A stretch of DNA of 64,000 nt from Desulfovibrio sp. JC010. GTDB lineage: Bacteria; Desulfobacterota; Desulfovibrionia; Desulfovibrionales; Desulfovibrionaceae. This document shows positions 1 through 64,000 of the stretch, one piece after another. The first letter of the stretch is position 1. The number at the start of each line of letters is the position of its first letter. The position numbers were made by a program, and so were the translations under genes. Location of the stretch: positions 186,001 to 250,000 of the forward strand of contig NZ_VOIQ01000003.1 in the NCBI RefSeq assembly GCF_010470675.1. Reading direction: 5' to 3'. Below the pieces are notes generated by a model. It searched no databases. It was not told the DNA's origin and was given only the letters and a program-made list of their open reading frames with translations.

Positions 1-547
1 TTTTATAACTTTTGCTGCTGTGCTTTATTGTTAGGATGTCAAAAAGATCTTGGACTTTTTCTTCACTGCCTAGCTGAGTTTCAATTTGCTCTTTAATGTC
101 TTGCGGAATACGCCGAAATATAATTCTATTTCCATAAAGGCATGTTTCCACCGAACTATTAGGGGGTTTATTCGTTAACAAGACAACTTTTCCAAGTTTG
201 TCTGGAGCTACGGATTTTATGGCCTTATATAATTTTTGCAGCAAAGAAGTTGAACGGGAGGTCTTACCGGATTTTTTGAGTAACCATTCCCAAGTAATTT
301 TGTTATCTTCTTTGTCTGGATTTGGAGTAAATTTAACTTGATAGTAATCTTGCTTGCCGCCCTCTCTAATGCAGGTGATGTCATCTATCCCTTTAGGCGC
401 ATCTGTTTCTTTGTCTGCTTCAAAAAGTACTCTTTCGTATCTACTGGGTGATTCAATCCAATCGGCTAATAATTTAATCCCATGTAATGTTTGATAATCA
501 TAGCCAGTATATGTGATTGCACTGGTTTTCACTTGATCACGCGCCAT
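1..547 (-). CDS. Cap4/DUF4297-like nuclease-domain protein, partial (runs off left edge)
   Basis: An open reading frame of 182 codons starts at an ATG (complement of 545-547) and continues without a stop past the left edge, so only the N-terminus is seen. The order FEADKE, GIDDI, YYQVK within the first 75 residues looks like the acidic and QxK motifs of PD-(D/E)xK-type nucleases of the DUF4297/Cap4 kind, and the opening YTGYDYQ is typical of that group. In known anti-phage proteins such a domain is usually the N-terminal effector of a larger STAND or SAVED protein; the rest of this gene lies outside the window. The family call is from motif memory only. It is divergent from the recombinase gene at 732. 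Confidence 0.5.
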   Translation of the reverse strand, partial: MARDQVKTSAITYTGYDYQTLHGIKLLADWIESPSRYERVLFEADKETDAPKGIDDITCIREGGKQDYYQVKFTPNPDKEDNKITWEWLLKKSGKTSRSTSLLQKLYKAIKSVAPDKLGKVVLLTNKPPNSSVETCLYGNRIIFRRIPQDIKEQIETQLGSEEKVQDLFDILTIKHSSKSYK

Positions 548-696
548 TTTCAATTCCTTTTATTCTAAGTGGGGTAGCTTCTGTGTTTTTTTGTTTTTTA
601 TTCTTTTAATTATTGTCTTGCAAGCATGTATGCAATTAGGCTTCAGTCTTTTGTTTTAATTTTAGGGTGTTGTTGCGAGTGTGTGCGTTGGATTGT

Positions 697-725
697 TTGG
701 TGCCGTGGGAAATATATGCTATAAT
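697..725 (+). promoter_or_regulatory. Candidate promoter of the recombinase gene
   Basis: TTGGTG (697-702), 17-bp spacer, TATAAT (720-725). The ATG at 732 lies only 7 nt past the -10 box, so a transcript from here would be leaderless or nearly so. The -35 match is weak; the -10 is perfect. Confidence 0.4.
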
Positions 726-731
726 ATACCC

Positions 732-1352
732 ATGAAAAACTATCGAATTACACGTGATATGTTTTTCTCCAATTCTCAGACAAATCTCCTGCTTAAAACC
801 TGTCAGCAAATGTCTAAAGGCCAGCCGGATCGTGTAACGCGAATCTGGCGAGTCAGGTATATGCTTGCGCTCCTCGCGCTACGTAGCGGGTTGAGAGTCA
901 GTGAGATTGCGGCCTTGAGCATTGGAGATTTGTTTCTTGAAGGCAACAAAGAACACTACCTGATCGTCCAGAGGGGCAAAGGAGGCAAAAGACGTGATGT
1001 TTATCTTGATGACAAGCTGACTCGTGAAATTCGCAAATTTATCAAGCAAAAGGAAAAATGGAGGGAATCCACCTCCCTAAGATCTCCTCTTTTTGCCGGA
1101 AGGGCGGGCAAGAACTACACAACAACGGCTTTGCACATAAGTTTTAAGGAAATTCTTAAAACCGCTGGATTGCCCAAGCAATACTCTATTCACAGCTGTC
1201 GTCATACCTACGCGACCATGATTTTGGCGAAAAGCTGCAACCTTCGCTTTGTCCAGAAGCAGCTGGGTCACGCCAGCATCAATATGACCGCACATTATGC
1301 GGATGTCCTGCCGGAACTAAATCAGGCTCTGGCGAATACCATTCTTAATTAA
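732..1352 (+). CDS. Tyrosine recombinase / integrase family protein
   Basis: 206-residue site-specific recombinase with the catalytic set of the family: Arg in SGLRVSE, the HSCRH box, LGHAS and the nucleophile Tyr in TAHYADV near the C-terminus. It is short compared with XerC/XerD (about 300 aa) because the N-terminal core-binding domain is reduced, as in small recombinases of mobile elements. The ATG at 732 was chosen over an upstream GTG (681) because a good -10 box sits directly before it. DUF2958 and peptidase-like genes follow. It is more than 14 kb from the tRNA-derived repeat at 15.87 kb, so it need not be the integrase of the surrounding island. The family is secure, the substrate unknown. 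Confidence 0.9.
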   Translation: MKNYRITRDMFFSNSQTNLLLKTCQQMSKGQPDRVTRIWRVRYMLALLALRSGLRVSEIAALSIGDLFLEGNKEHYLIVQRGKGGKRRDVYLDDKLTREIRKFIKQKEKWRESTSLRSPLFAGRAGKNYTTTALHISFKEILKTAGLPKQYSIHSCRHTYATMILAKSCNLRFVQKQLGHASINMTAHYADVLPELNQALANTILN

Positions 1353-1425
1353 CTGTTAACCGCACAGGATGCGCTTTTACCCGACTTGCCGGGGGCTTTA
1401 CGTGCGTCCTGTGCAGGAGGTCCCT

Positions 1426-1749
1426 ATGTGGAATGAACCATCTGTTGAACGTCTGTCCCGGATACCCAAGTTCTACGAAACAGAGGATATTGAGGTCAAA
1501 GAGAAGCTTATTTACCTACATTTCTTCATCGGTGGCTGTGATTGGTATGTTGCCGAGTTTGACGGTGATGATACCTTCTTCGGCTATGCAATTCTTAATC
1601 AGGACTACCAGAACGCCGAGTGGGGGTATTTTTCCTTTGAAGAGTTGAAAACCCTACGAGTCGGGGGAAGTGAGGTGGATTGCGAGTTGGAAAGGTTTTG
1701 GCAGCCAAGAAAGGCCAAAGATGTGCCTGAAATCTGGAGGAAAGCCTAA
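1426..1749 (+). CDS. DUF2958 domain-containing protein
   Basis: 107-residue acidic protein. The motifs PKFYETED, YVAEFDGDDTFFGYAIL, EWGYFSFEEL and the C-terminal ELERFW match the layout of DUF2958, a small family of unknown function common on plasmids and integrative elements. The ATG at 1426 has a strong ribosome-binding site (AGGAGG) and is preferred to the in-frame ATG at 1369. Its stop codon overlaps the start of the next gene (TAATG), so the two are probably co-translated. Confidence 0.75.
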   Translation: MWNEPSVERLSRIPKFYETEDIEVKEKLIYLHFFIGGCDWYVAEFDGDDTFFGYAILNQDYQNAEWGYFSFEELKTLRVGGSEVDCELERFWQPRKAKDVPEIWRKA

Positions 1750-1964
1750 TGGATGCCAGAGACATGGAAGACCTGATCATAAGCCTGTTTGACCCCCAGT
1801 TGACCGTAGCGGAAAAGGTTCAACTGGTTCAGGAAAACCCGGTTGTATCATGCTGTTCTTGCGATAATGCCGGGGCCTTATGTGAGTATGGGGCGGTTGT
1901 AAGCTTCTCGTGCGGTGATACTTTTTTGCTGCACATAATCCCGATTGATCAAGACCGTGGCTAA
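1749..1964 (+). CDS. Small hypothetical protein
   Basis: 71-residue protein of no recognised family, translationally coupled to the DUF2958 gene by a TAATG overlap. It has a Cys-Cys-x-Cys stretch (SCCSCDNAG) near residue 36. The next gene overlaps its 3' end. The overlaps on both sides are the main evidence that it is real. Confidence 0.5.
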   Translation: MDARDMEDLIISLFDPQLTVAEKVQLVQENPVVSCCSCDNAGALCEYGAVVSFSCGDTFLLHIIPIDQDRG

Positions 1965-2481
1965 ACCATATCAGCAGGGCTATCTAGATGGCCTGTGCGG
2001 GGTATACAGTCTGATAAATTCGATCAGGTTGTTATACCCACGCACAGGCTTTGTTCGTAGCCAAGAATTGTTCTCTGAGTGTCTAGAGTGGCTTGATAAG
2101 CGAGCGTCTTTGCCTTGCATACTTACAGAGGGGATGAACATAAATATGGTCGTAGGGCTCTCCAGAGAGGTCTTTGAGCCGAGGTTCCCCGATGTTAGTC
2201 GAAGGCGGCCTTTTTACCGTAAGCATGTTGACCTTGATACTTACTGGTCCGATATGGAAACTTGGCTCTCCGCAGGACCTTCAGCGATCTTTCTGTGTCT
2301 GGAATCGTGGGAGTGGTCCCATTGGACTGTCGTTTCCGAGGTTCAGAAGCATAGGCTGGTCTTATCTGATTCATCAGGGCGAAAGTTTACCTATAGAAGA
2401 CATTGCTCTGTTGAGGAAATTTCCGAGGAGAGCCCTATTTGTCTGCATCCACCGGGAACTTTGGTTTTTATGCGGGATTAA
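1945..2481 (+). CDS. C39/papain-like cysteine peptidase-fold protein (tentative)
   Basis: About 178 residues. The N-terminal DGLCGVYSLINS resembles the catalytic Cys helix of C39/papain-like proteins, SHWTVV could hold the catalytic His and LSDSSG the following Asp, in the right order and spacing for such a triad. No signal peptide or membrane segment. The frame opens with TTG at 1945 and a GTG lies at 1957; neither has a clear ribosome-binding site, so the start is uncertain. It overlaps the preceding small gene and ends in front of a strong bidirectional terminator. The fold call is an inference from motif pattern. Confidence 0.55.
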   Translation: MIKTVAKPYQQGYLDGLCGVYSLINSIRLLYPRTGFVRSQELFSECLEWLDKRASLPCILTEGMNINMVVGLSREVFEPRFPDVSRRRPFYRKHVDLDTYWSDMETWLSAGPSAIFLCLESWEWSHWTVVSEVQKHRLVLSDSSGRKFTYRRHCSVEEISEESPICLHPPGTLVFMRD

Positions 2482-2565
2482 TACGGAATTTTTTAAAAAA
2501 CCTCCTTGGATTTTGCTCTCCCAAATAAAATTAAATATCGAGGTTAAGCGCGCTCTTTTTACAGG

Positions 2566-2608
2566 AAAACTAGGGATTCTGTCATTCAGCCAAGGAATCC
2601 CTAGTTTT
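2566..2608. terminator. Bidirectional intrinsic terminator
   Basis: Perfect 14-bp inverted repeat (arms 2566-2579 and 2595-2608) with AAAA at one end and TTTT at the other, between convergent genes ending at 2481 (+) and 2614 (-). Confidence 0.8.
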
Positions 2609-2613
2609 AAATG

Positions 2614-3678
2614 TTAAATGGAGTCTAGGTTTAAACCTCCAAAGCCTCTAATCTTCTTATATCCAAGGGCTTCAGCTCGCTTTTGCCAGCTTTTTGCTGC
2701 ATTTCCCCTCGATTTTAAGACCCTTTGCATAAGAGGGCTCATGGGTTTGGATGTTGTTTTATATTTTGAAATGTTTGTCTTGAGAGCTTCTCTTGCTCGC
2801 CTGTATTCCGTCTGAAAAATTCCTATGTCATTTAATTCTTGCTGTTTTTGGATTGGTGTTATTGCTTGCGGCCCGTTGTGACATTTATAAGTCCGAATTG
2901 AGCTGAATTGCATCCGACCTTTAAGGAGCTCTTTAAATCGCGGGTTTGTAATAAATTCATGTAGTTGTGTTAAACCTAAATTTCTAAACCGGGTGTCTTT
3001 GTTGGCAATTTTAAACTCGACACGGACAAGATTAATATGTTGACGGTCCCAACTTGAATTATTGGCCCCGTCAATTTTTTTGTACATCTCATCTCCCCTC
3101 TCATAGATATTTACGCCTCCTGTTTCGCCTTTGTTGGCGATTCTGAGTCCCCTGTTGCTGGGTAAACCTGTTTCCTCCAATGGAATGCCTCCATATAGAG
3201 TTACTTCTCCTCTCATGTGGCTAACGTAGGTGTGCTCGCAAAGAAGGTCAAAGACCTCCGCTGCGCTCTCGGGACTTTTGCATATGAAATCTGTTGCGTA
3301 TTCAGCTTCAGAGACTACGACATTGGCGAAGGACTTATCCAGTAATGAGAGAAATTCTGGAGAACTATCTGTTGTGTCCAGAAGCATCGGTTTGTAGCCA
3401 ATCGTGGAGTCTAAGCGTAATGCCGCTCTTTCTCCGTTGGGGCCGTGAATATATTGAATGCTTTTGTGGTCAGAACCCCAAGAATTATTCGGGAGTTTAG
3501 GTGAAAATGTTATCTGTGGTGGTCTTTCCTCACTGAACTCCTTTGCGGACATCCTCACTCTGTGCAAATGCGTGTGAACACGTTTTATGCCGTCAGTGAT
3601 TTGTCCAATTTGTTTATCTGAAAATTTACTACTATTTTTATTTTGGATTTTTTTCTTTTTCATATACGTATTATCCAT
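2614..3678 (-). CDS. Replication-initiator-like protein (Rep/RCR-type, tentative)
   Basis: 354 residues with a lysine-rich N-terminus. The middle part (YGGIPLEETG, IYERGDEMYKK, then INLVRVEFKIANKDTRF) follows the pattern of rolling-circle Rep and phage replication-initiation factors: a short strand, a Y-[DE]-[KR]-G-x-E motif and an R-[VI]-E strand. This is motif-level similarity, not a proven match. The ATG at 3678 has a GGGAGGGGG ribosome-binding site that lies inside an inverted repeat (see 3679-3707), which suggests self-regulation. The gene sits between elements of mobile origin. Alternative: an unrelated element-borne protein. Confidence 0.45.
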   Translation of the reverse strand: MDNTYMKKKKIQNKNSSKFSDKQIGQITDGIKRVHTHLHRVRMSAKEFSEERPPQITFSPKLPNNSWGSDHKSIQYIHGPNGERAALRLDSTIGYKPMLLDTTDSSPEFLSLLDKSFANVVVSEAEYATDFICKSPESAAEVFDLLCEHTYVSHMRGEVTLYGGIPLEETGLPSNRGLRIANKGETGGVNIYERGDEMYKKIDGANNSSWDRQHINLVRVEFKIANKDTRFRNLGLTQLHEFITNPRFKELLKGRMQFSSIRTYKCHNGPQAITPIQKQQELNDIGIFQTEYRRAREALKTNISKYKTTSKPMSPLMQRVLKSRGNAAKSWQKRAEALGYKKIRGFGGLNLDSI

Positions 3679-3707
3679 ATACCCCCTCCCTATTAGAGAG
3701 GGGGTAT
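3679..3707. promoter_or_regulatory. Inverted repeat covering the ribosome-binding site of the Rep-like gene
   Basis: Arms ATACCCCCTC (3679-3688) and GAGGGGGTAT (3698-3707), 9-bp spacer. On the minus strand the second arm directly precedes the ATG at 3678 and contains its Shine-Dalgarno sequence. It could be an operator, an RNA hairpin masking the ribosome-binding site, or part of a replication origin. Confidence 0.5.
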
Positions 3708-3814
3708 GTATACTATATAACTAAGTAATATATACAGTACAAAAAGGGTTGTTCTTTGTGTTTTTTCTTTTCAAACTGTAACTTATAATTATGCTGCGAT
3801 TCTGGTGTTGCATA

Positions 3815-4177
3815 TTAAGATGATAGATTGATTTTCTTGATTTCTTTATCTTGCAGTTTTTTCCCTTTACGCAATTCCCTGATGATTTTTTTTCTTTTTT
3901 TGATGGGAAATTTAGGGTGCGACATATGATATAATGTAGTAGGTCTAATTCCTTCAGTAGATTTTGCTTTGGGGAAAGCTCTGAATACGTCCATACATTT
4001 GTAAGCATATGAAATTCCGAAAGGGAATTCCTTCTTGATTGTGTTGCAAAAATCTCTATTGCTTTCTTTTTTTAATCTTGTGAGATGTCTACCGAGCCTA
4101 TATGTGTGTTTGTGTTTATTTTTATAGAGCTGGAGTATTTTTTTCTTAGTTCTGTCGATGCTGAATTCTTTTTTCAT
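3815..4177 (-). CDS. Hypothetical basic protein, DUF3102-like
   Basis: 120 residues, very rich in Lys/Arg. The middle (RLGRHLTRLKKESNRDF followed by FPFGISYAYKCMDVFRAF) resembles the helical pattern of DUF3102-type DNA-associated proteins of mobile elements, where a start-up helix is followed by F-x-x-S-x-x-x-A-x-x-Y/C-M. The start has a GAGAGGG ribosome-binding site. It stands upstream of and co-directional with the Rep-like gene. Function unknown. Confidence 0.5.
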   Translation of the reverse strand: MKKEFSIDRTKKKILQLYKNKHKHTYRLGRHLTRLKKESNRDFCNTIKKEFPFGISYAYKCMDVFRAFPKAKSTEGIRPTTLYHMSHPKFPIKKRKKIIRELRKGKKLQDKEIKKINLSS

Positions 4178-4310
4178 TTTTACCCTCTCTTGTGTGGTTA
4201 GATTGTTTGTGATGACTTTCGCGGGAGTTTTGTATGTGCGAAAACTCCTGTCCGTTGAGTCTTATCTATTTACAATATCCGACACGGAGCTGCATCTGGG
4301 CTAAAGAGAA

Positions 4311-4341
4311 CGCACTAGTTTAATTGAAATAAACTAGTGCG
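4311..4341. repeat. Perfect 12-bp inverted repeat
   Basis: Arms CGCACTAGTTTA and TAAACTAGTGCG around a 7-nt loop. It lies downstream of the WYL regulator (ends 4464) and upstream of the gene at 4177, so it could act as a terminator, though it has no clear T-run, or as an operator. The rest of 4178-4463 shows nothing recognisable. Confidence 0.55.
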
Positions 4342-4463
4342 TAATTAGAGAGGTCTGTGGTTTTTTCGTTATTTATATTGAGGGTTTATCTCTCGTGTAA
4401 AAGAAGTGAAAAAAATAAGGAAAATGCGAGACGAGAAGATTGTGGGTAGAAGACCTGAGTCTG

Positions 4464-5468
4464 TTAACTGGGAGAATATTTCTTGTTCATCTTCTGGGTT
4501 GTCTCGAAAAGATGTTTCCGCAGTCCCTGCGGTTCGAGTAACTCAACATCGTTGCCTAAGCTAAGTATCCATGCGGTAACTTCGTGGTATGACTGTGCTG
4601 AAAGGGTTAGGATAACACCGCCGTCCTGCTGTGGCTCAATATGCTGATCTGTACTCCATTGCCGTTCGCGGATGTATGGTGCTGTGGATTTATTAATGCG
4701 AACTTTCACTTCAAAGGGGTCTTCAATATCAAATCCGAAGTAGGGAAGGGGCTCCCGTTCCTTGGTTCCGAAGTTGAATTGAATCCCGGTGGTAGAGATC
4801 CTGTGAATCCTGTGTATCGCTAAAGTCTGCTCGTGTTTGATTTCGTGGGGTGGGTGTTCGTGAAGTTTCCAGCCTTCTACATATAGGGTTGCGTTTCTGG
4901 AGTGAATTTTATCCGGGGCGAAGTATCGGCTCTGTGGTTCTGTTGCCCCGGCGCGAGTGTAGGAAATTTGGCAAATTTCATTATTTTCTATGCATTCCAG
5001 AAGAAGTGAAATTTCATCCTGAAATTTATCATAATTAATCACTCCCCGGTCATTGCTGAAGAAAGAGGTTGTCTTGTGCTTTGTCGGCTCGGTGTTGCTT
5101 GGAACAAAAGACTCTGCACTTATGAGTGCCTGTTCAATTTCGTGCTTGATGCCCTGCGGCAAGATGTCGGAGACCATGTCTTTGCACATATTCAGGTAGC
5201 GGATGTCCTCAGCTTTCAGGGATACATTCATGCTCTCTTTCCGGGCTTCTATCCAGAACCAACGCCTGCCGTTCTCCATCTCAGTCATCAGGGGAAGGGT
5301 ATGAGTGCGTTCTATGGTTTCCACCATCCTCAAAATCGTCTGTTTTGAGCAATCAAATTTATCCGCCAGAGAGGATAGATTGTATTTACGTCCTGTGAAA
5401 AGTAGCAGTCCGTAAAGGCCTAGGATTTTCTCCGATGGGCTTGCGTCATCATTGAATTTTTTTGCCAT
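4464..5468 (-). CDS. WYL-domain transcriptional regulator
   Basis: 334 residues. The N-terminus (residues about 10-60) is a winged helix-turn-helix (SLADKFDCSKQTILRMVETIE). The middle (about 160-235) is a WYL-like domain with ICQISYTRAG, ESRYFAP-like and LYVEGWKLHE motifs, and a C-terminal WCX-type extension follows. Regulators of this build (BrxR/CapW/PafBC type) often control defence islands and bind inverted repeats in their own promoters; the imperfect palindrome at 5491-5509 just upstream fits. Its neighbours are defence- and mobility-type genes. The ligand and targets are unknown. Confidence 0.8.
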   Translation of the reverse strand: MAKKFNDDASPSEKILGLYGLLLFTGRKYNLSSLADKFDCSKQTILRMVETIERTHTLPLMTEMENGRRWFWIEARKESMNVSLKAEDIRYLNMCKDMVSDILPQGIKHEIEQALISAESFVPSNTEPTKHKTTSFFSNDRGVINYDKFQDEISLLLECIENNEICQISYTRAGATEPQSRYFAPDKIHSRNATLYVEGWKLHEHPPHEIKHEQTLAIHRIHRISTTGIQFNFGTKEREPLPYFGFDIEDPFEVKVRINKSTAPYIRERQWSTDQHIEPQQDGGVILTLSAQSYHEVTAWILSLGNDVELLEPQGLRKHLFETTQKMNKKYSPS

Positions 5469-5490
5469 AATTATCCCTTTAAAATTTTAC

Positions 5491-5509
5491 CGTTCCGGGA
5501 ATTGGAACG
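5491..5509. promoter_or_regulatory. Candidate operator upstream of the WYL regulator
   Basis: CGTTCC, 7-bp spacer, GGAACG, centred 32 bp upstream of the WYL gene start and between it and the divergent lipoprotein gene. Short, so only suggestive. Confidence 0.3.
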
Positions 5510-5652
5510 CTCCTTTTTTATATCCCAAATATGGCTTGCAAACAAGCTGAGTGAGTTTGGTTGGACTGAGGAGTTCTTCTTTTACAGGGTATTGAAGGGT
5601 GAGCTTAGTCCGTTGTGCGAAGCTGAATGAATTTTTAAGGAGAAATATTAAA

Positions 5653-6171
5653 ATGAAAAAGGTAATTTCCGCGATCATGATGCTAACTGTTTTAGCTGGC
5701 CTTCAGGCCTGCACTTCCTCGGCTATTGATACTGTTAAAGGAGGGACTTTGACCTTGGACAGCTCGCTTTCAGTCGGTCAGGCCTTTGAGAATTATAGCT
5801 ACTTCAAAATTACTAGCTGGGATTCTTATGAAGACAACAGGGGAAGGCAGATTGTCGAATTCAAAGGGGTGATGGATTATGGCAAGTTTGTTGGGGCGAA
5901 TTATGGAGGTTCTATCCTCAGTCCTGAAATTGTCACCAAGGCAAAAAAGAACATGGAAAACATGGAGATGTCTGTTCTTGCTCAGTTTGCAGTTAAAGGA
6001 AATCGCTTTTTACTGATTTTCAGTGGCATAAATGTTGGACGGGTGGATGAAAACGGCAAGCTTCATCAGAAAAAAATTCCCGACACGAGGATGGAAACTA
6101 TTGAGGCTGTTTATAGAAATGAACCGCTTGAGCTTGTATCAATTATGCTTTTGAATTTTTGTAGTAAATAA
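5653..6171 (+). CDS. Putative lipoprotein
   Basis: 172 residues. The N-terminus MKKVISAIMMLTVLAGLQAC is a type II signal peptide with a clear lipobox (LQAC), so the mature protein should be lipid-anchored at Cys20. The remainder has no recognised domain. The ATG at 5653 has AAGGAG eight bases upstream; in-frame starts further upstream lack one. A strong terminator follows at 6203. It is divergent from the WYL regulator and may be under its control. Confidence 0.75.
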   Translation: MKKVISAIMMLTVLAGLQACTSSAIDTVKGGTLTLDSSLSVGQAFENYSYFKITSWDSYEDNRGRQIVEFKGVMDYGKFVGANYGGSILSPEIVTKAKKNMENMEMSVLAQFAVKGNRFLLIFSGINVGRVDENGKLHQKKIPDTRMETIEAVYRNEPLELVSIMLLNFCSK

Positions 6172-6202
6172 AGCCAGATAAAAGTCTATTTAAAATAAGT
6201 AA

Positions 6203-6235
6203 GGCTCCCTTGGATATTCCGGGGGAGCCTGTTTT
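6203..6235 (+). terminator. Intrinsic terminator after the lipoprotein gene (copy 1 of a repeated terminator)
   Basis: GGCTCCC stem with GGGAGCC, followed by GTTTT. The loop (TTGGATATTCC) and flanks are almost identical to the terminator at 10657-10690. Confidence 0.8.
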
Positions 6236-6302
6236 AGTCTGTAATCTACAAATTTATTAAGTTGTAATGATTGTGAAGAATATATGGGTGTCTTTTAACA
6301 AG

Positions 6303-6752
6303 CTAGAAGCCGAAGAATCTCGCAATAGATTTAAATATTCCAGCACGTTTTTCATTTGGTTTGTCTTGGCGGCCGTCTTTGTTCTGTGTTTCTTCCATGC
6401 TTGTATCATGCTGTTTGTAATGCCGATTCTTATTCAGCTGGTCATGGAACCGTCCAGCATCAATAGCTTTCTGGGACATATTACCTGCCCATACAATTTT
6501 GCTGTTTTTAATGAAGTAATGCGACCTGCACTGATAGCTCCAATTTCCGATTGAAGGAGACAGGGAAACGCTCTCTCCATCGTATGTTAATTTCCAGTCT
6601 GTAGGAGTGAAAGGAGTCACAACTTCTTGCCCGCAACCGCAGGCACACTTGTGAGAGGCGGTTGCAAATTCCATTGAAATATAAAGTGTCCCTTCTTCTA
6701 TTTCAGTTGGGATAAATTCGCAGAATTGAATTTTAAGCTGCTTGGTTGCCAT
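6303..6752 (-). CDS. DUF6527 family protein (third gene of the ubiquitin-like operon)
   Basis: 149 residues. The first 95 residues match the DUF6527 pattern: a short strand (LKIQFCEFIP), a cysteine cluster HKCACGCG, a long strand region and QCRSHYFIKN, giving four to five Cys/His that could hold a zinc ion. The C-terminal 50 residues are polar and probably disordered. DUF6527 genes are known neighbours of multi-ubiquitin and ThiF genes; what the protein does is not established. Its start overlaps the end of the E1 gene; ATG 6752 (GAGAAAG upstream) was chosen, and ATG 6764 is the alternative. A role as zinc-dependent ligase or reader would be pure inference. Confidence 0.75.
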   Translation of the reverse strand: MATKQLKIQFCEFIPTEIEEGTLYISMEFATASHKCACGCGQEVVTPFTPTDWKLTYDGESVSLSPSIGNWSYQCRSHYFIKNSKIVWAGNMSQKAIDAGRFHDQLNKNRHYKQHDTSMEETQNKDGRQDKPNEKRAGIFKSIARFFGF

Positions 6753-7926
6753 CGTCTTTCTCATCCGTGTCTAATAGGGCGCAATTTGTTGAATACGTCA
6801 GATGGTGTTCGTGTTCTAAATCTTGGTAGAATCCACTGAGCTGTTTCCATTTGATGACTGCGAGGCACGCATTTAATGCATTCAGCTCAGCAATTTGAAT
6901 GTTGCTGGCATATTCTCCTCCTGCGACAGCTTCACCCATTGATACTCGTGTCGCAATATGGTCACTTTTGCTTTTCGTGCAGGTTGTAACTCGGCAGGTT
7001 CCCAAAAGTTCCTGACCTACGAGATGTACGTCCATCCCAACGTCTATGACTGTTGAGCTCGTATTGATTAAGGCATCGAAAATGTGTTTTTTGCATCGCC
7101 CATCGTCAACACACATGAACACATAGTCAAAGCCATTGAGTTCCTTGACTGAATTTAGGGAAATCATTTTTTTATGTACAATTATTCCCTTGCGCATTTT
7201 CGAGTACATTGTGGCTAAGTAGTCTACCTTTTTCATGCCTTGACTTAGTTCTTCAAATGAAGCTGCTCCCGGACACCTGAAAGCATTGTGTGAGAGAAAA
7301 TCGTCAGCATCGAAAAGGTGTATCTCGCATACAGGGGTTTTAGCTACGAAGTCTAAAACATACGCACCCGTACCGCCCGATCCGACGATAGCTATACGCT
7401 GTGCTTTCAAACTCTCAGACAAGACTTGAATGCCTGCACGGCTCGAAGCGGTGTCAATATAATTGAAGACCGACTCCTCATTCATGGGCTTAATGGGAGC
7501 ATATGTTCGGGGTGTTACGGTGCTTTCCAAAGCCATCGCTGGATGGGATATGATTTTTACGTACTGTTCCATTTTGGCGAAGTAGTTTTCATATCCTGCA
7601 CTTGGTTTATTGGAAAACGAATGATCAGCCTCCACGTTAGGGGCTAAAGTTTTCTTCCCACTTGAGTGACGTATTGCTTCAATGGGTGTCCCCTTTTCAG
7701 AGCATGGGAACTCTCCTTGAAAGTATATCACGTGGTTATCTGGCTTGGCTGTTTTATCTCCACACAGGGTAAGTGTAGAAATAAGGGTTCCAAATTTAAT
7801 TTCCTTTTGTGCGGAGACGTAAGGGATGGAATGAAGCAGAAGGTGTCCATTCTTTATTTCGACTTCGTACCCTTCATCTCTCAACCGCTTGAGGTCAGGA
7901 CTAAGATTTATCAGTTTTTGTGACAT
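6733..7926 (-). CDS. ThiF/E1-like ubiquitin-activating enzyme with N-terminal DUF6791-like domain
   Basis: 397 residues. Residues about 1-140 look like the DUF6791 domain found before bacterial ThiF modules (SPDLKRLRDEGYEVEI, then PYVSAQ, VIYFQGEFPC). Residues about 170-380 are a Rossmann adenylation domain: IVGSGGTGAYVLD nucleotide loop, LFDADDFLSHNAFR with the Asp and Arg that hold ATP, and YVFMCVDDGRCK with the Asp beside the adenylate. Cysteines at GTCRVTTCT are candidates for the thioester site. E1 proteins adenylate the C-terminus of a ubiquitin-like protein. The gene overlaps the multi-ubiquitin gene by 26 nt and the DUF6527 gene by 20 nt, so the three form one operon. No separate E2 is present. 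Confidence 0.88.
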   Translation of the reverse strand: MSQKLINLSPDLKRLRDEGYEVEIKNGHLLLHSIPYVSAQKEIKFGTLISTLTLCGDKTAKPDNHVIYFQGEFPCSEKGTPIEAIRHSSGKKTLAPNVEADHSFSNKPSAGYENYFAKMEQYVKIISHPAMALESTVTPRTYAPIKPMNEESVFNYIDTASSRAGIQVLSESLKAQRIAIVGSGGTGAYVLDFVAKTPVCEIHLFDADDFLSHNAFRCPGAASFEELSQGMKKVDYLATMYSKMRKGIIVHKKMISLNSVKELNGFDYVFMCVDDGRCKKHIFDALINTSSTVIDVGMDVHLVGQELLGTCRVTTCTKSKSDHIATRVSMGEAVAGGEYASNIQIAELNALNACLAVIKWKQLSGFYQDLEHEHHLTYSTNCALLDTDEKDDGNQAA

Positions 7927-8578
7927 TGATGATCATCCTCTCGCTAATAATGATGGTTTGGCCTTCGACAAGACTTCCTTGGGGGTTTTCTTCAGGACCA
8001 TTCTTGAAAACAATGGTGTGAATTGTGTTGGGAGCAGGCTGAACATTAGGGAAAGCCAACTGAACGAGCTCAGTAAAGGAAAGAGAACGTTTGTTGATTT
8101 CGTGAGGGCGTCCATTAATAATGATAGTGATACTGACTTGTTCAGTATAAAAACGTTCAAGACCGGGGGTATCAAGCCTGACTTCTTCACGATTTGAGAT
8201 AATTTGATCTTCACCCTTGCCGCGAACATTCATCCAAACATCATATGTGTCAGGTGCAACGTCAGCGAACTTTTTAAGTCTCCGGCCTGTAATTACAGGG
8301 GCTCCCCATTCAAATTTTCTTCCATCAACGGTGAAACGGTATGATTCTGCACTTCGGAAAGTTTTAAATCTTTCAAGCCCCGGCTGGCTTAAGTCTACAC
8401 TTTCTTCGAGACGGATTTCCTCGAACTGACCATCTTTCAGTTTCTGGTAAATGATGTGTTCATCAAGAGGATGTTTGTGGGCGATTGTTAAAAGTTGATG
8501 GCCTGTGACCATCGTCTCGCCGAATTCAAACATAGAATCATCAATTTTAACTTTAAAGCATGTCTGATCAGGGGTCAT
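7901..8578 (-). CDS. Multi-ubiquitin protein (three tandem ubiquitin-like domains)
   Basis: 225 residues made almost entirely of three beta-grasp-like repeats: about 4-72 (FKVKIDDSMFEFG, ending QPGLERFKT), about 75-147 (YRFTVDGRKFEWG, ending TPGLERFYT) and about 148-225 (ITIIINGRPHEIN). Repeats 1 and 2 share the order [FY]-x-[VF]-[KT]-[VI]-D, TG-[HR]-[QR]-L, R-L-[ED], PGLERF. This is the Multi_ubiq architecture known from bacterial ubiquitin-like operons. The protein ends in VTKTDKS without a terminal glycine, unlike mature ubiquitin. It is the first gene of a three-gene operon with the E1 and DUF6527 genes. The start has an AAGGAAAA ribosome-binding site. Confidence 0.85.
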   Translation of the reverse strand: MTPDQTCFKVKIDDSMFEFGETMVTGHQLLTIAHKHPLDEHIIYQKLKDGQFEEIRLEESVDLSQPGLERFKTFRSAESYRFTVDGRKFEWGAPVITGRRLKKFADVAPDTYDVWMNVRGKGEDQIISNREEVRLDTPGLERFYTEQVSITIIINGRPHEINKRSLSFTELVQLAFPNVQPAPNTIHTIVFKNGPEENPQGSLVEGQTIIISERMIINVTKTDKS

Positions 8579-8668
8579 AAATATTTTTCCTTGGCAAAAC
8601 TTGCCTGTTTGACAACTATTAATTAGTCATGAATATAGTTGTCGTGATTAAAAGGTCCTTCTATCTTT

Positions 8669-8739
8669 TATGCGCACAGAATGGCGAGTGCGGACAAAAA
8701 AAATAAAAATTTGTCCGCTACTCTTAAAATATGCGCATA
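8669..8739. promoter_or_regulatory. Divergent control region between the ubiquitin-like operon and the sigma/ImmA operon
   Basis: The 226-bp gap holds an inverted repeat GCGGACAAA (8690-8698) / TTTGTCCGC (8710-8718) with an 11-bp A/T spacer, flanked by two copies of TATGCGCA (8669-8676 and 8730-8737) 61 bp apart; the second is part of a palindrome TATGCGCATA. This arrangement looks like operator and promoter sites shared by both operons. Confidence 0.5.
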
Positions 8740-8804
8740 GTTTATAAGAGAGTGCTAAAATTTAGGCACAACTTAGGTAACGAATACCTCGAGGATAGAC
8801 ACTA

Positions 8805-9365
8805 ATGGATGATCCCAGAAAAAGACTTCAATACGTTAATGATTTTGAACAGGCTCTTAAAAGTCTAACCGCTGAAGATATAAAGGCGATTGATTTAGCT
8901 GCCTTCAAATTCGCTGAATCTGTTGCAATTTCTCCAGATTGGCTTGTTCGAGAAGCAATTAAACGGACAGTACGAGGAACACGCAAGTGGCCTCCAAAGA
9001 ACGATATTTCGCTACGGGCTTTTTTATGTGGCGTGATGAAAAGTATAAAAAATGAAGTATGTAGCAATCTGCCCGGAGCTATAGAGTGTCATTACACACA
9101 GCTTAAATCTCATCCTGTACCCCCTGAAGAAGAAATAATTATAAAAGAGCGAGAAGCTTGGGCACAGCAAGTAATCGAGTCAGCCTTTGATCACTTTTCT
9201 AATGATGAAAATGTGTTGACGTACTTAATGGGTAAGGCAGAAGGGTTAACTGGCGAAGAAATTCGTAAACAAGAAGGCATGACGCAGAATCAATACAATG
9301 CTGCTCAGAAGAGACTGAGTAGATATCGTAATGCCAATTATCCAAGGGGGAACAGAAATGAGTAG
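8805..9365 (+). CDS. RNA polymerase sigma-70/ECF-like protein
   Basis: 186 residues. Residues 45-90 contain LVREAIKRTVRGTRKWPP and ISLRAFLCGVMKSIKNEV, the pattern of ECF region 2 (a helix that enters core binding, then a conserved F-L-x-G-x-[MV]-x-[SN] helix). The C-terminus (VLTYLMGKAEGLTGEEIRKQEGMTQNQYNAAQKRLSR) reads as a region-4 helix-turn-helix. Such proteins are known on defence and mobile loci as sigma-like regulators. The start has GAGGAT eight bases upstream. The gene heads a three-gene operon with overlaps, divergent from the ubiquitin-like operon, which is its obvious candidate target. Confidence 0.65.
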   Translation: MDDPRKRLQYVNDFEQALKSLTAEDIKAIDLAAFKFAESVAISPDWLVREAIKRTVRGTRKWPPKNDISLRAFLCGVMKSIKNEVCSNLPGAIECHYTQLKSHPVPPEEEIIIKEREAWAQQVIESAFDHFSNDENVLTYLMGKAEGLTGEEIRKQEGMTQNQYNAAQKRLSRYRNANYPRGNRNE

Positions 9366-9798
9366 CAGGGACATTTCATATCTCCAAGCACTTTGTAATA
9401 TATCTGATGATTACTTGGACTATCTGGATAGTTTAAGTGATGAAGAAATACACGAAGAACATAATGATGTCTTCGGAGATAAATCTAATGAAAGAATTGA
9501 ATCAATAACATCATTATTTAATGATGTTATATCCTTAGAAAAGAAAACATTGGTGTCATGTTTAGCAGAGGAAGAGACAACTAAGCCAATAGATCGTGCA
9601 ATAGTTGGTAGTATTTTAAAAAAGTACGGAAGTTTAAAAGATTTTTTTGTTAAAGGTTTTTTAAATAATTCAAATATGCCTTCAAATATGACTTTGCAAT
9701 ATAGAAATATGACAGACATTACTAATGAAGACATCGAATTGTTAATTGAGACTTTATATGAACATGGGGAACTTCAAATCGAGGAAGATGATTCTTAA
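9358..9798 (+). CDS. Hypothetical acidic protein between the sigma-like and ImmA genes
   Basis: 146 residues, strongly acidic at both ends (EEIHEEHND, QIEEDDS), with no signal peptide and no recognised domain. The ATG at 9358 has an AAGGGGG ribosome-binding site and overlaps the sigma-like gene by 8 nt; its stop overlaps the ImmA start (TAATG). Its place between a sigma-like factor and a regulatory protease makes it a candidate anti-sigma factor or protease substrate. That role is inference. Confidence 0.65.
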   Translation: MSSRDISYLQALCNISDDYLDYLDSLSDEEIHEEHNDVFGDKSNERIESITSLFNDVISLEKKTLVSCLAEEETTKPIDRAIVGSILKKYGSLKDFFVKGFLNNSNMPSNMTLQYRNMTDITNEDIELLIETLYEHGELQIEEDDS

Positions 9799-10577
9799 TG
9801 CGTTTCACTAAACCATATGATTTTTTAAATTATTTTGGTGTATCCAAGCCGGAAGAGATTCGATTAAATGTTTTGTCTTTGGGATGTAATGCTAAAATAA
9901 AGCACAAAACGTTAACAGGGTGTGAAGCATATATTATTGGTGTTGGTGACAATGCCACAATATTTGTATCAAATGAAGTGGGCAGAGCTAGGCAAAGATT
10001 TTGTATTGGGCATGAGTTGGGACATTGGATGTTGGATCGAGGAACTCCGCGATTCAGCTGTACGGAAAAAGACATAGGTGGGCATAATATATTTCAAATG
10101 GGAGTTGAAGCAAGGGCTAATAGATATGCAGCTGATTTGTTGATGCCAGAGTTCTTGTTTAAGCCAGCGTGCTCTGACATGGATATGGATCTAAATTCTG
10201 TAAGAGAGTTGAGTCGTTTGTTTAGAACAAGTTTGATGGCTACTGCAATTAGATTTGTTAAATTTGGTTCCTATCCAGCTATTTTCGCATGGTATAACGG
10301 AAAGAATGGTGAGTTAATTCGCTTTGTGTCTTGCCCAGATCTCCCAGCATGGTTGCGTCCCAGCGACAATTTGCATCATGAAACATATGCTATGGAAATA
10401 TTATGTGGTAAAATGGCTGATTCTGGAGGTCCTAAACCTGTGCAGGCTAGTTGCTGGTTTAACACGCGAAATGCTTATGAACATGATGTGCATGAACACT
10501 CCATAAAGGGATACGGGGATATGGTCTTAACTATGTTATGGTGGAAAGATGAATCAATGCTTGAAGAATTTCTTTAG
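9798..10577 (+). CDS. ImmA/IrrE-family metallopeptidase
   Basis: 259 residues. The zinc-peptidase motif HELGH lies in CIGHELGHWMLDRG (about residues 73-86) and a downstream helix EARANRYAADLLMP supplies the usual third ligand region. This is the ImmA/IrrE (COG2856) pattern. Family members cleave repressors or other regulators to switch on mobile-element or stress genes. There is no fused helix-turn-helix domain. It is translationally coupled to the unknown acidic gene before it and followed by a terminator. Alternative roles, such as trimming the ubiquitin-like chain, cannot be excluded because no JAB peptidase is present. Confidence 0.85.
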   Translation: MRFTKPYDFLNYFGVSKPEEIRLNVLSLGCNAKIKHKTLTGCEAYIIGVGDNATIFVSNEVGRARQRFCIGHELGHWMLDRGTPRFSCTEKDIGGHNIFQMGVEARANRYAADLLMPEFLFKPACSDMDMDLNSVRELSRLFRTSLMATAIRFVKFGSYPAIFAWYNGKNGELIRFVSCPDLPAWLRPSDNLHHETYAMEILCGKMADSGGPKPVQASCWFNTRNAYEHDVHEHSIKGYGDMVLTMLWWKDESMLEEFL

Positions 10578-10656
10578 CCGTAGTCGTATGTAGCAACTTG
10601 ACCAAGTTGATGAAGATAAAATTTTCGGCAAATATCGTGAAAAACAGGCCCTAAAT

Positions 10657-10690
10657 GGCTCCCTTGGATATTCCGGGGAGCCTGTTTTTT
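10657..10690 (+). terminator. Intrinsic terminator after the ImmA gene (copy 2 of a repeated terminator)
   Basis: GGCTCCC / GGGAGCC stem followed by a T6 run; nearly identical to 6203-6235. An upstream AAAACAGGC (10641-10649) pairs with GCCTGTTTT, so it may work for both strands and also stop the AbiE genes. Confidence 0.8.
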
Positions 10691-10732
10691 GGTACATTAT
10701 CGTCGCGGGACTATGTAAGAGGAAATGGGGCC

Positions 10733-11662
10733 TTATTCCAAGCATTTCTCAAGCTTCCGAACAGCCTCAGCATGCTTCTTGGCGTTCTTCCTCAGCTTCT
10801 CAATATTATGCAGCTTCCAAAGCACGGCAGGAAGTTGAGCGGCGTGAGGGATTTCCAGAAGTTCCCATTCAGGATTTCCTTTTTTGACGGAGAGCAGGAA
10901 TTGCTTGTCGTCATCGCTTAGGCCAGACTTGATTTCTTGGACCAACTGGGCGCGGGTGGCTTCCAGTTTTTCAAGGGCAACTTCAGTCTGTGTCATCCCA
11001 CGGAATTCTTTTTCGTAGGCATCGGTTAAGGGTTGGAAATTGGGGGTCAGAATTTCCGACATTGGGCGATTGTGTCCCAGTAGGTAGACGAGAAATGCCT
11101 TTCGGATTTTCTCGGTCAGCCCTTCGGTGTCGAGAAGTTGGGCCACATCAAAAAGATCACGTGGATGTTGGCGATCCAGCGCAGCGCATATTTTCCCACC
11201 GTACAGATCATGAATGGAAAGGCGGCGTACCTCTGCTGCCATTTCAAAGCGGCGTTCAACTTCCGGCTGTAGGTCCGAATATTCTGTCTCATATACTGTG
11301 CCGCGAATGGTGGCATTGGGTTCAATCTTGACCATTACCCCATCGTGCTTGATTAAGACTTTGGGAGCGGCATTGTTTGGCGCGGTCAGATTTACTGCTG
11401 CGGTAGGCATGATTCTTTCCACCTGCTTCGCAAGTCTTTGCATGCTTTCTGAAATATCACGCAGGGCTGTCTTGCGGTCATTGATTGGGCAGTAAGCAAG
11501 GTCAATGTCTACGGACAGGCGTGGCAGGTTCCAAAGGAAGAAGTTCAGGGCCGTACCGCCTTTCAGGGCGAGGAATGCTGAACCGTCACCGTTGGGATGG
11601 TCATATTCAATCAGGGACAAGACACGCAGCAGGATGCGCACCTGCTTTTCGTATTTATTCAA
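10733..11662 (-). CDS. AbiEii/AbiGii-family nucleotidyltransferase toxin
   Basis: 309 residues. The N-terminus has the family signature LKGGTALNFFL followed by RLSVDIDLAY, the nucleotide-binding and metal-binding (DxD) motifs of AbiEii/MenT-type nucleotidyltransferases. Residues 150-180 (LYGGKICAALDRQHPRDLFDV) are also typical. Family members act as toxins of type IV toxin-antitoxin systems that block growth during phage infection. Start overlaps the stop of the AbiEi gene (ATGA), the usual order antitoxin then toxin. Confidence 0.88.
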   Translation of the reverse strand: MNKYEKQVRILLRVLSLIEYDHPNGDGSAFLALKGGTALNFFLWNLPRLSVDIDLAYCPINDRKTALRDISESMQRLAKQVERIMPTAAVNLTAPNNAAPKVLIKHDGVMVKIEPNATIRGTVYETEYSDLQPEVERRFEMAAEVRRLSIHDLYGGKICAALDRQHPRDLFDVAQLLDTEGLTEKIRKAFLVYLLGHNRPMSEILTPNFQPLTDAYEKEFRGMTQTEVALEKLEATRAQLVQEIKSGLSDDDKQFLLSVKKGNPEWELLEIPHAAQLPAVLWKLHNIEKLRKNAKKHAEAVRKLEKCLE

Positions 11663-12438
11663 AACAGTTCCTCTTCATTGTTCTTGGGGACGGTGATGTT
11701 GAATTCTTTATCCAGCATGCCGTTTTTTACTATTTCGCGTTTGCCGGAGCCTAATTGGATGCTGTCGCGTTTGATGCGGGAAAGCCAGCGGTGTCCGCTC
11801 TCTCTGGCAAGGTAAAGGAATAGCCTTTTGGCTTTGATGCTATTGCACTCTTCGAGTAGTGTTTGGAGAAGTGTGGGCCGTAAAGTACCGAGCCCTTGCA
11901 TCAGTTGAAAAGCTTCATCGAAACTTACTTTTTGCGGTACGTGGTGCAGCAGTTCAAGTATGGCGCGTTCTGGGGAGGATATTTTTACCGTAAAAGTTCC
12001 AGCATAGTGTTCAGTGAAGCTGTCGGAAGGACTATCAGAAAATAGTGAGGTGGAAGTGAAGACTACTTTTTGTCCCCAATCGTATCTGGCAAACCATGCC
12101 GCCAGTTTTGTTTTGGGGGGAGCAAAAAGGAATATTTCACGCTTCTGTGCTGAGACGTAGTGGGTATAGCCCTGAAGCTCAAGAGCCGTTCTGCCCCCGG
12201 CATGGATGAATGGCTTGTCTTTTTGTTGCAAGCTATGCAGGCCACCGAGCCAAGTGGGCGTGTCATGCGATTTGGCATATGCGCCACGCCCAACGGAAAC
12301 AAGCCAGCCTTGCTCCATGTATCCTTGGACAAGTGACTTGTTGATTTCCAGCTTCGCTAGCTCCTCGGAATTTTTTATGGTCCCGTTGGGCCACGCCAAC
12401 ATGAGTTGGTTTATTTTTGTTCCTCTTGTTTGGTCCAT
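11659..12438 (-). CDS. AbiEi-family antitoxin / transcriptional regulator
   Basis: 259 residues. The N-terminal part is a winged helix (SEELAKLEINKSLVQGYMEQGWLVSVGRGAYAKS), the known DNA-binding domain of AbiEi. The C-terminal part has PERAILELLHHVPQKVSFDEAFQLM, as in AbiEi_3. AbiEi antitoxins repress their own operon and oppose AbiEii. It is immediately upstream of, and overlaps, the toxin gene. Confidence 0.85.
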   Translation of the reverse strand: MDQTRGTKINQLMLAWPNGTIKNSEELAKLEINKSLVQGYMEQGWLVSVGRGAYAKSHDTPTWLGGLHSLQQKDKPFIHAGGRTALELQGYTHYVSAQKREIFLFAPPKTKLAAWFARYDWGQKVVFTSTSLFSDSPSDSFTEHYAGTFTVKISSPERAILELLHHVPQKVSFDEAFQLMQGLGTLRPTLLQTLLEECNSIKAKRLFLYLARESGHRWLSRIKRDSIQLGSGKREIVKNGMLDKEFNITVPKNNEEELF

Positions 12439-12593
12439 GCTGTACTAAATAGCTTTTATTTAAACTGTGAGCAAGTGTTTGGTTTAAAATTATGCTGATT
12501 AGCATGCTTATAGCGTTCTATCTGAGGTAAAATTAAACTAGTGATAGACTGCTTAATCTACAGTTATTAATGAAGGGAAGGAGCTTTGTACCT

Positions 12594-13217
12594 TTACTTA
12601 ACGGAAATGGAATGACCATCTAAGCACAGGGTTTTCAACCTTCTCAAAGAGGATATTTTATCATCCTGTAGTTGAATCCATTCTAGGGCTGGCATTTTTT
12701 TACCGCATGGGGGATTCCCTTGGAAGACGTCCATACTCAGGTCCAATTCTTCTAGATTTTGTAATTCCGTGATGTTGTCAGGTAGGCCTGTGAGCGGATT
12801 GTTACTCAAGTTAAGTCTTTTCAATTGAGGCAGGTTGCATATCGGCTCAGGAAGAGTTGTAAATAAATTGTTTTTTATGTCCAACTCTTCAAGATTTGAT
12901 AATTTCCCAAATGAAGGCGGTAGGTCTGATAATAAGTTCTTGTGTAGATGCAGTGTTTTAAGTTTGGTCAGTTTCCCGATTGAAGTGGGGAGGCTCGTTA
13001 AATTTATGCCAATAATTTTTAGTTCTTCAAGATCGCTGAGTTCACCAATTAAGTCCGGTAATTGTACTGGGGCGAAAATTGGTTCTTCCTTTAGCTCATA
13101 GCTGGAAATAGTTAGCGAGGTCTGTTTGCATATTTTGGCGGTTAAAATTTTATATAAAATAGTTCCGTTGATGAAGAATTTTACCTTGTTACCATATGGG
13201 TGTGCAGTTTTGGGCAT
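12594..13217 (-). CDS. Leucine-rich-repeat protein
   Basis: 207 residues. From about residue 60 it has five to six repeats of the 23-residue bacterial LRR type (LEELKIIGINLTSLPTSIGKL, LKTLHLHKNLLSDLPPSFGKL, and so on), with the LxxLxLxxN/xLxxLP pattern. The N-terminal 50 residues do not match the repeat and there is no signal peptide. LRR proteins bind other proteins. No partner is evident; it stands alone between the AbiE pair and the RiPP cluster. Confidence 0.8.
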   Translation of the reverse strand: MPKTAHPYGNKVKFFINGTILYKILTAKICKQTSLTISSYELKEEPIFAPVQLPDLIGELSDLEELKIIGINLTSLPTSIGKLTKLKTLHLHKNLLSDLPPSFGKLSNLEELDIKNNLFTTLPEPICNLPQLKRLNLSNNPLTGLPDNITELQNLEELDLSMDVFQGNPPCGKKMPALEWIQLQDDKISSLRRLKTLCLDGHSISVK

Positions 13218-13581
13218 TGTTTTTCTATATCACAGTTGAGATTGTGGCTGAAAGTAACGACCATTTTAACTGTTTTGCGTTCCAGATGTCGGAATATGGT
13301 TCTGTGTTTAGTTCATCGTCCATCTAAGGGTGGATTCCTTTTTATTTAAGAAAACCAGCCTCAGAGGCTTGTTTTAGGAAGTTATATTGTGTTGACTCGT
13401 TGTATGTTCGGGGAGTAATTATTGAGAAAATTCAAGCAAAGCTCAGAGAAAAAGTGTTGGAGTCGATAAAAAATTTTACTTGGTAGGATTGAAGTTTCAA
13501 AGGTTGGCAGTTCCTACTGTTATGGTGGAATATATTCAATAGTTATGCTTTGTAAAATTGTGGACTTGATGTCGAGGGGTT
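13218..13581. other. Gene-free stretch before the RiPP cluster
   Basis: 364 AT-rich bases between divergent genes. No convincing open frame, terminator or palindrome was seen. It must hold the promoter of the RiPP cluster, but no clear -35/-10 pair could be picked out. Confidence 0.4.
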
Positions 13582-13878
13582 ATGTCTTTTAGTTGCGTAA
13601 AATGTGGGAATTGTTGCAGATGTATAGATGTGGTTGATGGTTTAAAACACTTGCAAAATGGTAATGGGATTTGCATTCACCTCAAAGGTAATTTGTGCTC
13701 AATTTATGCAGATAGACCTAGCCTGTGCCGATATGGATCTGTAAGAGAAATGTATAAAGATATTCTCACCAACAATGAATTTGATGAATTATGTGAATTA
13801 ATTTGTAATAAATTACAAAAGGGAAATTTTGATGAAGTTAGATCATGGGCTACTGAAGAAGATTCAGAGGCAGTTTAA
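13582..13878 (+). CDS. YkgJ-family cysteine-cluster protein
   Basis: 98 residues. CVKCGNCCRC near the N-terminus followed by CIHL and LCSIYADRPSLCRYG is the YkgJ signature (FxCxxCGxCCR ... C ... C-x-I-Y-x-x-RP-x-x-CR), which binds a metal or FeS centre in known members. It is the first gene of a tight cluster and overlaps the radical SAM gene by 47 nt. In this setting it may assist the radical SAM enzyme; that is inference. Confidence 0.8.
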   Translation: MSFSCVKCGNCCRCIDVVDGLKHLQNGNGICIHLKGNLCSIYADRPSLCRYGSVREMYKDILTNNEFDELCELICNKLQKGNFDEVRSWATEEDSEAV

Positions 13879-14863
13879 TTTTGAGTCCAAGTCTATATCT
13901 GAAGGTATTAAAAATAAAACCTATCCATCCTCCTATAACTTTCCTATAGGAATTCAGTTAGAATTAACTGAGAAATGTAATCTGTATTGTAAACATTGTT
14001 ACAATGCTTCAGGAGGTGCTGTAAAAGAGGAATGTTTGAATGTTGACGATTGGAAAAGGGTTACGTCACGTATCATAGACGCAGGCGGCGTATTTCAGTG
14101 TATCATTTCGGGAGGTGAGCCTCTTCTTCTTGGGGATGATCTTATCGATATAATGAGTCCATTGCATGATGATGGGAGTGGTTTCATCTTGATTACTAAT
14201 GGATATTTAGTAGATAGTGATTGGATTAATAGGTTAAAAGAATTTCGTTATTTCTGGGTTCAAGTCTCAATTGATGGGGTTTGTGAAAAGGTTCATGACG
14301 ATTTCCGAGGAAAAAGAGGAAGCTGGGAAAAAGCTAAGAATGCAGCCCTTCTGTTTTCTGGGGCTGGATTTCCATTGCGCATTGCGCACACAGTTACTCC
14401 ATATAATTTGAAAGATCTTACCTCGTTCATCAGGTTTGCATATCATTTAGGGGCATCCTCTGTTGTTTGTGGAGATGTGATGCTAAGTGGTCGTGCAAAT
14501 TTGAATCAAGATTTATTATTATCGCGGAAAGAACTTTCTGAAATGTATGATCAAATTGAGCTATTGCAAGATGAGTATGCAGGAAGAATGGCTATATTGC
14601 CTAGTTCTCCACCGAGTTTAGATTTAGTTCTCAAAAGTTCAAAGCCTAATGGTAGTGTGATTATTCGTCCGAATGGGGATGTTCGGTTGGATTGCACTCT
14701 TCCTTTTGTTATCGGTAATGTGTTAGAGGATGATTTGCTTACGATATGGAATGATAAAGGCATTTCATGTTGGGAAAATGAGGATGTCGTAAAATATATC
14801 AGTGATAAACAAAACGGCATTCTGACACATGTTAACCATTGTGATAATGATTTTAGAATTTGA
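13832..14863 (+). CDS. Radical SAM peptide-modifying enzyme
   Basis: 343 residues. The canonical radical SAM cluster motif CNLYCKHC (residues about 51-58) is followed by GGEPLL (SAM binding) and the barrel strands WVQVSIDG and RIAHTVTPYN. The C-terminus has a reduced SPASM-like part (GDVRLDCTLPFVIGNVLED, then IWND) with too few cysteines for full auxiliary clusters. Neighbours are two small alanine-rich peptides and a PqqD-like gene, so it most likely modifies those peptides. ATG 13832 has an AAAGGGA ribosome-binding site. The product chemistry cannot be told from sequence. Confidence 0.85.
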   Translation: MKLDHGLLKKIQRQFNFESKSISEGIKNKTYPSSYNFPIGIQLELTEKCNLYCKHCYNASGGAVKEECLNVDDWKRVTSRIIDAGGVFQCIISGGEPLLLGDDLIDIMSPLHDDGSGFILITNGYLVDSDWINRLKEFRYFWVQVSIDGVCEKVHDDFRGKRGSWEKAKNAALLFSGAGFPLRIAHTVTPYNLKDLTSFIRFAYHLGASSVVCGDVMLSGRANLNQDLLLSRKELSEMYDQIELLQDEYAGRMAILPSSPPSLDLVLKSSKPNGSVIIRPNGDVRLDCTLPFVIGNVLEDDLLTIWNDKGISCWENEDVVKYISDKQNGILTHVNHCDNDFRI

Positions 14864-14873
14864 GGTTGGCCCT

Positions 14874-15071
14874 ATGAATAAACAGAAATATGTTCCGCCA
14901 ATAGTTTCGGCTGCGACCCCCCAGAATGGCCTCCCTACTTGTTTAGCCGTAGGGGCTGTTTCGGCGGTAGGAGCAGCTGCAGCTGTTGCTATCGGTAAAA
15001 TGGTTGGTGACATTAATACATTTTCAAAGCAAGCATCTCTTAAACTTGTTGAGAAAACAAATTATGAGTAA
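14874..15071 (+). CDS. Candidate RiPP precursor peptide 1
   Basis: 65 residues starting MNKQKYVPPIVS. The leader part has a Y-x-x-P-x-I-x-S motif shared with the next peptide; the middle (AVGAVSAVGAAAAVAIGK) is an Ala/Val/Gly-rich run, then a charged tail. It has no domain, lies directly after the radical SAM gene and before a PqqD-like gene, and shares its leader with the neighbour: the signs of a modified-peptide precursor. YxxP leaders are known to be bound by RRE domains in lasso-peptide systems. ATG 14874 was preferred to an upstream start because of GAGG and because the shared leader begins there. Confidence 0.65.
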   Translation: MNKQKYVPPIVSAATPQNGLPTCLAVGAVSAVGAAAAVAIGKMVGDINTFSKQASLKLVEKTNYE

Positions 15072-15270
15072 AGAATATACGACTCCAACAATTCACTCTC
15101 AGAGTCAGCTAAATGCTGCCGCTCCTTTAGCTTTTTTCTCTGCTGCTACTGCCGCCGCCGCTGTTGTTGGGGCTGCAGCAGGCGCAGTTGCAACTTCTTT
15201 AGCTCTCGGGGATGATAATTGTCCCTCAAAAATGAAAACTTTACCTCCGATAAGGTGTAAAAATAGTTAA
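15064..15270 (+). CDS. Candidate RiPP precursor peptide 2
   Basis: 68 residues starting MSKEYTTPTIHS, again with Y-x-x-P-x-I-x-S. The middle is an Ala/Val/Gly run (AATAAAAVVGAAAGAVATSLAL) and the tail carries two cysteines (DDNCPSK and IRCKNS). Its start overlaps the end of peptide 1 by 8 nt, so the two are co-translated. The pair looks like a diverged duplication. Cleavage site and modified residues are not evident. Confidence 0.65.
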   Translation: MSKEYTTPTIHSQSQLNAAAPLAFFSAATAAAAVVGAAAGAVATSLALGDDNCPSKMKTLPPIRCKNS

Positions 15271-15278
15271 GGAAAGGT

Positions 15279-15563
15279 ATGTTCACGTATTTTAAGGATC
15301 TAGTTCCACATCCAATATATCTTAAAAAAAGGTACGATGAGAGAACGTCATTCACCACGATTACAAATTTAGATTTGGAGATTTTTTTTCTAAATGAAAC
15401 TAGCTCATTCTTTCTTAATTGTGTGGATTCATTAAAGACAATAAATTCTATAGTGGATTTATTTGTAGAAGAGTATGATGTCTCTAAAGATGTTGTTAGT
15501 AATGACATCATTGAATTAGTCCGAGATTTGCAGTGGAAAAAAATTATTGTTCTTAATGAATAG
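15279..15563 (+). CDS. PqqD-like RiPP recognition element protein
   Basis: 94 residues with the PqqD pattern: LEIFFLNETSSFFLNCVDSLKTINSIVDLFVEEYDV (the central helix before the winged-helix part) and VSNDIIELVRDLQWKKIIVLN (C-terminal helix and last strand). PqqD-type proteins hold the leader peptide and present it to the radical SAM enzyme. AAGGAAAGG precedes the ATG at 15279. It ends the cluster. Confidence 0.75.
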   Translation: MFTYFKDLVPHPIYLKKRYDERTSFTTITNLDLEIFFLNETSSFFLNCVDSLKTINSIVDLFVEEYDVSKDVVSNDIIELVRDLQWKKIIVLNE

Positions 15564-15724
15564 GTTTGTGCCTTTTGCGCTTGTTGGAAGTTTAAGATGC
15601 GCCGTAATATTTAAAGGTATGTACTGTGTGCAATTCCCAAACTAGTTTTAACCCTAACAGTATGGGGCATATATAGGAAGGCGGATGCTGCCATGTTATG
15701 TTCAAAAAAAACATCTTACGTTGT

Positions 15725-15769
15725 GTCCGCAAAGTGTCCGCAAATCTGCGTACAAAACTCGGTAGTTTT
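15725..15769 (+). repeat. 45-bp dispersed repeat, copy 1
   Basis: Begins GTCCGCAAAGTGTCCGCAAA and ends with an AGTTTT unit. It matches 38799-38843 with two mismatches. The similarity continues in broken form to about 15805. Confidence 0.75.
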
Positions 15770-15873
15770 AGGTAGTTTTCGGCAGTTTTGGAAATGGGCT
15801 GAAATAGGGGGAGGGCTTATGAATCAAGGGATTAGGGGTGTTCCCGGCGCAAAATTTAATCTCCCGCCAGACA

Positions 15874-15920
15874 ATTCGTAACCAGCAGGCCGTCGGTTCA
15901 ATTCCGATCGTTGGCTCCAT
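15874..15920 (+). repeat. attachment-site repeat, left end of the 11-kb island (tRNA-Thr 3' half)
   Basis: 47 bp identical to 26865-26911. It reads as a tRNA 3' half: loop TTCGTAA with anticodon CGT (Thr), stem base CCAGC, T arm GTCGG-TTCAATT-CCGAT, acceptor strand CGTTGGC, then TCCA. The preceding sequence does not form the 5' half, so this is a repeat and not a full gene. Confidence 0.88.
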
Positions 15921-15929
15921 AATAAAATC

Positions 15930-15965
15930 AAGGGCTTACACTTCATGTGTAAGCCCTTTTGTTTT
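15930..15965 (+). terminator. Intrinsic terminator after the tRNA-end repeat
   Basis: 12-bp stem (arms 15930-15941 and 15947-15958), 5-nt loop, T-rich tail. Confidence 0.8.
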
Positions 15966-16108
15966 GTCTGAAATATGGTTTATCCCCGTTTTTGTCCCCT
16001 TTTCTGTTGTAAATTTCGTGTTTGTTGATTAATAATACGTTGTATTGCTAACGCGAATTCTAAATACAAAGAAAATATTAGCACTTTCCAAAGTAGTGTG
16101 GGGATAGA

Positions 16109-17179
16109 ATGGATCATTATTTCGACATAGACCGACACCAAATGCCCGTTCATAAAGTGAAGCCTAATGAAATAGAAAAGTTTAGGTACTTCCGGGAGTT
16201 TTTAAAGCGTAGTAAGCGATATAAAAAACTATGTGATCTTGTGAACGAAACTAAGCGCACAGCTCCATTTGAAAATGAACTTATCCGGTCATGGTGTTGC
16301 TGTGGTAATGATTTAGAAAAACCTTATAGAGATTGGGTTTGGGAAAATATTTCTGAGGAAGTCCGTGAACAGCCATATAACCAAGAAATGTCTATAGATG
16401 AGGCTTTGGAGACTGTTTATGGTCTGTTTCAGGATGTTTTTAATGATCCTTTTGAAGATGTGATTCACCGAGTTAAGTTGTTTTATGAATTCTATGAAAT
16501 TCGTGGAGTATATGGTGTCAGGGAATCGGTGATGGATTTGATTGGCACTGCCCAGCGTCATAATGGGAAGAAAGGACAGTTGGTTGATACATGGGAAGTG
16601 CAGTCTAACATTTCAAGATATTTGGATGCGACACAAGAGGGTGATGGTTACTGCTGGAATCCTTTACAAACCGCTTTCATAATAAATCCACATGTGTCTA
16701 AGGAAGTGATTTTAAAAGATTTCAAACATGTTTTGGACCGTGTGCATGTTGGCCCTGAAGGAAGGGCGTCCCAAGGGACAAAGCCTTTTTTTACTACTGG
16801 ACAGATTCAGCTGAAATTTTATCAGAAATGTCTTGATGCATATGACGCACTTGCTTCTGCCGAAAATAAGGATGAAGCCGTTGAGAAGATGATGGGGACG
16901 AATAAAGAAAATGATGGGAAATATGATTCCCATGTTAGGACTTTTAATAAGCTTATTAGAGCAGCAGAGCGTTTTATTGAGGATGCTGAAAGTGGTGTGT
17001 TTCCTAGGTCGCTAACTGAGTCTAAAAGACCGCGATTCCGTAAGAAGTCTGCGCGAAAACAGCCAGAGTATTCTAAAATAAAGCACATAGTGAAAAGAAA
17101 GTGGGCAGAGAAAATGTTGTCTCGCATGGGGCCACCCAAAGAAATACTAGATGCACATAACTCGGAATTTAAAAAATAA
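16109..17179 (+). CDS. Hypothetical island protein
   Basis: 356 residues, no recognised family, no signal peptide or membrane segment. A CCC triplet lies at SWCCCGN (about residue 55) and the C-terminus is strongly basic (RPRFRKKSARKQ ... KRKWAEK), which suggests nucleic-acid binding. GGGGA precedes the ATG. It is the first gene inside the left attachment repeat. Confidence 0.65.
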   Translation: MDHYFDIDRHQMPVHKVKPNEIEKFRYFREFLKRSKRYKKLCDLVNETKRTAPFENELIRSWCCCGNDLEKPYRDWVWENISEEVREQPYNQEMSIDEALETVYGLFQDVFNDPFEDVIHRVKLFYEFYEIRGVYGVRESVMDLIGTAQRHNGKKGQLVDTWEVQSNISRYLDATQEGDGYCWNPLQTAFIINPHVSKEVILKDFKHVLDRVHVGPEGRASQGTKPFFTTGQIQLKFYQKCLDAYDALASAENKDEAVEKMMGTNKENDGKYDSHVRTFNKLIRAAERFIEDAESGVFPRSLTESKRPRFRKKSARKQPEYSKIKHIVKRKWAEKMLSRMGPPKEILDAHNSEFKK

Positions 17180-17245
17180 AATTTTCCATTCCGTGATTCC
17201 AATCCTGTTTTTTGCCATACGATTTCAAACGCCCAACTTTTCACT

Positions 17246-17255
17246 TGTGATCACA
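17246..17255. promoter_or_regulatory. Palindrome before the AlpA-like gene
   Basis: Perfect 10-bp palindrome TGTGATCACA, 23 bp before the ATG at 17278, nested between ACGATTTC (17219) and GAAATCGT (17270). Possible operator. Confidence 0.35.
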
Positions 17256-17277
17256 GGGCATAACAAAAGGAAATCGT

Positions 17278-17529
17278 ATGGCAGAAAATCAAATTTCCCT
17301 TGCCTATTTGGCAGACCAATTACCTCCCATCATTAGCCGTAGCCATGTTGGAAAACTTCTTGGCGGTGTCATTAACCCCAGAAGGCTTGCGAATCTTGAT
17401 TGCATTGGCGAAGGCCCACCCCGATTTAAAATCAACGGTAGAGTTGTTTACCGAACCGAAGATCTACTTACGTGGTTAAGTTCTAGAAGTGCTGACGTTG
17501 AGCTGGGGGATACTCATGCCCCAAGGTAA
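17278..17529 (+). CDS. AlpA-like helix-turn-helix protein
   Basis: 83 residues with a MerR/AlpA-like winged helix: VGKLLGGVINPRRLANLDCIGEGPPRFKINGRVVYRTEDLLTWL. The GPPRFK ... V-x-Y-x-x-x-DLxxWL ending is the usual AlpA/excisionase signature. Proteins of this sort direct excision or regulate island genes. AAAGGAAA precedes the start. The next gene overlaps its end by 14 nt. Confidence 0.75.
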   Translation: MAENQISLAYLADQLPPIISRSHVGKLLGGVINPRRLANLDCIGEGPPRFKINGRVVYRTEDLLTWLSSRSADVELGDTHAPR

Positions 17530-18484
17530 GCTTAAAATTGTTGCTGCAAATGCCCCCGCTGATGCCCCTTCAAGTGTCAATGCATCCGCAATTGCCGCTG
17601 CGAATCGCGGTGCAATTGACGTGGCAAATAAAGCCTCACTGAAATCTGTTTTTACCAGTCTCACCAAGAATATGAATGTGGTTCTTTCGTTTCTGATCAA
17701 GGAATACGGGGTTGGTGCCTGCTTCAAAATAAGGTGTATTGATATACACTACGCAACAGGTGTTAGTGTTGATACTGTGCAGAGAATATTGACAAAATTT
17801 GCGTATGAAGGATTCCTGACTAAAAGGAGAATCCGGGACGGACGCTTTCAAGGGCTTGAGGTTAACTTGAAGCCAATCTGCAACCATTATCAGAATTTTA
17901 TCCTGAATGAGGCGTCAGTTGCACCCGCAGCCGTGACGGGATTTCAGTCTAGTATAGTAAGTAGTATTAATAAATCTACCTACTCTGAAGAGGCTTTGAA
18001 GATTCTCGCGGTGACTGATGAAGATATTGCAGCTCAATATCCATTTCTTGCTGATGCAGGTTTTGGAAGCAGCCAGTTAAGTCAGATAGTAGAGCATCGG
18101 GAGAAGTATGATTTGCCATTAGCGGGACTGCTCGCGTCTCTTGAGTATGCTGAATACATGATTAAGACCAAACATTTTGAAAAGTACGGGAAGATTGTCT
18201 CTAACTACAATGCGTACTTTTTTACGGCTCTTAAGGACGGAGGGGCGATTTTAAGGCCCGATGGGTACAAAACTGTCACAGAGCGCGCCCTTGAAGAAGC
18301 TAGGACGGACAAGAAGCGGGAAATGGATGCTCAGTATCATTTGTGGCTGGAAGAGCTGTCTGCTGACGAGAAAAGAGAAATTCTTAAAACAAAAAAAATC
18401 GGCATTCCCGATGATGTCTTTTTAAAGAACTATTGGCGAAAGCACATTTATGAGCAGGAAGGAGGTAGCAATGCCAGAGCGTAA
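17516..18484 (+). CDS. Putative replication or regulatory protein of the island
   Basis: 322 residues. After an Ala/Asn-rich start, residues about 55-120 form a winged helix (IRCIDIHYATGVSVDTVQRILTKFAYEGFLTKRR). The C-terminal half is helical with no known domain. Plasmid replication initiators and their helpers often look like this, and the iteron array at 18895 lies 400 bp downstream, but the match is to the fold pattern only. ATG 17516 (GGGGGA upstream) is preferred to TTG/ATG-like starts at 17489. It overlaps both neighbours by 14 nt, showing one operon. Confidence 0.55.
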   Translation: MPQGKLKIVAANAPADAPSSVNASAIAAANRGAIDVANKASLKSVFTSLTKNMNVVLSFLIKEYGVGACFKIRCIDIHYATGVSVDTVQRILTKFAYEGFLTKRRIRDGRFQGLEVNLKPICNHYQNFILNEASVAPAAVTGFQSSIVSSINKSTYSEEALKILAVTDEDIAAQYPFLADAGFGSSQLSQIVEHREKYDLPLAGLLASLEYAEYMIKTKHFEKYGKIVSNYNAYFFTALKDGGAILRPDGYKTVTERALEEARTDKKREMDAQYHLWLEELSADEKREILKTKKIGIPDDVFLKNYWRKHIYEQEGGSNARA

Positions 18485-18818
18485 AAGCATCACCCTCTTC
18501 GTGGATCTGCCGGAACATCTACGCGACAAAGATATGATTAAGGAGTCCAGCGGGGCAATATATCACCTTTTTCAATTGTCCCACAAAACGCTGAATATTC
18601 CTGAATACCGGGACAAGGATTTGAAGACCACGCGTATCAAGCTTAGTCCTGCGACCCAAAGGTATTACGCTATTCTGCGCCCGCAGTTTGAGAGTGAACG
18701 GCATTTATTCATAACCGCCTTTACGATTCTCTCAAATATGCACAAAGAGGCGTGGAGAATTGAGCTCGATAAATATTATCGCTGGGAGAGGTGCTACTTT
18801 ACAGAGGATGAATTCTAG
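18471..18818 (+). CDS. Hypothetical island protein
   Basis: 115 residues, no recognised family. Opens MPERKSITLFVDLPEHLRDKD; helical, charged, Tyr- and Arg-rich at the end (YYRWERCYFTEDEF). AAGGAGGT sits directly before ATG 18471, which overlaps the preceding gene by 14 nt. Followed by the iteron region. Confidence 0.65.
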   Translation: MPERKSITLFVDLPEHLRDKDMIKESSGAIYHLFQLSHKTLNIPEYRDKDLKTTRIKLSPATQRYYAILRPQFESERHLFITAFTILSNMHKEAWRIELDKYYRWERCYFTEDEF

Positions 18819-18838
18819 TTGGTAGCTGAAAAGGAGTG

Positions 18839-18857
18839 TTTGGTACCTCAAAGCTCC
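18839..18857 (+). repeat. Left arm of a 19-bp perfect long-spaced inverted repeat
   Basis: TTTGGTACCTCAAAGCTCC, the exact reverse complement of 19326-19344. The two arms bracket the iteron array with 468 bp between them. Confidence 0.85.
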
Positions 18858-18894
18858 TTTTTCCCTTTCACTAGCATATTCGCTTAAAAAGTAG

Positions 18895-19014
18895 CCCCTA
18901 CGGTGTTTGGAGACTTCACTACGGCTGAAAGCAGGGTCGCTACAGGAAAAAAGATAGTCCCCACATGAAAAATCAGCATCCCCACATCAAAAAAAGGGAC
19001 CCCCACGTTTTTTG
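18895..19014 (+). repeat. Six direct iterons with 21-bp period (candidate replication origin)
   Basis: Six units start at 18895, 18916, 18937, 18958, 18979 and 19000, exactly 21 bp apart. Core YC-N-C-Y-A-C is kept in all six; units 3-5 end in an A-run, and units 4 and 5 differ at one base in 15 (TCCCCACATGAAAAA / TCCCCACATCAAAAA). In-phase direct repeats of this spacing are typical of iterons bound by a plasmid replication initiator. Confidence 0.7.
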
Positions 19015-19325
19015 GGTTTTCGGCTTTCTGTTTGTGTAAAGTGCTTTATTTCAGGTGTTTAGCTTCTCGTGTCTGGCTGCTTAGTGAAAAATAAACGAAT
19101 TTGGCCCGTATGAACAGGTTAAATCGCACATATTTTGGCGTTTAAGTGTCTTGGCAGGATACGCATTTTGTATGACAAAATGCCTCGGCGTGGCCTCGCC
19201 CTGCTCTTGCTGGCGCAAGAGATGGGTTGCACCCCCCAGAGGGGCCCCCGCTTCCGCCTTCCCTAAAGGGGCCCGGCGGGAAAGGCACAACCATACGTTA
19301 CACTTTCACTGAAAACGTAACTTAT

Positions 19326-19344
19326 GGAGCTTTGAGGTACCAAA
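19326..19344 (-). repeat. Right arm of the 19-bp long-spaced inverted repeat
   Basis: Reverse complement of 18839-18857. Directly followed by the hairpin AAATCTCG-TGT-CGAGATTT. Confidence 0.85.
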
Positions 19345-19422
19345 TCTCGTGTCGAGATTTGGGCCTTGAAAAGACAGATCACAACGCCCCAAATATGAGC
19401 GCAACAAAATACAGGAGGAGTT

Positions 19423-19812
19423 ATGGCTCTTTCATCACTGTGTGCTCTTTCATTCGAAGAGCTTCTTAAAAAGTTTTCAAATAGAACAACTGAGTTTGTC
19501 AGAATCCTTCATGCCCTTTGTCAGAGTCGAATGGGGCAGGATATGTATCATAAATCACTCATAGAATACGCAGAACTCCAAGAGCAATTGAAACAAATCA
19601 GGAGAAAACGCAGTAAACTTATAAGGGAATCCAAAGAACTCGATAGGAAGCTGGAAAAGCAACACGGAAAAGAGGGGGTTGCAGAATTGGACGCTCTAGC
19701 AAGTGATATTGTCAACAGAAATGGTGGCGAACCAACGGGAGCAGCTCTAGAAGAAGCTGTTGCAGAAATGAAAGCACTGTCCATGGATATTATCAGCAGA
19801 AGAAGTGCGTAA
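19423..19812 (+). CDS. Hypothetical coiled-coil protein
   Basis: 129 residues. Residues 45-90 are a likely coiled coil (ELQEQLKQIRRKRSKLIRES and on). No known domain. It has an AGGAGGAG ribosome-binding site and stands just before trbJ, so it may belong to the transfer operon. Confidence 0.65.
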   Translation: MALSSLCALSFEELLKKFSNRTTEFVRILHALCQSRMGQDMYHKSLIEYAELQEQLKQIRRKRSKLIRESKELDRKLEKQHGKEGVAELDALASDIVNRNGGEPTGAALEEAVAEMKALSMDIISRRSA

Positions 19813-19863
19813 TATCTGCCGGAAGAGTTCCGGCCTTCGAAAAATCCCTTACTGGAGGCGTTT

Positions 19864-20772
19864 ATGATTTCTCTCAATATATGTGCAGTTTTCCCGAAAA
19901 ATTACGTGGCTGCTGCTTGTTCTGCTTTTTTCGTTGTTTTGGTTTTTTACCCAGGGAGAGCGGCGGCCATGACGGTCAGTGACCCCGGTTCATATGGTTA
20001 CTACGTTCAGCAGCTGCAAAAGGCACAGCAGCAGATTCAGGAACAGGCGAAGCAGTTTGAGGTGCTTACGAAGTCCTATGACATGCTTCAGGAGCAGTTC
20101 AAGGAGCTGCAAAATATCAAGGATCAGGTCAAAGGCTATTACGACCAAGGGAAAGCCTTTGTGGGCAAGATTCAGAGTATTAAAAGCCAGATTGAGGCCA
20201 TCCCGTCCAGCGTTGTGGGGCGGGGCAAAGAAATTATGAGTTTGATTGATGAGATTGGAGATTTCACTGAAGCAGCAGATATGCTGGATGCTGTTTTCGG
20301 AGATCCACGGTCAGCAGATTATAACCCTTGGCAATCATTGGCACCAAAGTACCAGCTCCGGCAGCAGGGGCTGAAGGACACCATTGAAAAGTCTGAAAAG
20401 CTGCTTGCAGGAATGAAAGATCGGTTTGCGGCCTTGGAGGATCTCACTAATAAAATTGATTCCACAGAGAACATCAAAGAGGCTCAGGATCTGACGAATG
20501 TCTTTCTGGCTCAGATTATCAGCATACTCTCCGAGCAGCTGGCCTTAACTGCTCAGATCGGCGAAGCGCAGGCACTTATGAACTTCAGTGGCGTTAAAGA
20601 TGATGAGTTGAGAAGGATGCAGGCCGAGAAAGCCGAAAAGAAGGCCAAGTATGAAGAAGCAAAAAGAAAGTATCTTGCTCCATACGAGCAAATGCAAAGC
20701 CAAGGGGTAGATCTAGAAAATCCTTCCGCTGATACGCTGATTCAAATCATTGAAATGGGCGGAGGTGTGTAA
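19864..20772 (+). CDS. trbJ: TrbJ/VirB5-like conjugative transfer protein
   Basis: 302 residues. An N-terminal signal peptide (hydrophobic AACSAFFVVLVFYPGRAAA, cleavage near AAA-MT) is followed by the TrbJ pattern: DPGSYGYYVQQLQKAQQQIQEQ, a long coiled coil, and a Gln/Ala-rich end. TrbJ is an exported pilus-assembly component of IncP-type mating apparatus. Its stop overlaps the trbL start. Confidence 0.75.
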   Translation: MISLNICAVFPKNYVAAACSAFFVVLVFYPGRAAAMTVSDPGSYGYYVQQLQKAQQQIQEQAKQFEVLTKSYDMLQEQFKELQNIKDQVKGYYDQGKAFVGKIQSIKSQIEAIPSSVVGRGKEIMSLIDEIGDFTEAADMLDAVFGDPRSADYNPWQSLAPKYQLRQQGLKDTIEKSEKLLAGMKDRFAALEDLTNKIDSTENIKEAQDLTNVFLAQIISILSEQLALTAQIGEAQALMNFSGVKDDELRRMQAEKAEKKAKYEEAKRKYLAPYEQMQSQGVDLENPSADTLIQIIEMGGGV

Positions 20773-21791
20773 TGGAACTGACACCACTTGCGACAAAGGT
20801 TTTAACCTTAACTCTTTCGTCTTTGAAGCATTACATGATTGAAATGCATTCAATGATGCTGGATTTTTCAGGCACGGCTACAGTCTTAACAGCTCTCTAT
20901 ATAATTTATGTCTGCGTTCAAGCAATGTTCGGCAAAATGTCTGGGGACAGATTGAAAGAACTTGCGTGGTCTATGCTGATATTGGTTGGTATTGTCTCGT
21001 GTTGTTTTAACGGATCTTTTTATGTTCAAGAGATTGTTTTCCCGTATATCACATGGATTATTAACACCTCTAGCTGGTTTGCCTCAAAAGGTAATGTTAG
21101 CAATTTTATAGGTATATTCAACCATTTGGATAATGGATTCGCTCTTGTTTACAACCAGTTAATGAACCAGATCCCAGACGGGAATTTAATGACAAATGCC
21201 GGAGAATATTTCCGGGCATGGACGGCAATTGTGGCATTCAGCTTAAGCTACGGGCTTATGTATATATGCTTTTTAGTGCTCATCATAATGTCATTGTTTG
21301 TCGTGTACGTGCTTTTTGTGATTGGAATTGTTTGTATATTTTTGTCTGCCTTCAAGGAGACAAGGCACATCTTCTGGGCTTGGTCGAAAGCAATTGCAAA
21401 CTATTCAATGATGATGGTTTTCGCAGCAATCGTAATGAGCGTGGCCTACCAAGGCGTAGAATCATCTTTAAATCTTTACGCTAATGTCCTCGTTGAGCAG
21501 GGAGTTTTTAACGCTGAATTTGCGGCTTTAATTGTCTGGTCTCTCGTATGCTTTGGAATCCTGATGAAAGTTCCTGATCTGTCCTCTGCTTTAACTGGAG
21601 GAATCGCCACGGCATCAACTGGAGTCGGTGCCGTGGTTTCTCTCGCCGGAGCTGCCGCCCTCACTTCATTTGCCCGAGGTGGTGGATCTTCGTCTAGCTT
21701 CAGCTCAACAATAGGAGCCGGGGTATCTGGAGCCAGAGAAAGTTTTAATGATATATTAAATTCAAAGTGGATGAGACAAGCAGGAGAATAG
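20772..21791 (+). CDS. trbL: TrbL/VirB6-like membrane protein
   Basis: 339 residues with at least five hydrophobic segments (for example ATVLTALYIIYVCVQAMF, SMLILVGIVSCCFNGSF, LMYICFLVLIIMSLFVVYVLFVIG, AALIVWSLVCFGILM) and a Gly/Ser-rich C-terminal tail, the layout of VirB6/TrbL inner-membrane channel proteins. Start overlaps trbJ. The order trbJ-trbL is the natural IncP order, but the remaining trb genes are missing. Confidence 0.75.
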   Translation: MELTPLATKVLTLTLSSLKHYMIEMHSMMLDFSGTATVLTALYIIYVCVQAMFGKMSGDRLKELAWSMLILVGIVSCCFNGSFYVQEIVFPYITWIINTSSWFASKGNVSNFIGIFNHLDNGFALVYNQLMNQIPDGNLMTNAGEYFRAWTAIVAFSLSYGLMYICFLVLIIMSLFVVYVLFVIGIVCIFLSAFKETRHIFWAWSKAIANYSMMMVFAAIVMSVAYQGVESSLNLYANVLVEQGVFNAEFAALIVWSLVCFGILMKVPDLSSALTGGIATASTGVGAVVSLAGAAALTSFARGGGSSSSFSSTIGAGVSGARESFNDILNSKWMRQAGE

Positions 21792-21796
21792 AGACA

Positions 21797-22159
21797 ATGA
21801 AAGAGAAAAGAGAGATATTCAGATTAGACGAAGAGCTGGCAAATCTTTTGGAAGATAAGGCCGCTGAAAAGGGACAGAATAAATCTGCTTTGATTCGAGA
21901 TCTGGTGAAATCTGGTCTTTATGATTTGGATGAGGCAGCGATTGAACAATTAAAGCTGATCTTTAAAACGTTGATAGAACTTAAGAAGGGCTTTGGGCAG
22001 ATCGGGGGCAACCTGAACCAGATTGCTTATCACCTAAACTCTGAAGGGAGGCTTGTTCCCGCAGAGTTGCAACAAAACCATGAAGAGCTTCAAGAGCTTT
22101 TCGCTGAAACGGTAAGCAGCGTAAATGAAGCGTTTAGAGAGATTCGAAAATTAATATGA
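21797..22159 (+). CDS. mobC: MobC-like relaxosome accessory protein
   Basis: 120 residues. N-terminal ribbon-helix-helix (IFRLDEELANLLEDKAAEKGQNKSALIRDLVKSGL) and the MobC signature QIGGNLNQIAYHLNSEG. MobC proteins help the relaxase open the origin of transfer. A relaxase gene would normally follow but none is present. AGGAG lies upstream; it is followed by a strong terminator. Confidence 0.8.
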   Translation: MKEKREIFRLDEELANLLEDKAAEKGQNKSALIRDLVKSGLYDLDEAAIEQLKLIFKTLIELKKGFGQIGGNLNQIAYHLNSEGRLVPAELQQNHEELQELFAETVSSVNEAFREIRKLI

Positions 22160-22190
22160 GCCGAGTCTGATTTAAGTGTGGTCTTCCATT

Positions 22191-22235
22191 GCCGGCTTAC
22201 CTGAGAACTCTTTTCAGGCGAGCCGGCTTTTTTTA
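22191..22235 (+). terminator. Intrinsic terminator after mobC
   Basis: Stem GCCGGCT ... AGCCGGC extended by CCTGA/TCAGG and followed by a run of seven T. Confidence 0.85.
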
Positions 22236-22237
22236 CG

Positions 22238-22413
22238 ACTACCAAATTCACGTCAGAGTTTAAATCTAATATAACTCAATTATTAAAGCTGAGATTAAAA
22301 AAAGAAATTAGAGAATAGTGTTGAAAATATTGAACTTTTGTTTTTAGCCTACTTAAGTAGGCTTGTTGAAAGTCCGAGAGTAAACAAGTTTTAAAACTAC
22401 CAAATTCACGTCA
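22238..22413 (+). repeat. Pair of 18-bp direct repeats
   Basis: ACTACCAAATTCACGTCA occurs at 22238-22255 and 22396-22413. The first copy follows the mobC terminator and the second precedes the gene at 22443. Could mark a small insertion. Confidence 0.6.
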
Positions 22414-22442
22414 AAAAATTGAATAGAATGGGAAGGATTATC

Positions 22443-22991
22443 ATGCCGGAGTACCGCTGGTCGCACTATTTAACGGCTCCATGGGAACTGCTTGACGAAT
22501 GGTATCGAGCCGTCAAATTTGGAATACGCAATTTGTATCAATGGTTCCCCGTAATATGGTCTGATCGTCATTATACGTCTGATGGGCTGTTCAGGGTCAT
22601 GCAGCACAAACTTGTGTTTATGCAGCGCGAGTTGAGGCGCAATTCTTACTATGTGGGAGCTGAACGGGATCTGCATACAATGCATGTCTGCGAAATACTT
22701 TTGGAGCGGTATTTAGCTCATAATTATGCTGATAAGTGCCGTGAGCGGCATAAAGAGAAATGGGGAGAGATGCGCAGTTTCTTTGAACCCTCATACGACA
22801 ATTCAACTGGTGACGTTGAGCCGGATGCTTGTCGTTGGTTCACAGATTGGCCCAGAGCGACCAACCCGAAGTTGGAAGCAAAAGCTAAGAAAGAGTCGCG
22901 CAGGTGTCTTGAGCAGGAACGAGAACTTGCAGATCAGGACATTCAGTACTTGTTTAAGCTGTTGAGCAAGCATTATCGCAGTTGGGATTAA
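22443..22991 (+). CDS. Hypothetical phage/island protein
   Basis: 182 residues, rich in Trp, Tyr and Arg, no recognised domain. The start (MPEYRWSHYLTAPWELLDEW) and the segment DLHTMHVCEILLERYLAHNY resemble uncharacterised phage proteins. GGAAGG precedes ATG 22443. No functional call. Confidence 0.6.
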   Translation: MPEYRWSHYLTAPWELLDEWYRAVKFGIRNLYQWFPVIWSDRHYTSDGLFRVMQHKLVFMQRELRRNSYYVGAERDLHTMHVCEILLERYLAHNYADKCRERHKEKWGEMRSFFEPSYDNSTGDVEPDACRWFTDWPRATNPKLEAKAKKESRRCLEQERELADQDIQYLFKLLSKHYRSWD

Positions 22992-23188
22992 GAGCTAGTG
23001 AGGGCGCGAATATTCAGTCTTGCCAGCTTGATGAATGTAGCACCGCGTTAATGCTTGAGTGCAAGATTGGGATACCGCTTTTAGATTCGCTGCGCTCCAG
23101 CCTCCGGCCCCTTTGGGGGCCTATACTGGAATCAAAGATTTCAGTGTCTTTGTTAAAAGCATAGTTCTTATACAAAAGTTGAGTTGGT

Positions 23189-25411
23189 TTAATTTAATAA
23201 GCCTATGACCTCGCGTAAAAAGCGACTCCTCTTTTCTCGCTCTACACTGTTAAGTGCGGTTTTTATTTTTGAGCGAGAGTAGTCAAGACGCCCAACTGAA
23301 GAGGCTGCTTCAGATAAATACTGTTTCGCTGAATTAGTGATGTTGTCCGGAAATTTTTCATTAAGCAATATTACTTGTTCTTTGACTTTTTCATAGTACG
23401 CCTGATTGTCCGTAATAAGAGCTAAGGTGCAAATTCCAAGAATGCCCTCCCCTGCTATTTCCCAGCTTGTTTCATATTTTCCGGCTTTTTGGGTCCATGC
23501 ATACAATGTCGCTGCAATTTTTTGAGAGAGTTTTTGGTTATTTATTTGTTGTGCGTATAAGCAGCAATAAAAAAGATGCTCGGTAAGATGGTTGCGGGCA
23601 AGATGTGAGTATACTTCATTGCTCTCCTCTGTGTGCATAAACACTCTAGAGAAGTTTTCAATTTCATTATTAAAATTTTCTAATAAATCGTCAGGAAAGT
23701 TTGGCGATTTTGTTATATGGATTAACCCCCTAATAATTGAAGTGGTCCATAGTATTAGGTCTATGCAAAATGGGAGTTTAGCGTTAGCAGCCAGATTAAA
23801 TATTTTGATATGGTCAGCAGTTGTTGCTTCTAGCCATTGCAAAATATTAATAAAAACATATTCGTTGTTGGCGACTATTTGGCTTTCTGGATTTGCTATG
23901 TCTACAGAGAATTTAAGAAATGAATCCATAAAACCTTGAGGGTTCATGGGTGAGTATATGGCACTTAAGTAATTGCTATGATTTGTTGCAAATGGGTTGT
24001 CTGGAATGGTTGTTAAAATACAAGTTGATAACGTTAGCGTATGGTACGAAATTTGGGAGAATAGAAATGAAGTGTCTTCTTTACAGTTGTATAGGGCACT
24101 TAAAGAGAGTCTTGAAAATTGTTCGCTTGCAATTTGTATTACAGGTAGAGGGTTAGGTTTTTTAAGTCTTTTCATGCAGATATGGCAAAACCTATCCGCA
24201 AATTGAACAAGATCGTTGGGGCGTGCCTGTAGTGAATAGTAAATAGAAAGGTCTCCAAGTTCTCTAAGCCCATTCATAACAACATCATCCATTTCATGTG
24301 GAAGGACATTGTTTATTGAACTGTCTAAGTATCCACGGGCTAGGTTCGCGTGGGTTTTTAAGGCTATTTCTGAAGGGTACCTGATCGTGAGATATATTTG
24401 GGAAAGTGATTTTAATGTTTGTAAGCCTTGCTCTATGTGTCTTTCGTCTTTTTTAAATAGTCCTGATGCAATGTGTTTTCTTAGAAGTTCTAAAGTATGT
24501 CTTATGAAGCGGTCTTGGCTGTTGTCAGTATGAAAAAATGGGTTACTTGGAAAGAAGGTTGCACCTTTGGCTTCAACGTATTCAATGTTAATGAGTGCGA
24601 TGCATTCGAGTGCCTTGCTGGATATTTCGTAGTCACCTCTTTCAGCATATTTATCTGCAAATGCAATAGCATGATTGCATGCTGTGACTGCTTCAGAGGT
24701 CCATAAAGAATTCATGTCGAAATAGGCTCTCAGTGGAATGTCGATTGCCGAATTGTCTTCAGCTAATGAAAAAATTGGCCTTGCTCTTTCGCTCCTTTTT
24801 TTCCAGATTCGGAATACTTTTTGAGTATTGCTTAGGATCATTTGAATTTGTTTAGATGGATTTACTAAGTAAAGTGCTCGTTTGTAGCCGCATAGAAAGA
24901 GAACAAAGATTGCAAGTGTTCCTACTGCTGAATTTGCTACAGCAAAATTCGTCCATGAGTGGTCAGGAATTAACGATAGCGCAGTGATTGAAAATGCTAG
25001 AAGAATTGCAGTGGTTAAATATGCAAGCAATTTTATGTCGGAGCTGAATCTATGAAAAAGGCCGTGAGGAAGTCTTTCGATATTTACTTGCATAGCAAAC
25101 ATCATAAACGAGAACGCTATTGCGGAAGATCCTATTAAGGCGCAGCCTAGTGATAGCAAAAGTTCTGTAATGCCTTTAAAGCTATTCTCAAAAAATGGGT
25201 GAGTCTGGATCTCAAATGTTGGCAAGAAAATAAAGGTCGACAGATAGCAAAGAACAAGAATTGCTGCAAAAAATCTTGATGAATATTTTTGTGTTTTTAA
25301 GCGGAGGCGATATTTAAACCAATACCACCTATTCCAAGCTCTTGCTTTCCAGAGCGCGAAATCAAATTTACTGCTTTCTTGCTTTTCTTCGTTTTCTAAA
25401 TTTTCTGTCAT
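23189..25411 (-). CDS. Large membrane protein with cytoplasmic helical domain, function unknown
   Basis: 740 residues. Four hydrophobic segments lie near the N-terminus (about 48-66, 84-108, 128-147, 155-178), followed by about 550 helical residues with no strong motif and a TPR-like feel (repeated A-x-x-x-Y/L-x-x-[GA] helices). No signal peptide. It is transcribed alone, towards the island's left, next to the integrase, the usual place for cargo. A defence role is possible but not shown. Confidence 0.7.
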   Translation of the reverse strand: MTENLENEEKQESSKFDFALWKARAWNRWYWFKYRLRLKTQKYSSRFFAAILVLCYLSTFIFLPTFEIQTHPFFENSFKGITELLLSLGCALIGSSAIAFSFMMFAMQVNIERLPHGLFHRFSSDIKLLAYLTTAILLAFSITALSLIPDHSWTNFAVANSAVGTLAIFVLFLCGYKRALYLVNPSKQIQMILSNTQKVFRIWKKRSERARPIFSLAEDNSAIDIPLRAYFDMNSLWTSEAVTACNHAIAFADKYAERGDYEISSKALECIALINIEYVEAKGATFFPSNPFFHTDNSQDRFIRHTLELLRKHIASGLFKKDERHIEQGLQTLKSLSQIYLTIRYPSEIALKTHANLARGYLDSSINNVLPHEMDDVVMNGLRELGDLSIYYSLQARPNDLVQFADRFCHICMKRLKKPNPLPVIQIASEQFSRLSLSALYNCKEDTSFLFSQISYHTLTLSTCILTTIPDNPFATNHSNYLSAIYSPMNPQGFMDSFLKFSVDIANPESQIVANNEYVFINILQWLEATTADHIKIFNLAANAKLPFCIDLILWTTSIIRGLIHITKSPNFPDDLLENFNNEIENFSRVFMHTEESNEVYSHLARNHLTEHLFYCCLYAQQINNQKLSQKIAATLYAWTQKAGKYETSWEIAGEGILGICTLALITDNQAYYEKVKEQVILLNEKFPDNITNSAKQYLSEAASSVGRLDYSRSKIKTALNSVEREKRSRFLREVIGLLN

Positions 25412-25499
25412 AACTATGTCTGTTATATGTTAAGTATGTGCCATAGTTATAACAAGTTTGGTTTGTGGGCAACGGGTGCAGGGCTATGTGTAGATAGTT

Positions 25500-26699
25500 T
25501 TAAATCCCATATGAGCTTAAAGTTCTCTCCCATACCCCCATAACCTCCAACTTCTCAGCCAGATGTGAAGATCTGTCATAGTGCTTTTCGCCGACTTCCT
25601 GCTTGCCGTGGTTGAAATGGATGTTGAGCAAGTAGCTTGGTACTTGCTGGTCGGCGAGCATGGTTCTGACTGTTCGGCGCAGGTCGCGCGGGGTCCAGTG
25701 CTTCATGTCTACGCGCTTGCAGAATCTGGTTACGGCGCGGCCTAAGCTGGGGATCTCGCGCGGATCACTTGGACGGCCTGCATTGGGGAACAAGTGCAGA
25801 TATTTTGATTTTCTGGATATGACTATCTCTTTTGCCCTTTCTGTGAGCGGAACAACGTGTTCACGGCCATTTTTGACTCTTTCGGCGGGGATAATCCAAA
25901 GATTTTCTTCAAGATCAAATTCAGTTCTTTTACACTCCAGAATTTCAAGCACGCGCTGACCGCCAGTAGCAATAATCAGCTTGATTGCTGGCTGGTTGCA
26001 CTCGTGCCAGACGATTTTAAGCTCTTCAGGTGTAAGAACTCGTTCACCGACCTTTTCAGCCTTTGAATCTTTGGGAATAGCGGCAACGGGGTTGTTGCTG
26101 ATGTCGAAAGTGATTTCCTGCGCCGCGCGGGTGTAGTCGTGTTCGCGGACAATTCCATAACTGAAAGCACTATGCAGGTAACCCCGGAGGTGTGAGGCCA
26201 TGGACGGGCCGCGCTTATAGGTTTCCTTCAAAAGAGCCTGTATATGCTTCGGTGTAATGTGCTTGGCTTTTACGTCCCGGCCTAGAAAGTTTACCGCGGC
26301 ATACTTGCCAGTGAGAAGGGCGCGTTGAACCTCTTTCCATGACTTCTTACCCTTGCCCTTGAGATCGGCAACGTAAGCGTTGAAAAGCTGGTCTATGGAG
26401 CCTTTGAGGGATTCTTCAAGCTCGGCTTGAATCTGGGCTTCTTTTTCATGTCTGAGGCGAAAATTGGTTTCCCCGGCACGGGCCTTTGCTTTCAGCTCCT
26501 TAGCTTTTTCGATGGCCATCTTTTCAGATATACCGTTTGAGGCCCAGCCGTAGCCCTCTTCAACACGCTTGCCGTTCACCTGAAACCGAATGGCGTAATA
26601 TCTGTCAGCCATGATTCCATGCTTGCGGGTTTCGTGTGTGCGGTAGCGTACACCGCAGTTCTTGCCGAACTCATCCTTAACGCTGCTCCACTTTGCCAT
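25500..26699 (-). CDS. P4-type tyrosine integrase of the 11-kb island
   Basis: 399 residues. An N-terminal arm-DNA-binding part (GVRYRTHETRKHG ... YYAIRFQVNGKRVEEGYG), a core-binding domain (residues 110-210), then the catalytic domain: Arg in TGGQRVLEI, TPRDLRRT (Arg box, with Arg where His is commoner), HFNHG and the nucleophile Tyr in EKHYDR. It lies 165 bp from the right tRNA-Thr repeat and points away from it, as expected for an island integrase. ATG 26699 follows AGGAAG; an upstream in-frame start at 26744 is less likely. Confidence 0.92.
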   Translation of the reverse strand: MAKWSSVKDEFGKNCGVRYRTHETRKHGIMADRYYAIRFQVNGKRVEEGYGWASNGISEKMAIEKAKELKAKARAGETNFRLRHEKEAQIQAELEESLKGSIDQLFNAYVADLKGKGKKSWKEVQRALLTGKYAAVNFLGRDVKAKHITPKHIQALLKETYKRGPSMASHLRGYLHSAFSYGIVREHDYTRAAQEITFDISNNPVAAIPKDSKAEKVGERVLTPEELKIVWHECNQPAIKLIIATGGQRVLEILECKRTEFDLEENLWIIPAERVKNGREHVVPLTERAKEIVISRKSKYLHLFPNAGRPSDPREIPSLGRAVTRFCKRVDMKHWTPRDLRRTVRTMLADQQVPSYLLNIHFNHGKQEVGEKHYDRSSHLAEKLEVMGVWERTLSSYGI

Positions 26700-26864
26700 T
26701 TTCACTTCCTTTAAATGGGGACTGTCCCCGTTTTCTGTCCCCACTTATGATGTGACGTGTGGGGATGAAATGTGCGGTAGAGTGAATTTTGTATCAGAAT
26801 TAATCCTTTTAAACAAATGGCTAACGTGATGCGATGGTAAGCTGTGTGAAAACTCTCGGTAAAG

Positions 26865-26911
26865 ATTCGTAACCAGCAGGCCGTCGGTTCAATTCCGATC
26901 GTTGGCTCCAT
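26865..26911 (+). repeat. attachment-site repeat, right end of the 11-kb island (tRNA-Thr 3' half)
   Basis: Identical to 15874-15920 over 47 bp; 10,991 bp separate corresponding positions. No 5' half of a tRNA precedes it. Confidence 0.88.
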
Positions 26912-26920
26912 GAAAAAGTT

Positions 26921-26957
26921 AAGCCTCACAGTGTGTTATCGCATTGTGAGGCTTTTT
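26921..26957 (+). terminator. Intrinsic terminator after the right attachment repeat
   Basis: Arms AAGCCTCACA and TGTGAGGCTT with a T6 run. Probably the original terminator of the tRNA gene. Confidence 0.85.
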
Positions 26958-27010
26958 TAATGAGCATTTTTAAGATTGATTAATCAAATATGTTTTATTG
27001 CGACTTATTG

Positions 27011-27039
27011 TTGACACCTATACCCCGTATGGGTATATT
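27011..27039 (+). promoter_or_regulatory. Promoter with CsoR/CstR-type operator
   Basis: TTGACA (27011-27016), 17-bp spacer, TATATT (27034-27039). The spacer and -10 carry the palindrome TATACCC-CGTAT-GGGTATA (27019-27037), the TACCC/GGGTA half-site layout of CsoR-family operators. It drives the sulfur locus starting at 27132. Confidence 0.7.
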
Positions 27040-27131
27040 GAGGTCAAAGAGTTGGGTAAAAAACTTCTCTTACGCTTTTAAAAAGTGTGGTGAGATGTTA
27101 TGGGTTAAGAAAATAATTTTGGAGGTTTGTA

Positions 27132-27455
27132 ATGAATCGCAAGGTAATCTGTATTCTGGGTTGTGTCCTGATGGTCCTGGCCATGGCCAGCATGGCTACT
27201 GCTTTTGGCGGCGGTAACGCCCGAAAAGGTAAGTTTTTGTATCGCAAGCACTGCCGCTCCTGTCATGGAGCTACAGCATCTGATTTGAGCCCCAGCACCA
27301 AGACTCAGGCTGAGTGGACTGAGATTTTCTCCGATACTTCCAAGATAAAGTGTTCCCCTGATTGGAAGAACGTTAAGGAAAAGGATATCAACGATATTTT
27401 CACCTATCTGCATGACTACGCCAAGGATTCCCCGTCCCCGGCAAAGTGCAGCTAG
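27132..27455 (+). CDS. Monohaem c-type cytochrome
   Basis: 107 residues. Signal peptide (MNRKVICILGCVLMVLAMAS, cleavage near ATA-FG) and one haem motif CRSCH with the rest of a class I small cytochrome c. It would be periplasmic and pass electrons to or from the molybdoenzyme. GGAGG precedes the ATG. A hairpin (27480-27504) separates it from the next gene, which may set different expression levels. Confidence 0.85.
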   Translation: MNRKVICILGCVLMVLAMASMATAFGGGNARKGKFLYRKHCRSCHGATASDLSPSTKTQAEWTEIFSDTSKIKCSPDWKNVKEKDINDIFTYLHDYAKDSPSPAKCS

Positions 27456-27479
27456 TACTTATCTGTATAGTTATTTCGC

Positions 27480-27504
27480 GCGGCGGGAGGTCTAGTCCCG
27501 CCGC
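27480..27504 (+). terminator. Hairpin between cytochrome and molybdoenzyme genes
   Basis: Perfect 9-bp stem GCGGCGGGA / TCCCGCCGC, 7-nt loop, no T-run; likely an attenuator or RNA-processing/stability hairpin and not a full stop. Confidence 0.5.
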
Positions 27505-27549
27505 ACTTCAATCTTAACTCCTTTCCACTTGATCAACATGGAGGTGGAA

Positions 27550-29748
27550 GTGGCTAAAGACAAGACCAGGCTTTCCCGCCGTGACTTTTTTAAGGCCTCC
27601 GGGATGCTGGCCGCTGCCGCAGCCGGGAGTGCTCCCGTACTGGGCGGATTGCAAGCAGCGTCCGCGCAGGTCACTACAACTTCAGGCAACTGGGAGTCCG
27701 CTTTCTCTGCCTGTGATATGTGCTTCAATAAGTGCGGTTGCATCGCCCGTGTTCAGGACGGTGTAATCAAGAAGCTCGATCCCAACCCCAAATTTCTCAA
27801 GTCCAGAGGTATGCTTTGCGCCCGTGGTAATGCGGGTGTTGCTCAGATGTATGACCCCGACCGTCTCAAGCACCCCCTGCTTCGCAAGGGAGAGCGCGGC
27901 GAGGGCAAGTGGCAGCGCATTCCGTGGGATGAGGCCATCGACCTGATGGTTGAGAAGATGCAGGACATCCGCAAGAGGTATACCCCCTGCGGGCATCTCT
28001 TTTCTGCCGGGGCTGATTTGCAATCCAAGTTTGTGGGCCGTTTTGCCGAAGTCTACGGTTCATACAACGTTACTTCCCACGAATCTCTCTGTCTCTTGAG
28101 CGGAAGCCGTGCCTTTCTCGATACCTATGGCGAAGTTCCTTTCGCTGATGTGCTTAACAGCAAGTACATCATTATGGCCGGGGCCAACCGTTTTGAGGCA
28201 TTGGTCACTCCGGATTCCATCGACCTGATGACTGCCATGCAGAAGGGCAGCAAGCTTGTGGTGCTTGACCCGCGTTATACCAAGACCGCCGCGCTGGCCG
28301 ACGAATGGTACGCCATCCGTCCGGGTACGGATATGGTCTTCATGCTCGCACTGGCTCACGTCATTATTAATGAAGAGCTTTACGACAAGAAGTGGATTGC
28401 CGAGAAGACCTACGGCATTGAGCAGCTTCGCGAACATGTGCAGAAGTATGATCCGCGTTTTGCCGCTGAAGAATGCGGCATTCCGGCGCAGGACATCGCT
28501 CGCATCGCCCGCGAGCTTGCTGCTGCCGCTCCGGCGTCCATGATCTATCCGGGCCGCCGTACTTCCGATTATAAAAATTCCACCCAGATCCGGCGCAGCT
28601 TCGCCATTGTGAATGGGCTGCTCGGTAACTGGGACCAGCCCGGCGGACTTCTTGCCGCCCGTGAAGTGGGCCTCAAGGGCGTTCCTTACGATGCCCCGTG
28701 GTATGACGATAACCCGGATGACCGCATCGATGCCCACAAGGTGCCCATGATGTTCGAGCATGACGGCTCTTTCGTCATCACCCGTGACGCGGTGCTGGAA
28801 GGCAAGCCGTACCCCATTAAGGGCTGGTTTGTTTACAAGACCAATCCCATGGGAACCGCTCCCAACCGGGCCAAGACCATGGAAATGTGCAAGTCCATGG
28901 AGTTCATGACCGTTGTGGACATCGCCATGAGCGACACCGCATGGATGGCCGATCTCGTACTGCCCGCACCCAGTTATCTGGAACGGCAGGACCCGGCTTC
29001 CGGTTTGCAGGGGTCCGTGGCCTGTGCCTGCGTTGTACAGCGTGATCCGGTTGTTCCGGCACTTTATGAATCCCGCCCGGTCTTTGATGTTCTCAAGGAC
29101 GTGGCCGGAAAGCTGGAGCTTGGCGAATACTTTGATTTCACCATTGAAGAATACCGCAAGAAGCAGCTCCGTGAACTGCCCGGTGCGGAAGCAGCTTTTA
29201 AGAAAGACGGCGTCTACTACAATCCCAGTAAGGTCTACGGAATTTACGAGGACCGGGTTTACAAGACCCTCAGTAAAAAGGTTGAATTCTACAACCAGCG
29301 TTACGCAAAGATGGGCGTGGACCCCATGCCTGTCTACACTCCTCCGGCCAAGCCGCCCAAGAACAGGTTTCGCATGGTCATCGGGCGCAGTGCTTCCGTT
29401 ACCCAGACCTCGTCCCAGAATAACGCTGTGCTGCACCAGATCACCGGACCCAACACCCTCTGGTTGAACACCAAGGCCGCGGAAAAGCTGGGCATCAAGC
29501 CCGGTGATATGGTTGAAGTTTCAAGTTCCGTGGGCAAGGGTGAACTTAAGGTCGAGATTACCGACGGTATTGTTGAGGATACCGTGTACATGCTTTCCGG
29601 TTTCGGCCCCCTGTCGCCGCAACTGAGTCTTATCTTCGGCGAAGGAGCCAGTATGGCTGCGGTGCTTGAGGAAGGTTATGATGAAATCTGCGGTAATGCG
29701 GCCATGCATGAAACATTCGTTTCCGTAACAAGGAAGGTGGCCTCATGA
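27550..29748 (+). CDS. Molybdopterin oxidoreductase, polysulfide/thiosulfate reductase-like catalytic subunit
   Basis: About 732 residues. Tat signal (SRRDFFKASGMLAAAAAGSA), an N-terminal [4Fe-4S] motif (CDMCFNKCGC ... LCARG) and the molybdenum-binding SHESLC, with Cys as the probable metal ligand, as in PsrA/PhsA enzymes. The C-terminal domain (TSSQNN, WLNTKAAEKLGIKPGDMVEV) binds the second pterin. GTG 27550 has GGAGGT just upstream; ATG 27538 lacks one. The gene overlaps the FeS-subunit gene. Rhodaneses downstream favour polysulfide, thiosulfate or a related sulfur compound as substrate; which one and in which direction cannot be told. Confidence 0.85.
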   Translation: MAKDKTRLSRRDFFKASGMLAAAAAGSAPVLGGLQAASAQVTTTSGNWESAFSACDMCFNKCGCIARVQDGVIKKLDPNPKFLKSRGMLCARGNAGVAQMYDPDRLKHPLLRKGERGEGKWQRIPWDEAIDLMVEKMQDIRKRYTPCGHLFSAGADLQSKFVGRFAEVYGSYNVTSHESLCLLSGSRAFLDTYGEVPFADVLNSKYIIMAGANRFEALVTPDSIDLMTAMQKGSKLVVLDPRYTKTAALADEWYAIRPGTDMVFMLALAHVIINEELYDKKWIAEKTYGIEQLREHVQKYDPRFAAEECGIPAQDIARIARELAAAAPASMIYPGRRTSDYKNSTQIRRSFAIVNGLLGNWDQPGGLLAAREVGLKGVPYDAPWYDDNPDDRIDAHKVPMMFEHDGSFVITRDAVLEGKPYPIKGWFVYKTNPMGTAPNRAKTMEMCKSMEFMTVVDIAMSDTAWMADLVLPAPSYLERQDPASGLQGSVACACVVQRDPVVPALYESRPVFDVLKDVAGKLELGEYFDFTIEEYRKKQLRELPGAEAAFKKDGVYYNPSKVYGIYEDRVYKTLSKKVEFYNQRYAKMGVDPMPVYTPPAKPPKNRFRMVIGRSASVTQTSSQNNAVLHQITGPNTLWLNTKAAEKLGIKPGDMVEVSSSVGKGELKVEITDGIVEDTVYMLSGFGPLSPQLSLIFGEGASMAAVLEEGYDEICGNAAMHETFVSVTRKVAS

Positions 29749-30500
29749 GTAAGACTGTACAACTCGCAATGGTCATCGATTCGTCAAAGTGCATAGACTG
29801 CAAGGGCTGCATGGCCTCCTGCAAGGTTGCCAATGACGTGCCCGAAGGGCAGTGGCGCAACTGGATCAAGGCTTCGGTGCCGGATTTCGTATCCGGCAGG
29901 CCGAGGACCCATTTCCAGCCCGGCGGCTGCATGCATTGCGACAATCCCACCTGTGTTCAGGCCTGTCCCACCGGGGCAACATTTAAGGATAAGACTGACG
30001 GTACCGTTCGCATCGACACTGCTTTGTGCATCGGGTGCGGCAACTGTATGCCCGCCTGCCCGTATGATGCCCGGTTCCGTAACGAAATTACCCGCAAGGC
30101 TGACAAGTGCGATTTCTGCGCCGACCGCCGTGCGCAGGGATTGCTTCCGGCCTGTGTGGACACCTGTCCCACCAAGGCCCGCGTTTTCGGCGACATCAAT
30201 GATCCCGATTCTGAAGCCTACAGACTGCTTCAGGAAAACAAGGGCAAGCTGGTCAGGGTGATTAATGCCAAGTCGGACACCAAACCGAACATGATCTATC
30301 TCGGCGAAACCGCTCCGCTGGAATGGCCTGTGGAAGCAAGAATGCCTTCATCTATGGACGTGCTGACCACTATGGTCAACCCGTTGGTCAAGACTGTGGT
30401 AGGACTTTCCGGGCTGGGTGTGGCGGTCATGCTGGGCCGTCAGCTTCTGGTGGGTTCCGATGATCATGACGACTCCCAAAGCAAGGGAGGTGATGTGTAA
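29745..30500 (+). CDS. Four-cluster [4Fe-4S] electron-transfer subunit (PsrB/PhsB-like)
   Basis: 251 residues with four cysteine clusters: CIDCKGCMASCK, CMHCDNPTCVQAC, CIGCGNCMPAC and CDFCADR ... CVDTCP. These carry electrons between the molybdenum subunit and the membrane cytochrome. A hydrophobic segment near the C-terminus (VVGLSGLGVAVMLGRQLLV) may anchor it. Start overlaps the catalytic gene by 4 nt and its stop overlaps the cytochrome b gene. Confidence 0.9.
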   Translation: MSKTVQLAMVIDSSKCIDCKGCMASCKVANDVPEGQWRNWIKASVPDFVSGRPRTHFQPGGCMHCDNPTCVQACPTGATFKDKTDGTVRIDTALCIGCGNCMPACPYDARFRNEITRKADKCDFCADRRAQGLLPACVDTCPTKARVFGDINDPDSEAYRLLQENKGKLVRVINAKSDTKPNMIYLGETAPLEWPVEARMPSSMDVLTTMVNPLVKTVVGLSGLGVAVMLGRQLLVGSDDHDDSQSKGGDV

Positions 30501-31219
30501 TGACTCAGAGACAATACAAGCGGCATGACCGCTCGGACATTTTTATTCACTGGTTCAATGCGGTCTGCTGGTTTCTGTTGCTGGTTACCGGGCTGGGCCT
30601 TTTCGGCAACCCGGAAATTGATCCGCTGGGGTCCGGTTATCCGGCTTTCATGCGCTCACTGGTGGGCGGTGGCGGCAACCTGCTGACCATCCACGTAACC
30701 CTCGGTTTTATCTGGGCAGGCGGATTGCTGCTCTACATGCTGATCAATCTCAAGGGAGCTATCTTTTTCCTGAAGGAAGTCTTCATGGTTGATCCGGCGC
30801 GGGACATTATCTGGATGATCCGCAAGATGATCCTCATGACCGCAGGTCCCAAGCTGCTGGGAAAAAATTCCGAACTGCCCGACCAGGGCTACTACAACAT
30901 GGGCCAGAAGGCATTCGCCCAAGCCTCTGTTGTGGGCGGAATCGTGATCGTCATCACCGGGATCATCATGTTCCTGTCCGACCGTACCCTCGGCCCGGAG
31001 CATATGGCTCTGGTCAGCTGGTCCATTACCCTGCATTACCTCGCTGTGGGGCTGGTTTTCGCAGGTCTGCTGGTTCACATCTACATGGCGGCAATTTCAC
31101 CGGAAGAAAAGCCGGGATTCCGTTCCATGTTTACCGGGCATGTACCGGAAGATTATGCCAAGCATCACCACAAGCTCTGGTACGACAAGGTAAAAGATAA
31201 CCCGTCGTCCGAGGTGTAA
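30500..31219 (+). CDS. Cytochrome b membrane subunit (FdnI/PhsC-type)
   Basis: 239 residues with four hydrophobic segments (INAVCWFLLLVTGLGLF, TIHVTLGFIWAGGLLLYMLI, ASVVGGIVIVITGIIMFL, LHYLAVGLVFAGLLVHIYMAA). His residues in DIFIHWFNAV, TIHVTL, ITLHYL and LVHIY match the haem ligands of the formate-dehydrogenase-gamma/thiosulfate-reductase cytochrome b family. It should link the complex to menaquinone. Confidence 0.88.
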   Translation: MTQRQYKRHDRSDIFIHWFNAVCWFLLLVTGLGLFGNPEIDPLGSGYPAFMRSLVGGGGNLLTIHVTLGFIWAGGLLLYMLINLKGAIFFLKEVFMVDPARDIIWMIRKMILMTAGPKLLGKNSELPDQGYYNMGQKAFAQASVVGGIVIVITGIIMFLSDRTLGPEHMALVSWSITLHYLAVGLVFAGLLVHIYMAAISPEEKPGFRSMFTGHVPEDYAKHHHKLWYDKVKDNPSSEV

Positions 31220-31240
31220 CGCAAGATTAAACAAACAAAA

Positions 31241-31327
31241 CGGCGAAGCCCTAATAAAAGTTTTTGAAGAGTCCAGAGAAACTTGTTTCAAAAAGTTTCT
31301 TTGGACCCCGAAGGGCCGCCGGAGGCA
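31241..31327 (+). repeat. Dispersed intergenic repeat, copy 1
   Basis: CGGCGAAGCC ... AATAAAAGTTTTTG, a hairpin (AAACTTGTTTCAAAAAGTTT) and the end GGGCCGCCGGAGGCA. Same family as 43502-43586, 45131-45203 and 50498-50583; the hairpin part differs most here. Confidence 0.7.
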
Positions 31328-31357
31328 TTTCTAATAAAAGCAAAAAGGGAGAATCAC

Positions 31358-32470
31358 ATGAGGAAAATGCAGTTTTTCAAGGCAGTGGTACTGGTATTGT
31401 GTGTGGCGTTCATCGCCGCACCTGCCATGGCTAAGGATGTTGTTCCCAAGAGCAAGATGCAGGACTGGATGTACAAGGACATGGTCGATACCGACTTTGT
31501 TGCCAAGTACGCCAAGATGCCCAAACCTGAAGGCGTGATGATCATCGACTCCCGTCCTTACATGGGCAAGCACGTGCTCGGTTATATTCCCACTTCAGTT
31601 TCCATCCCGGATTCCAAGTTTGACAAGATGATCGACAAGCTGCCCAAGGACAAAAACACCCTGCTCATTTTTTATTGTCAGGGTCTGAAGTGCAAGCTGA
31701 GTCATAAGTCCGCCAAGAAGGCTGTGAAGCTCGGTTATACAAACGTCAAGGTATACCCTTGGGGCTACCCCGGTTGGATGAAGTCCGGCCGTTACGGTTC
31801 CATCGGTCTTGAGCCTATTCACGACATGATGGCTAAGGGCGAGCCTTACATGCTCATCGATGCTCGTCCGACCAAGAAGTTTCTGGCCGGTTCCATTCCT
31901 TCCGCAATCTCCATCCCCGACTCCAAGTGGGGCAAGCGCACCGGACTGCTGCCAGCTGACAAGCGCAACACCAAGCTCATCTACTTCTGCGGCGGTTACA
32001 AGTGCAAGCTGAGCCACAAGTCCGCAATCAGGGCCATGGGCATCGGTTATAAGGATGTACATGTTGCTGAAGCCGGATACCCCGGCTGGAAGAAACTTTA
32101 CGGCGCATCCGGTGCTGTTGAAGTTAAGTCCGGTGGCGAAGAAGGCTCCATCGATATCGCGCAGTTCAAGAAGATTGTAGCTGAAAATCCCGGTTCCATT
32201 TTGCTCATCGATGTACGTGATGCGGATGAATACGCGCAGGGTCATATCCCCAGTGCAGTGAATATGCCTGTTGATATGCTGGAGAAGAAGATCAAGAGCC
32301 TCTCCGCAGACAAGCCTATCGTATATCTTTGTACTACCGGCGCACGCAGTGGTGAAGCTTACTACATGACTCTGGATATGCGTCCCGACATCAAGGAAGT
32401 TTATTACCTTGAAGCGGAAGTGGACTTCCACAAGGACGGTACCTACACCATCCATACTCCCAAGAAGTAA
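31358..32470 (+). CDS. Triple-rhodanese-domain periplasmic protein
   Basis: 370 residues with a signal peptide (VVLVLCVAFIAAPAMA). Three rhodanese domains follow, each with an active-site Cys: FYCQGLKCKLS (Cys about 106), YFCGGYKCKLS (about 210) and YLCTTGARSG (about 324). The first two loops have a second Cys in place of the usual Arg; the third is more standard. Rhodaneses move sulfane sulfur. Placed after the molybdoenzyme, it probably binds or delivers its sulfur substrate. AGGGAGA precedes ATG 31358. Confidence 0.85.
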   Translation: MRKMQFFKAVVLVLCVAFIAAPAMAKDVVPKSKMQDWMYKDMVDTDFVAKYAKMPKPEGVMIIDSRPYMGKHVLGYIPTSVSIPDSKFDKMIDKLPKDKNTLLIFYCQGLKCKLSHKSAKKAVKLGYTNVKVYPWGYPGWMKSGRYGSIGLEPIHDMMAKGEPYMLIDARPTKKFLAGSIPSAISIPDSKWGKRTGLLPADKRNTKLIYFCGGYKCKLSHKSAIRAMGIGYKDVHVAEAGYPGWKKLYGASGAVEVKSGGEEGSIDIAQFKKIVAENPGSILLIDVRDADEYAQGHIPSAVNMPVDMLEKKIKSLSADKPIVYLCTTGARSGEAYYMTLDMRPDIKEVYYLEAEVDFHKDGTYTIHTPKK

Positions 32471-32483
32471 TTGAATAACAAAC

Positions 32484-32511
32484 AGGGGCCGGAATCAGAA
32501 TTCCGGCTCCT
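32484..32511 (+). terminator. Hairpin between the two rhodanese genes
   Basis: AGG-x-GCCGGAAT / ATTCCGGC-x-CCT stem with a 5-nt loop, no T-run. Terminator or processing site. Confidence 0.45.
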
Positions 32512-32529
32512 GAATTCAGCGGAGCAGCC

Positions 32530-33531
32530 ATGGCCGGATCCAGAACTGTACTGACAACGGCAATTGTCCCGTTTATTTTGTGCCTGATGATTTTTTGCGG
32601 ATCGGCACAGGCGACAGACGGTTTGCCCTCGTGGTGGCCTGATGCCCGGAATGAGGCGGATCATTACGGTTATGGACTTCTGGATGAAAAAGGGGTGGCT
32701 GAAAAGCTGAAGAGCGATCCGTTTGCATTGCTGCTCGATGTGCGGGCCGGATATGAATACAAAGACGGTCATATCCCCGAAGCCCTGAACATGGAGTTTG
32801 ATCTCAGCGAAGAGCAATATATTTCAGAGGAAAAAGAAAAGAAATTCCGGAAACTGCTGGGGCCGAATTTAGAGCGGACAGTAATCATTTATTGTCGCAG
32901 TTTCAGGTGACTGCGCAGTGCCATTGCGGCGCGCCGGGCTGCGCGTCTTGGTTATACAAATGTATATCGCTATGCCGCTGGATGGTTCGGTTGGGTGGAG
33001 AGCCATCCTCCACCGAAACAGGTTGCGGAACTCAGGAGTTACCCGGATATGAATTTTTCCTTCGGCGGCAACGTTGAAGAACGGAAATATCTTGGATTGC
33101 AGGCCGGTCAGAGCAAGTTGAATCTGGCCTCGCTTAATGGGAAATATTTTTTGATTCTGCTGGTTGAGGAAGGTCATGCTGAGAATTCTCAGGCGGTAGA
33201 GAGTGTGGACGGGGCCCGTAAAGAACTGGAATGCTGTACCCCGGACATGTTTTACCTCACCGTGGGGTTAGGCATGAACCGCCGTGAGGCGATGCGCTTT
33301 CATAAAATGAACAAAGCTGGATTTCCCATGCTTGCAGATCCTCTGGAGCAGAGTGCTGTGTTGCGGGATGGATTGGAACTTCCTGCGGTGTTTATGCTTC
33401 AGAAAGAAGCGCAGGGTTTTGCAGAGGTATTCTCCTGCAATGACCTTGTCTCCGGTCCGGCACCGTTGGTCAAAAGGATCAACGATGCCTTGAGCGGAAA
33501 GCCGGGACGAAAATGCGTTAGACGGAAGTGA
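32530..33531 (+). CDS. Rhodanese-thioredoxin-like protein with in-frame TGA (selenoprotein candidate or pseudogene)
   Basis: One frame runs through 32530-33531 (333 codons plus stop) with a single TGA at 32908-32910. The first part has a signal peptide (IVPFILCLMIFCGSAQA) and a rhodanese domain up to YCRSFR; after the TGA the same domain goes on (LRSAIAARRAARLGYTNVY, AGWFGWVE), then a thioredoxin/peroxiredoxin-like domain (SLNGKYFLILLVEEGH, GFPMLADP). The TGA is in the active-site loop, 5 codons after the catalytic Cys, and two codons longer than the usual CRSGxRSA loop. A hairpin GCGCAG/CTGCGC (32913-32944) follows. Read-through as selenocysteine or a disrupted gene are both open. Confidence 0.6.
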
Positions 33532-34171
33532 CTTCTTCCAGCAGCGCAATAAGCAGTTCCGCTGCGGCAGGATAGAATTCCATAGTTTCGGCGGATGAAA
33601 TTCTGTCTCTGAATTCACGGACCCAGATTAGTTTTTCATCGGCGAAGGCACGGGCTGTTCTCAGTGCTTCAGCATCGCCGCCGCCCCAGCCGTTGGCCAG
33701 CTGCACATAGAGGTATTCCAGCTCGATGCAGAGGTGGTCCATTGGTTCGGATGCCTGTTCTCCGGTCGGCTCAAGACCTGCTTCAGCAAGAAGCTTACGC
33801 ATGGCAAGGTGCGGTTTGCCCATGACTTTGCCGGAACCGGGTTCGTAGCAGGATTCATAAAGCGGGGCGACGATGCCTTCGCGGCTGTTGATGAACAGTC
33901 GAACGTATTCGGATTCAAGGTCGGTGCAAAATGTTTCGGTTATATCCGGGCAGGAATCTTCAAGGTCTTTCAACGGTTTTGAAAGGGATTGCAGTGATTC
34001 TGATGAAAGTGTAGCCAGTGCGGGCAGCCCTTCATCCAGAAGAGCGGCGCATTCTTCGGGGTTTATGCCCCGAAAGATGATGGCGCACAGTTCAATGCAA
34101 TTGAGCAGGCAGATCTGGTCAGGATTTTCCGCTTCGGACGTTGGGGTGTTGGTGTTTTTATCAGTCATCAT
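33518..34171 (-). CDS. TorD/DmsD-family molybdoenzyme chaperone
   Basis: 217 residues, helical and acidic. The pattern EYVRLFINSREGIVAPLYESCYEPGSGKVMGKPHLAMRKLL and EPMDHLCIELEYLYVQLA is that of TorD-type chaperones (Y-x-x-LF ... P-x-x-S-x-Y, then PDHL-x-x-EL). It would bind the Tat-exported molybdoenzyme encoded at 27550. Converges on the rhodanese gene (14-bp overlap) and is divergent from the regulator at 34220. Confidence 0.85.
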   Translation of the reverse strand: MMTDKNTNTPTSEAENPDQICLLNCIELCAIIFRGINPEECAALLDEGLPALATLSSESLQSLSKPLKDLEDSCPDITETFCTDLESEYVRLFINSREGIVAPLYESCYEPGSGKVMGKPHLAMRKLLAEAGLEPTGEQASEPMDHLCIELEYLYVQLANGWGGGDAEALRTARAFADEKLIWVREFRDRISSAETMEFYPAAAELLIALLEEVTSV

Positions 34172-34219
34172 GCAATTCTACTTAATCTCTCACACACATA
34201 CAAGATGAAGGAGCACATT

Positions 34220-34507
34220 ATGCCCGAAAGAGAAGTCGAACAGGAAAGAATTAAAAATGATGTCCTCAAGCGCATGAAGCGTATTGAGGGGCAGATCAGG
34301 GGAATTCAGGGAATGATTGAGGCAGGCAAGGAATGCGGCGATATCCTTACACAGGTGAAGGCCGCCCGGTCCGCCTTGAAATCATCCAGCAAACTGATCA
34401 TGAAGCGTTACATGCTTAAATGCTATGCTGAAGCCCTAGAGAAAGGCGATGATCCGGTGGAAGCCATGGATAAGTTTGTTAAAGTGCTGACAAATTATAT
34501 GGAATAA
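34220..34507 (+). CDS. CsoR-family regulator, CstR-like (persulfide-sensing type)
   Basis: 95 residues of the DUF156/CsoR fold: RMKRIEGQIRGIQGMIEAGKECGDILTQVKAARSALKSSSKLIMKRYMLKCYAEAL. Of the copper-sensor ligands Cys-His-Cys, both cysteines are present (KECGD and MLKCY), but the His four residues before the second Cys is Tyr. A Cys pair without His is the pattern of CstR, which reacts with persulfides. The sulfur locus next door and the TACCC/GGGTA operator at 27019 fit that. AAGGAG precedes ATG 34220. Confidence 0.8.
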   Translation: MPEREVEQERIKNDVLKRMKRIEGQIRGIQGMIEAGKECGDILTQVKAARSALKSSSKLIMKRYMLKCYAEALEKGDDPVEAMDKFVKVLTNYME

Positions 34508-34675
34508 TATCAGAGGCGGACAGTCGTTCAGTGCCCTAAAATAACGCAGGTCAATTGACTCAAGAAACGGAACACGTGTATCATCTAAAATAGCTATATT
34601 CTGTGCGGCTCAGGTATGGTTTTGGTTGGAAAATTATGGCGGGTGAATTATTAAACGGGTTCACGGGGAAGGGAA

Positions 34676-36802
34676 ATGCGTAAAATGAAGCTGTCTATTG
34701 CTGCAAAGCTGGTTGCCGGGTTCGGCATCATGGTCCTGATTCTGTGCGGGGTCGGGGTTAACTCTTTTACTTCGCTGGTCAGTCTTGAACAGGGCGGACA
34801 GGAAGTAGTCAAAACTTTTCCCTATGTGAATGCGGCTTCCAATATGGAAAATGCCGTTAACCGTTTGATGTGGCTCAGTACCAAGGTGCGGGCCATGGAG
34901 CATACCACCGAAGTCAACGATATCTGGAAACAGAACGAAAGTAATTTCGATGTCTACCGGACTTATTCCAAAGCATTTCTCAGTGGCGGTGAAACTGCTG
35001 TAGGACGTCTCGCGCCTGCCACGAATGAAAAAAGCAGGGAGGCACTGACCAAAGCCGCTGATATTTACGAAAAGACTTTTGTTGCCGCAGCTCTTGAAAT
35101 TAAGAGCCAGATGCTCAGCTATCTGGAACTGGGCATGCAGGCCGCAAAAGCTTCCGGTGATGAAAAGTCTAAATTGCTGGATGAAAAGGATACTGTCGGG
35201 GCCAGACTCTGGGAACTTGATTTTGAAGTGGAAATGGCCGGGGATGAGTTGTTTAAACTTCTTCATGTGGTTCAGGATGAAGCCCGTGCTGAAATCACCG
35301 GGGCTGTTGCCCAGTCCGCTGATACCGGAGCCATGGCCCGTATGACCACTCTTGTGGGAATAGGTACCGGGATTTTTATTTCAGTTTTTCTCGGTCTGTT
35401 TATCATCCGCAGTATTACAAAACCGATCCGTAACATTATCGGTTTTGCTGAAACCGTAGCCGAGGGTGACCTGAACGCCCAGCTCAAAGGGTCTTATTCC
35501 GGAGAACTTGAGCGACTGGTGGAATCCATCCGGGTAATGGTTGCCGAACTCAAGAACAAACTGGGACAGGCTCAGGGCATTATTGATGCTGTGGCAGCCA
35601 GCTCTCCCTGTCTGATGACAGATGCAGAGGGGCGGATCAACCTGATTAATCCCCCTATGCTTGAGGTGCTTGGTAAATCTGGAAATCCCGATAAATATGT
35701 CGGTTCCAGCACCGGAACTCTTATTTCCGGGAGCGATGACAGTAAATCCCCCACACAGGTGGCTTTGAAAGAACAGAAAAGGGTTCAGCGCGAACTCGAT
35801 TTTATGAATGGTGCCGGAGTCCGCAAAATTATAGATATCTGTGCCAATCCCATTGTTGATCTGGATGGAAATAAACTCGGAGTTTTTACCATTTGTTTTG
35901 ACCTGACAGAGATCAGGGAAAAGGAGACCATGATCACTGCGCAGGCGCAGAAAATAGCCGACATTGCCGCAAGGGCGGAATTGATTGCAGCGGAAATGAC
36001 CGATTCAGCAGATGCTCTTATTGCGCAGGTCAACAGTGCCACTGACGGAGCTTCTATGCAGAATGAAAGAACAGCTGAAACTGCTGCGGCCATTGAGGAG
36101 CTTAATGCAACCGTTCTGGAAGTTGCCTCCAGTGCTTCCGAAGCGGCCGAGAATGCCGATGCGGTAAAGGGGAAAGCTTCTGAAGGAGCGCAGGTGGTCA
36201 GTGAGGTTGTCAGTTCCATTACCTCCATCAGTGATCAGGCTGCGGAGATGAAGCAGAACATGGATACTCTGGGCGAAAAGGCTCAGGAGATCGGCAGCAT
36301 CATGAGTGTGATTCAGGATATTGCCGACCAGACCAACCTGTTGGCCCTTAATGCCGCTATTGAAGCGGCCCGTGCAGGAGAAGCCGGGCGCGGTTTTGCC
36401 GTGGTTGCTGATGAAGTCCGTAAACTGGCTGAGAAAACCATGGACGCCACTCAGGATGTCGGCAAGGCCATCAATGCAATTCAGGCTGAAACAGATAAAA
36501 ATATCAAATCAACTGAAGTGGCCCTGAGCACTGTTGATTCCACCCGTAAATTGGCTGACGGTTCCGGTGCGGCCTTGCACGAGATTGTGGAAGCGGTGGA
36601 CGGCACTGCTTCGCAGGCAAGACATATTGCGGAGGCGGGACAACAGCAATCCGAGGCCACAGAACAGATTTCACTGAGTGTGGAAGAAGTCTCGCGTATT
36701 TCTTCAGAAACCGCTCACGGTATGGCGCAGGCCCGGCAGGCTGTGGATTCGCTGGCCGAGCAGGCCCGCCAGCTTTATGATCTGATCGCAGAAATGCAGT
36801 AA
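34676..36802 (+). CDS. Methyl-accepting chemotaxis protein with PAS domain
   Basis: 708 residues. Membrane segment about 8-28, a periplasmic helical sensor, second membrane segment about 223-247, HAMP (about 245-300), PAS (about 303-415, [21 protein letters not shown]), then the signalling domain with the hairpin tip [24 protein letters not shown] (about 548-575). A four-helix-bundle sensor is likely. The ligand is unknown. It stands alone, with a GAAGGGA ribosome-binding site. Confidence 0.92.
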
Positions 36803-36820
36803 ATTAAACATAGGTATAGA

Positions 36821-37081
36821 ATGAAAAAATTAGTACTTGCCGCAATTATGATTCTTGGATTCTTCGCTACAGCCGTAGCAGGTGATAATTTCAACCGCTG
36901 TTTTTACAGCATGGACAAAAATGGTGATGACACCGTGAGTACTGAAGAATTCAGGACCGCGCTGCCCAACAGCGCAGCAGCATTCAAAGAAGCTGACTCA
37001 GATAAGAGCGGCACGCTGGATCATGATGAATGGGAAGCATTCAAGGAATCCAAGGGTATTGAAGACCATCATCACGGCTAA
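36821..37081 (+). CDS. Small secreted EF-hand protein
   Basis: 86 residues. Signal peptide (LVLAAIMILGFFATAVAG) and two EF-hand loops, DKNGDDTVSTEE and DSDKSGTLDHDE, each with the Dx[DN]xG calcium ligands. The end is His-rich (EDHHHG). Probably periplasmic calcium binding. Starts 19 bp after the chemoreceptor gene. Confidence 0.85.
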   Translation: MKKLVLAAIMILGFFATAVAGDNFNRCFYSMDKNGDDTVSTEEFRTALPNSAAAFKEADSDKSGTLDHDEWEAFKESKGIEDHHHG

Positions 37082-37163
37082 TCCGATATCGCAATAAATC
37101 AAATGAAAGGCGTGTAGGGGATTTATCCCTGCACGTCATAAATTTATAAGGACATCCAGACCT

Positions 37164-38783
37164 ATGAACATTGGACCGTATACATTTGAAGAGTTCAAGG
37201 AAGTTGCCCGTAAATTCCATGGTTACCCTGCTCCGGGTTTGCTCATCGGCGGCTATATGGTTGAGGAAGCCAAGAAGCATCTTCCCGAAGACACGCTTTT
37301 TGATGCGGTAGTGGAAACCGGGAAATGCTTGCCTGATGCAGTCCAGATCCTCACCCTTTGTTCATATGGAAACGGTTGGATGAAAGTGATCAAATTGGGC
37401 CGGTACGCCCTGTCTTTGTATGATAAATACACTGGCAAAGGGGTGCGCATTCACATCGATACCGAAAAGTTAGAAAACTGGCCGGAAATCAAGGCCTGGT
37501 TCCTTAAACTAAAGCCTAAAAAGGAGCAGGACACCGACAAGCTTTTCGCGGAAATCCGTGAGGCCGGGCCTTCGTTATGCACAATCACCCCGGTGCAGAT
37601 CACATCCGATTTCATGGGGCATAAGCACATGCGTGATATCGGTATCTGCCCTTCATGCAACGAAGCATACCCGCTTAGCGACGGAGCCATCTGCCGGGGT
37701 TGTCAGGGCGAGGTGCCTTATGTGGGCGGTTCACGGGATGTTGTTCGTGAAGGTTGTGTTGTGCCAGTGGATGTAGAAGATGCTGTTGGCAAAACAGCCC
37801 TTCATGACATGACCCGCATTGAACCCGGAGTATCAAAAGGACCGGAATTCAAAGCGGGACAGGAAATCACAGCCGGGGATGTCTGCCGTTTGCAGCAGAT
37901 GGGCCGTAACCGGATTTATGTTCAGGATGAAAGTGTTGCGGGCGGCATGGTCCATGAGAACGAAGCGGTACAAGCCTTTGCCGAGCGCATGGCCGGGGAA
38001 GGAGTCGTTTTCAAGACTCCGCCCGAAGAGGGTAAGATAAGTTTTTGCGCGGCGTCCAAAGGTCTTTTTACCATCAACAGGGATATTCTTGAGCGTTTTA
38101 ACATGCTGCCGGATGTGATGTGCACTTCCCGGCAGGGCGACATCCTTGTTGATGAAGGAAAATCGGTAGCCGGAACAAGGGCGATTCCCTTACATATTTC
38201 CGAGACAGTTTTCCGTAATGCGTTAAGTGTGCTGGACGAAGCACCGCTTTTTTCCGTCACGCCTCTAAGACGGGGCAAGGTTGGAATTTTAGTCACCGGA
38301 ACAGAAGTTTTTCAGGGGCTTATCGAAGATAAATTTATCCCTATCATCAGTGGAAAGGTAGAACGTCTCGGATGTGACGTCGTTGCAAGTGTAATTGTGC
38401 CGGATGACCGGGAAGCTATCGCAAACGGCGTAAAGGAGCTTCTCGAACAGAGAGCGGACCTGATTGTGACCACTGCCGGACTTTCCGTTGACCCGGATGA
38501 TGCCACCCGTGCAGGGTTGGTTGATGCGGGGCTTCAGGATGCATTGTTCGGAGTACCGGCGTTACCCGGAACCATGCTATTAACCGGGAAGATCGGCAAT
38601 GTGGATGTCATGGGCGTTCCGGCCTGCGCATTGTTCTATAAGACTACCAGCTTCGATTTGTTGCTCCCCCGTATCCTTGCGGGCCAGACTCTGGACCGTA
38701 AGAGTCTTGCCCGAATAGCTGAGGGTGGACTCTGTCTTAATTGTCGCTCCTGCACTTTTCCTAAGTGTCCGTTTGGGAAGTAG
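37164..38783 (+). CDS. FmdE-type and molybdopterin-binding (MoeA/MogA-like) fusion protein
   Basis: 539 residues. The N-terminal about 150 residues match FmdE (FHGYPAPGLLIGGYMVEEA, then GKCLPDAVQ and GNGWMKV), followed by a zinc-knuckle-like CPSCNEAY ... CRGCQG (about 158-180). The rest resembles MoeA/CinA-type molybdopterin-binding domains (GKVGILVTGTEVFQGLIEDKF, TTAGLSVDPDDATR). It ends in a four-cysteine tail CLNCRSCTFPKC. Such proteins occur beside molybdenum enzymes and may take part in cofactor handling; the exact reaction is unknown. Confidence 0.8.
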   Translation: MNIGPYTFEEFKEVARKFHGYPAPGLLIGGYMVEEAKKHLPEDTLFDAVVETGKCLPDAVQILTLCSYGNGWMKVIKLGRYALSLYDKYTGKGVRIHIDTEKLENWPEIKAWFLKLKPKKEQDTDKLFAEIREAGPSLCTITPVQITSDFMGHKHMRDIGICPSCNEAYPLSDGAICRGCQGEVPYVGGSRDVVREGCVVPVDVEDAVGKTALHDMTRIEPGVSKGPEFKAGQEITAGDVCRLQQMGRNRIYVQDESVAGGMVHENEAVQAFAERMAGEGVVFKTPPEEGKISFCAASKGLFTINRDILERFNMLPDVMCTSRQGDILVDEGKSVAGTRAIPLHISETVFRNALSVLDEAPLFSVTPLRRGKVGILVTGTEVFQGLIEDKFIPIISGKVERLGCDVVASVIVPDDREAIANGVKELLEQRADLIVTTAGLSVDPDDATRAGLVDAGLQDALFGVPALPGTMLLTGKIGNVDVMGVPACALFYKTTSFDLLLPRILAGQTLDRKSLARIAEGGLCLNCRSCTFPKCPFGK

Positions 38784-38798
38784 AAGAATGGGAATTCT

Positions 38799-38843
38799 GT
38801 CCGCAAAGTGTACGCAAATCTGCGTACAAAACTCGGCAGTTTT
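38799..38843 (+). repeat. 45-bp dispersed repeat, copy 2
   Basis: Matches 15725-15769 with two mismatches and lies just past the FmdE gene, at the left edge of the AT-rich 38.9-41.2 kb insert. Confidence 0.75.
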
Positions 38844-38970
38844 GAAATGAGGCTGGAATAGTACGCAAAATTAAATTTTGATGACGGTTGTGGTGGCAGT
38901 GTAAACGCAGAGATATAAAAGGTCTATATGTCAAGGTTTGGGTGGGTAAGTTCTCTAATTTACGGGAATT

Positions 38971-39753
38971 TCAAAAATGAATACTTCCTTCATATTCTTC
39001 AATAATTTTTTCAACTTCATTATAATTTTTTATTCTTTCCCTGAAGGGCCATTTCGGCAATTTTTTAGTCAATGGACATTTCAAAACAGTGTCTAGCTCT
39101 TTTTGGGAGGCCTTGGATCCGATAAAAGAAGCCATTTTATGAAAGTCTGCGTGTACATTATTATAATCAATAGTAAAAAAATGTCGCCTATTCTCACGCA
39201 AAGACTCTGCCCACCTGTCATTAGCCACCAAGGATTCCATCACCATCCGGCAAAACTTGGTGTCCGCGACAAATGGAGGTTTATCCATCGTTTCAATAAC
39301 CTGTTTTTCAATTTCAAGTATCGCATTTAGAATTACACTATTTGAAGAATCGTCAAATCCAACACTATTCCTATCGACCAAGTGCATGCATCCTCGAATC
39401 AAGGACAGATACACATCACGATACCTTCTACGCAAATGTATTATTCTGATTTCTGAATCTACAGTCTGTTTGAGATCAGCAAATTCATGGTCAAGATGCG
39501 GACAGGCTTCCAGAGTAAGTTTTGACCCCTTTATAAGAGTCTCTCCGGCAATTTCTGTTAAAGCAGTTTGGCAACTAAAAGAACTGTTTGGTATGTGTTT
39601 GTGTACTGGTTCCGGGGTATAAGCATAGTATTCGGGGATCCACTTAAATTCAAAGTCAACAGTTACATCGGCCAAGGAGCCAAGCATCGTTTCCAGCCAG
39701 GTAGAACCGGAACGAACGCTACTTACCACAAGAAAAGTACGTTCACACTCCAT
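38971..39753 (-). CDS. Sulfotransferase family protein
   Basis: 260 residues. The N-terminal SSVRSGSTWLETML is the 5'-phosphosulfate-binding loop of PAPS-dependent sulfotransferases, and IIHLRRRYRDVYLSLIRG is the 3'-phosphate region. It should transfer sulfate to an unknown sugar or small molecule. AT-rich compared with the flanking genes. Next to a radical SAM gene in the same direction. Confidence 0.8.
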   Translation of the reverse strand: MECERTFLVVSSVRSGSTWLETMLGSLADVTVDFEFKWIPEYYAYTPEPVHKHIPNSSFSCQTALTEIAGETLIKGSKLTLEACPHLDHEFADLKQTVDSEIRIIHLRRRYRDVYLSLIRGCMHLVDRNSVGFDDSSNSVILNAILEIEKQVIETMDKPPFVADTKFCRMVMESLVANDRWAESLRENRRHFFTIDYNNVHADFHKMASFIGSKASQKELDTVLKCPLTKKLPKWPFRERIKNYNEVEKIIEEYEGSIHF

Positions 39754-39855
39754 CTTAAAACCTCAAATACATTTAACTTCTCATTTATACAAAATTAACA
39801 ATCCACAAAACCCAAAAATCATCATTACCCTTGCGAAATATTTATTCACTCACAG

Positions 39856-41115
39856 CTAAACAAGTTTATACGGAAAGTCGCATTTAGCGCACAATTTATT
39901 GCCGCTTAAATCTCCTGACAGCAAAGATTCGACCACCATCCTGTAACTTTCGGAATCAGCCATCTCCAATAAACCTGTATTCATAATATTGCCTAACGTG
40001 TATACCTTCTCAAAATTCATGCAGCCACAAGGAGCGATATCGCCGTCAACAAATACCCCCCAACGTTTTACAAGAGGACAAAATAAAACCTCGCTATCGT
40101 CAATAGGCAACTGAGAATAAATATCCCTCAAGGGGTAATAAACACCTGATTTTAATGATCCTCTCCAGTTTGCAGGCTGCTTAAGTTCAATCTCGCACTC
40201 ACTCAAAGAAAGATTCCGTAAAAACTCAAGAGTTTTATTATGGTACTCAGAGTCCGATGAATTAAGTGTTCCACTTACACACATCTGCTGAGAACGATCT
40301 CTGGCTGCTACTTCCGTTTTAGCTAGTTGAATGCATTTAACTATATGTTCAAATTTTCCTCCAAAATAGACAGATTCATAACTATTTTTATCATACCCTG
40401 CAAAGGATAAACCCAGTTTATTCAGTCCAGAATCAAACAGTTCTTTAATTTTATTTTCATTTAACAAAGACCCGTTTGTAACAATAGTGGAGGTTAGACC
40501 AAGATCGTTTGCAATTTTTACATATTTAATAATATTCTTATGTAGAAGAGGCTCTCCTTGGGAAGCATAGAAATGAATATTGCTCACATTATGATCTCTG
40601 CATTCTTCTAAAATACGTATGGCTAAATCATCATCCATATCTCCAAGGTCGTTGCCCCAGCTTTCATGGGCGCACATTCTACATTTAAAATTACATCGTG
40701 AAGTAATTTGCATCATCATCATGTCAGGTAAATATTTTTTATGCTCTAATAGGTATCTATTATAATTACTAAAGCTTCTTGATGAAATATCACGAAACAG
40801 AAAATTCTCGTTATCAAGCAGGATAAAATTATCAAAACCCATTTGCTGCAATGTTGCGGCTATATCATGACAGTACTCTGAAGCAATTACAACTAGGTCA
40901 AAACGCTCTTTATTCTGGAATAATTCATCAACGTGAATAACGGGAAAACCGTAAGCTTCGCCAGTCTTGTACGAATCAATAAAAAAAGGAATTGTGTTAT
41001 TACGCCAATTTTGCTGTAAATATTCCATGAGCATAAATCCTAATTGACCGGCACCGTAAATGGCGATTCTTGCATTTGAAGGAATTGAGCGGGCGGACTT
41101 TCCTTTGATCTTCAT
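39856..41115 (-). CDS. Radical SAM/SPASM protein with N-terminal Rossmann-like domain
   Basis: About 419 residues. Residues 15-110 are a Rossmann-like domain (IAIYGAGQLGFMLMEYL, PFFIDSYKTGEAYGFPVI), as in sugar-epimerase-related or PglD-like modules. Then the radical SAM motif CNFKCRMC, and a SPASM end (CPLVKRWGVFVDGDIAPCGCMN ... CAKCDF). Such fusions occur in surface-polysaccharide gene sets. ATG 41115 (GGAG ten bases upstream) was chosen; an in-frame GTG at 41202 would add 29 residues. The substrate is unknown. Confidence 0.8.
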   Translation of the reverse strand: MKIKGKSARSIPSNARIAIYGAGQLGFMLMEYLQQNWRNNTIPFFIDSYKTGEAYGFPVIHVDELFQNKERFDLVVIASEYCHDIAATLQQMGFDNFILLDNENFLFRDISSRSFSNYNRYLLEHKKYLPDMMMMQITSRCNFKCRMCAHESWGNDLGDMDDDLAIRILEECRDHNVSNIHFYASQGEPLLHKNIIKYVKIANDLGLTSTIVTNGSLLNENKIKELFDSGLNKLGLSFAGYDKNSYESVYFGGKFEHIVKCIQLAKTEVAARDRSQQMCVSGTLNSSDSEYHNKTLEFLRNLSLSECEIELKQPANWRGSLKSGVYYPLRDIYSQLPIDDSEVLFCPLVKRWGVFVDGDIAPCGCMNFEKVYTLGNIMNTGLLEMADSESYRMVVESLLSGDLSGNKLCAKCDFPYKLV

Positions 41116-41531
41116 TGCAGCTGTACTCCATGTTTTAGCAATTATGAGACCGCGCCATGTAAAATTATATGGTTCATCCGGTCCACGAGTTTTAGCTACC
41201 ACGGCTTAGGTCTGTCCGGCTATGACTATGTTCGGCAGGATTTTGTTGCTGGCTTTTTGACTTGAGTGTCCCCGGATGTGCTGAAACATTGCGGGGTTTC
41301 TTTTTATAATGCTAGACAACAAACTATTTTCCAAAAAACTACAGTACCGCCCGCCCCGAAATCCTTGAGTAATGTCTGCTCTGGCACCGGGTATACAACT
41401 CGCAGAACCGGCTGAAATCGCCGAAACCCGTTGACACAGGCGGGGTTTTGGGAGATGTATAGACATCAAGACAAGCTGATGTATAGACATCTAGCTGATT
41501 TGGTTTTTAATCCCTGTTTGGTGAGGACAAA
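41116..41531. other. Intergenic region before the GntR regulator
   Basis: About 415 bp without a supported gene. The left part is the tail of the AT-rich insert; the right part holds the regulator's promoter and operators (41431-41491). Confidence 0.5.
41431..41491 (+). promoter_or_regulatory. Promoter and twin GntR/HutC-type operators
   Basis: TTGACA (41431-41436) followed by two identical 14-bp palindromes GATGTATAGACATC at 41454-41467 and 41478-41491, 24 bp apart. The core GTATAGAC matches the HutC-subfamily consensus GTMTAKAC. The first copy covers the expected -10 region, so binding should repress the regulator gene. Confidence 0.75.
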
Positions 41532-42269
41532 ATGCAATTGAATACCAGAGGAATACCCAGATATATTCAGGCCCGGGAGCACATCAGTGCCCAGATTCGT
41601 TCGGGTGAGTTGCGTTGCGGCGATCGGTTGCCTCCGGAGCATGATCTGGCGGCTCAGTTCGGGGTCAGCCGTATGACCATCCGCAAGAGCATTGACGGGT
41701 TGGTGGATGCCGGACTGGTTTACCGCAGGCACGGGGTCGGTGTTTTTGTCAGTCAGTCGCCTTTTCAACGTGACCATACCCATCTTACAGATTTTTTCTC
41801 TACCTGTCGTATGGAAGGCCATGAGCCTTCAGCCAAACTGCTCAAACGTGAAATTGTGCAGGCTGATGAAGAACAGGCCGAAGCATTGCAGATCAAGGTG
41901 GGCGATGATCTTATCCGGTTGACCACCCTGCGCTATATGGACGGGACCCCCATCACTTATCATGATGCTTTTCTTCCACTCTCACTGTTTTCCGATCTGG
42001 TCGACATCCCTACAGCCGACCTCGGACTGGATGAACAGCACACCTGGCAGTTGATCGAAAACATGGGTTTCGGTCTGGCCAATGTTGTTGAGAAACTCAA
42101 GGCCCAACTGGCCGACAATGAACTGGCCGGCATCCTTGAATCAGAATCCGGCAGCCCGGTCCTTTACGGGGAAAGAGTGCTCTACTCCGAAGAGGGTAGA
42201 CCCTTGAAATACGCAAGATGTTTCAACCGGGGAGACAGCTATTCACTGACTGTCGTCCTTGTAAAATAG
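41532..42269 (+). CDS. GntR-family regulator (HutC/UTRA type)
   Basis: 245 residues. N-terminal GntR winged helix (YIQAREHISAQIRSGELRCGDRLPPEHDLAAQFGVSRMTIRKSIDGLVDAGLVYRRHGVGVFV split over residues 10-75) and a UTRA ligand-binding domain. Two consensus operators lie in its own promoter. Genes for glycerol use follow, so glycerol, glycerol-3-phosphate or a related compound is the likely inducer. That is inference from position. Confidence 0.88.
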   Translation: MQLNTRGIPRYIQAREHISAQIRSGELRCGDRLPPEHDLAAQFGVSRMTIRKSIDGLVDAGLVYRRHGVGVFVSQSPFQRDHTHLTDFFSTCRMEGHEPSAKLLKREIVQADEEQAEALQIKVGDDLIRLTTLRYMDGTPITYHDAFLPLSLFSDLVDIPTADLGLDEQHTWQLIENMGFGLANVVEKLKAQLADNELAGILESESGSPVLYGERVLYSEEGRPLKYARCFNRGDSYSLTVVLVK

Positions 42270-42303
42270 AGGAGGAATTAAAAAGGGAAACTGCAAAAAA
42301 AAG

Positions 42304-42327
42304 AAGCCGGACATTGCTGCCCGGCTT
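42304..42327 (+). terminator. Hairpin after the GntR gene
   Basis: AAGCCGG / CCGGCTT stem with a 10-nt loop. The T-run is short. The rest of 42270-42583 shows no gene. Confidence 0.45.
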
Positions 42328-42583
42328 TGGGAAACCGAAAGCGTACTGATCAGATCAACCTGCTGCAACAGGGGATTAGATCGCATTACCTGAGGTCTGC
42401 GGGCAGACTGAACAGGAGTGGTGCGCCTTCTGAACTTTTAAAGATAAATCAGACGTTGGTCGTCAGTCAATGCGGAAAGCGGTCCGCAAATGTTAGGAAA
42501 AGGACCGCAGGCTTGGGAAAGCCGGGAGTGCACGGGGTGTGCATCCGAAGATTGGCAAAGAGTTTGGTTTCAAGAGGTGAAGA

Positions 42584-43474
42584 ATGGAAACTTTAAGTTT
42601 ATTGGTAGCTTTTGCTGGTGGAATTTTCGGTGCTGCAATCGGTGGACTGGCAGCCTTTGTTTTTGTCGGTATTCTTATTCTGGTCGGTGTTGCTGCACAG
42701 GCAACCGGGGCTGATCTGCTTAGCGTTCCCCTCGGTGCTGCTTTCGGCCCCCATGTGGGCGGGTTTGCATCCGGCGTGGCCGCAGCGGCGTACGCAGCTA
42801 AAAAAGGTGTTCTCGAAGGCGGCGGTAAAGATATTGTTTCTCCCATGATGGGTCTTAATAAGCCTGATGTGCTGCTCATCGGCGGTATCTTCGGCATTGT
42901 CGGCTATCTCCTCAACTATCTTTTCACTCTGGTTAATTTTCCGTGGACCGACACCATCGCCCTTTCTGTTGTTGTTTCCGGTATTATCGTCCGGGTTATC
43001 TGGGGTAACGGTATATTCGGTAAAGTTGCTGAAGGTTCCAGCAGATTCGAACCCGCTCCCGGAACTGAATGGGTTCCCTGGCAGAGCAGCCTCGGTCAGC
43101 GTTTGATCATCGGTGTCGGCGCAGGTGCGCTTTCCGCCTACCTGACCACCGCCATCGGCGTGGATAACGGCGGCGTTGTATTCGGCTTCGCTATCTCCGC
43201 AGCCAGTCTCGCATTCCTTTTCTTCGGTCTTCAGGTTCCGGTAACCCACCACATCACCCTCATCGCCGCCGTGGTCACCGCGTCCAGCGGAAGTATTCTT
43301 ATGGGTACCATCTTCGGGACCATCGCCGCAGTGCTCGGCGAATATTTCGCCGATGCTTTCCACGTACACGGCGACACCCATATCGATCCTCCGGCCTGCA
43401 CTATCGCCGCAGTGACCAGTTTGTCTCTGGTTTGCGGAAATCTGGGTCTCTACAAAATACCCATGCCTTTCTAA
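42584..43474 (+). CDS. Polytopic membrane protein of the glycerol locus
   Basis: 296 residues with about seven hydrophobic segments rich in Gly/Ala (for example LLVAFAGGIFGAAIGGLAAF, VLLIGGIFGIVGYLLNYLF, ITLIAAVVTASSGSILMGTIF). No known transporter motif was recognised. Because it lies directly before glpK and no GlpF aquaglyceroporin is present in the window, it may admit glycerol; that is a guess. GAGGTGA precedes the ATG. Confidence 0.7.
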   Translation: METLSLLVAFAGGIFGAAIGGLAAFVFVGILILVGVAAQATGADLLSVPLGAAFGPHVGGFASGVAAAAYAAKKGVLEGGGKDIVSPMMGLNKPDVLLIGGIFGIVGYLLNYLFTLVNFPWTDTIALSVVVSGIIVRVIWGNGIFGKVAEGSSRFEPAPGTEWVPWQSSLGQRLIIGVGAGALSAYLTTAIGVDNGGVVFGFAISAASLAFLFFGLQVPVTHHITLIAAVVTASSGSILMGTIFGTIAAVLGEYFADAFHVHGDTHIDPPACTIAAVTSLSLVCGNLGLYKIPMPF

Positions 43475-43501
43475 TTAAGCTAAGGTGATTGTAAAAAACT
43501 A

Positions 43502-43586
43502 ATGGCGAAGCCTAATAAAAAGTTTTGGGATTCTTAAACCCTTTTTCCAAAAGGGTTTAAGGCCCCCGGCAGGGTCGCCGAAGGCA
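43502..43586 (+). repeat. Dispersed intergenic repeat, copy 2
   Basis: ATGGCGAAGCCTAATAAAAA ... with hairpin AAACCCTTTTT/AAAAGGGTTT, ending GGTCGCCGAAGGCA, 18 bp before the glpK start. Confidence 0.8.
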
Positions 43587-43604
43587 CTCAAAAGAGGGAT
43601 CAAA

Positions 43605-45107
43605 ATGGAAAAGAAATATATAATGGTTATCGACGAAGGTACCACCGGAACCCGGGCACTTATCTTCAACCGCAACAGCGAGATCAAGGCACAGGCCTAC
43701 ACTGAATTTGAACAGCATCATCCCGCGCCGGACCGCGTGGAACATGACGCGCAGGAAATATGGCGTGCAACCCGCAGCATGGCTCGTAAGGCCCTTGAAA
43801 AAGCGGGGCTGAAGGCTTCTCAGATCGCGGCCATCGGTATCACCAACCAGCGTGCCACCACCATCGTCTGGGACAAACGCACCGGGAAACCCATTTCCCG
43901 CGCCATTGTCTGGCAGGATACCCGTACCGCCGACTATGTGGAAGAAATCCGTGCTGAGTGGGCTGATAAGACTTACGGCAAAACCGGTTGGGCCATGGCC
44001 CCGGTTTACTCCTCGCTCATGCTGCACTGGATGAAGAATAACATTGCGGGATTCAACAAACGAGCTGAAGCAGGCGACCTTGCTTTCGGTACCATCGACT
44101 CATGGCTGATTTACAAGCTCACCGGCGGCAAGACCCACGCGATTTCCGCATCCAACGCCTCCGTTACCGGGGCTTACGATCTGCATAAAGATGACTGGTA
44201 CAGCGAATGGCTGGATTTCCTCGGACTGCCGCTGAATATGTTCCCCGAAGTAATGCCTGATTCCGGCGATTACGGCATGACCGACGAATCCTTCCTCGGT
44301 GTGCCTATCCCCATCACCGGGGCCATTGCCGACCAGCATGCCGCACTCTTCGCGCAGGGCTGCATTGAGCCGGGTACCCTGAAAGTTACCCACGGCACAG
44401 GATCCTTTGTTGATATGAACATCGGTACCAAGCCCGAAATCTCCAAAAACGGCCTGAACACCATCATTGCATGGCGCATGAACGGCGAGACCACCTACGG
44501 CCTTGAAGGATATTCCGCAGTAACCGGATCAGCAGTGCAATGGCTGCGCGACGGTGCGGAAATGATCCCAGCTTCCCCGGACACTGAAGAGCTGGCCAAA
44601 TCCGTTGATGATAACGGCGGGGTTTTCTTCGTGCCCGCACTGGCCGGACTTTCCGCTCCCTACTGGGATTCCTATGCAAGAGGCATGATCATCGGCATCA
44701 CCCGTGGCACCACCCGCGCCCATCTGATCCGGGCCACCTTGGAGGGCATCATTTATTCCATGAAGGACTTCATCGGTGCCATGCAGGATGACTCCGGTGT
44801 GGAAATCAGGAAAATGGCCACTGACGGCGGTGCTTCTGCCAACAATTTCCTGATGCAGTTTCAGGCCGACATGCTCGATGCCGAAGTTGTGCGTCCTTCC
44901 GTAACTGAAGCTACAAGCCTCGGTGCAGCCTACATGGCCGGACTGGCAGTAGGCTACTGGCCCAGCCCGGAAGCCTGTTTTGATGACCAGACCGTAGACC
45001 GCGTCTTCAAGCCCAAGATGAGCAGCGAAGAGCGCGACAGCCTCTACCGCAGCTGGAACCGCGCAGTAAAGCGGGCCATGAACTGGGCCAAGGATGATGA
45101 GGAATAA
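43605..45107 (+). CDS. glpK: Glycerol kinase
   Basis: 500 residues, full family length. N-terminal phosphate loop DEGTTGTRALIFNR, QHHPAPDRVEHDAQEIW, GITNQRATTIVWDKRTG, ADQHAALFAQG, THGTGSFVDMN and the C-terminal DGGASANNFLMQFQAD are all typical FGGY/GlpK motifs. It phosphorylates glycerol to sn-glycerol 3-phosphate. Followed by another intergenic repeat and glpD. Confidence 0.95.
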   Translation: MEKKYIMVIDEGTTGTRALIFNRNSEIKAQAYTEFEQHHPAPDRVEHDAQEIWRATRSMARKALEKAGLKASQIAAIGITNQRATTIVWDKRTGKPISRAIVWQDTRTADYVEEIRAEWADKTYGKTGWAMAPVYSSLMLHWMKNNIAGFNKRAEAGDLAFGTIDSWLIYKLTGGKTHAISASNASVTGAYDLHKDDWYSEWLDFLGLPLNMFPEVMPDSGDYGMTDESFLGVPIPITGAIADQHAALFAQGCIEPGTLKVTHGTGSFVDMNIGTKPEISKNGLNTIIAWRMNGETTYGLEGYSAVTGSAVQWLRDGAEMIPASPDTEELAKSVDDNGGVFFVPALAGLSAPYWDSYARGMIIGITRGTTRAHLIRATLEGIIYSMKDFIGAMQDDSGVEIRKMATDGGASANNFLMQFQADMLDAEVVRPSVTEATSLGAAYMAGLAVGYWPSPEACFDDQTVDRVFKPKMSSEERDSLYRSWNRAVKRAMNWAKDDEE

Positions 45108-45130
45108 ATAGAACTAATCCAACCAAAATT

Positions 45131-45203
45131 ATTAAAAGGTTTTGGGATTCTTAAACCCTTTTGCAAAAGGGTTTAAGGCCCCCGGCAGGGCCGCCGGAGG
45201 CAC
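45131..45203 (+). repeat. Dispersed intergenic repeat, copy 3
   Basis: ATTAAAAGGTTTTGGGATTC, hairpin AAACCCTTTTGCAAAAGGGTTT, ending GGCCGCCGGAGGCA. The copy lacks the first about 12 bases of the family. Confidence 0.8.
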
Positions 45204-45294
45204 TAAATAACCACCACCATGTTTTTTTGCCGGGAGCCGGACATACACTCCCACGCGGCTCCCGGCAGAAAAACAATTACCTAGGATTTTTACA

Positions 45295-46944
45295 ATGGAA
45301 AGAACTACCATCGCGCAATTTGCCAACGAAACCTACGACATTCTGGTCATCGGCGGCGGCATTACCGGAGCAGTCACCGCAAGGGACGCCGCGCTTCGGG
45401 GACTCAAAGTTGCGTTAGTTGAAAAAAATGACTTCGCATGGGGCACCAGCAGCCGCTCCACCAAACTTCTGCACGGCGGGCTGCGTTATCTGGAAAGTTT
45501 TGAATTCCGAATGGTCCGCGAGGCCTGCCGGGAACGCGAACTCATGCTCAAACTCGCTCCGCATCTCTCCCATCCCAGACCGTTCATGTACCTGCAGTAT
45601 GACGGCTACCCGGAAGGTCTGTTCAAGCTCAATCTGGGGCTGACCTTTTACGATTTCTTTTCCGGCGCACCATCCATCCGCCGCCACAAGATGTACAAGG
45701 CCAAAAAGCTGCGTGAGATGGAACCGCATCTCAATTCCGACGGCCTCAAAGGTTGCGGCTACTATTACGATTTCCTCACTGACGATGCCCGTCTGACCAT
45801 CGAGACCATCAAGGGTGCGGCTGTTGGCGGTGCACACATTTCAAACTATATGGAAGTCACCGGATTCACTGAGAACAACGGACGTATCAACGGCGTTGAA
45901 ATCAAGGACGTTCTTTCCAACGAAGTGGGAACTATTTCCGCCAAACAGGTCATTAACACCACCGGCCCGTGGGTGGATACCGTCCGCCATCTGGAGCAGG
46001 GTGTGGGTGATGTCCGCCTGCGTCCCACCAAGGGCGTACACATTGTACTCAGCAAGGAAGATTTTCCGCTGAATCATGCTGTATTCCTGCGCGCTCCCGG
46101 AGATAACCGTGTGGTCTGGCCCATTCCCGCGCTGGACGGCGATCTGGTCTACGTCGGAACCACCGACACCGATTATGACGGTCCGCTGGATAACGTCACC
46201 GCCACAGATGAAGATATCGATTACCTCCTCGATGTCGCCAACCACACCATTCCGGGCCGTAATCTGACCCGCGATCATATTATCGCCACATGGGCCGGAC
46301 TTCGCCCGCTCATCGCGCCGGAAGATTCCCGTAACGCCAGCGCGGTCTCCCGTGAACATGAAATCTTCGTCAGCCCCAAAGGTCTGCTGACCATCGGCGG
46401 CGGCAAGCTGACCACTGCCCGGGTTATGGGCCTTCAGGTTGTGGATAAGGCTGTTGAACTGCTGGGCCAGACTTTCGGCATGAAGGATATTCCGGCTTCC
46501 AACACCCATGAAGTCCCGGTCAGCGGCGGGGCTGCAGGGCAAACCTACGCAGCCAAGAGCAAGCTCGCTTCCATGAATCTCCCGGAAGCTGTTAAAGAGC
46601 GGCTGCTTTCCCTCTACGGCGGCAACGCGTTGCTCATGGCCGAGATGATCGAAAGCGATCCTTCCTGCGCCGATGATATGGGCGGTTACGATGTAATCCG
46701 GGCCGAGGTCATTTACGCAGTGAAATACGAAATGTCCCGGACCATCACCGACTTTTTCACCAGAAGGGCCTCACTCTTCTACTGGCGGCGTGATGGAGGT
46801 CTGTCCATCGCCTCCTCCGTCGCTGACGAAATGGCAAAACACCTTGGCTGGTCCGCGGAGCAGACAGGGAAAGAAATTGATAGTTATTCAAATTGGGTAG
46901 CTGCAAACCGTTGCGCACCCGGAACAAATGATTTCGCAAATTAG
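45295..46944 (+). CDS. glpD: Glycerol-3-phosphate dehydrogenase (FAD)
   Basis: 549 residues. FAD-binding start ILVIGGGITGAVTARDAALRG, the family signature SSRSTKLLHGGLRYL and HPRPFMYLQYD-like middle, then GGGKLTTARVMG. It oxidises sn-glycerol 3-phosphate to dihydroxyacetone phosphate and gives electrons to the quinone pool or an ETF. AGGATTTTT-type ribosome-binding site. Confidence 0.93.
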   Translation: MERTTIAQFANETYDILVIGGGITGAVTARDAALRGLKVALVEKNDFAWGTSSRSTKLLHGGLRYLESFEFRMVREACRERELMLKLAPHLSHPRPFMYLQYDGYPEGLFKLNLGLTFYDFFSGAPSIRRHKMYKAKKLREMEPHLNSDGLKGCGYYYDFLTDDARLTIETIKGAAVGGAHISNYMEVTGFTENNGRINGVEIKDVLSNEVGTISAKQVINTTGPWVDTVRHLEQGVGDVRLRPTKGVHIVLSKEDFPLNHAVFLRAPGDNRVVWPIPALDGDLVYVGTTDTDYDGPLDNVTATDEDIDYLLDVANHTIPGRNLTRDHIIATWAGLRPLIAPEDSRNASAVSREHEIFVSPKGLLTIGGGKLTTARVMGLQVVDKAVELLGQTFGMKDIPASNTHEVPVSGGAAGQTYAAKSKLASMNLPEAVKERLLSLYGGNALLMAEMIESDPSCADDMGGYDVIRAEVIYAVKYEMSRTITDFFTRRASLFYWRRDGGLSIASSVADEMAKHLGWSAEQTGKEIDSYSNWVAANRCAPGTNDFAN

Positions 46945-46955
46945 GAGTTATGAAA

Positions 46956-48413
46956 ATGAATGCCAGACAAAATACCCTCGTGAACTTTATTGCCGAGACC
47001 GAAAAGAACTTTAAACCCTCTGCCAATCCCGTATGGATCGACAGCCTGAAAGAAACCATCGGCGCGGCAGCTGTGCTTACCGATGAGCAGTCTATCATGG
47101 ACCACAGCTACGATACCTGGCCCGCCTGTTTCAAATGGAAGAATCAAGGCAAGCGCATGTTCGGTCCCGATGTTGTGGTCAAAGCCAACAGTACCGAGCA
47201 GGTCAGCGAGATTCTCAAATGGGCTGATGAAAACAAAGTTCCCGTTACTCCTTACGGCGGCGGTTCCAGTGTTACCGGTCAGGCTTTGCCCGCAAAAGGC
47301 GGCATCGCTCTCGATACCACTGCCATGACCGAAGTCATCGCCCTTGATGAAAATTCCCTCATGGTTAAAGTGCAGTGCGGTAAATTCGGTCACAAGCTGG
47401 AAGCTGAATTGAACGAGCGCGGTTACACCCTGAACCACTCCCCGCAGTCCCTTGATCGCTCAACTGTTGCAGGCTGGGTTGCCACCCGTGCCATGGGCCA
47501 GCTTTCCTCCCGTTACGGCGGCATCGAAGACCTCGTGGTTACCTACACTGCGGTAATGCCCGGCGGTGAGATCATTGAAACCATGAACGTACCCCGCGCA
47601 GCCATGGGGCCGGATCTCCGCCACATCTTCATGGGGTCTGAAGGAACCCTCGGCGTTGTTACCGATGTAACCCTGAAAATCTTCCCTCTGCTTGATGACC
47701 GCATCCTCGAAGCCATCACTTTTGATTCCGTGCAGGACGGTGTTGACGTCATGCGCATCATCACCCGCGAAGGCCTCAAGCCCGCACTGGTCCGCTACTA
47801 CGATTTCGAAGAAGCAAAGCACGCCATGCAGGACAAGGAATTCGACAAGTGTGTCATGTTCCTCGGTTTTGAAGGTGTGGAAGCTGTTGCCAAGGCCGAA
47901 TACGAAGCCTGCATGGACATCTGCGCCAAGTTCAACGGCAAGAAGATCGGTCCCGATGCAGTAGAAGCATGGCGCGGTCGCCGTTACGATTTCTCCACTG
48001 TTGAGAATCTGCTCAAATCCAAGGGCGGTCTGGCTGAGACCATCGAAATTGCCCACTTCTGGCACGGCATCATGGATACCTACACCGAGCTGAAGGAAGC
48101 CCTGAAGCCTTACGCAGCTGAAGTTCTCGGCCACTTCTCCCATGTCTATCCGCAGGGCACTTCCCTGTACATCATCCTGCTCGGTCAGGAAGAAGACGAT
48201 GCCACCGCTGAGAAGAAAATGCTCGAAATCTGGGATGTTGCCATGTCCATCTGCGTAAAGCACGGCGCATGCCTTTCCCACCATCACGGTGGTGGTCTGG
48301 CCCGTCTGCCTTACGTTAAAGATACCCTCGGTTCCAGCTGGAAGGTCCTTGAGCGCGTTAAAAAAGCCATCGACCCCAACGGCATCATGAACCCCGGCAA
48401 ACTGGATCTGTAG
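46956..48413 (+). CDS. FAD-linked oxidoreductase, GlcD/AGPS-like
   Basis: 485 residues. PCMH-type FAD domain (GPDVVVKANSTEQVSEIL, VTPYGGGSSVTGQ, MGSEGTLGVVTDVTLKIFPL) and an FAD-oxidase C domain with the His-rich CLSHHHGGGLARLPYV, closest in pattern to alkylglycerone-phosphate synthase/GlcD proteins. It probably oxidises a 2-hydroxy acid or glycerol-derived substrate and passes electrons to EtfAB, encoded downstream. ATG 46956 lies at the best distance from AGGAG. Confidence 0.85.
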   Translation: MNARQNTLVNFIAETEKNFKPSANPVWIDSLKETIGAAAVLTDEQSIMDHSYDTWPACFKWKNQGKRMFGPDVVVKANSTEQVSEILKWADENKVPVTPYGGGSSVTGQALPAKGGIALDTTAMTEVIALDENSLMVKVQCGKFGHKLEAELNERGYTLNHSPQSLDRSTVAGWVATRAMGQLSSRYGGIEDLVVTYTAVMPGGEIIETMNVPRAAMGPDLRHIFMGSEGTLGVVTDVTLKIFPLLDDRILEAITFDSVQDGVDVMRIITREGLKPALVRYYDFEEAKHAMQDKEFDKCVMFLGFEGVEAVAKAEYEACMDICAKFNGKKIGPDAVEAWRGRRYDFSTVENLLKSKGGLAETIEIAHFWHGIMDTYTELKEALKPYAAEVLGHFSHVYPQGTSLYIILLGQEEDDATAEKKMLEIWDVAMSICVKHGACLSHHHGGGLARLPYVKDTLGSSWKVLERVKKAIDPNGIMNPGKLDL

Positions 48414-48426
48414 AATTAGTAAATAG

Positions 48427-48464
48427 AGAGCCGCGGGGTTCTTCCCTTACCCTGCGGCTCTTTC
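48427..48464 (+). terminator. Intrinsic terminator
   Basis: GAGCCGCGGGGT / ACCCTGCGGCTC stem (one G-T pair), followed by TTT. Confidence 0.75.
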
Positions 48465-48510
48465 CAAATACACTGCCAAAGCTTCCTCCAAAAGGAGTTC
48501 TGTAAATTAC

Positions 48511-50478
48511 ATGGATTTTACCCGTGAAATATACTGGAACATCGGACCTGAGGTTTCTTCCCTGTCCCTCATGTCCCTCCTGTTACTGCTTGCAGTTGCT
48601 GCAGCGGTTCTCGGGGTGACCCGTCTTGTAAAAACTTACAGGAAGGGGCGCCCCGTGGCCCGCCGCTTTCAAGGGAAAGCAATACTTCGCAATCTGGCGG
48701 AGGTTCTTTCACAAAAAAGGGTCGCAAAAGGCAGCTTCAGCGGCAGGGTTCACAGATTGCTTTTCTGGTCCATACTGATGTTTTTCGGAGGAAGTCTGCT
48801 CATCGCAGTGCAGACACATCTGAGCGGGCCGATTTTTGGAATCGAATTTCTCAAGGGCCGTTTTTACCTTCTGTTCTCTTTCATTCTCGATCTCGGCGGA
48901 TTCATCGGAACCGGGGCTGTCTCCTACTTCCTGATCAGACGGGTAAGGGCCGAGAAGGATAAAGAGAGAACCGGAAAAATAGCTGTTTTATCCCTGCTGC
49001 TGGCGGTACTGGTTTCCGGTTTCGCGGTTGAAGGCACACGCATGGCCGTTACGGAGATGGACAGTCTGCAATCCCTGTGGTCTCCGGTTGGTTATACGCT
49101 GGCTTTGATTTTTGAGGGAATTGGACAGGGGCATCTGCTTGCCCTGCATAAAAAGCTCTGGTGGGTTCATGCAATTCTGGCCTTTGGATTTATGGGGCTG
49201 GTTCCTTACACCGCCATGAAGCACATGCTTACTGCCTGCGCAACCTCACTTCTCGCTGGGCAGGGACCCAAAGCGGCCCTTGTCCCCCTCAATCTTGAAG
49301 ATGAGACTATTGAAAATTTCGGGGCCGCACATGTCCATGATTTCAGCTGGAAGGAATTGCTGGAACTGGACAGCTGCACCCGGTGCGGACGTTGTGATGA
49401 AGTCTGCCCGGCCTTGAATGCGGGGTTGCCTCTCTCGCCCATGGAATTGGTGGGGAAACTTAATGAAATTTCTTTTAATTCCCCGCAGGAGGGAATTATC
49501 GGATCGGTGGGTAAGGAAGCAATATGGTCCTGCACCACCTGTCTGGCCTGCGAGGAAGTCTGTCCTGTGTCCATGGGACATGTGGACAGGATCGTTGAAA
49601 TGCGCCGGAATCTTGCCTTAATGGAAGGTGAATTTCCGGGACAGGAAGTACAACAAGCTATGGAGAGAATTGAAGTGACCGGTAACCCTTTTGGAAGCGA
49701 GCCTTCCATACGTGATTCCTTGTTTGAGGAACTTAACGTTATTGACCTGTCCGCCAGACCTACAGCGGATATTGTCTATTTTTCGGGCTGCTACGCTTCT
49801 TATAACCAGCGCAGCAAGAACGTGGCCCACAGCTTCATTAAACTCTGTCAGTCCGCAAAGGTGAATGTAGCCATTCTTGGCAAGCAGGAACAGTGTTGCG
49901 GCGAGCCTGCCCGTAAGCTGGGTAACGAATATCTCTTTCAAGAGCTGGCCATGAAAAATATCCGCCGGATCAGGAAGTACGGTATCAAGACCGTAGTCAC
50001 CACCTGTCCGCACTGTTTCAATACCCTGAACAAAGACTACCGTGATTTCGGTTTCACTGCGGAAGTTCTCTCCCATACTGAATATCTGGAGCGTCTGCTG
50101 GCCGAAGGCAAACTGAAAGTCAGGGGTGAGAAATTTTCCTGCACCTACCACGACCCCTGCTATCTTGGACGCCATAATGATATCTACGGACCCACCCGCA
50201 ATCTGATTATGGCTGCAGGCGGACGTTTGAGCGAAATGGATACTAACCGCCAGAAAGCAGTCTGTTGCGGTGCCGGGGGCGGGCGTTTTCTGGCCCAGTC
50301 CCAAGGCGGCAAGAAGATGAACATCAAGCGCGCTGAAATGGCGGCTTCGACAAATACCGACCAGCTCGTTACCAGTTGTCCGTTTTGTCTGACAACTCTT
50401 GAAGAAGGCATGAAGCAGAGCGGTAATGGTGCAATGAAGGTAAGAGATATTGCCGAGGTCCTCGCAGAGAATATCTAA
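48511..50478 (+). CDS. Membrane FeS protein, NarI-like plus HdrD-like (ETF:menaquinone oxidoreductase type)
   Basis: 655 residues. Five to six hydrophobic segments in the first 240 residues (NarI-like, haem b), then two [4Fe-4S] motifs CTRCGRCDEVC and CTTCLACEEVC, then two CCG domains (FSGCYASYNQ ... EQCCGEP, CPHCFNT; YHDPCYLGRH ... VCCGAGGG, CPFCLTT). This build is known from proteins next to etfAB that feed electrons from ETF into menaquinone. AAAAGGAG precedes the start. Confidence 0.9.
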   Translation: MDFTREIYWNIGPEVSSLSLMSLLLLLAVAAAVLGVTRLVKTYRKGRPVARRFQGKAILRNLAEVLSQKRVAKGSFSGRVHRLLFWSILMFFGGSLLIAVQTHLSGPIFGIEFLKGRFYLLFSFILDLGGFIGTGAVSYFLIRRVRAEKDKERTGKIAVLSLLLAVLVSGFAVEGTRMAVTEMDSLQSLWSPVGYTLALIFEGIGQGHLLALHKKLWWVHAILAFGFMGLVPYTAMKHMLTACATSLLAGQGPKAALVPLNLEDETIENFGAAHVHDFSWKELLELDSCTRCGRCDEVCPALNAGLPLSPMELVGKLNEISFNSPQEGIIGSVGKEAIWSCTTCLACEEVCPVSMGHVDRIVEMRRNLALMEGEFPGQEVQQAMERIEVTGNPFGSEPSIRDSLFEELNVIDLSARPTADIVYFSGCYASYNQRSKNVAHSFIKLCQSAKVNVAILGKQEQCCGEPARKLGNEYLFQELAMKNIRRIRKYGIKTVVTTCPHCFNTLNKDYRDFGFTAEVLSHTEYLERLLAEGKLKVRGEKFSCTYHDPCYLGRHNDIYGPTRNLIMAAGGRLSEMDTNRQKAVCCGAGGGRFLAQSQGGKKMNIKRAEMAASTNTDQLVTSCPFCLTTLEEGMKQSGNGAMKVRDIAEVLAENI

Positions 50479-50497
50479 TAGAATTTATAAATTTTAA

Positions 50498-50583
50498 CGG
50501 CGAAGCCTTAATAAAAGTTTTTGGGATTCTTAAACCCTTTTTTCAAAAAGGGTTTAAGGCCCCCGGCAGGGTCGCCGAAGGCA
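50498..50583 (+). repeat. Dispersed intergenic repeat, copy 4
   Basis: CGGCGAAGCC ... AATAAAAGTTTTTGGGATTC, hairpin AAACCCTTTTTTC/AAAAAGGGTTT, ending GGTCGCCGAAGGCA only 5 bp before the etfB start. Confidence 0.8.
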
Positions 50584-50588
50584 TCTTC

Positions 50589-51359
50589 ATGAAAATATTA
50601 ATATGCATCAAACAGGTTCCTGATTTGGAGGCCCGCTTCACACTTAAAGAAGACGGCACTCTTGACGAGAGCAACCTTGTCTGGCGCATGAACAAATACG
50701 ACACCTACGCTGTGGAACAGGGGCTACTGCTCAAAGATCAGGGCCATGCTTCATCCGTTGATGTGCTCACCGTAGGACGGCAAAGGGCGCAGGCTGCTCT
50801 GCGCAAAGCTCTTGAAATGGGCGCGGACAGCGGCGTGCATATTCTGGATGAAGCGGAAGATGTTGCCACTCCTTTTGAAGCGGCCAAAACCATCGCCGCC
50901 TATGCTGAAGATAAGAATTACGATTTGATCCTTTGCGGCCAGCAATCGGAAGATTTCGGCAATGCGCAGGTCGGCCCTATGCTGGGCGAAATGCTTTCGT
51001 TTGCTACTGTTACCGGGGTGATTGGATTTTCATGTGAGCAGGACCGTTTTATGCTCAAGCGGGAGCTGGAGAAGGGCAACCGTTGTAAAGTTGCCGTTAA
51101 GTCTCCCGCTGTGATCAGCTGCCAGTCCGGCTTGAATCTGCCGCGCTATCCCACATTTCTCAATATTATGAAGGCCAAAAAGAAGCCTCTCACAACTATC
51201 GCAGCTGATGAGCTGCGCAATCTTTCGGCAAAGAAGGACCAACGGTTTGTTGTTCCTGAAAAGTCCGGCTGTCTGATTATGGGCGGTGTCGTGGAAAAAC
51301 TGGCTGAAGACGTGGCCGATATTTTAAAATTACGGCTGGCTGTAGGGCGGGGGAAATAA
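50589..51359 (+). CDS. etfB: Electron transfer flavoprotein beta subunit
   Basis: 256 residues. ILICIKQVPD at the start, then DVLTVGR, AALRKALEMGADSGVHI and CGQQSEDFGNAQVGPMLGEML are the standard EtfB motifs. With EtfA it carries electrons from the flavoproteins to the HdrD-like protein. The stop overlaps the etfA start (TAATG). The GAAGG of the intergenic repeat may serve as its ribosome-binding site. Confidence 0.93.
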   Translation: MKILICIKQVPDLEARFTLKEDGTLDESNLVWRMNKYDTYAVEQGLLLKDQGHASSVDVLTVGRQRAQAALRKALEMGADSGVHILDEAEDVATPFEAAKTIAAYAEDKNYDLILCGQQSEDFGNAQVGPMLGEMLSFATVTGVIGFSCEQDRFMLKRELEKGNRCKVAVKSPAVISCQSGLNLPRYPTFLNIMKAKKKPLTTIAADELRNLSAKKDQRFVVPEKSGCLIMGGVVEKLAEDVADILKLRLAVGRGK

Positions 51360-52258
51360 TGAAAGTTCTACTCATTGCTGAACAGCTGGACGGTGTTGTT
51401 TCCGGACGGGTGAACGAACTCTGCGTTTTTGCCGAGCAGTTGGGAGCGGAGCAGACCATGTTTGCGTCCGGGGACAGGGAGCAATTGCCCTCGGCTGAAG
51501 GGCGGTTATATTTTTTTGAATCAAACAGCTACGCACCGGATGTACACAAAGAGGCCATCCTCAAGGTTGTGGCCGAAGAACAGCCGGATATGGTCGTTTT
51601 TCTGCATTCCAGCTACGGCTGGGATCTTGCTCCGCGTGTGGCATGCGCCATGGAAGCGGATTGCGTTTCCGGGGTGGCCGGATTGCGGAACGGGAAGCTG
51701 GTCGTTCCGGTTTACAACGGTAAGTTGCAGCGGGAAGTCGAATTAGGTCAAGGCTGCACTGTCGTGACCCTTCAACCCGGAGCCTTTCCCGCCGGGAAGC
51801 AGCAGTGCGAGCCTTCCGAAATCATTACAGTGCATGTTGAAGCGCATAGCCGTTTTGAATTTCTCGGTTACGAAGACGGAGATGAAAGCTCTGTAGATCT
51901 CGGCAAGGCTGAGGTTGTTGTAGCTGCCGGAAGGGGGGTGCTGAATGATGATTCGCTCGCCCGTGTAAAAGAGTTGGCCGCAAAGCTTGGAGGCGAACAT
52001 GCGGCAACCCGTCCGCTGGTAGATGCGCAGGAGGTGGAGAACAGCCGCCAGATCGGCATAACCGGGCAGTCTATTCAGCCCGCGGTTTATATTGCCTGCG
52101 GTATTTCCGGGGCAGTGGAGCACTCTGCCGGAGCACGTTCTTCAAAGTATGTAATCGCAGTGAATACAGATCTGGACGCGCCCATCCGTGATCTGGCCGA
52201 TGTGCTGGTGGTGGCCGATGCAAATGAATTTCTCCCGCTTTTACTGGAAAAGATTTAA
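51359..52258 (+). CDS. etfA: Electron transfer flavoprotein alpha subunit
   Basis: 299 residues. The FAD-binding C-terminal half has VVAAGRGVLND, GGEHAATRPLVDAQ, QIGITGQSIQPAVYIACGISGA and IAVNTDLDAPIRDLADV, all typical. Coupled to etfB. The N-terminal half is shorter than in some homologues. Confidence 0.93.
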   Translation: MKVLLIAEQLDGVVSGRVNELCVFAEQLGAEQTMFASGDREQLPSAEGRLYFFESNSYAPDVHKEAILKVVAEEQPDMVVFLHSSYGWDLAPRVACAMEADCVSGVAGLRNGKLVVPVYNGKLQREVELGQGCTVVTLQPGAFPAGKQQCEPSEIITVHVEAHSRFEFLGYEDGDESSVDLGKAEVVVAAGRGVLNDDSLARVKELAAKLGGEHAATRPLVDAQEVENSRQIGITGQSIQPAVYIACGISGAVEHSAGARSSKYVIAVNTDLDAPIRDLADVLVVADANEFLPLLLEKI

Positions 52259-52295
52259 TGGATGTCCTGTTCCGGTCTAAAAAAGTGAGTTAACC

Positions 52296-53153
52296 ATGAT
52301 TCCCCATCTTGATTGTCAGGTCTGTTTATTGTCGCAAGGGCTTAAAATGGCCCGCATTGCCGCCCCTGATGAGCCGCAAAAACACGAACGGCTGCTGCAC
52401 GAGTGGGCTTCCCGGCTGCACACGCTGTCCATGGAACAGACCGTTCCGCACTGGGCGCAGAAACTTTATCCCCTTGGTTATGAAATCCTTGGCAACAGCG
52501 ATCCTTATGCTGAAATAAAGCGCGAAGCCAACCGTCAGGTTATGCAAGCCGTCCCGGCAGTTTCAGAAATTGTTAAAGCGTCTGACGATTCTTTACGCAC
52601 AGCCTTGAATGTGTCCATCATCGGCAACTATATCGATCACGGTCCGCCGGAAATGTTCGACTGGCAAGCCGCCCTGGGCAGTGAGAACGATACTTCGTTC
52701 ATGGACGGAGCCGTGCAGGAACTGGAGAAGCTGCTCAAGCCCGGAGCGCGTATGCTCATCCTCGGTGACAACGCCGGGGAAATCGCGCTGGATACCATCC
52801 TTGCCAGACAGTTGGTTGAGCGTGGAATTGACCTGACCTACGCCGTGCGCAGCGCGCCGATCCTCAATGATGCGCTTATGGAAGACGCTGAATTTGTGGG
52901 CATGGATAAAATATGCCGGACCATTCCTTCCGGCTGTACCACTTTTGGAACCGTACTGGAGCAGGCCTCCCCGGAACTTCTCAAGATTTACAACTCCGCC
53001 GATATCGTACTCTGTAAGGGGCAGGGCAATTTTGAGGCCCTTTACGAGCGTTCAAACCGTCCGGTATTTTTTGCTTTTAAAGCCAAATGCAGGGTTGTGG
53101 CTGATAAGCTTGAGTGCGCGCAGGGGAGTTCTGTTTTAATTTGTGAGGAGTAG
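52296..53153 (+). CDS. DUF89/ARMT1-like family protein
   Basis: 285 residues. An N-terminal CQVCLL, then NYIDHGPPE, GDNAGEIALDTILARQL, VRSAPILNDALMEDAE and CKGQGNFEALYE are the conserved metal and phosphate motifs of the DUF89 family. Members act as metal-dependent phosphatases on damaged or surplus sugar phosphates. Its place after the glycerol genes suggests a clean-up role, an inference. Confidence 0.85.
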   Translation: MIPHLDCQVCLLSQGLKMARIAAPDEPQKHERLLHEWASRLHTLSMEQTVPHWAQKLYPLGYEILGNSDPYAEIKREANRQVMQAVPAVSEIVKASDDSLRTALNVSIIGNYIDHGPPEMFDWQAALGSENDTSFMDGAVQELEKLLKPGARMLILGDNAGEIALDTILARQLVERGIDLTYAVRSAPILNDALMEDAEFVGMDKICRTIPSGCTTFGTVLEQASPELLKIYNSADIVLCKGQGNFEALYERSNRPVFFAFKAKCRVVADKLECAQGSSVLICEE

Positions 53154-53214
53154 CTTCCCTGTCCGCACTCAGCAGAATGAGTATTGCCAGAATCAGACAT
53201 GTTTTTTCATAAAC

Positions 53215-54426
53215 TTACCCTTCTGTTGCTTCAGTTCTGGCCTCTTGGAGGTCGTCCAGTGCAGTCAGTGCCCTTTTGGCTCTGGCTTTGTATTTTTTTA
53301 TGTGGGTCAGTTTCTGGAAATCATTTCTGGAAAGCTGCCATTGTTTAAGTTCCCAAAAGCAAAACCCTCTGTATAAGCGTGCTTCAGAATCCTTCGGGTT
53401 TTGTTTCAGGTAGAGTGAAAAGGCTCTTCTGGCGGCGTTGAATTTGCGCTGCTGATACAGCAGTTTGCCTTTGGTCATCAGCAGTTGCAGGGAAGACTTC
53501 TGCTGCGGATTGTTTTTCAGTGCCTGATCCACAAGCTTTAAAGCCTGCTGCGGTTTTCCGGCGCAGCTGTATAGCGAAACCAGCTCCTGAATCTGTTTAT
53601 TTGTGGGGTTTTTTCCGTACAATCCGTTCAGGATATCAGCGGCCTTGAGCGGAGCGTTAATGTACCTGTATAATTGAGCAAGTTGCCTGTTTTCCTGCTT
53701 TGTGGGAGAGCTGAAGCTGTAGCCCATTTCCAGAGCGGCGGCAGCGTCGACATATTTTTTGCGGTCCATTTCCACCTTGGCCAGCATTTTCCAGTATTCA
53801 GGTGTTTCAGGGTGTTTTTTCAGTAGTTTTTTCAGGCATCTGAGGGCCTTTTTTTGCTGTCCGGACAGCAAATAAGAATGGACAGCCAGTTTGATCCAAT
53901 CCTTTTGGGGATTTTGGGTTTCAGCCAAAAGGCGGGCTAGAATCCGGGCGGATTGCCTGTACTTTTCCCCTTCATAGTATGCGGCTCCGGCATGATAAAG
54001 CATTTGCGGATCTTTGGGCTTTGCAAGTTCGTATGTATTTTCAAACATCCGGGCCGCCTGCTCATATTTCTTTTGTTCATAAAGAAGCACCGCGCTGTTG
54101 CGGCAGAGCGACTGGTTGCCGGGACAGAGTGTATATCCCTCAAGAAAAGCGGCTAAGGCTCCTTTTTTGTTGCCTGAATCGTGTCTGGATCCGCCCAGCA
54201 TAATGAACACTTCAGCCGGGACTTTTTCTTTTGTGGTCCGGATATATTCACTGAGGGTTCTCTCAGCCCCCTGCATATTTCCTTCTTTTAAATCTGACTG
54301 GGCCTTGATCATGGCGTGTCTGGCCTGCGGCGGAAAGTTCTTCGCCCCGGCAAGGGGTGTGCAAAGCAGAATCAGGCAGGCGCAGAGAAATCCCGCCAGA
54401 GAAATGTTACGAACTGAGTGCATCAT
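53215..54426 (-). CDS. Secreted tetratricopeptide-repeat protein of the TonB operon
   Basis: 403 residues. Signal peptide (ISLAGFLCACLILLCTPLAGA) and about nine TPR units (for example AARMFENTYELAKPKDPQMLYHAGAAYYE). It is the last gene of the exbB-exbD-tonB operon and its start overlaps the tonB stop (ATGATG/TGA). TPR proteins are frequent partners of such DUF3450/ExbB/TonB sets; the role is thought to be outer-membrane uptake. Confidence 0.85.
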   Translation of the reverse strand: MMHSVRNISLAGFLCACLILLCTPLAGAKNFPPQARHAMIKAQSDLKEGNMQGAERTLSEYIRTTKEKVPAEVFIMLGGSRHDSGNKKGALAAFLEGYTLCPGNQSLCRNSAVLLYEQKKYEQAARMFENTYELAKPKDPQMLYHAGAAYYEGEKYRQSARILARLLAETQNPQKDWIKLAVHSYLLSGQQKKALRCLKKLLKKHPETPEYWKMLAKVEMDRKKYVDAAAALEMGYSFSSPTKQENRQLAQLYRYINAPLKAADILNGLYGKNPTNKQIQELVSLYSCAGKPQQALKLVDQALKNNPQQKSSLQLLMTKGKLLYQQRKFNAARRAFSLYLKQNPKDSEARLYRGFCFWELKQWQLSRNDFQKLTHIKKYKARAKRALTALDDLQEARTEATEG

Positions 54427-55076
54427 TGTGTCATCTCAAAGTTAAATGGAATCAAAACCCATGTGTCCACATCATTTCCGGCATAGCGTCCGGGCTTGAA
54501 ACGCCATCTTACGGCTGCACTCAAGGCGGCAGAATCGAATATCCCCACCGGAGAGGAAGAATGGATGGAAAGATTGTCTGGTTTGCCGTCCTTTTTGACC
54601 AACAGCCTGATCACAACGTTTCCTTCGGTTCTTGAACGTTTTGCAGCGTATGGATATTCCGGGGGGACACTGCGCAGCACCTGCGGAACATCGTCGACCT
54701 CATTGATATTAAAGCCCATGCTTCCCAGAGAGGCTGTAGGGATGTTGATGCCGTCGCTGAGGGACGGATGGATGTCCGCAGCAAAGGCGGGAATCCTCAT
54801 CTGCATGACCGGGGCCTGCTGTTTGGATGTTGGGTTTGCGGTAAATTTTAAATCCAGATCCTTGGGCGGTTCCGGTTCATCCTGCAGCCTCTCCTTTTTT
54901 TCTTCGACGATCTGATCCGGTTCCGGGGCAGCCAGCCGGATGGCTCCCTCAATGAGCGGAGATGTTTTGGGTTCCTCAATCTCAGTCAGACAGACCATGC
55001 CCAGACTTACTCCTCCAGCCATGCATAGAGCGAGAAGCAGGCAAAGAGAATATTCACCGGCAGCACGGGGGCTCAT
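54423..55076 (-). CDS. tonB: TonB-family energy transducer
   Basis: 217 residues. One N-terminal membrane anchor (EYSLCLLLALCMAGGVSLGM), a proline- and charge-rich linker, and a C-terminal TonB domain (PPEYPYAAKRSRTEGNVVIRLLVKKDGK split at 140-168, then SSPVGIFDSAALSAAVRWRFKPG). ATG 55076 overlaps the exbD stop (ATGA) and is preferred to a start at 55127. It transmits inner-membrane energy to outer-membrane receptors. Confidence 0.88.
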   Translation of the reverse strand: MSPRAAGEYSLCLLLALCMAGGVSLGMVCLTEIEEPKTSPLIEGAIRLAAPEPDQIVEEKKERLQDEPEPPKDLDLKFTANPTSKQQAPVMQMRIPAFAADIHPSLSDGINIPTASLGSMGFNINEVDDVPQVLRSVPPEYPYAAKRSRTEGNVVIRLLVKKDGKPDNLSIHSSSPVGIFDSAALSAAVRWRFKPGRYAGNDVDTWVLIPFNFEMTQ

Positions 55077-55486
55077 TGCGGTTTCCTTGCTGCAACGCTG
55101 ACAGCTTTCACCCCGGCCAGGCGGCATTGATCCAGCACCTGAACCAATGTGCCGGTGTGGCTGGATTTATCCGCAACAACAACGGCGGAACCTTCGGGGG
55201 TTTCGGCTAGAAATCTTTCCATGTAGGCCCGCACAGAGCGGATATCCAGTGAGCGGCCTTCGACAAATACCCGCCCCTGAGCGGTAAGTCCGAGGATCAC
55301 GCTCGCTTTCGCCCTGGTCTCGGCGGACTGGGCGGAAGGGCGTTCCACTTCCACTCCGGCTTCGCGTACAAAGCTGGTGGTTACAATGAAAAAAATCAAA
55401 AGAATAAAGACCATATCAATCAGCGGGGTCATATTTATTTCAGATGTACCGCTGCGTAATTTTCTTCTTTGGCGTATATTTTTCAT
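55073..55486 (-). CDS. exbD: ExbD/TolR biopolymer transport protein
   Basis: 137 residues. The single membrane segment with the key Asp, INMTPLIDMVFILLIFFIV, follows a basic start. The proton-carrying Asp is in TPLID. ATG 55486 has AGAGGA overlapping the exbB stop. Partner of ExbB. Confidence 0.9.
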   Translation of the reverse strand: MKNIRQRRKLRSGTSEINMTPLIDMVFILLIFFIVTTSFVREAGVEVERPSAQSAETRAKASVILGLTAQGRVFVEGRSLDIRSVRAYMERFLAETPEGSAVVVADKSSHTGTLVQVLDQCRLAGVKAVSVAARKPQ

Positions 55487-55490
55487 CCGG

Positions 55491-56057
55491 CTATTCCTCT
55501 GAAGTTGTTCCGTGTTGCAGGCCGATGCAGAAAAGTTCAATCCGTTTACTGAGTTTGTCGGCCCTGCTGTAGAGAATCGCCCCGAAAAGCATTCCGGGCA
55601 CAGCTGCGATCAGCCCGCTCTGGGTGGTGATCAGGGCTTCGGAGATACCCGAAGCAAGAGCTCTGGCATTACCGGTGCCGGATATGGCGATGACGTCAAA
55701 TGTTGAGATCATGCCTGTCACTGTGCCGAGCAGCCCCAGCAGCGGAGCAAGGGCCGCAAGAACCATGATGGTGCGGATGTGACGCATGGCTTTGGCCTGC
55801 TGGACGGACTGAATTGAATCCAGAGTTTTCCTGTTCAATTCTGCATTGCTGCTGTGCCGGAATTGGTATTGGCTATGGATTTCCCGTTGCCATCCGGTGT
55901 GTCCCGCTGTGTGCTCACTCTTTTTGACCAACAGGAAATAGCGGGTTTTAATGAAGATCAATGTCCACATGATGATAGAGAGCAGAAAAATCGGAACGAT
56001 GATTTCCCCGCCGTTTTGAATGTGGAAGAACCATTTTTCCAGAAGATTATGCAGCAT
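55491..56057 (-). CDS. exbB: ExbB/MotA/TolQ proton channel protein (short)
   Basis: 188 residues. Membrane segments near residues 17-35, 95-115 and 135-165. The MotA/ExbB core LAALAPLLGLLGTVTGMISTFDVIAISGTGNARALASGISEALITTQSGL is typical. Its start overlaps the preceding gene by 11 nt. Confidence 0.9.
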   Translation of the reverse strand: MLHNLLEKWFFHIQNGGEIIVPIFLLSIIMWTLIFIKTRYFLLVKKSEHTAGHTGWQREIHSQYQFRHSSNAELNRKTLDSIQSVQQAKAMRHIRTIMVLAALAPLLGLLGTVTGMISTFDVIAISGTGNARALASGISEALITTQSGLIAAVPGMLFGAILYSRADKLSKRIELFCIGLQHGTTSEE

Positions 56058-57474
56058 CTCCGTACACCGTACCCTTTCCTGTCGCGGGATTTTTCTTCAT
56101 CAGGGCCACAGCGATTGTGGCACCTTTCTCTTCCATGTCGCCCACAATTTTATCTACCCTGCGATCGAGGATGTGGTGCAGGAGCATAATCGGTACAGCA
56201 ACGGCCAGACCCAGCTGGGTTGTGACCAATGCTTCGGAGATGCCGCCGGACATCATGCGCGGATCACCGGTTCCGTATATGGTGATGATCTGAAAGGTAT
56301 TGATCATGCCTGTGACCGTTCCCAGCAACCCCAGAAGCGGGGCCACTGCAGCCAGAACATTTAGGGTCGGCAGGAATCTTTCAAGAAGAGGGAGTTCTTT
56401 AAGCAGTCCCTCCTGAAATGCGTTTTCGAGGATTTCCTTACTTGTGCCGGCATATTTCAGGGTGTGGCTAATAACCCGGCAGGTGGGAAAGCTGGATTTC
56501 TGCAGGCAGAATTCCCGGCATTCCGAGCATTTTCCACTGGAAACCATTTCAATTATCCGGCCCATGTTCTTGCCGGAATTGGCCCTGATTCGGCTCAGGG
56601 AGATGAATCGTTCGATAATGATCAGCGCGGCAATCAATCCCACAAGGAGGATCGGCCAGACAAGTATGCCTCCGGCGGACAGCCATTCCGTGAAACTCTT
56701 CTGGGTCTGGGCGATCCGTTGCAGGGCGGCTCCGTTGGAGATGTCCACGGGGAACAGGTTGCTTTTGCCGTCAAAGAAATCATTGATGGTCCGGGAGAGC
56801 ATCCAGCCCGGTTCCCCGGCAACAGCGGTAAGTCCGGCACCGCCTAAATCAGGCCGCAGAAAACCGAGTTCTCCGTCAGGGGTCCTGAACACAGTGGTAA
56901 ATGTGCCGATACGGATGGTTTCGCCGTTCCTGCTCTGTCCGTCTTTTGCGGTGAATTCAGTTGTTTTGTGGAGGATCTCCCCGCCTGTGTGCATTTCATG
57001 GAGATAAAGATTCAAGAGCTGTTTTATGCTCTCCATTCCCGGAAATCTGTTGGGCTTAAGGATTGCCTCAAGCACAGGCAAACGTTCGGGATGATCCGGC
57101 GTGGTCAGGCTTTCGTTGAAATAATCCCTGGCCTGTTTGGCAGAGGTACGGATTGCGCCGTCAATGGTTTTCAGTTCGTGAGCCTGTTCAGCCAGCTCTT
57201 CCTTAAGCTTCTTTTCTTCTGCCAGCAGGGCTTCGTATTGTGTTTTCAGGGTTCCGAGTGTTTCCTTTTTTCCGGCAATGGATTTTTTCAGTGCGGCAGC
57301 TTCCTGTGTGATTGCTATTTTTTGTTCGGTGATGATCAGTTCTGTCTGTCTGGCTTCCTGTTTCGCTGCCTGCAGATTATCAGTATCAATCCGGGGTTTT
57401 GTATTTGTGTTTGCCGCCTGAGCCGAAGTGACCAGAATCAGGATGGCAAGCAGTGCAAGGATATATTTTTTCAT
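56047..57474 (-). CDS. MotA/TolQ/ExbB channel protein with N-terminal coiled coil
   Basis: 475 residues. Signal peptide (LALLAILILVTSAQA), a long coiled coil (residues 40-105), a periplasmic domain, then a MotA/ExbB domain (residues 265-455) with LAAVAPLLGLLGTVTGMINTF. Two-channel operons with a long and a short ExbB are usual beside DUF3450. Last segment overlaps the short exbB start. Confidence 0.88.
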   Translation of the reverse strand: MKKYILALLAILILVTSAQAANTNTKPRIDTDNLQAAKQEARQTELIITEQKIAITQEAAALKKSIAGKKETLGTLKTQYEALLAEEKKLKEELAEQAHELKTIDGAIRTSAKQARDYFNESLTTPDHPERLPVLEAILKPNRFPGMESIKQLLNLYLHEMHTGGEILHKTTEFTAKDGQSRNGETIRIGTFTTVFRTPDGELGFLRPDLGGAGLTAVAGEPGWMLSRTINDFFDGKSNLFPVDISNGAALQRIAQTQKSFTEWLSAGGILVWPILLVGLIAALIIIERFISLSRIRANSGKNMGRIIEMVSSGKCSECREFCLQKSSFPTCRVISHTLKYAGTSKEILENAFQEGLLKELPLLERFLPTLNVLAAVAPLLGLLGTVTGMINTFQIITIYGTGDPRMMSGGISEALVTTQLGLAVAVPIMLLHHILDRRVDKIVGDMEEKGATIAVALMKKNPATGKGTVYGDAA

Positions 57475-57487
57475 TGGATTTTCCCTG

Positions 57488-58249
57488 TCATATTTTGTCG
57501 GCCGGTTGCGTGATGGGCAGGGAGATCAGTTCCACTGCCCGCTTGCGCGAGGCCATGTCTTTTGCTTTCTGGATATCTCTGGAAAATTCGGTATTTACAG
57601 GCACCCATGTTTTGCCGTGGCGGTCCCAGTAGCCGGAGGATTTGCCGTCTTCGGTCTGGTAATAGAGTGCCGTCCTGCCAAGCCGGAAAACAGAGACCGT
57701 GGTCGGAATCCCGCTCAATTCGATCTGCTCTGAAGCGGTTTCCACATTGCGTCCGTATTCTGTCTCAACCTGCAGGGCTTCGAAAATCCGGCGCAGTTTT
57801 TCGCTGAGTTCCAGATGGTAGTCGTCAAGGGAGTCCCGCAGAAAAGCGATGCGCTGCGTCCTTTCCTTATTCAGAAAAGGAAGGTCGGCATTGACCTGTT
57901 CTTCCAGCTTATCGACAATTGTTTCCAGAAAAGGTTCAAGTTCCATGCGTATTTTTTGTGCTTCAGCTTTGCGGCGTTTTAATTCCGCAATGGTTTTCTG
58001 CTGCCTTTTTATATAGCGTTGATACTTTTTGTTCTGAAAACTCATCCAGTCATCAAGCATCTTCATGTTGGTGATTTCAGCGGCAAGCTCTCTCTTGATG
58101 TCGTCCCATTTTTGATATTTTTCAGATGCAGCGGCTTCTGTTTTCAGTGCCTTTACTGCTTTTTCATAGGTGGGCTGTGATGCTGCTCCGCACACATTGG
58201 CGGTCATCGCGATCGTCAGAAGTGCCCCAAGCGTTATTGATTTAAGCAT
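57488..58249 (-). CDS. DUF3450 periplasmic coiled-coil protein
   Basis: 253 residues. Signal peptide (SITLGALLTIAMTANVCGA), long coiled coil (residues 30-130), then the DUF3450 end (IELSGIPTTVSVFRLGRTALYYQT, SGYWDR). Known to head ExbB/ExbD/TonB operons, and does so here; it is 13 bp from the next gene. Confidence 0.88.
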   Translation of the reverse strand: MLKSITLGALLTIAMTANVCGAASQPTYEKAVKALKTEAAASEKYQKWDDIKRELAAEITNMKMLDDWMSFQNKKYQRYIKRQQKTIAELKRRKAEAQKIRMELEPFLETIVDKLEEQVNADLPFLNKERTQRIAFLRDSLDDYHLELSEKLRRIFEALQVETEYGRNVETASEQIELSGIPTTVSVFRLGRTALYYQTEDGKSSGYWDRHGKTWVPVNTEFSRDIQKAKDMASRKRAVELISLPITQPADKI

Positions 58250-58909
58250 GGAAAACTCATATTTCGGGTTAAATGATTTTGAGTGTGAAATTCTTTATCA
58301 ATTCAAAAATAAAGATACCAATCGCAGCCTTTAATCATAATGTCGGGAGTAATGCATTCAGATAAGAAGCTGACGGCATCCACCCTTTTAGGCAGGAGTG
58401 TTGTTAATTTCTGCTCTTTGAAGAATTTAAAATGCTCCATAATGAATTTTTTATTGGAGGGGCGGCCCAGATTTATCAAAAAAGGCTGGTAAAAAATATG
58501 AAAGTACAGCCTCACAATGTGTTGGTGCATTGCGGGGCTTCATTTGTTTAGCAGAGAAGTGAGCTGACTCGTGCGTACAATCCGCTCAGGACTACATTTA
58601 AATATGCTGCAACTAAAGTTGCTTCTGCAACAAAAGTTGCAAAAGGCTTCTTTGCGCAACAAAAGTAGCTCCCCCACCTGTCTTTAAAAAATCTGTCAAC
58701 AAAAGTTGCAGAATAGTCTCCGTTCAAGCCTGAGCAGATTCCTGCCGTCAGTATTCCTTTGGCGTGTTTTTAGTAAAGCTAATAGTCCTAAGTGGTTTAA
58801 ATAAATTGACAATATTATTGTAGGCTTCCTGGTCGAATCTTCAGTCATGCTTTGGCACGTTCCTTTCAGTAAGGGACTGAACTTATTCGCTTCAGGAGGT
58901 TTACATATA
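58250..58909. other. Long gene-free stretch with a cluster of palindromic sites
   Basis: 660 bp between divergent operons. It has a hairpin (GCCTCACAATG / CATTGCGGGGC, 58509-58538) that resembles the terminator at 26921, and four GCAACNAAAGTTGC-type sites (58609-58709). No gene is convincing. Confidence 0.5.
58609..58709. promoter_or_regulatory. Four copies of a 14-bp palindrome GCAACNAAAGTTGC
   Basis: Copies at 58609-58622 (GCAACTAAAGTTGC), 58627-58640 (GCAACAAAAGTTGC), 58656-58669 (one mismatch) and 58696-58709 (one mismatch), 18, 29 and 40 bp apart. About 200 bp before the CBS-ACT gene. Looks like a multi-site operator. Confidence 0.6.
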
Positions 58910-59563
58910 ATGTACGTCGGGCTCAAAATGCTGAAAGACTTCATGCCGCAATCACCGGATACGCTGGCTGAAGATGCTTCCATCCTTATGGATGACAATA
59001 TGCTGTGGATGCTGCTCATCGTGGAGGGCGGCAGACTGGTCGGTTATGTGCGCAAGGAAGATATAAGTGCTGCAATGCCTTCCTCTATGACCGGACTGGA
59101 TAAGCACGAAATTAATTATCTGCTCTCCAAGTTGACCTTGAAAAAGATCATGCGCACAGACATCACTACTGTCAGCCCCGAAACTGAAATCGAGGAAGCA
59201 GCGGTGATCATGCGCCGCAAGAATCTGGCGGGTCTCGCAGTGGTGGACGCTGAAAGCAATCTTCTGGGCTACATCAACCGCAATGTTATTCTCGACGTGC
59301 TGGCCGAGGAAATGGGTTTTGCAGAAGGGGGGTCCCGCATAGTTTTTGAAGTAGAGGACCGTCCCGGCGTGCTCAAGCATGTTTCCAGCCTCATCGACGA
59401 CCTTGGCTATTCCATTATCTCTACAGGTACCTTCAATCATGATGACCGCAGAATGGTCGTTATTCGGGTAAATGCCGATAATCCCTCTTCCGTTGCCGCT
59501 GCCCTGCAGAAGAACGGATACGATGTAGTTGGTCCGGAGGATTTCAGGGATGAATGGCAGTAG
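58910..59563 (+). CDS. CBS-pair and ACT domain protein
   Basis: 217 residues. Two CBS motifs (FMPQSPDTLAEDASILM at the start, and IMRTDITTVSPETEIEEAAVIM at about 80-100) and a C-terminal ACT domain (VFEVEDRPGVLKHVSSLIDD). ACT domains bind amino acids and CBS pairs bind adenosyl compounds, so this is a likely sensor for the liv operon that follows. ATG 58910 has a perfect AGGAGG ten bases upstream. The livG start overlaps its end. Confidence 0.88.
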   Translation: MYVGLKMLKDFMPQSPDTLAEDASILMDDNMLWMLLIVEGGRLVGYVRKEDISAAMPSSMTGLDKHEINYLLSKLTLKKIMRTDITTVSPETEIEEAAVIMRRKNLAGLAVVDAESNLLGYINRNVILDVLAEEMGFAEGGSRIVFEVEDRPGVLKHVSSLIDDLGYSIISTGTFNHDDRRMVVIRVNADNPSSVAAALQKNGYDVVGPEDFRDEWQ

Positions 59564-60386
59564 TCCTTTTTTCAAACCGGATTGTGACCCGGTCCCCATG
59601 GGTGAGCCGCTGCTTGAGGTTAAGGATGTCACTTTGACATTCAAAGGCGTTGCCGCTCTTTCAAGGGTAAATTGCGGCGTGCGCAAAGGCAGCATCACTT
59701 CACTCATCGGCCCCAACGGTGCAGGCAAGACCAGCATGCTCAATTGTATTTCCGGGCGTTACTTTCCCGACACCGGTTCCATCACCCTTAAAGGGGATGA
59801 GATGCTTGGTACGCCAGCCAACAAGCGTACCCATTTCGGCATGGCCCGTACTTTTCAGAACATCGCCCTGTTTCGGGGGCTTTCCGTACTGGATAACCTG
59901 ATGGTGGGGCGTCATTCGCGTATTAACTATGGAATTTTGTCCTCACTTCTTTACTTCGGCAAAGCCCGCCGGGAAGAGTCCGCACACAGGCAGAGGGTGG
60001 AGGAGATCATCGATTTTCTCGGACTTTCCCCTTACCGCCACCAGACTGCCGGACATCTGCCCTACGGGGTCCAGAAGAAGGTGGAACTGGGCCGCGCGCT
60101 GGCTGCGGAACCTGAATTGCTCCTTCTCGACGAACCCATGGCGGGCATGAACCTAGAAGAAACCGAAGATATGGCCCGCTACATCCTCGATATCAACGAG
60201 GAGTGGGGCATTTCAGTCTTTCTGGTGGAGCACGATATGGGGGTGGTTATGGATATTTCCGATCATGTGGTGGTGCTCGATTTCGGCCGCATCCTCGCTT
60301 GTGGAACTCCCGCTGAAGTGCAGCAGAACAAGAAAGTTATCAGTGCCTACCTCGGAGACGAGGGCGGGCTTTATCAAGGAAGGTAA
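59550..60386 (+). CDS. livG: Branched-chain amino-acid-type ABC transporter ATP-binding protein (LivG)
   Basis: 278 residues. Walker A GPNGAGKT, a signature region LPYGVQKKVELGRAL, Walker B LLLLDEPMAG and the long livG insert (FPDTGSITLKG ... RTFQNIALFRGLSVLDN). Overlaps the CBS-ACT gene by 14 nt. Works with the permeases encoded at 62286 and 63175. Confidence 0.92.
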   Translation: MNGSSPFFKPDCDPVPMGEPLLEVKDVTLTFKGVAALSRVNCGVRKGSITSLIGPNGAGKTSMLNCISGRYFPDTGSITLKGDEMLGTPANKRTHFGMARTFQNIALFRGLSVLDNLMVGRHSRINYGILSSLLYFGKARREESAHRQRVEEIIDFLGLSPYRHQTAGHLPYGVQKKVELGRALAAEPELLLLDEPMAGMNLEETEDMARYILDINEEWGISVFLVEHDMGVVMDISDHVVVLDFGRILACGTPAEVQQNKKVISAYLGDEGGLYQGR

Positions 60387-60387
60387 A

Positions 60388-62286
60388 ATGAGCCGTCCAT
60401 ATAAAACAACACTTCCGGCACTGCTGATCAAAAATGGCCGCGACCGCGCTTCCCGCACTGCCATGCGTGAGAAATATCTCGGTATCTGGCAGTCATTTAC
60501 TTATAAGCAATATCTTGAAATTACATCGGAATTCGCCGCAGGGCTCAAGTCATTGGGTTTTGGGAAGGGCGATGCCATTGTCATTATCGGCGACAACCGC
60601 CCTGAGTGGCTTTGGGCGCAACTGGCGATTCAGGGCATCGGCGGTTATTCCGTGGGACTTTATCAGGACTCCCCGGCGGATGAGATCGGTTACATTTTTA
60701 CCCTTTCCGAGGCACGGCTCGTGGTTGCTGAGGATCAGGAGCAGGTGGACAAGATCCTGTCCATCCGTGACCAGCTCCCGGACCTCAAATACATAATTTA
60801 TCATGACCCCAAAGGGCTGGTGGATTATGATGAGCAAGGACTTATGTCCTTTGATGACATCAGGTCGCTCGGCAAGGCTAAGGCTGATCAATTCGAAACA
60901 TGGACTGCTGAAGTTGTTCCCGAAGATGTAGCGATTATCGCCACTACCTCCGGTTCTACCGGGCGTCCCAAGCTGGCTATGCTGACCCATGAGAATCTCC
61001 TGTCCATGGCTTGGAATCTCGGTGACTCTGATCCCAAGAAGGAGTCCGATGAATTCGTATCCTTCCTCCCGCTGGCCTGGATGGGGGAGCAGATGATGGC
61101 TGTGGCTTCAGCTTTGCTTTTCGGATTTTGCGTAAACTTTCCTGAAGAGCCGGACACTGTGCAGGAAAATATCCGTGAGATCGGGCCTCATCTCATTTTC
61201 TCGCCGCCGCGTGTGTGGGAAAATATGGCTGCCAAAGTCCGTGTCCGTATTATGGAGACCACGCCGCTCAAACGCTGGCTGTTTAATAAATTTCTGCCCA
61301 TGGGCATCAATTATGCCGACAAGGTCTTGCACGGGCAGACTCCCTCTGCCTTGGATAAGTTCGGTTATTGGCTGGCCGAGGTCTGCCTTTTCCGGGCTCT
61401 CAGGGACCGTCTCGGATTTTCCCGCATTCGCAGCGGGTCCACCGGGGGCGCGCCGCTGGGGCCGGATACTTTCACTTTTTTTCATGCGCTGGGCATCAAC
61501 CTGAAGCAGATTTACGGGCAGACCGAAGTGGCGGGAATTTCCTGTATCCACAAGGACGGCTCTGTCAGTTTTGATACTGTGGGTGAGCCCATCCCGGAAA
61601 CTGAGATTAAAATTTCCGAAGAAGGCGAGGTGCTGACCAAGAGTCCTGCTGTCTTTAAGGGCTACCTTAAAAATGAGGAAGCCACTGCCGAAACCATTGA
61701 AGACGGCTGGCTCAAATCCGGTGATGCCGGATATTTCAAGGACAACGGGCAGCTGGTTATTATCGACCGCCTTTCCGATGTCATGACCCTCAATAGCGGC
61801 ATCCGTTTCTCCCCGCAGTTCATTGAGAACAAGATCAAGTTCTCCACCTACGTGCAGGAGGCGGTGGTCATCGGGCAGGACCGCGACTACATCACCGCCA
61901 TCATCTGTCTCGACAGTGATATTGCCGGGCGTTGGGCCGAACAGCAGCAGCTGACCTACACCACCTATCAGGATCTGGCTTCCAATCCCAATCTCTACGA
62001 CCTTATCAGCGAAGAAGTTGCATCCATCAATGAATCCTTGCAGGACGGCACTTCGGTTAAGCGTTTTGCATTGCTCTTTAAAGAACTGGACGCGGACGAC
62101 GGCGAACTGACCCGTACCCGCAAAATCCGCCGCAAAATCATAGGCGAGCGTTACGGCGATCTCATCCATGCCCTTTATAACGGTGCAAAGGAGATTAATC
62201 TCACCGCCCGTATCAAATATCAGGACGGCTCGGAGCGGACCATGTCCGGCCCTATAGCCATCCGCGAAATCAGCGAGGCCCGCTAA
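60388..62286 (+). CDS. Long-chain acyl-CoA synthetase-like AMP-binding enzyme
   Basis: 632 residues. AMP-binding motifs TSGSTGRPK and YGQTEVAG, then KSGDAGYFKDNG and a domain linking to the C-terminal lysine region. The length and the long insert match FadD15/bacterial ACSL types. Set between livG and livH with 1-nt spacing, so it is part of the operon. Probably activates a carboxylic acid imported by, or derived from, the transporter. AAGGAAGG precedes ATG 60388. Confidence 0.9.
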   Translation: MSRPYKTTLPALLIKNGRDRASRTAMREKYLGIWQSFTYKQYLEITSEFAAGLKSLGFGKGDAIVIIGDNRPEWLWAQLAIQGIGGYSVGLYQDSPADEIGYIFTLSEARLVVAEDQEQVDKILSIRDQLPDLKYIIYHDPKGLVDYDEQGLMSFDDIRSLGKAKADQFETWTAEVVPEDVAIIATTSGSTGRPKLAMLTHENLLSMAWNLGDSDPKKESDEFVSFLPLAWMGEQMMAVASALLFGFCVNFPEEPDTVQENIREIGPHLIFSPPRVWENMAAKVRVRIMETTPLKRWLFNKFLPMGINYADKVLHGQTPSALDKFGYWLAEVCLFRALRDRLGFSRIRSGSTGGAPLGPDTFTFFHALGINLKQIYGQTEVAGISCIHKDGSVSFDTVGEPIPETEIKISEEGEVLTKSPAVFKGYLKNEEATAETIEDGWLKSGDAGYFKDNGQLVIIDRLSDVMTLNSGIRFSPQFIENKIKFSTYVQEAVVIGQDRDYITAIICLDSDIAGRWAEQQQLTYTTYQDLASNPNLYDLISEEVASINESLQDGTSVKRFALLFKELDADDGELTRTRKIRRKIIGERYGDLIHALYNGAKEINLTARIKYQDGSERTMSGPIAIREISEAR

Positions 62287-63173
62287 TGGAATATTATCTC
62301 CAACTCATAATCAACGGCCTCGTGGTAGGTTCCATCTACAGTCTGGTGGCCCTTGGTTTTGTAATTATTTTCAAGGCCACCAAGGTGGTCAACTTCGCAC
62401 AGGGCGAAATGGTCATGGCCGGAGCGTACATCTGTTTCGCGCTCACCGTGCAGTACCAGCTGCCTTTCCTGCTTTCATTTCTGATCACACTGGTTTTCTC
62501 TCTCGTACTGGGAATACTGGTGGAGCGGATGGTGCTCAGGCCGCTCATCGGGGAGCCGATCATTTCGGTGGTCATGGTCACCATCGGTCTTTCGTCCATA
62601 CTCAAGTCGCTGGTGCAGGTCTTCTGGGGAACGCAGATCAGGGTTTTCCCGCCAATCCTGCCGCAGGAGCCGATTATGGTTTTCGGGCTGCCCATTGCCC
62701 CGGTCTACATCGCGGCTTCTGTGCTCTGCCTGCTGCTCTTCGCGGTATTCTCCCTGTTCTTCAAGTATTCATCGCTGGGCATTGCCATGCGGGCCACCGC
62801 TTTTGACCAGCAGGCCGCCCAGTCCATGGGTATCGGCATCAAGAACATCTTCGCCCTGTCGTGGTGTATCGCGGCGGTGGTTTCCTCCATCGGCGGAATC
62901 ATTCTCGGCAACATCAACGGCATCAACTCCCAGCTTGGGCATCTCGGTTTGAAAGTCTTCCCGGCGGTTATTCTGGGCGGACTTGACTCTCTGCTCGGAG
63001 CGGCTCTGGGCGGGCTCATCATCGGTGTGCTGGAGAATCTCAGCGAAGGACTTGCCCGCGATCTGTTGAATCTCGGCGGATTTAAGGAAGTTGCATCCTT
63101 TGTGGTGCTGGTCATCATCCTCATGGTCAAGCCTTACGGGCTGTTCGGCACCAAAGAAATCGAGAGAGTGTAA
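62286..63173 (+). CDS. livH: Branched-chain amino-acid-type ABC permease (LivH)
   Basis: 295 residues with about eight hydrophobic segments. NGLVVGSIYSLVALGFVIIFKATKVVNFAQGEMVMAGAY at the start and GGLDSLLGAALGGLIIGVLE near the end are LivH hallmarks. Start overlaps the ligase stop. Confidence 0.92.
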   Translation: MEYYLQLIINGLVVGSIYSLVALGFVIIFKATKVVNFAQGEMVMAGAYICFALTVQYQLPFLLSFLITLVFSLVLGILVERMVLRPLIGEPIISVVMVTIGLSSILKSLVQVFWGTQIRVFPPILPQEPIMVFGLPIAPVYIAASVLCLLLFAVFSLFFKYSSLGIAMRATAFDQQAAQSMGIGIKNIFALSWCIAAVVSSIGGIILGNINGINSQLGHLGLKVFPAVILGGLDSLLGAALGGLIIGVLENLSEGLARDLLNLGGFKEVASFVVLVIILMVKPYGLFGTKEIERV

Positions 63174-63174
63174 C

Positions 63175-64000
63175 ATGCAGAAATGCGGACTGTTTTTTAC
63201 AACTTACAATAGTGAAGACCAGCTTTTCCCGTCCACGTTCCAGAAAACGTGTCTCGGGCTGTTCATGGCGGCCATGCTGGCCGCGCCCTGCGTGCTGGAT
63301 TTCTACTACATATCGGTAATGAACCTGATCATGATCGCGGTTATCGGCGCAGTGTCCTTGAACCTGCTCACCGGGGTCTGCGGGCAGATGTCTCTGGGAC
63401 ATGGAGCCTTTGTGGGAGTAGGGGCCTACGGTTGCGCGGTTCTGGCTTCCAAAGGGCTTCCCTTTCTGCTTTGCCTGCTTGGGGGCGGGGCAATGGCTGC
63501 AATTGCCGGGATGATCTTTGGTATCCCTTCGCTGCGACTGAAGGGGATTTATCTTGCCATCTCAACACTGGCAGCACAGCTTATTCTGGAATACGTGTTC
63601 CTGCATTGGACATCCTTCACCGGAGGAGCCAACGGCATGCCTGTTGATTCACCGGAAATCTTCGGCTTCATGTTCGATTCTGACGAGAAGATGTTTTATC
63701 TCATTTTCGCTATCACCACTGTCTGCGTGCTCGGCGTATCAAACATTGTGCGTTCCCGTTCGGGCCGCGCTTTTGTCGCTATCCGCGATTTCTACCAGTC
63801 GGCGGAGAACGTGGGGGTGAATCTTTTCCAGTATAAGCTGCAGGCTTTTGCCACCAGTTCATTCATGGCCGGTCTCGCCGGTGGACTCTGGGCTTACTAC
63901 ACCATGTACATTACCCCGGAGCAGTTCTCCATCGGGCTGTCCATCAGTTATCTGGCCATGATCATCATCGGCGGCATGGGCTCGGTGCTCGGTTCCATCT
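63175..64000 (+). CDS. livM: Branched-chain amino-acid-type ABC permease (LivM), partial
   Basis: Open to the right edge, 275 codons seen. MNLIMIAVIGAVSLNLLTGVCGQMSLGHGAFVGVGAYG and the EAA-like SGRAFVAIRDFYQSAENVGVN are LivM motifs. The ATG at 63175 lies 1 bp after livH. A further livF and binding-protein gene are expected beyond the window. Confidence 0.9.
   Translation, partial: MQKCGLFFTTYNSEDQLFPSTFQKTCLGLFMAAMLAAPCVLDFYYISVMNLIMIAVIGAVSLNLLTGVCGQMSLGHGAFVGVGAYGCAVLASKGLPFLLCLLGGGAMAAIAGMIFGIPSLRLKGIYLAISTLAAQLILEYVFLHWTSFTGGANGMPVDSPEIFGFMFDSDEKMFYLIFAITTVCVLGVSNIVRSRSGRAFVAIRDFYQSAENVGVNLFQYKLQAFATSSFMAGLAGGLWAYYTMYITPEQFSIGLSISYLAMIIIGGMGSVLGSI

What the first reader, a model, noticed from the sequence alone, without database searches (positions are those of the whole stretch)
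6303..8578. Three-gene ubiquitin-like conjugation operon (multi-ubiquitin, DUF6791-ThiF E1, DUF6527)
Seen: three overlapping reverse-strand genes encode a protein of three ubiquitin-like domains, an E1-like adenylating enzyme and a cysteine-rich DUF6527 protein. Known: multi-ubiquitin/ThiF operons exist in bacteria, and related ubiquitin-like operons act in phage defence; this lineage is much less studied. Inference: with AbiE, WYL and Cap4-like genes around it, this is a defence or stress module inside an island.
Basis: partly seen in the sequence, partly recalled or inferred. Interest (0 to 1): 0.85.

Follow-up and report, generated by a model that had tools for sequence, protein, structure and literature searches.

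The report
Ubiquitin-like operon with serine-ended modifier
A bacterial gene trio resembling the ubiquitin system, probably a stress-triggered defence module, makes a three-part ubiquitin-like protein that ends in serine where known modifiers end in glycine.

Summary
In detail: three overlapping reverse-strand genes encode a triple multi-ubiquitin protein, a DUF6791-ThiF E1 and a DUF6527 protein. The layout is known: class 6e, JAB-less variant, of Iyer et al. 2006, related to the Bub pathway (top fold match BubCD, Z 24.1, tied with ThiF). It lacks Bub's E2 and JAB. Beyond that I found that the Ubl linked to this E1 ends exactly in Ser in 97 of 97 loci. The 13 Bub-type Ubls read carry Gly at or before the end of the Ubl part, L135 unclearly. 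Ubl and E1 overlap by 26 nt in 89 of 89, yet codon use shows selection on the Ser. Adenylation residues are intact; Tyr339 aligns with BubCD Y370. A divergent sigma-like gene, small protein and CapP-like peptidase adjoin a dyad with one exact site in the genome. Best reading: a stress-induced Bub-like conjugation system with DUF6791 as E2 or protease. Conjugation and phage defence are untested. Two key papers were not available, so priority is uncertain.

The parts
7901..8578 (-). Triple beta-grasp ubiquitin-like protein (225 aa) ending ...NVTKTDKS
   Evidence: Pfam Multi_ubiq x3, 2.9e-57; PDB 9cd2 1.3e-51, also ending TDKS
7904..7906 (-). Codon of the C-terminal Ser of the Ubl
   Evidence: Ser at the last position in 89 of 89 loci and 8 of 8 further E1-linked Ubls
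7901..7926 (-). 26-nt overlap of Ubl end and E1 start
   Evidence: Same overlap in 89 of 89 loci; codon-position test in 81 distinct ones
6733..7926 (-). DUF6791-ThiF E1-like enzyme (397 aa)
   Evidence: Pfam; NCBIfam NF004805 PRK06153.1-4 over cut-off; model pLDDT 89.4; VIA top row BubCD Z 24.1, rmsd 2.6, 223 aligned
7450..7899 (-). DUF6791 domain (E1 residues 10-159), with H65, C75 and S105
   Evidence: Pfam 3e-60; H65 and S105 75/75, C75 72/75; all three kept in the 10 further relatives with letters there
6910..6912 (-). Codon of E1 Tyr339, aligned with BubCD Y370
   Evidence: Y 75/75; Y in 13/13 Bub E1s, residue 370 in L116
6303..6764 (-). DUF6527 protein with C36, C38, C40, C75 and H78; likely start 6752
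   Evidence: Pfam 8.1e-26; those residues invariant in 56 aligned; model pLDDT 89.1
8690..8718 (.). Dyad GCGGACAAA-N11-TTTGTCCGC between the divergent genes, probable operator
   Evidence: Only exact site in the 4.39-Mb genome, one more place at 3 mismatches; GGAC-N14-30-GTCC in 7 of 8 loci with this sigma-like family against 4.25% of random stretches; pattern chosen after looking
8805..9365 (+). Sigma-factor-like protein (186 aa), divergent; weak assignment
   Evidence: No Pfam hit itself; in one blastp cluster with L035, whose Sigma70_r2 match has E 0.0053, below cut-off
9331..9798 (+). Small protein (155 aa), candidate anti-sigma factor and peptidase target
   Evidence: Same place between sigma-like and CapP-like genes in relatives, short shared patch seen by eye; no Pfam hit
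9798..10577 (+). CapP-like (IrrE/ImmA) metallopeptidase
   Evidence: PADLOC capP 1e-50; Pfam Peptidase_M78 2.2e-11; divergent HExxH peptidase in 35 of 65 loci

Best explanation
A Bub-like ubiquitin-type modification system, held silent until stress. Shown by sequence: a triple beta-grasp Ubl with a genetically fixed C-terminal Ser, an E1 with all adenylation residues, a DUF6527 protein with a likely metal site, and divergent regulator-like genes. Inferred: the E1 adenylates the Ser carboxylate of the Ubl, which needs no trimming because the stop codon sets the end, so no JAB is needed. The Ubl passes to Tyr339, the equivalent of Y370 in the Bub E1, as an oxyester. It then goes to the DUF6791 domain of the same polypeptide (C75 or S105), which plays the part of the missing E2, and on to a target, with DUF6527 helping recognition. 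Also inferred: DNA damage activates the CapP-like peptidase, which cuts the 155-aa partner and frees the sigma-like protein to act at the dyad at 8690-8718. The product limits phage or other invading DNA.
For: Families and residues. BubCD is the top fold match. DUF6791-E1s form one clade (26 of 26, support 0.88) apart from Bub E1s (13 of 13, 0.95). Tyr339 is invariant and aligns with Y370, which was mutated in PDB 9eav by its title. C-terminal Ser in 97 of 97 while the third base of its codon is free (G30/T27/A23/C1 of 81) and E1 residue 8 drifts R30/L27/H23/P1. A DUF6527 hit in all 89 loci listed. CapP-like gene divergent in 35 of 65, downstream in 3 of 65. Dyad in 7 of 8. Mobile setting: 115 plasmid records.
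Against: No assay. Profile comparison of DUF6791 with Bub E2s (P 0.29) is hardly different from that with JAB (0.36), and no E2 model appears among the 25 of 30 Pfam families shown for 75 members. C75 is H or R in 3 of 75. BubCD and ThiF are tied in fold score, and in the tree an own-genome ThiF-family protein falls on the Bub side, so a sister relation of the two clades is not shown. Three Ubls outside the clade (L010-L012) also have Ser as last residue, behind a Gly-Gly. E1 substrates named in the passages I saw end in Gly. Bub operons have not been shown to protect against phage. 30 of 65 loci lack a divergent CapP-like gene and 14 of 65 had none of the genes I modelled. The Bub locus L127 has the cassette but not the dyad at this spacing. 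No E1 homologue in 50,697 phage records.
Confidence: 0.45

Rival explanations
1. DUF6791 is not an E2 but a protease standing in for JAB (Ser-Lys or Cys-His type) that removes the Ubl from targets; conjugation runs from E1 to target without an E2.
For: DUF6791 occupies the place of JAB in front of ThiF (domain X of Iyer 2006). H65 and S105 75/75, K118 74/75, C75 72/75. From memory only, the abstract of Ye et al. mentions Ser-Lys proteases in Bub operons.
Against: The exact Ser end argues against trimming, since the tails after Gly in Bub vary. No protease model among the Pfam families shown for 75 members. K118 is Q in L136 and in 1 of 75.
Confidence: 0.25
2. The E1 only activates the Ubl tail for a small-molecule or nucleotide modification, like ThiF, MoeB or MccB; nothing is conjugated to protein.
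For: No E2 gene of family E in the genome. ThiF, MoeB and MccB folds match nearly as well (Z 23.2, 22.0, 22.0). MccB is known (recalled) to work on a non-Gly C-terminus (Asn).
Against: Tyr339 and the top fold match point to Bub. Three tandem beta-grasp domains suit a modifier or polymer better than a carrier (inference).
Confidence: 0.15
3. The Ubl is mainly a structural protein (dimers or filaments) with the E1 as a scaffold or switch; the conserved end is a docking tail.
For: [quoted passage not shown] filaments by three-domain Ubls recalled). 9cd2 is a solved relative.
Against: The E1 adenylation residues are kept in 75 of 75, D206 in 74 of 75.
Confidence: 0.1
4. The Ser end is a by-product of the fixed 26-nt overlap and the E1 start, without a role of its own.
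For: Both reading frames are partly constrained in the overlap (mean entropies 0.60/0.96/0.76 at E1 codon positions 1/2/3).
Against: E1 residue 8, which shares the Ser codon, varies freely (R30/L27/H23/P1 of 81), and E1 residues 1-7 are modelled with pLDDT under 50, as if unstructured.
Confidence: 0.05

Closest known systems
Class 6e polyUbl operons with E1 domain X, Iyer et al. 2006 (PMC1779556)
   Same: PolyUbl of two to three domains, E1 with a distinct domain instead of JAB, and a metal-binding protein; that these are DUF6791 and DUF6527 is inferred from position
   Different: The passages seen do not speak of the Ser end, the overlap or the regulators
Bub pathway (BubA Ubl, BubB E2, BubCD JAB-E1)
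   Same: E1 fold (Z 24.1), invariant Tyr at Y370, DUF6527 gene, multi-ubiquitin domains, CapH/CapP-type genes or, in L127, the sigma-like/small protein/IrrE cassette upstream
   Different: Here no E2 of family E and no JAB, DUF6791 instead, and the Ubl ends in Ser without a Gly before it
Bil pathway
   Same: Tandem beta-grasp Ubl and E1
   Different: Bil has E2 and DUB and a two-domain Ubl whose Gly end is exposed by cleavage (PMC11354881 passages)
CBASS Cap2 (E2-E1 fusion)
   Same: An N-terminal domain fused in front of the E1 domain; weak PADLOC E1-E2 matches within residues 136-305
   Different: No E2 profile match to DUF6791; no CD-NTase among the proteins scanned
CapH + CapP controllers
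   Same: CapP-like peptidase divergent from the operon
   Different: In this window a sigma-like protein and a small protein stand where the HTH repressor CapH would be

Membership tests
[quoted passage not shown]
   Three Multi_ubiq stretches
Iyer 2006 class 6e, variant with domain X | E1 with a distinct domain in place of JAB | tested here: met
   DUF6791-ThiF, no JAB match; that X is DUF6791 is inferred, as no accession was compared
Iyer 2006 class 6e, variant with domain X | Metal-binding protein Y in the operon | tested here: met
   DUF6527 with four invariant Cys and H78; metal binding itself not tested; the Synechocystis pSYSX operon also holds DUF6527
Bub | E2 gene or E2 fused to Ubl | tested here: not met
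   No Prok-E2_E match in the whole own genome, none in the three genes; other E2 families were not searched genome-wide
Bub | JAB fused to E1 | tested here: not met
   Pfam finds DUF6791 there instead
Bub | E1 fold and Tyr at Y370 | tested here: met
   Z 24.1; Y339 aligned with Y370
Bub | Oxyester intermediates | not testable with these tools
   Recalled from an abstract that I could not open
E2 (UBC) fold for DUF6791 | Homology to prokaryotic E2 family E | tested here: inconclusive
   hhalign P 0.29 against 14 Bub E2s; the structure comparison barely tested this domain
CBASS type II (Cap2) | E2 domain N-terminal to E1 | tested here: inconclusive
   PADLOC E1-E2 models match within residues 136-305
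CapH + CapP | CapP-type peptidase | tested here: met
   PADLOC capP 1e-50
CapH + CapP | HTH repressor CapH as partner | tested here: not met
   No PADLOC match for 8805-9365 or 9331-9798; a capH match exists in relative L026
Anti-phage defence system | Protects cells from phage | not testable with these tools
   Needs phage challenge

The most novel reading that the evidence does not exclude
A ubiquitin-like pathway that has given up the C-terminal Gly for an obligate Ser: one polypeptide combines activation (ThiF, Tyr339) and transfer (DUF6791), no E2, no JAB, and the Ser end is part of the chemistry, for instance by making or receiving an ester at its hydroxyl. It is switched on by a sigma-like factor released by a CapP-type peptidase.
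Probability: 0.3. Interest if true: 0.85.

Novelty: new variant of a known kind. Interest (0 to 1): 0.62.

Why it matters
The other modifiers of this kind that I could compare carry Gly at or near the end (L135 unclear). A clade found in many phyla and on plasmids, with a bare Ser end and neither E2 nor JAB in the operon, is a natural test of what E1 enzymes need from a substrate and of how few parts a conjugation system can have. The sigma-like, small-protein and CapP cassette, seen whole in one Bub locus (L127) and in part in another (L135), suggests a further way in which damage could switch on defence operons.

Tried and rejected
DUF6791 as E2 or as JAB by profile comparison: both inconclusive; an earlier attempt with four E2s likewise. 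Pfam scan of 75 E1s for E2 or protease models: none among the 25 of 30 families shown. DUF6527 fold: no Foldseek match at E 0.001 or better, best VIA Z 2.5, so no relative can be named. E2 family E in 395 genomes of the phylum: 3 hits, too few for a profile; DUF6791 in the same set: 2 of 395, own genome included. Sigma-70 promoter scan of 8400-8950: nothing, against 1.5 expected. No tRNA in the window. Papers: DUF6791 and DUF6527 0 papers each; the listings showed no paper on a Ser end. I cannot say that it is unpublished, because Gong 2025 and Ye 2026 are not held. Dyad: the inverted-repeat score alone beat shuffles clearly in only some regions; GGAC-N16-26-GTCC was in 5 of 16 regions, shuffles mean 0.12, at most 2. 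That pattern was chosen after looking; the spacing was then widened to 14-30, which brought in L038, and the 7 of 8 includes the loci that suggested it. In one search the backward control pattern had 3 matches per strand at up to 3 mismatches, the pattern itself 2. The first intergenic stretches of L035 and L038 were cut wrongly and redone. Dropped: L101 (near-duplicate of L084), L038 and L107 (too short); L099, counted, was never put. In one search the peptidase profile also hit genes on the operon's own strand (8 of 65 with HExxH). The host organism was not identified.
Full report
WHAT IS THERE. The three reported genes are at the stated places. The first, 7901-8578 on the reverse strand, has three Multi_ubiq stretches (E 2.9e-57). 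The second, 6733-7926, is DUF6791 (3e-60) followed by ThiF (3.6e-11). The third, 6303-6764, is DUF6527 (8.1e-26). The solved protein 9cd2 ('ZDHYS365 multi-ubiquitin domain protein') matches the Ubl from residue 10 to its very end, also ending TDKS, so a structure of a relative exists.

KNOWN CLASS. Table row 6e of Iyer et al. 2006 (PMC1779556, passages seen) lists operons with a polyUbl, an E1 of which some versions have 'a distinct domain in place of the JAB domain', and a metal-binding protein. That fits this operon. The name Bub is used for a related family (Ubl, E2, JAB-E1); 219 of 544 Bub operons have CapW or CapH+CapP beside them, and protection from phage has not been shown (PMC13373217, section 7 and passages).

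SPREAD. There are 115 plasmid records with a match out of 72,556, none in 50,697 phage records, and none for the operon DNA by blastn in the E. coli genomes. Multi_ubiq occurs in 7 of 288 genomes of the family and DUF6791 in 3 of 288, own genome included; the 16 same-genus genomes listed have neither. DUF6791 is in 2 of 395 genomes of the phylum, own included. The stretch has low G+C.

THE SERINE END. In 89 of 89 loci (80 genome contigs, 8 plasmid loci, the window; some near-duplicates, 81 distinct) the E1-linked Ubl ends exactly in Ser, with Thr at -4 in 87 of 89, and its end lies 26 nt inside the E1 start. Eight further E1-linked Ubls also end in Ser, among them those next to E1s 39 and 41% identical to ours. 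An unlinked second Ubl copy in L139 ends in Ala. L113 had no Ubl detected; L137, L140 and L141 are cut at the locus end. Because the genes overlap, I tested which frame is conserved. In the 81 distinct loci the Ser codon is TC followed by G30, T27, A23 or C1; the free base is the second base of E1 codon 8, so E1 residue 8 drifts R30/L27/H23/P1. Selection therefore acts on the Ubl serine. E1 residues 1-7 are modelled with pLDDT under 50.

CONTRAST WITH BUB. Of 14 Bub-type plasmid loci, 13 gave a Ubl (L129 lacks its Ubl start, and in L117 the JAB-E1 gene is broken off). The six unfused ones end in TTEG (twice), TTEGGAA, INPGQN, TSPGVR and TFGHGNH; the seven fused to E2 run past TTEG- or NNGE-like stretches into the E2, except that L135 shows no clear such stretch. 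A JAB-linked paralogue in L030 ends in RGG. Ubls of three family genomes next to JAB-like frames (L010-L012) end in GGASS or SGGSS: their last residue is Ser too, but behind Gly-Gly, so they may be an intermediate or be trimmed. In a tree of 42 ThiF domains 26 of 26 DUF6791-E1s form one clade (0.88) and 13 of 13 Bub E1s another (0.95); an own-genome ThiF-family protein falls on the Bub side, so their relation is not resolved.

THE E1. The adenylation residues are kept in 75 of 75 (D206 in 74), but no Cys is conserved in the ThiF domain (C272 is Cys in 52 of 75). In the joint alignment Y339 (75 of 75) falls on residue 370 of the E. coli plasmid BubCD relative L116, and Tyr is there in 13 of 13 Bub E1s. 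The title of PDB 9eav names D104A and Y370F; in L116 the JAMM motif starts at H91, which puts its Asp at 104, so the numbering agrees. That Bub runs through oxyesters is recalled, not read.

DUF6791. H65, G71, P74, G79 and S105 are 75 of 75, C75 72 of 75 (H twice and R once, in L082, L085 and L109); H65, C75 and S105 are also kept in the 10 further relatives with letters there. The domain has a helix, a run of strands and a closing helix, which could suit a UBC fold, but profile tests do not show it. E2 and protease remain open.

DUF6527. C36, C38, C40, C75 and H78 are invariant in 56; the confident model finds no solved relative. A DUF6527 hit is on all 89 loci, in L053, L067 and L104 further downstream. 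It is annotated in 10 of the 14 Bub loci fetched, so it belongs to the shared core.

REGULATION. Of 65 loci with at least 3.5 kb upstream, window included, 35 have a divergent HExxH CapP/IrrE gene within 4 kb, 8 one on the operon's own strand, and 3 one within 4.4 kb downstream; 15 of 65 have the divergent peptidase and a sigma-like gene. The window's peptidase matches capP at 1e-50. The sigma call is weak: Sigma70 models hit relatives below cut-off and the window protein not at all. Bub loci L127 and L135 carry a similar sigma-like gene (1.1e-26 and 7.3e-8 to the profile), followed in L127 by an ImmA/IrrE gene; in L135 the stretch ends before that. In 7 of 8 loci with this sigma-like family a GGAC-N14-30-GTCC dyad lies in the 300 nt before the Ubl, against 4.25% of random stretches of the same loci and 5 of at most 73 other loci; L040 has a CAGACA/TGTCTG variant. 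In the window it is GCGGACAAA-N11-TTTGTCCGC at 8690-8718, the only exact site in 4.39 Mb. Other loci have a sigma-like gene, a small protein and a GajB-like UvrD helicase (L025, L027, L029, L030) or WYL.

VERDICT. New variant of a known kind. Shown: anatomy, serine end under selection, E1 competence by residues, no JAB and no family-E E2, regulator-like cassette with a dyad. Inferred: adenylation of Ser, Tyr339 oxyester, DUF6791 transfer, damage switch, defence.

Noticed in passing
window 13582-15563: Possible RiPP cluster: Cys-rich ORF, radical SAM/SPASM protein (13829-14863, Pfam), two small Ala-rich peptides (14829-15270) and a 94-aa ORF that looks like a PqqD-type domain by eye only.
   Followed up: partly
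window 2-553: Cap4-nuclease-like ORF (Pfam 9.8e-12) running off the window start; the gene continues outside.
   Followed up: no
window 681-1352: Phage-type integrase (6.8e-28) at the low-G+C end; no tRNA in the window.
   Followed up: no
window 10733-12438: AbiEi/AbiEii pair, strong PADLOC matches (8.7e-84, 3.9e-111).
   Followed up: no
window 12594-13217: Short leucine-rich-repeat protein.
   Followed up: no
L025 11747-17650 and L027 15179-18113: Tn7-like transposition genes (TnsA, TnsD, Mu-type transposase) beside the operon in a Klebsiella and an Acinetobacter plasmid, so it may travel as transposon cargo.
   Followed up: no
L025, L027, L029, L030, L052, L060, L072: Recurrent trio near the operon: sigma-like about 260 aa, about 190-aa protein, UvrD-type helicase (in L027 1130 aa, PADLOC RTasHel 1.1e-80 and GajB matches); a possible effector arm.
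   Followed up: partly
L139 7522-7758: Second Ubl copy on the opposite strand behind the operon, ending TNNA rather than Ser.
   Followed up: no
L010, L011, L012: Ubls whose last domain resembles ours but ends PGGASS or PSGGSS, next to JAB-like frames; may show an older Gly-containing state, yet the last letter is also Ser.
   Followed up: no
L042, L045, L082 intergenic: A second sigma-like family goes with a different dyad (GTGAC/GTCAC or CCGTGA/TCACGG), about 21 nt apart, seen by eye and.
   Followed up: partly
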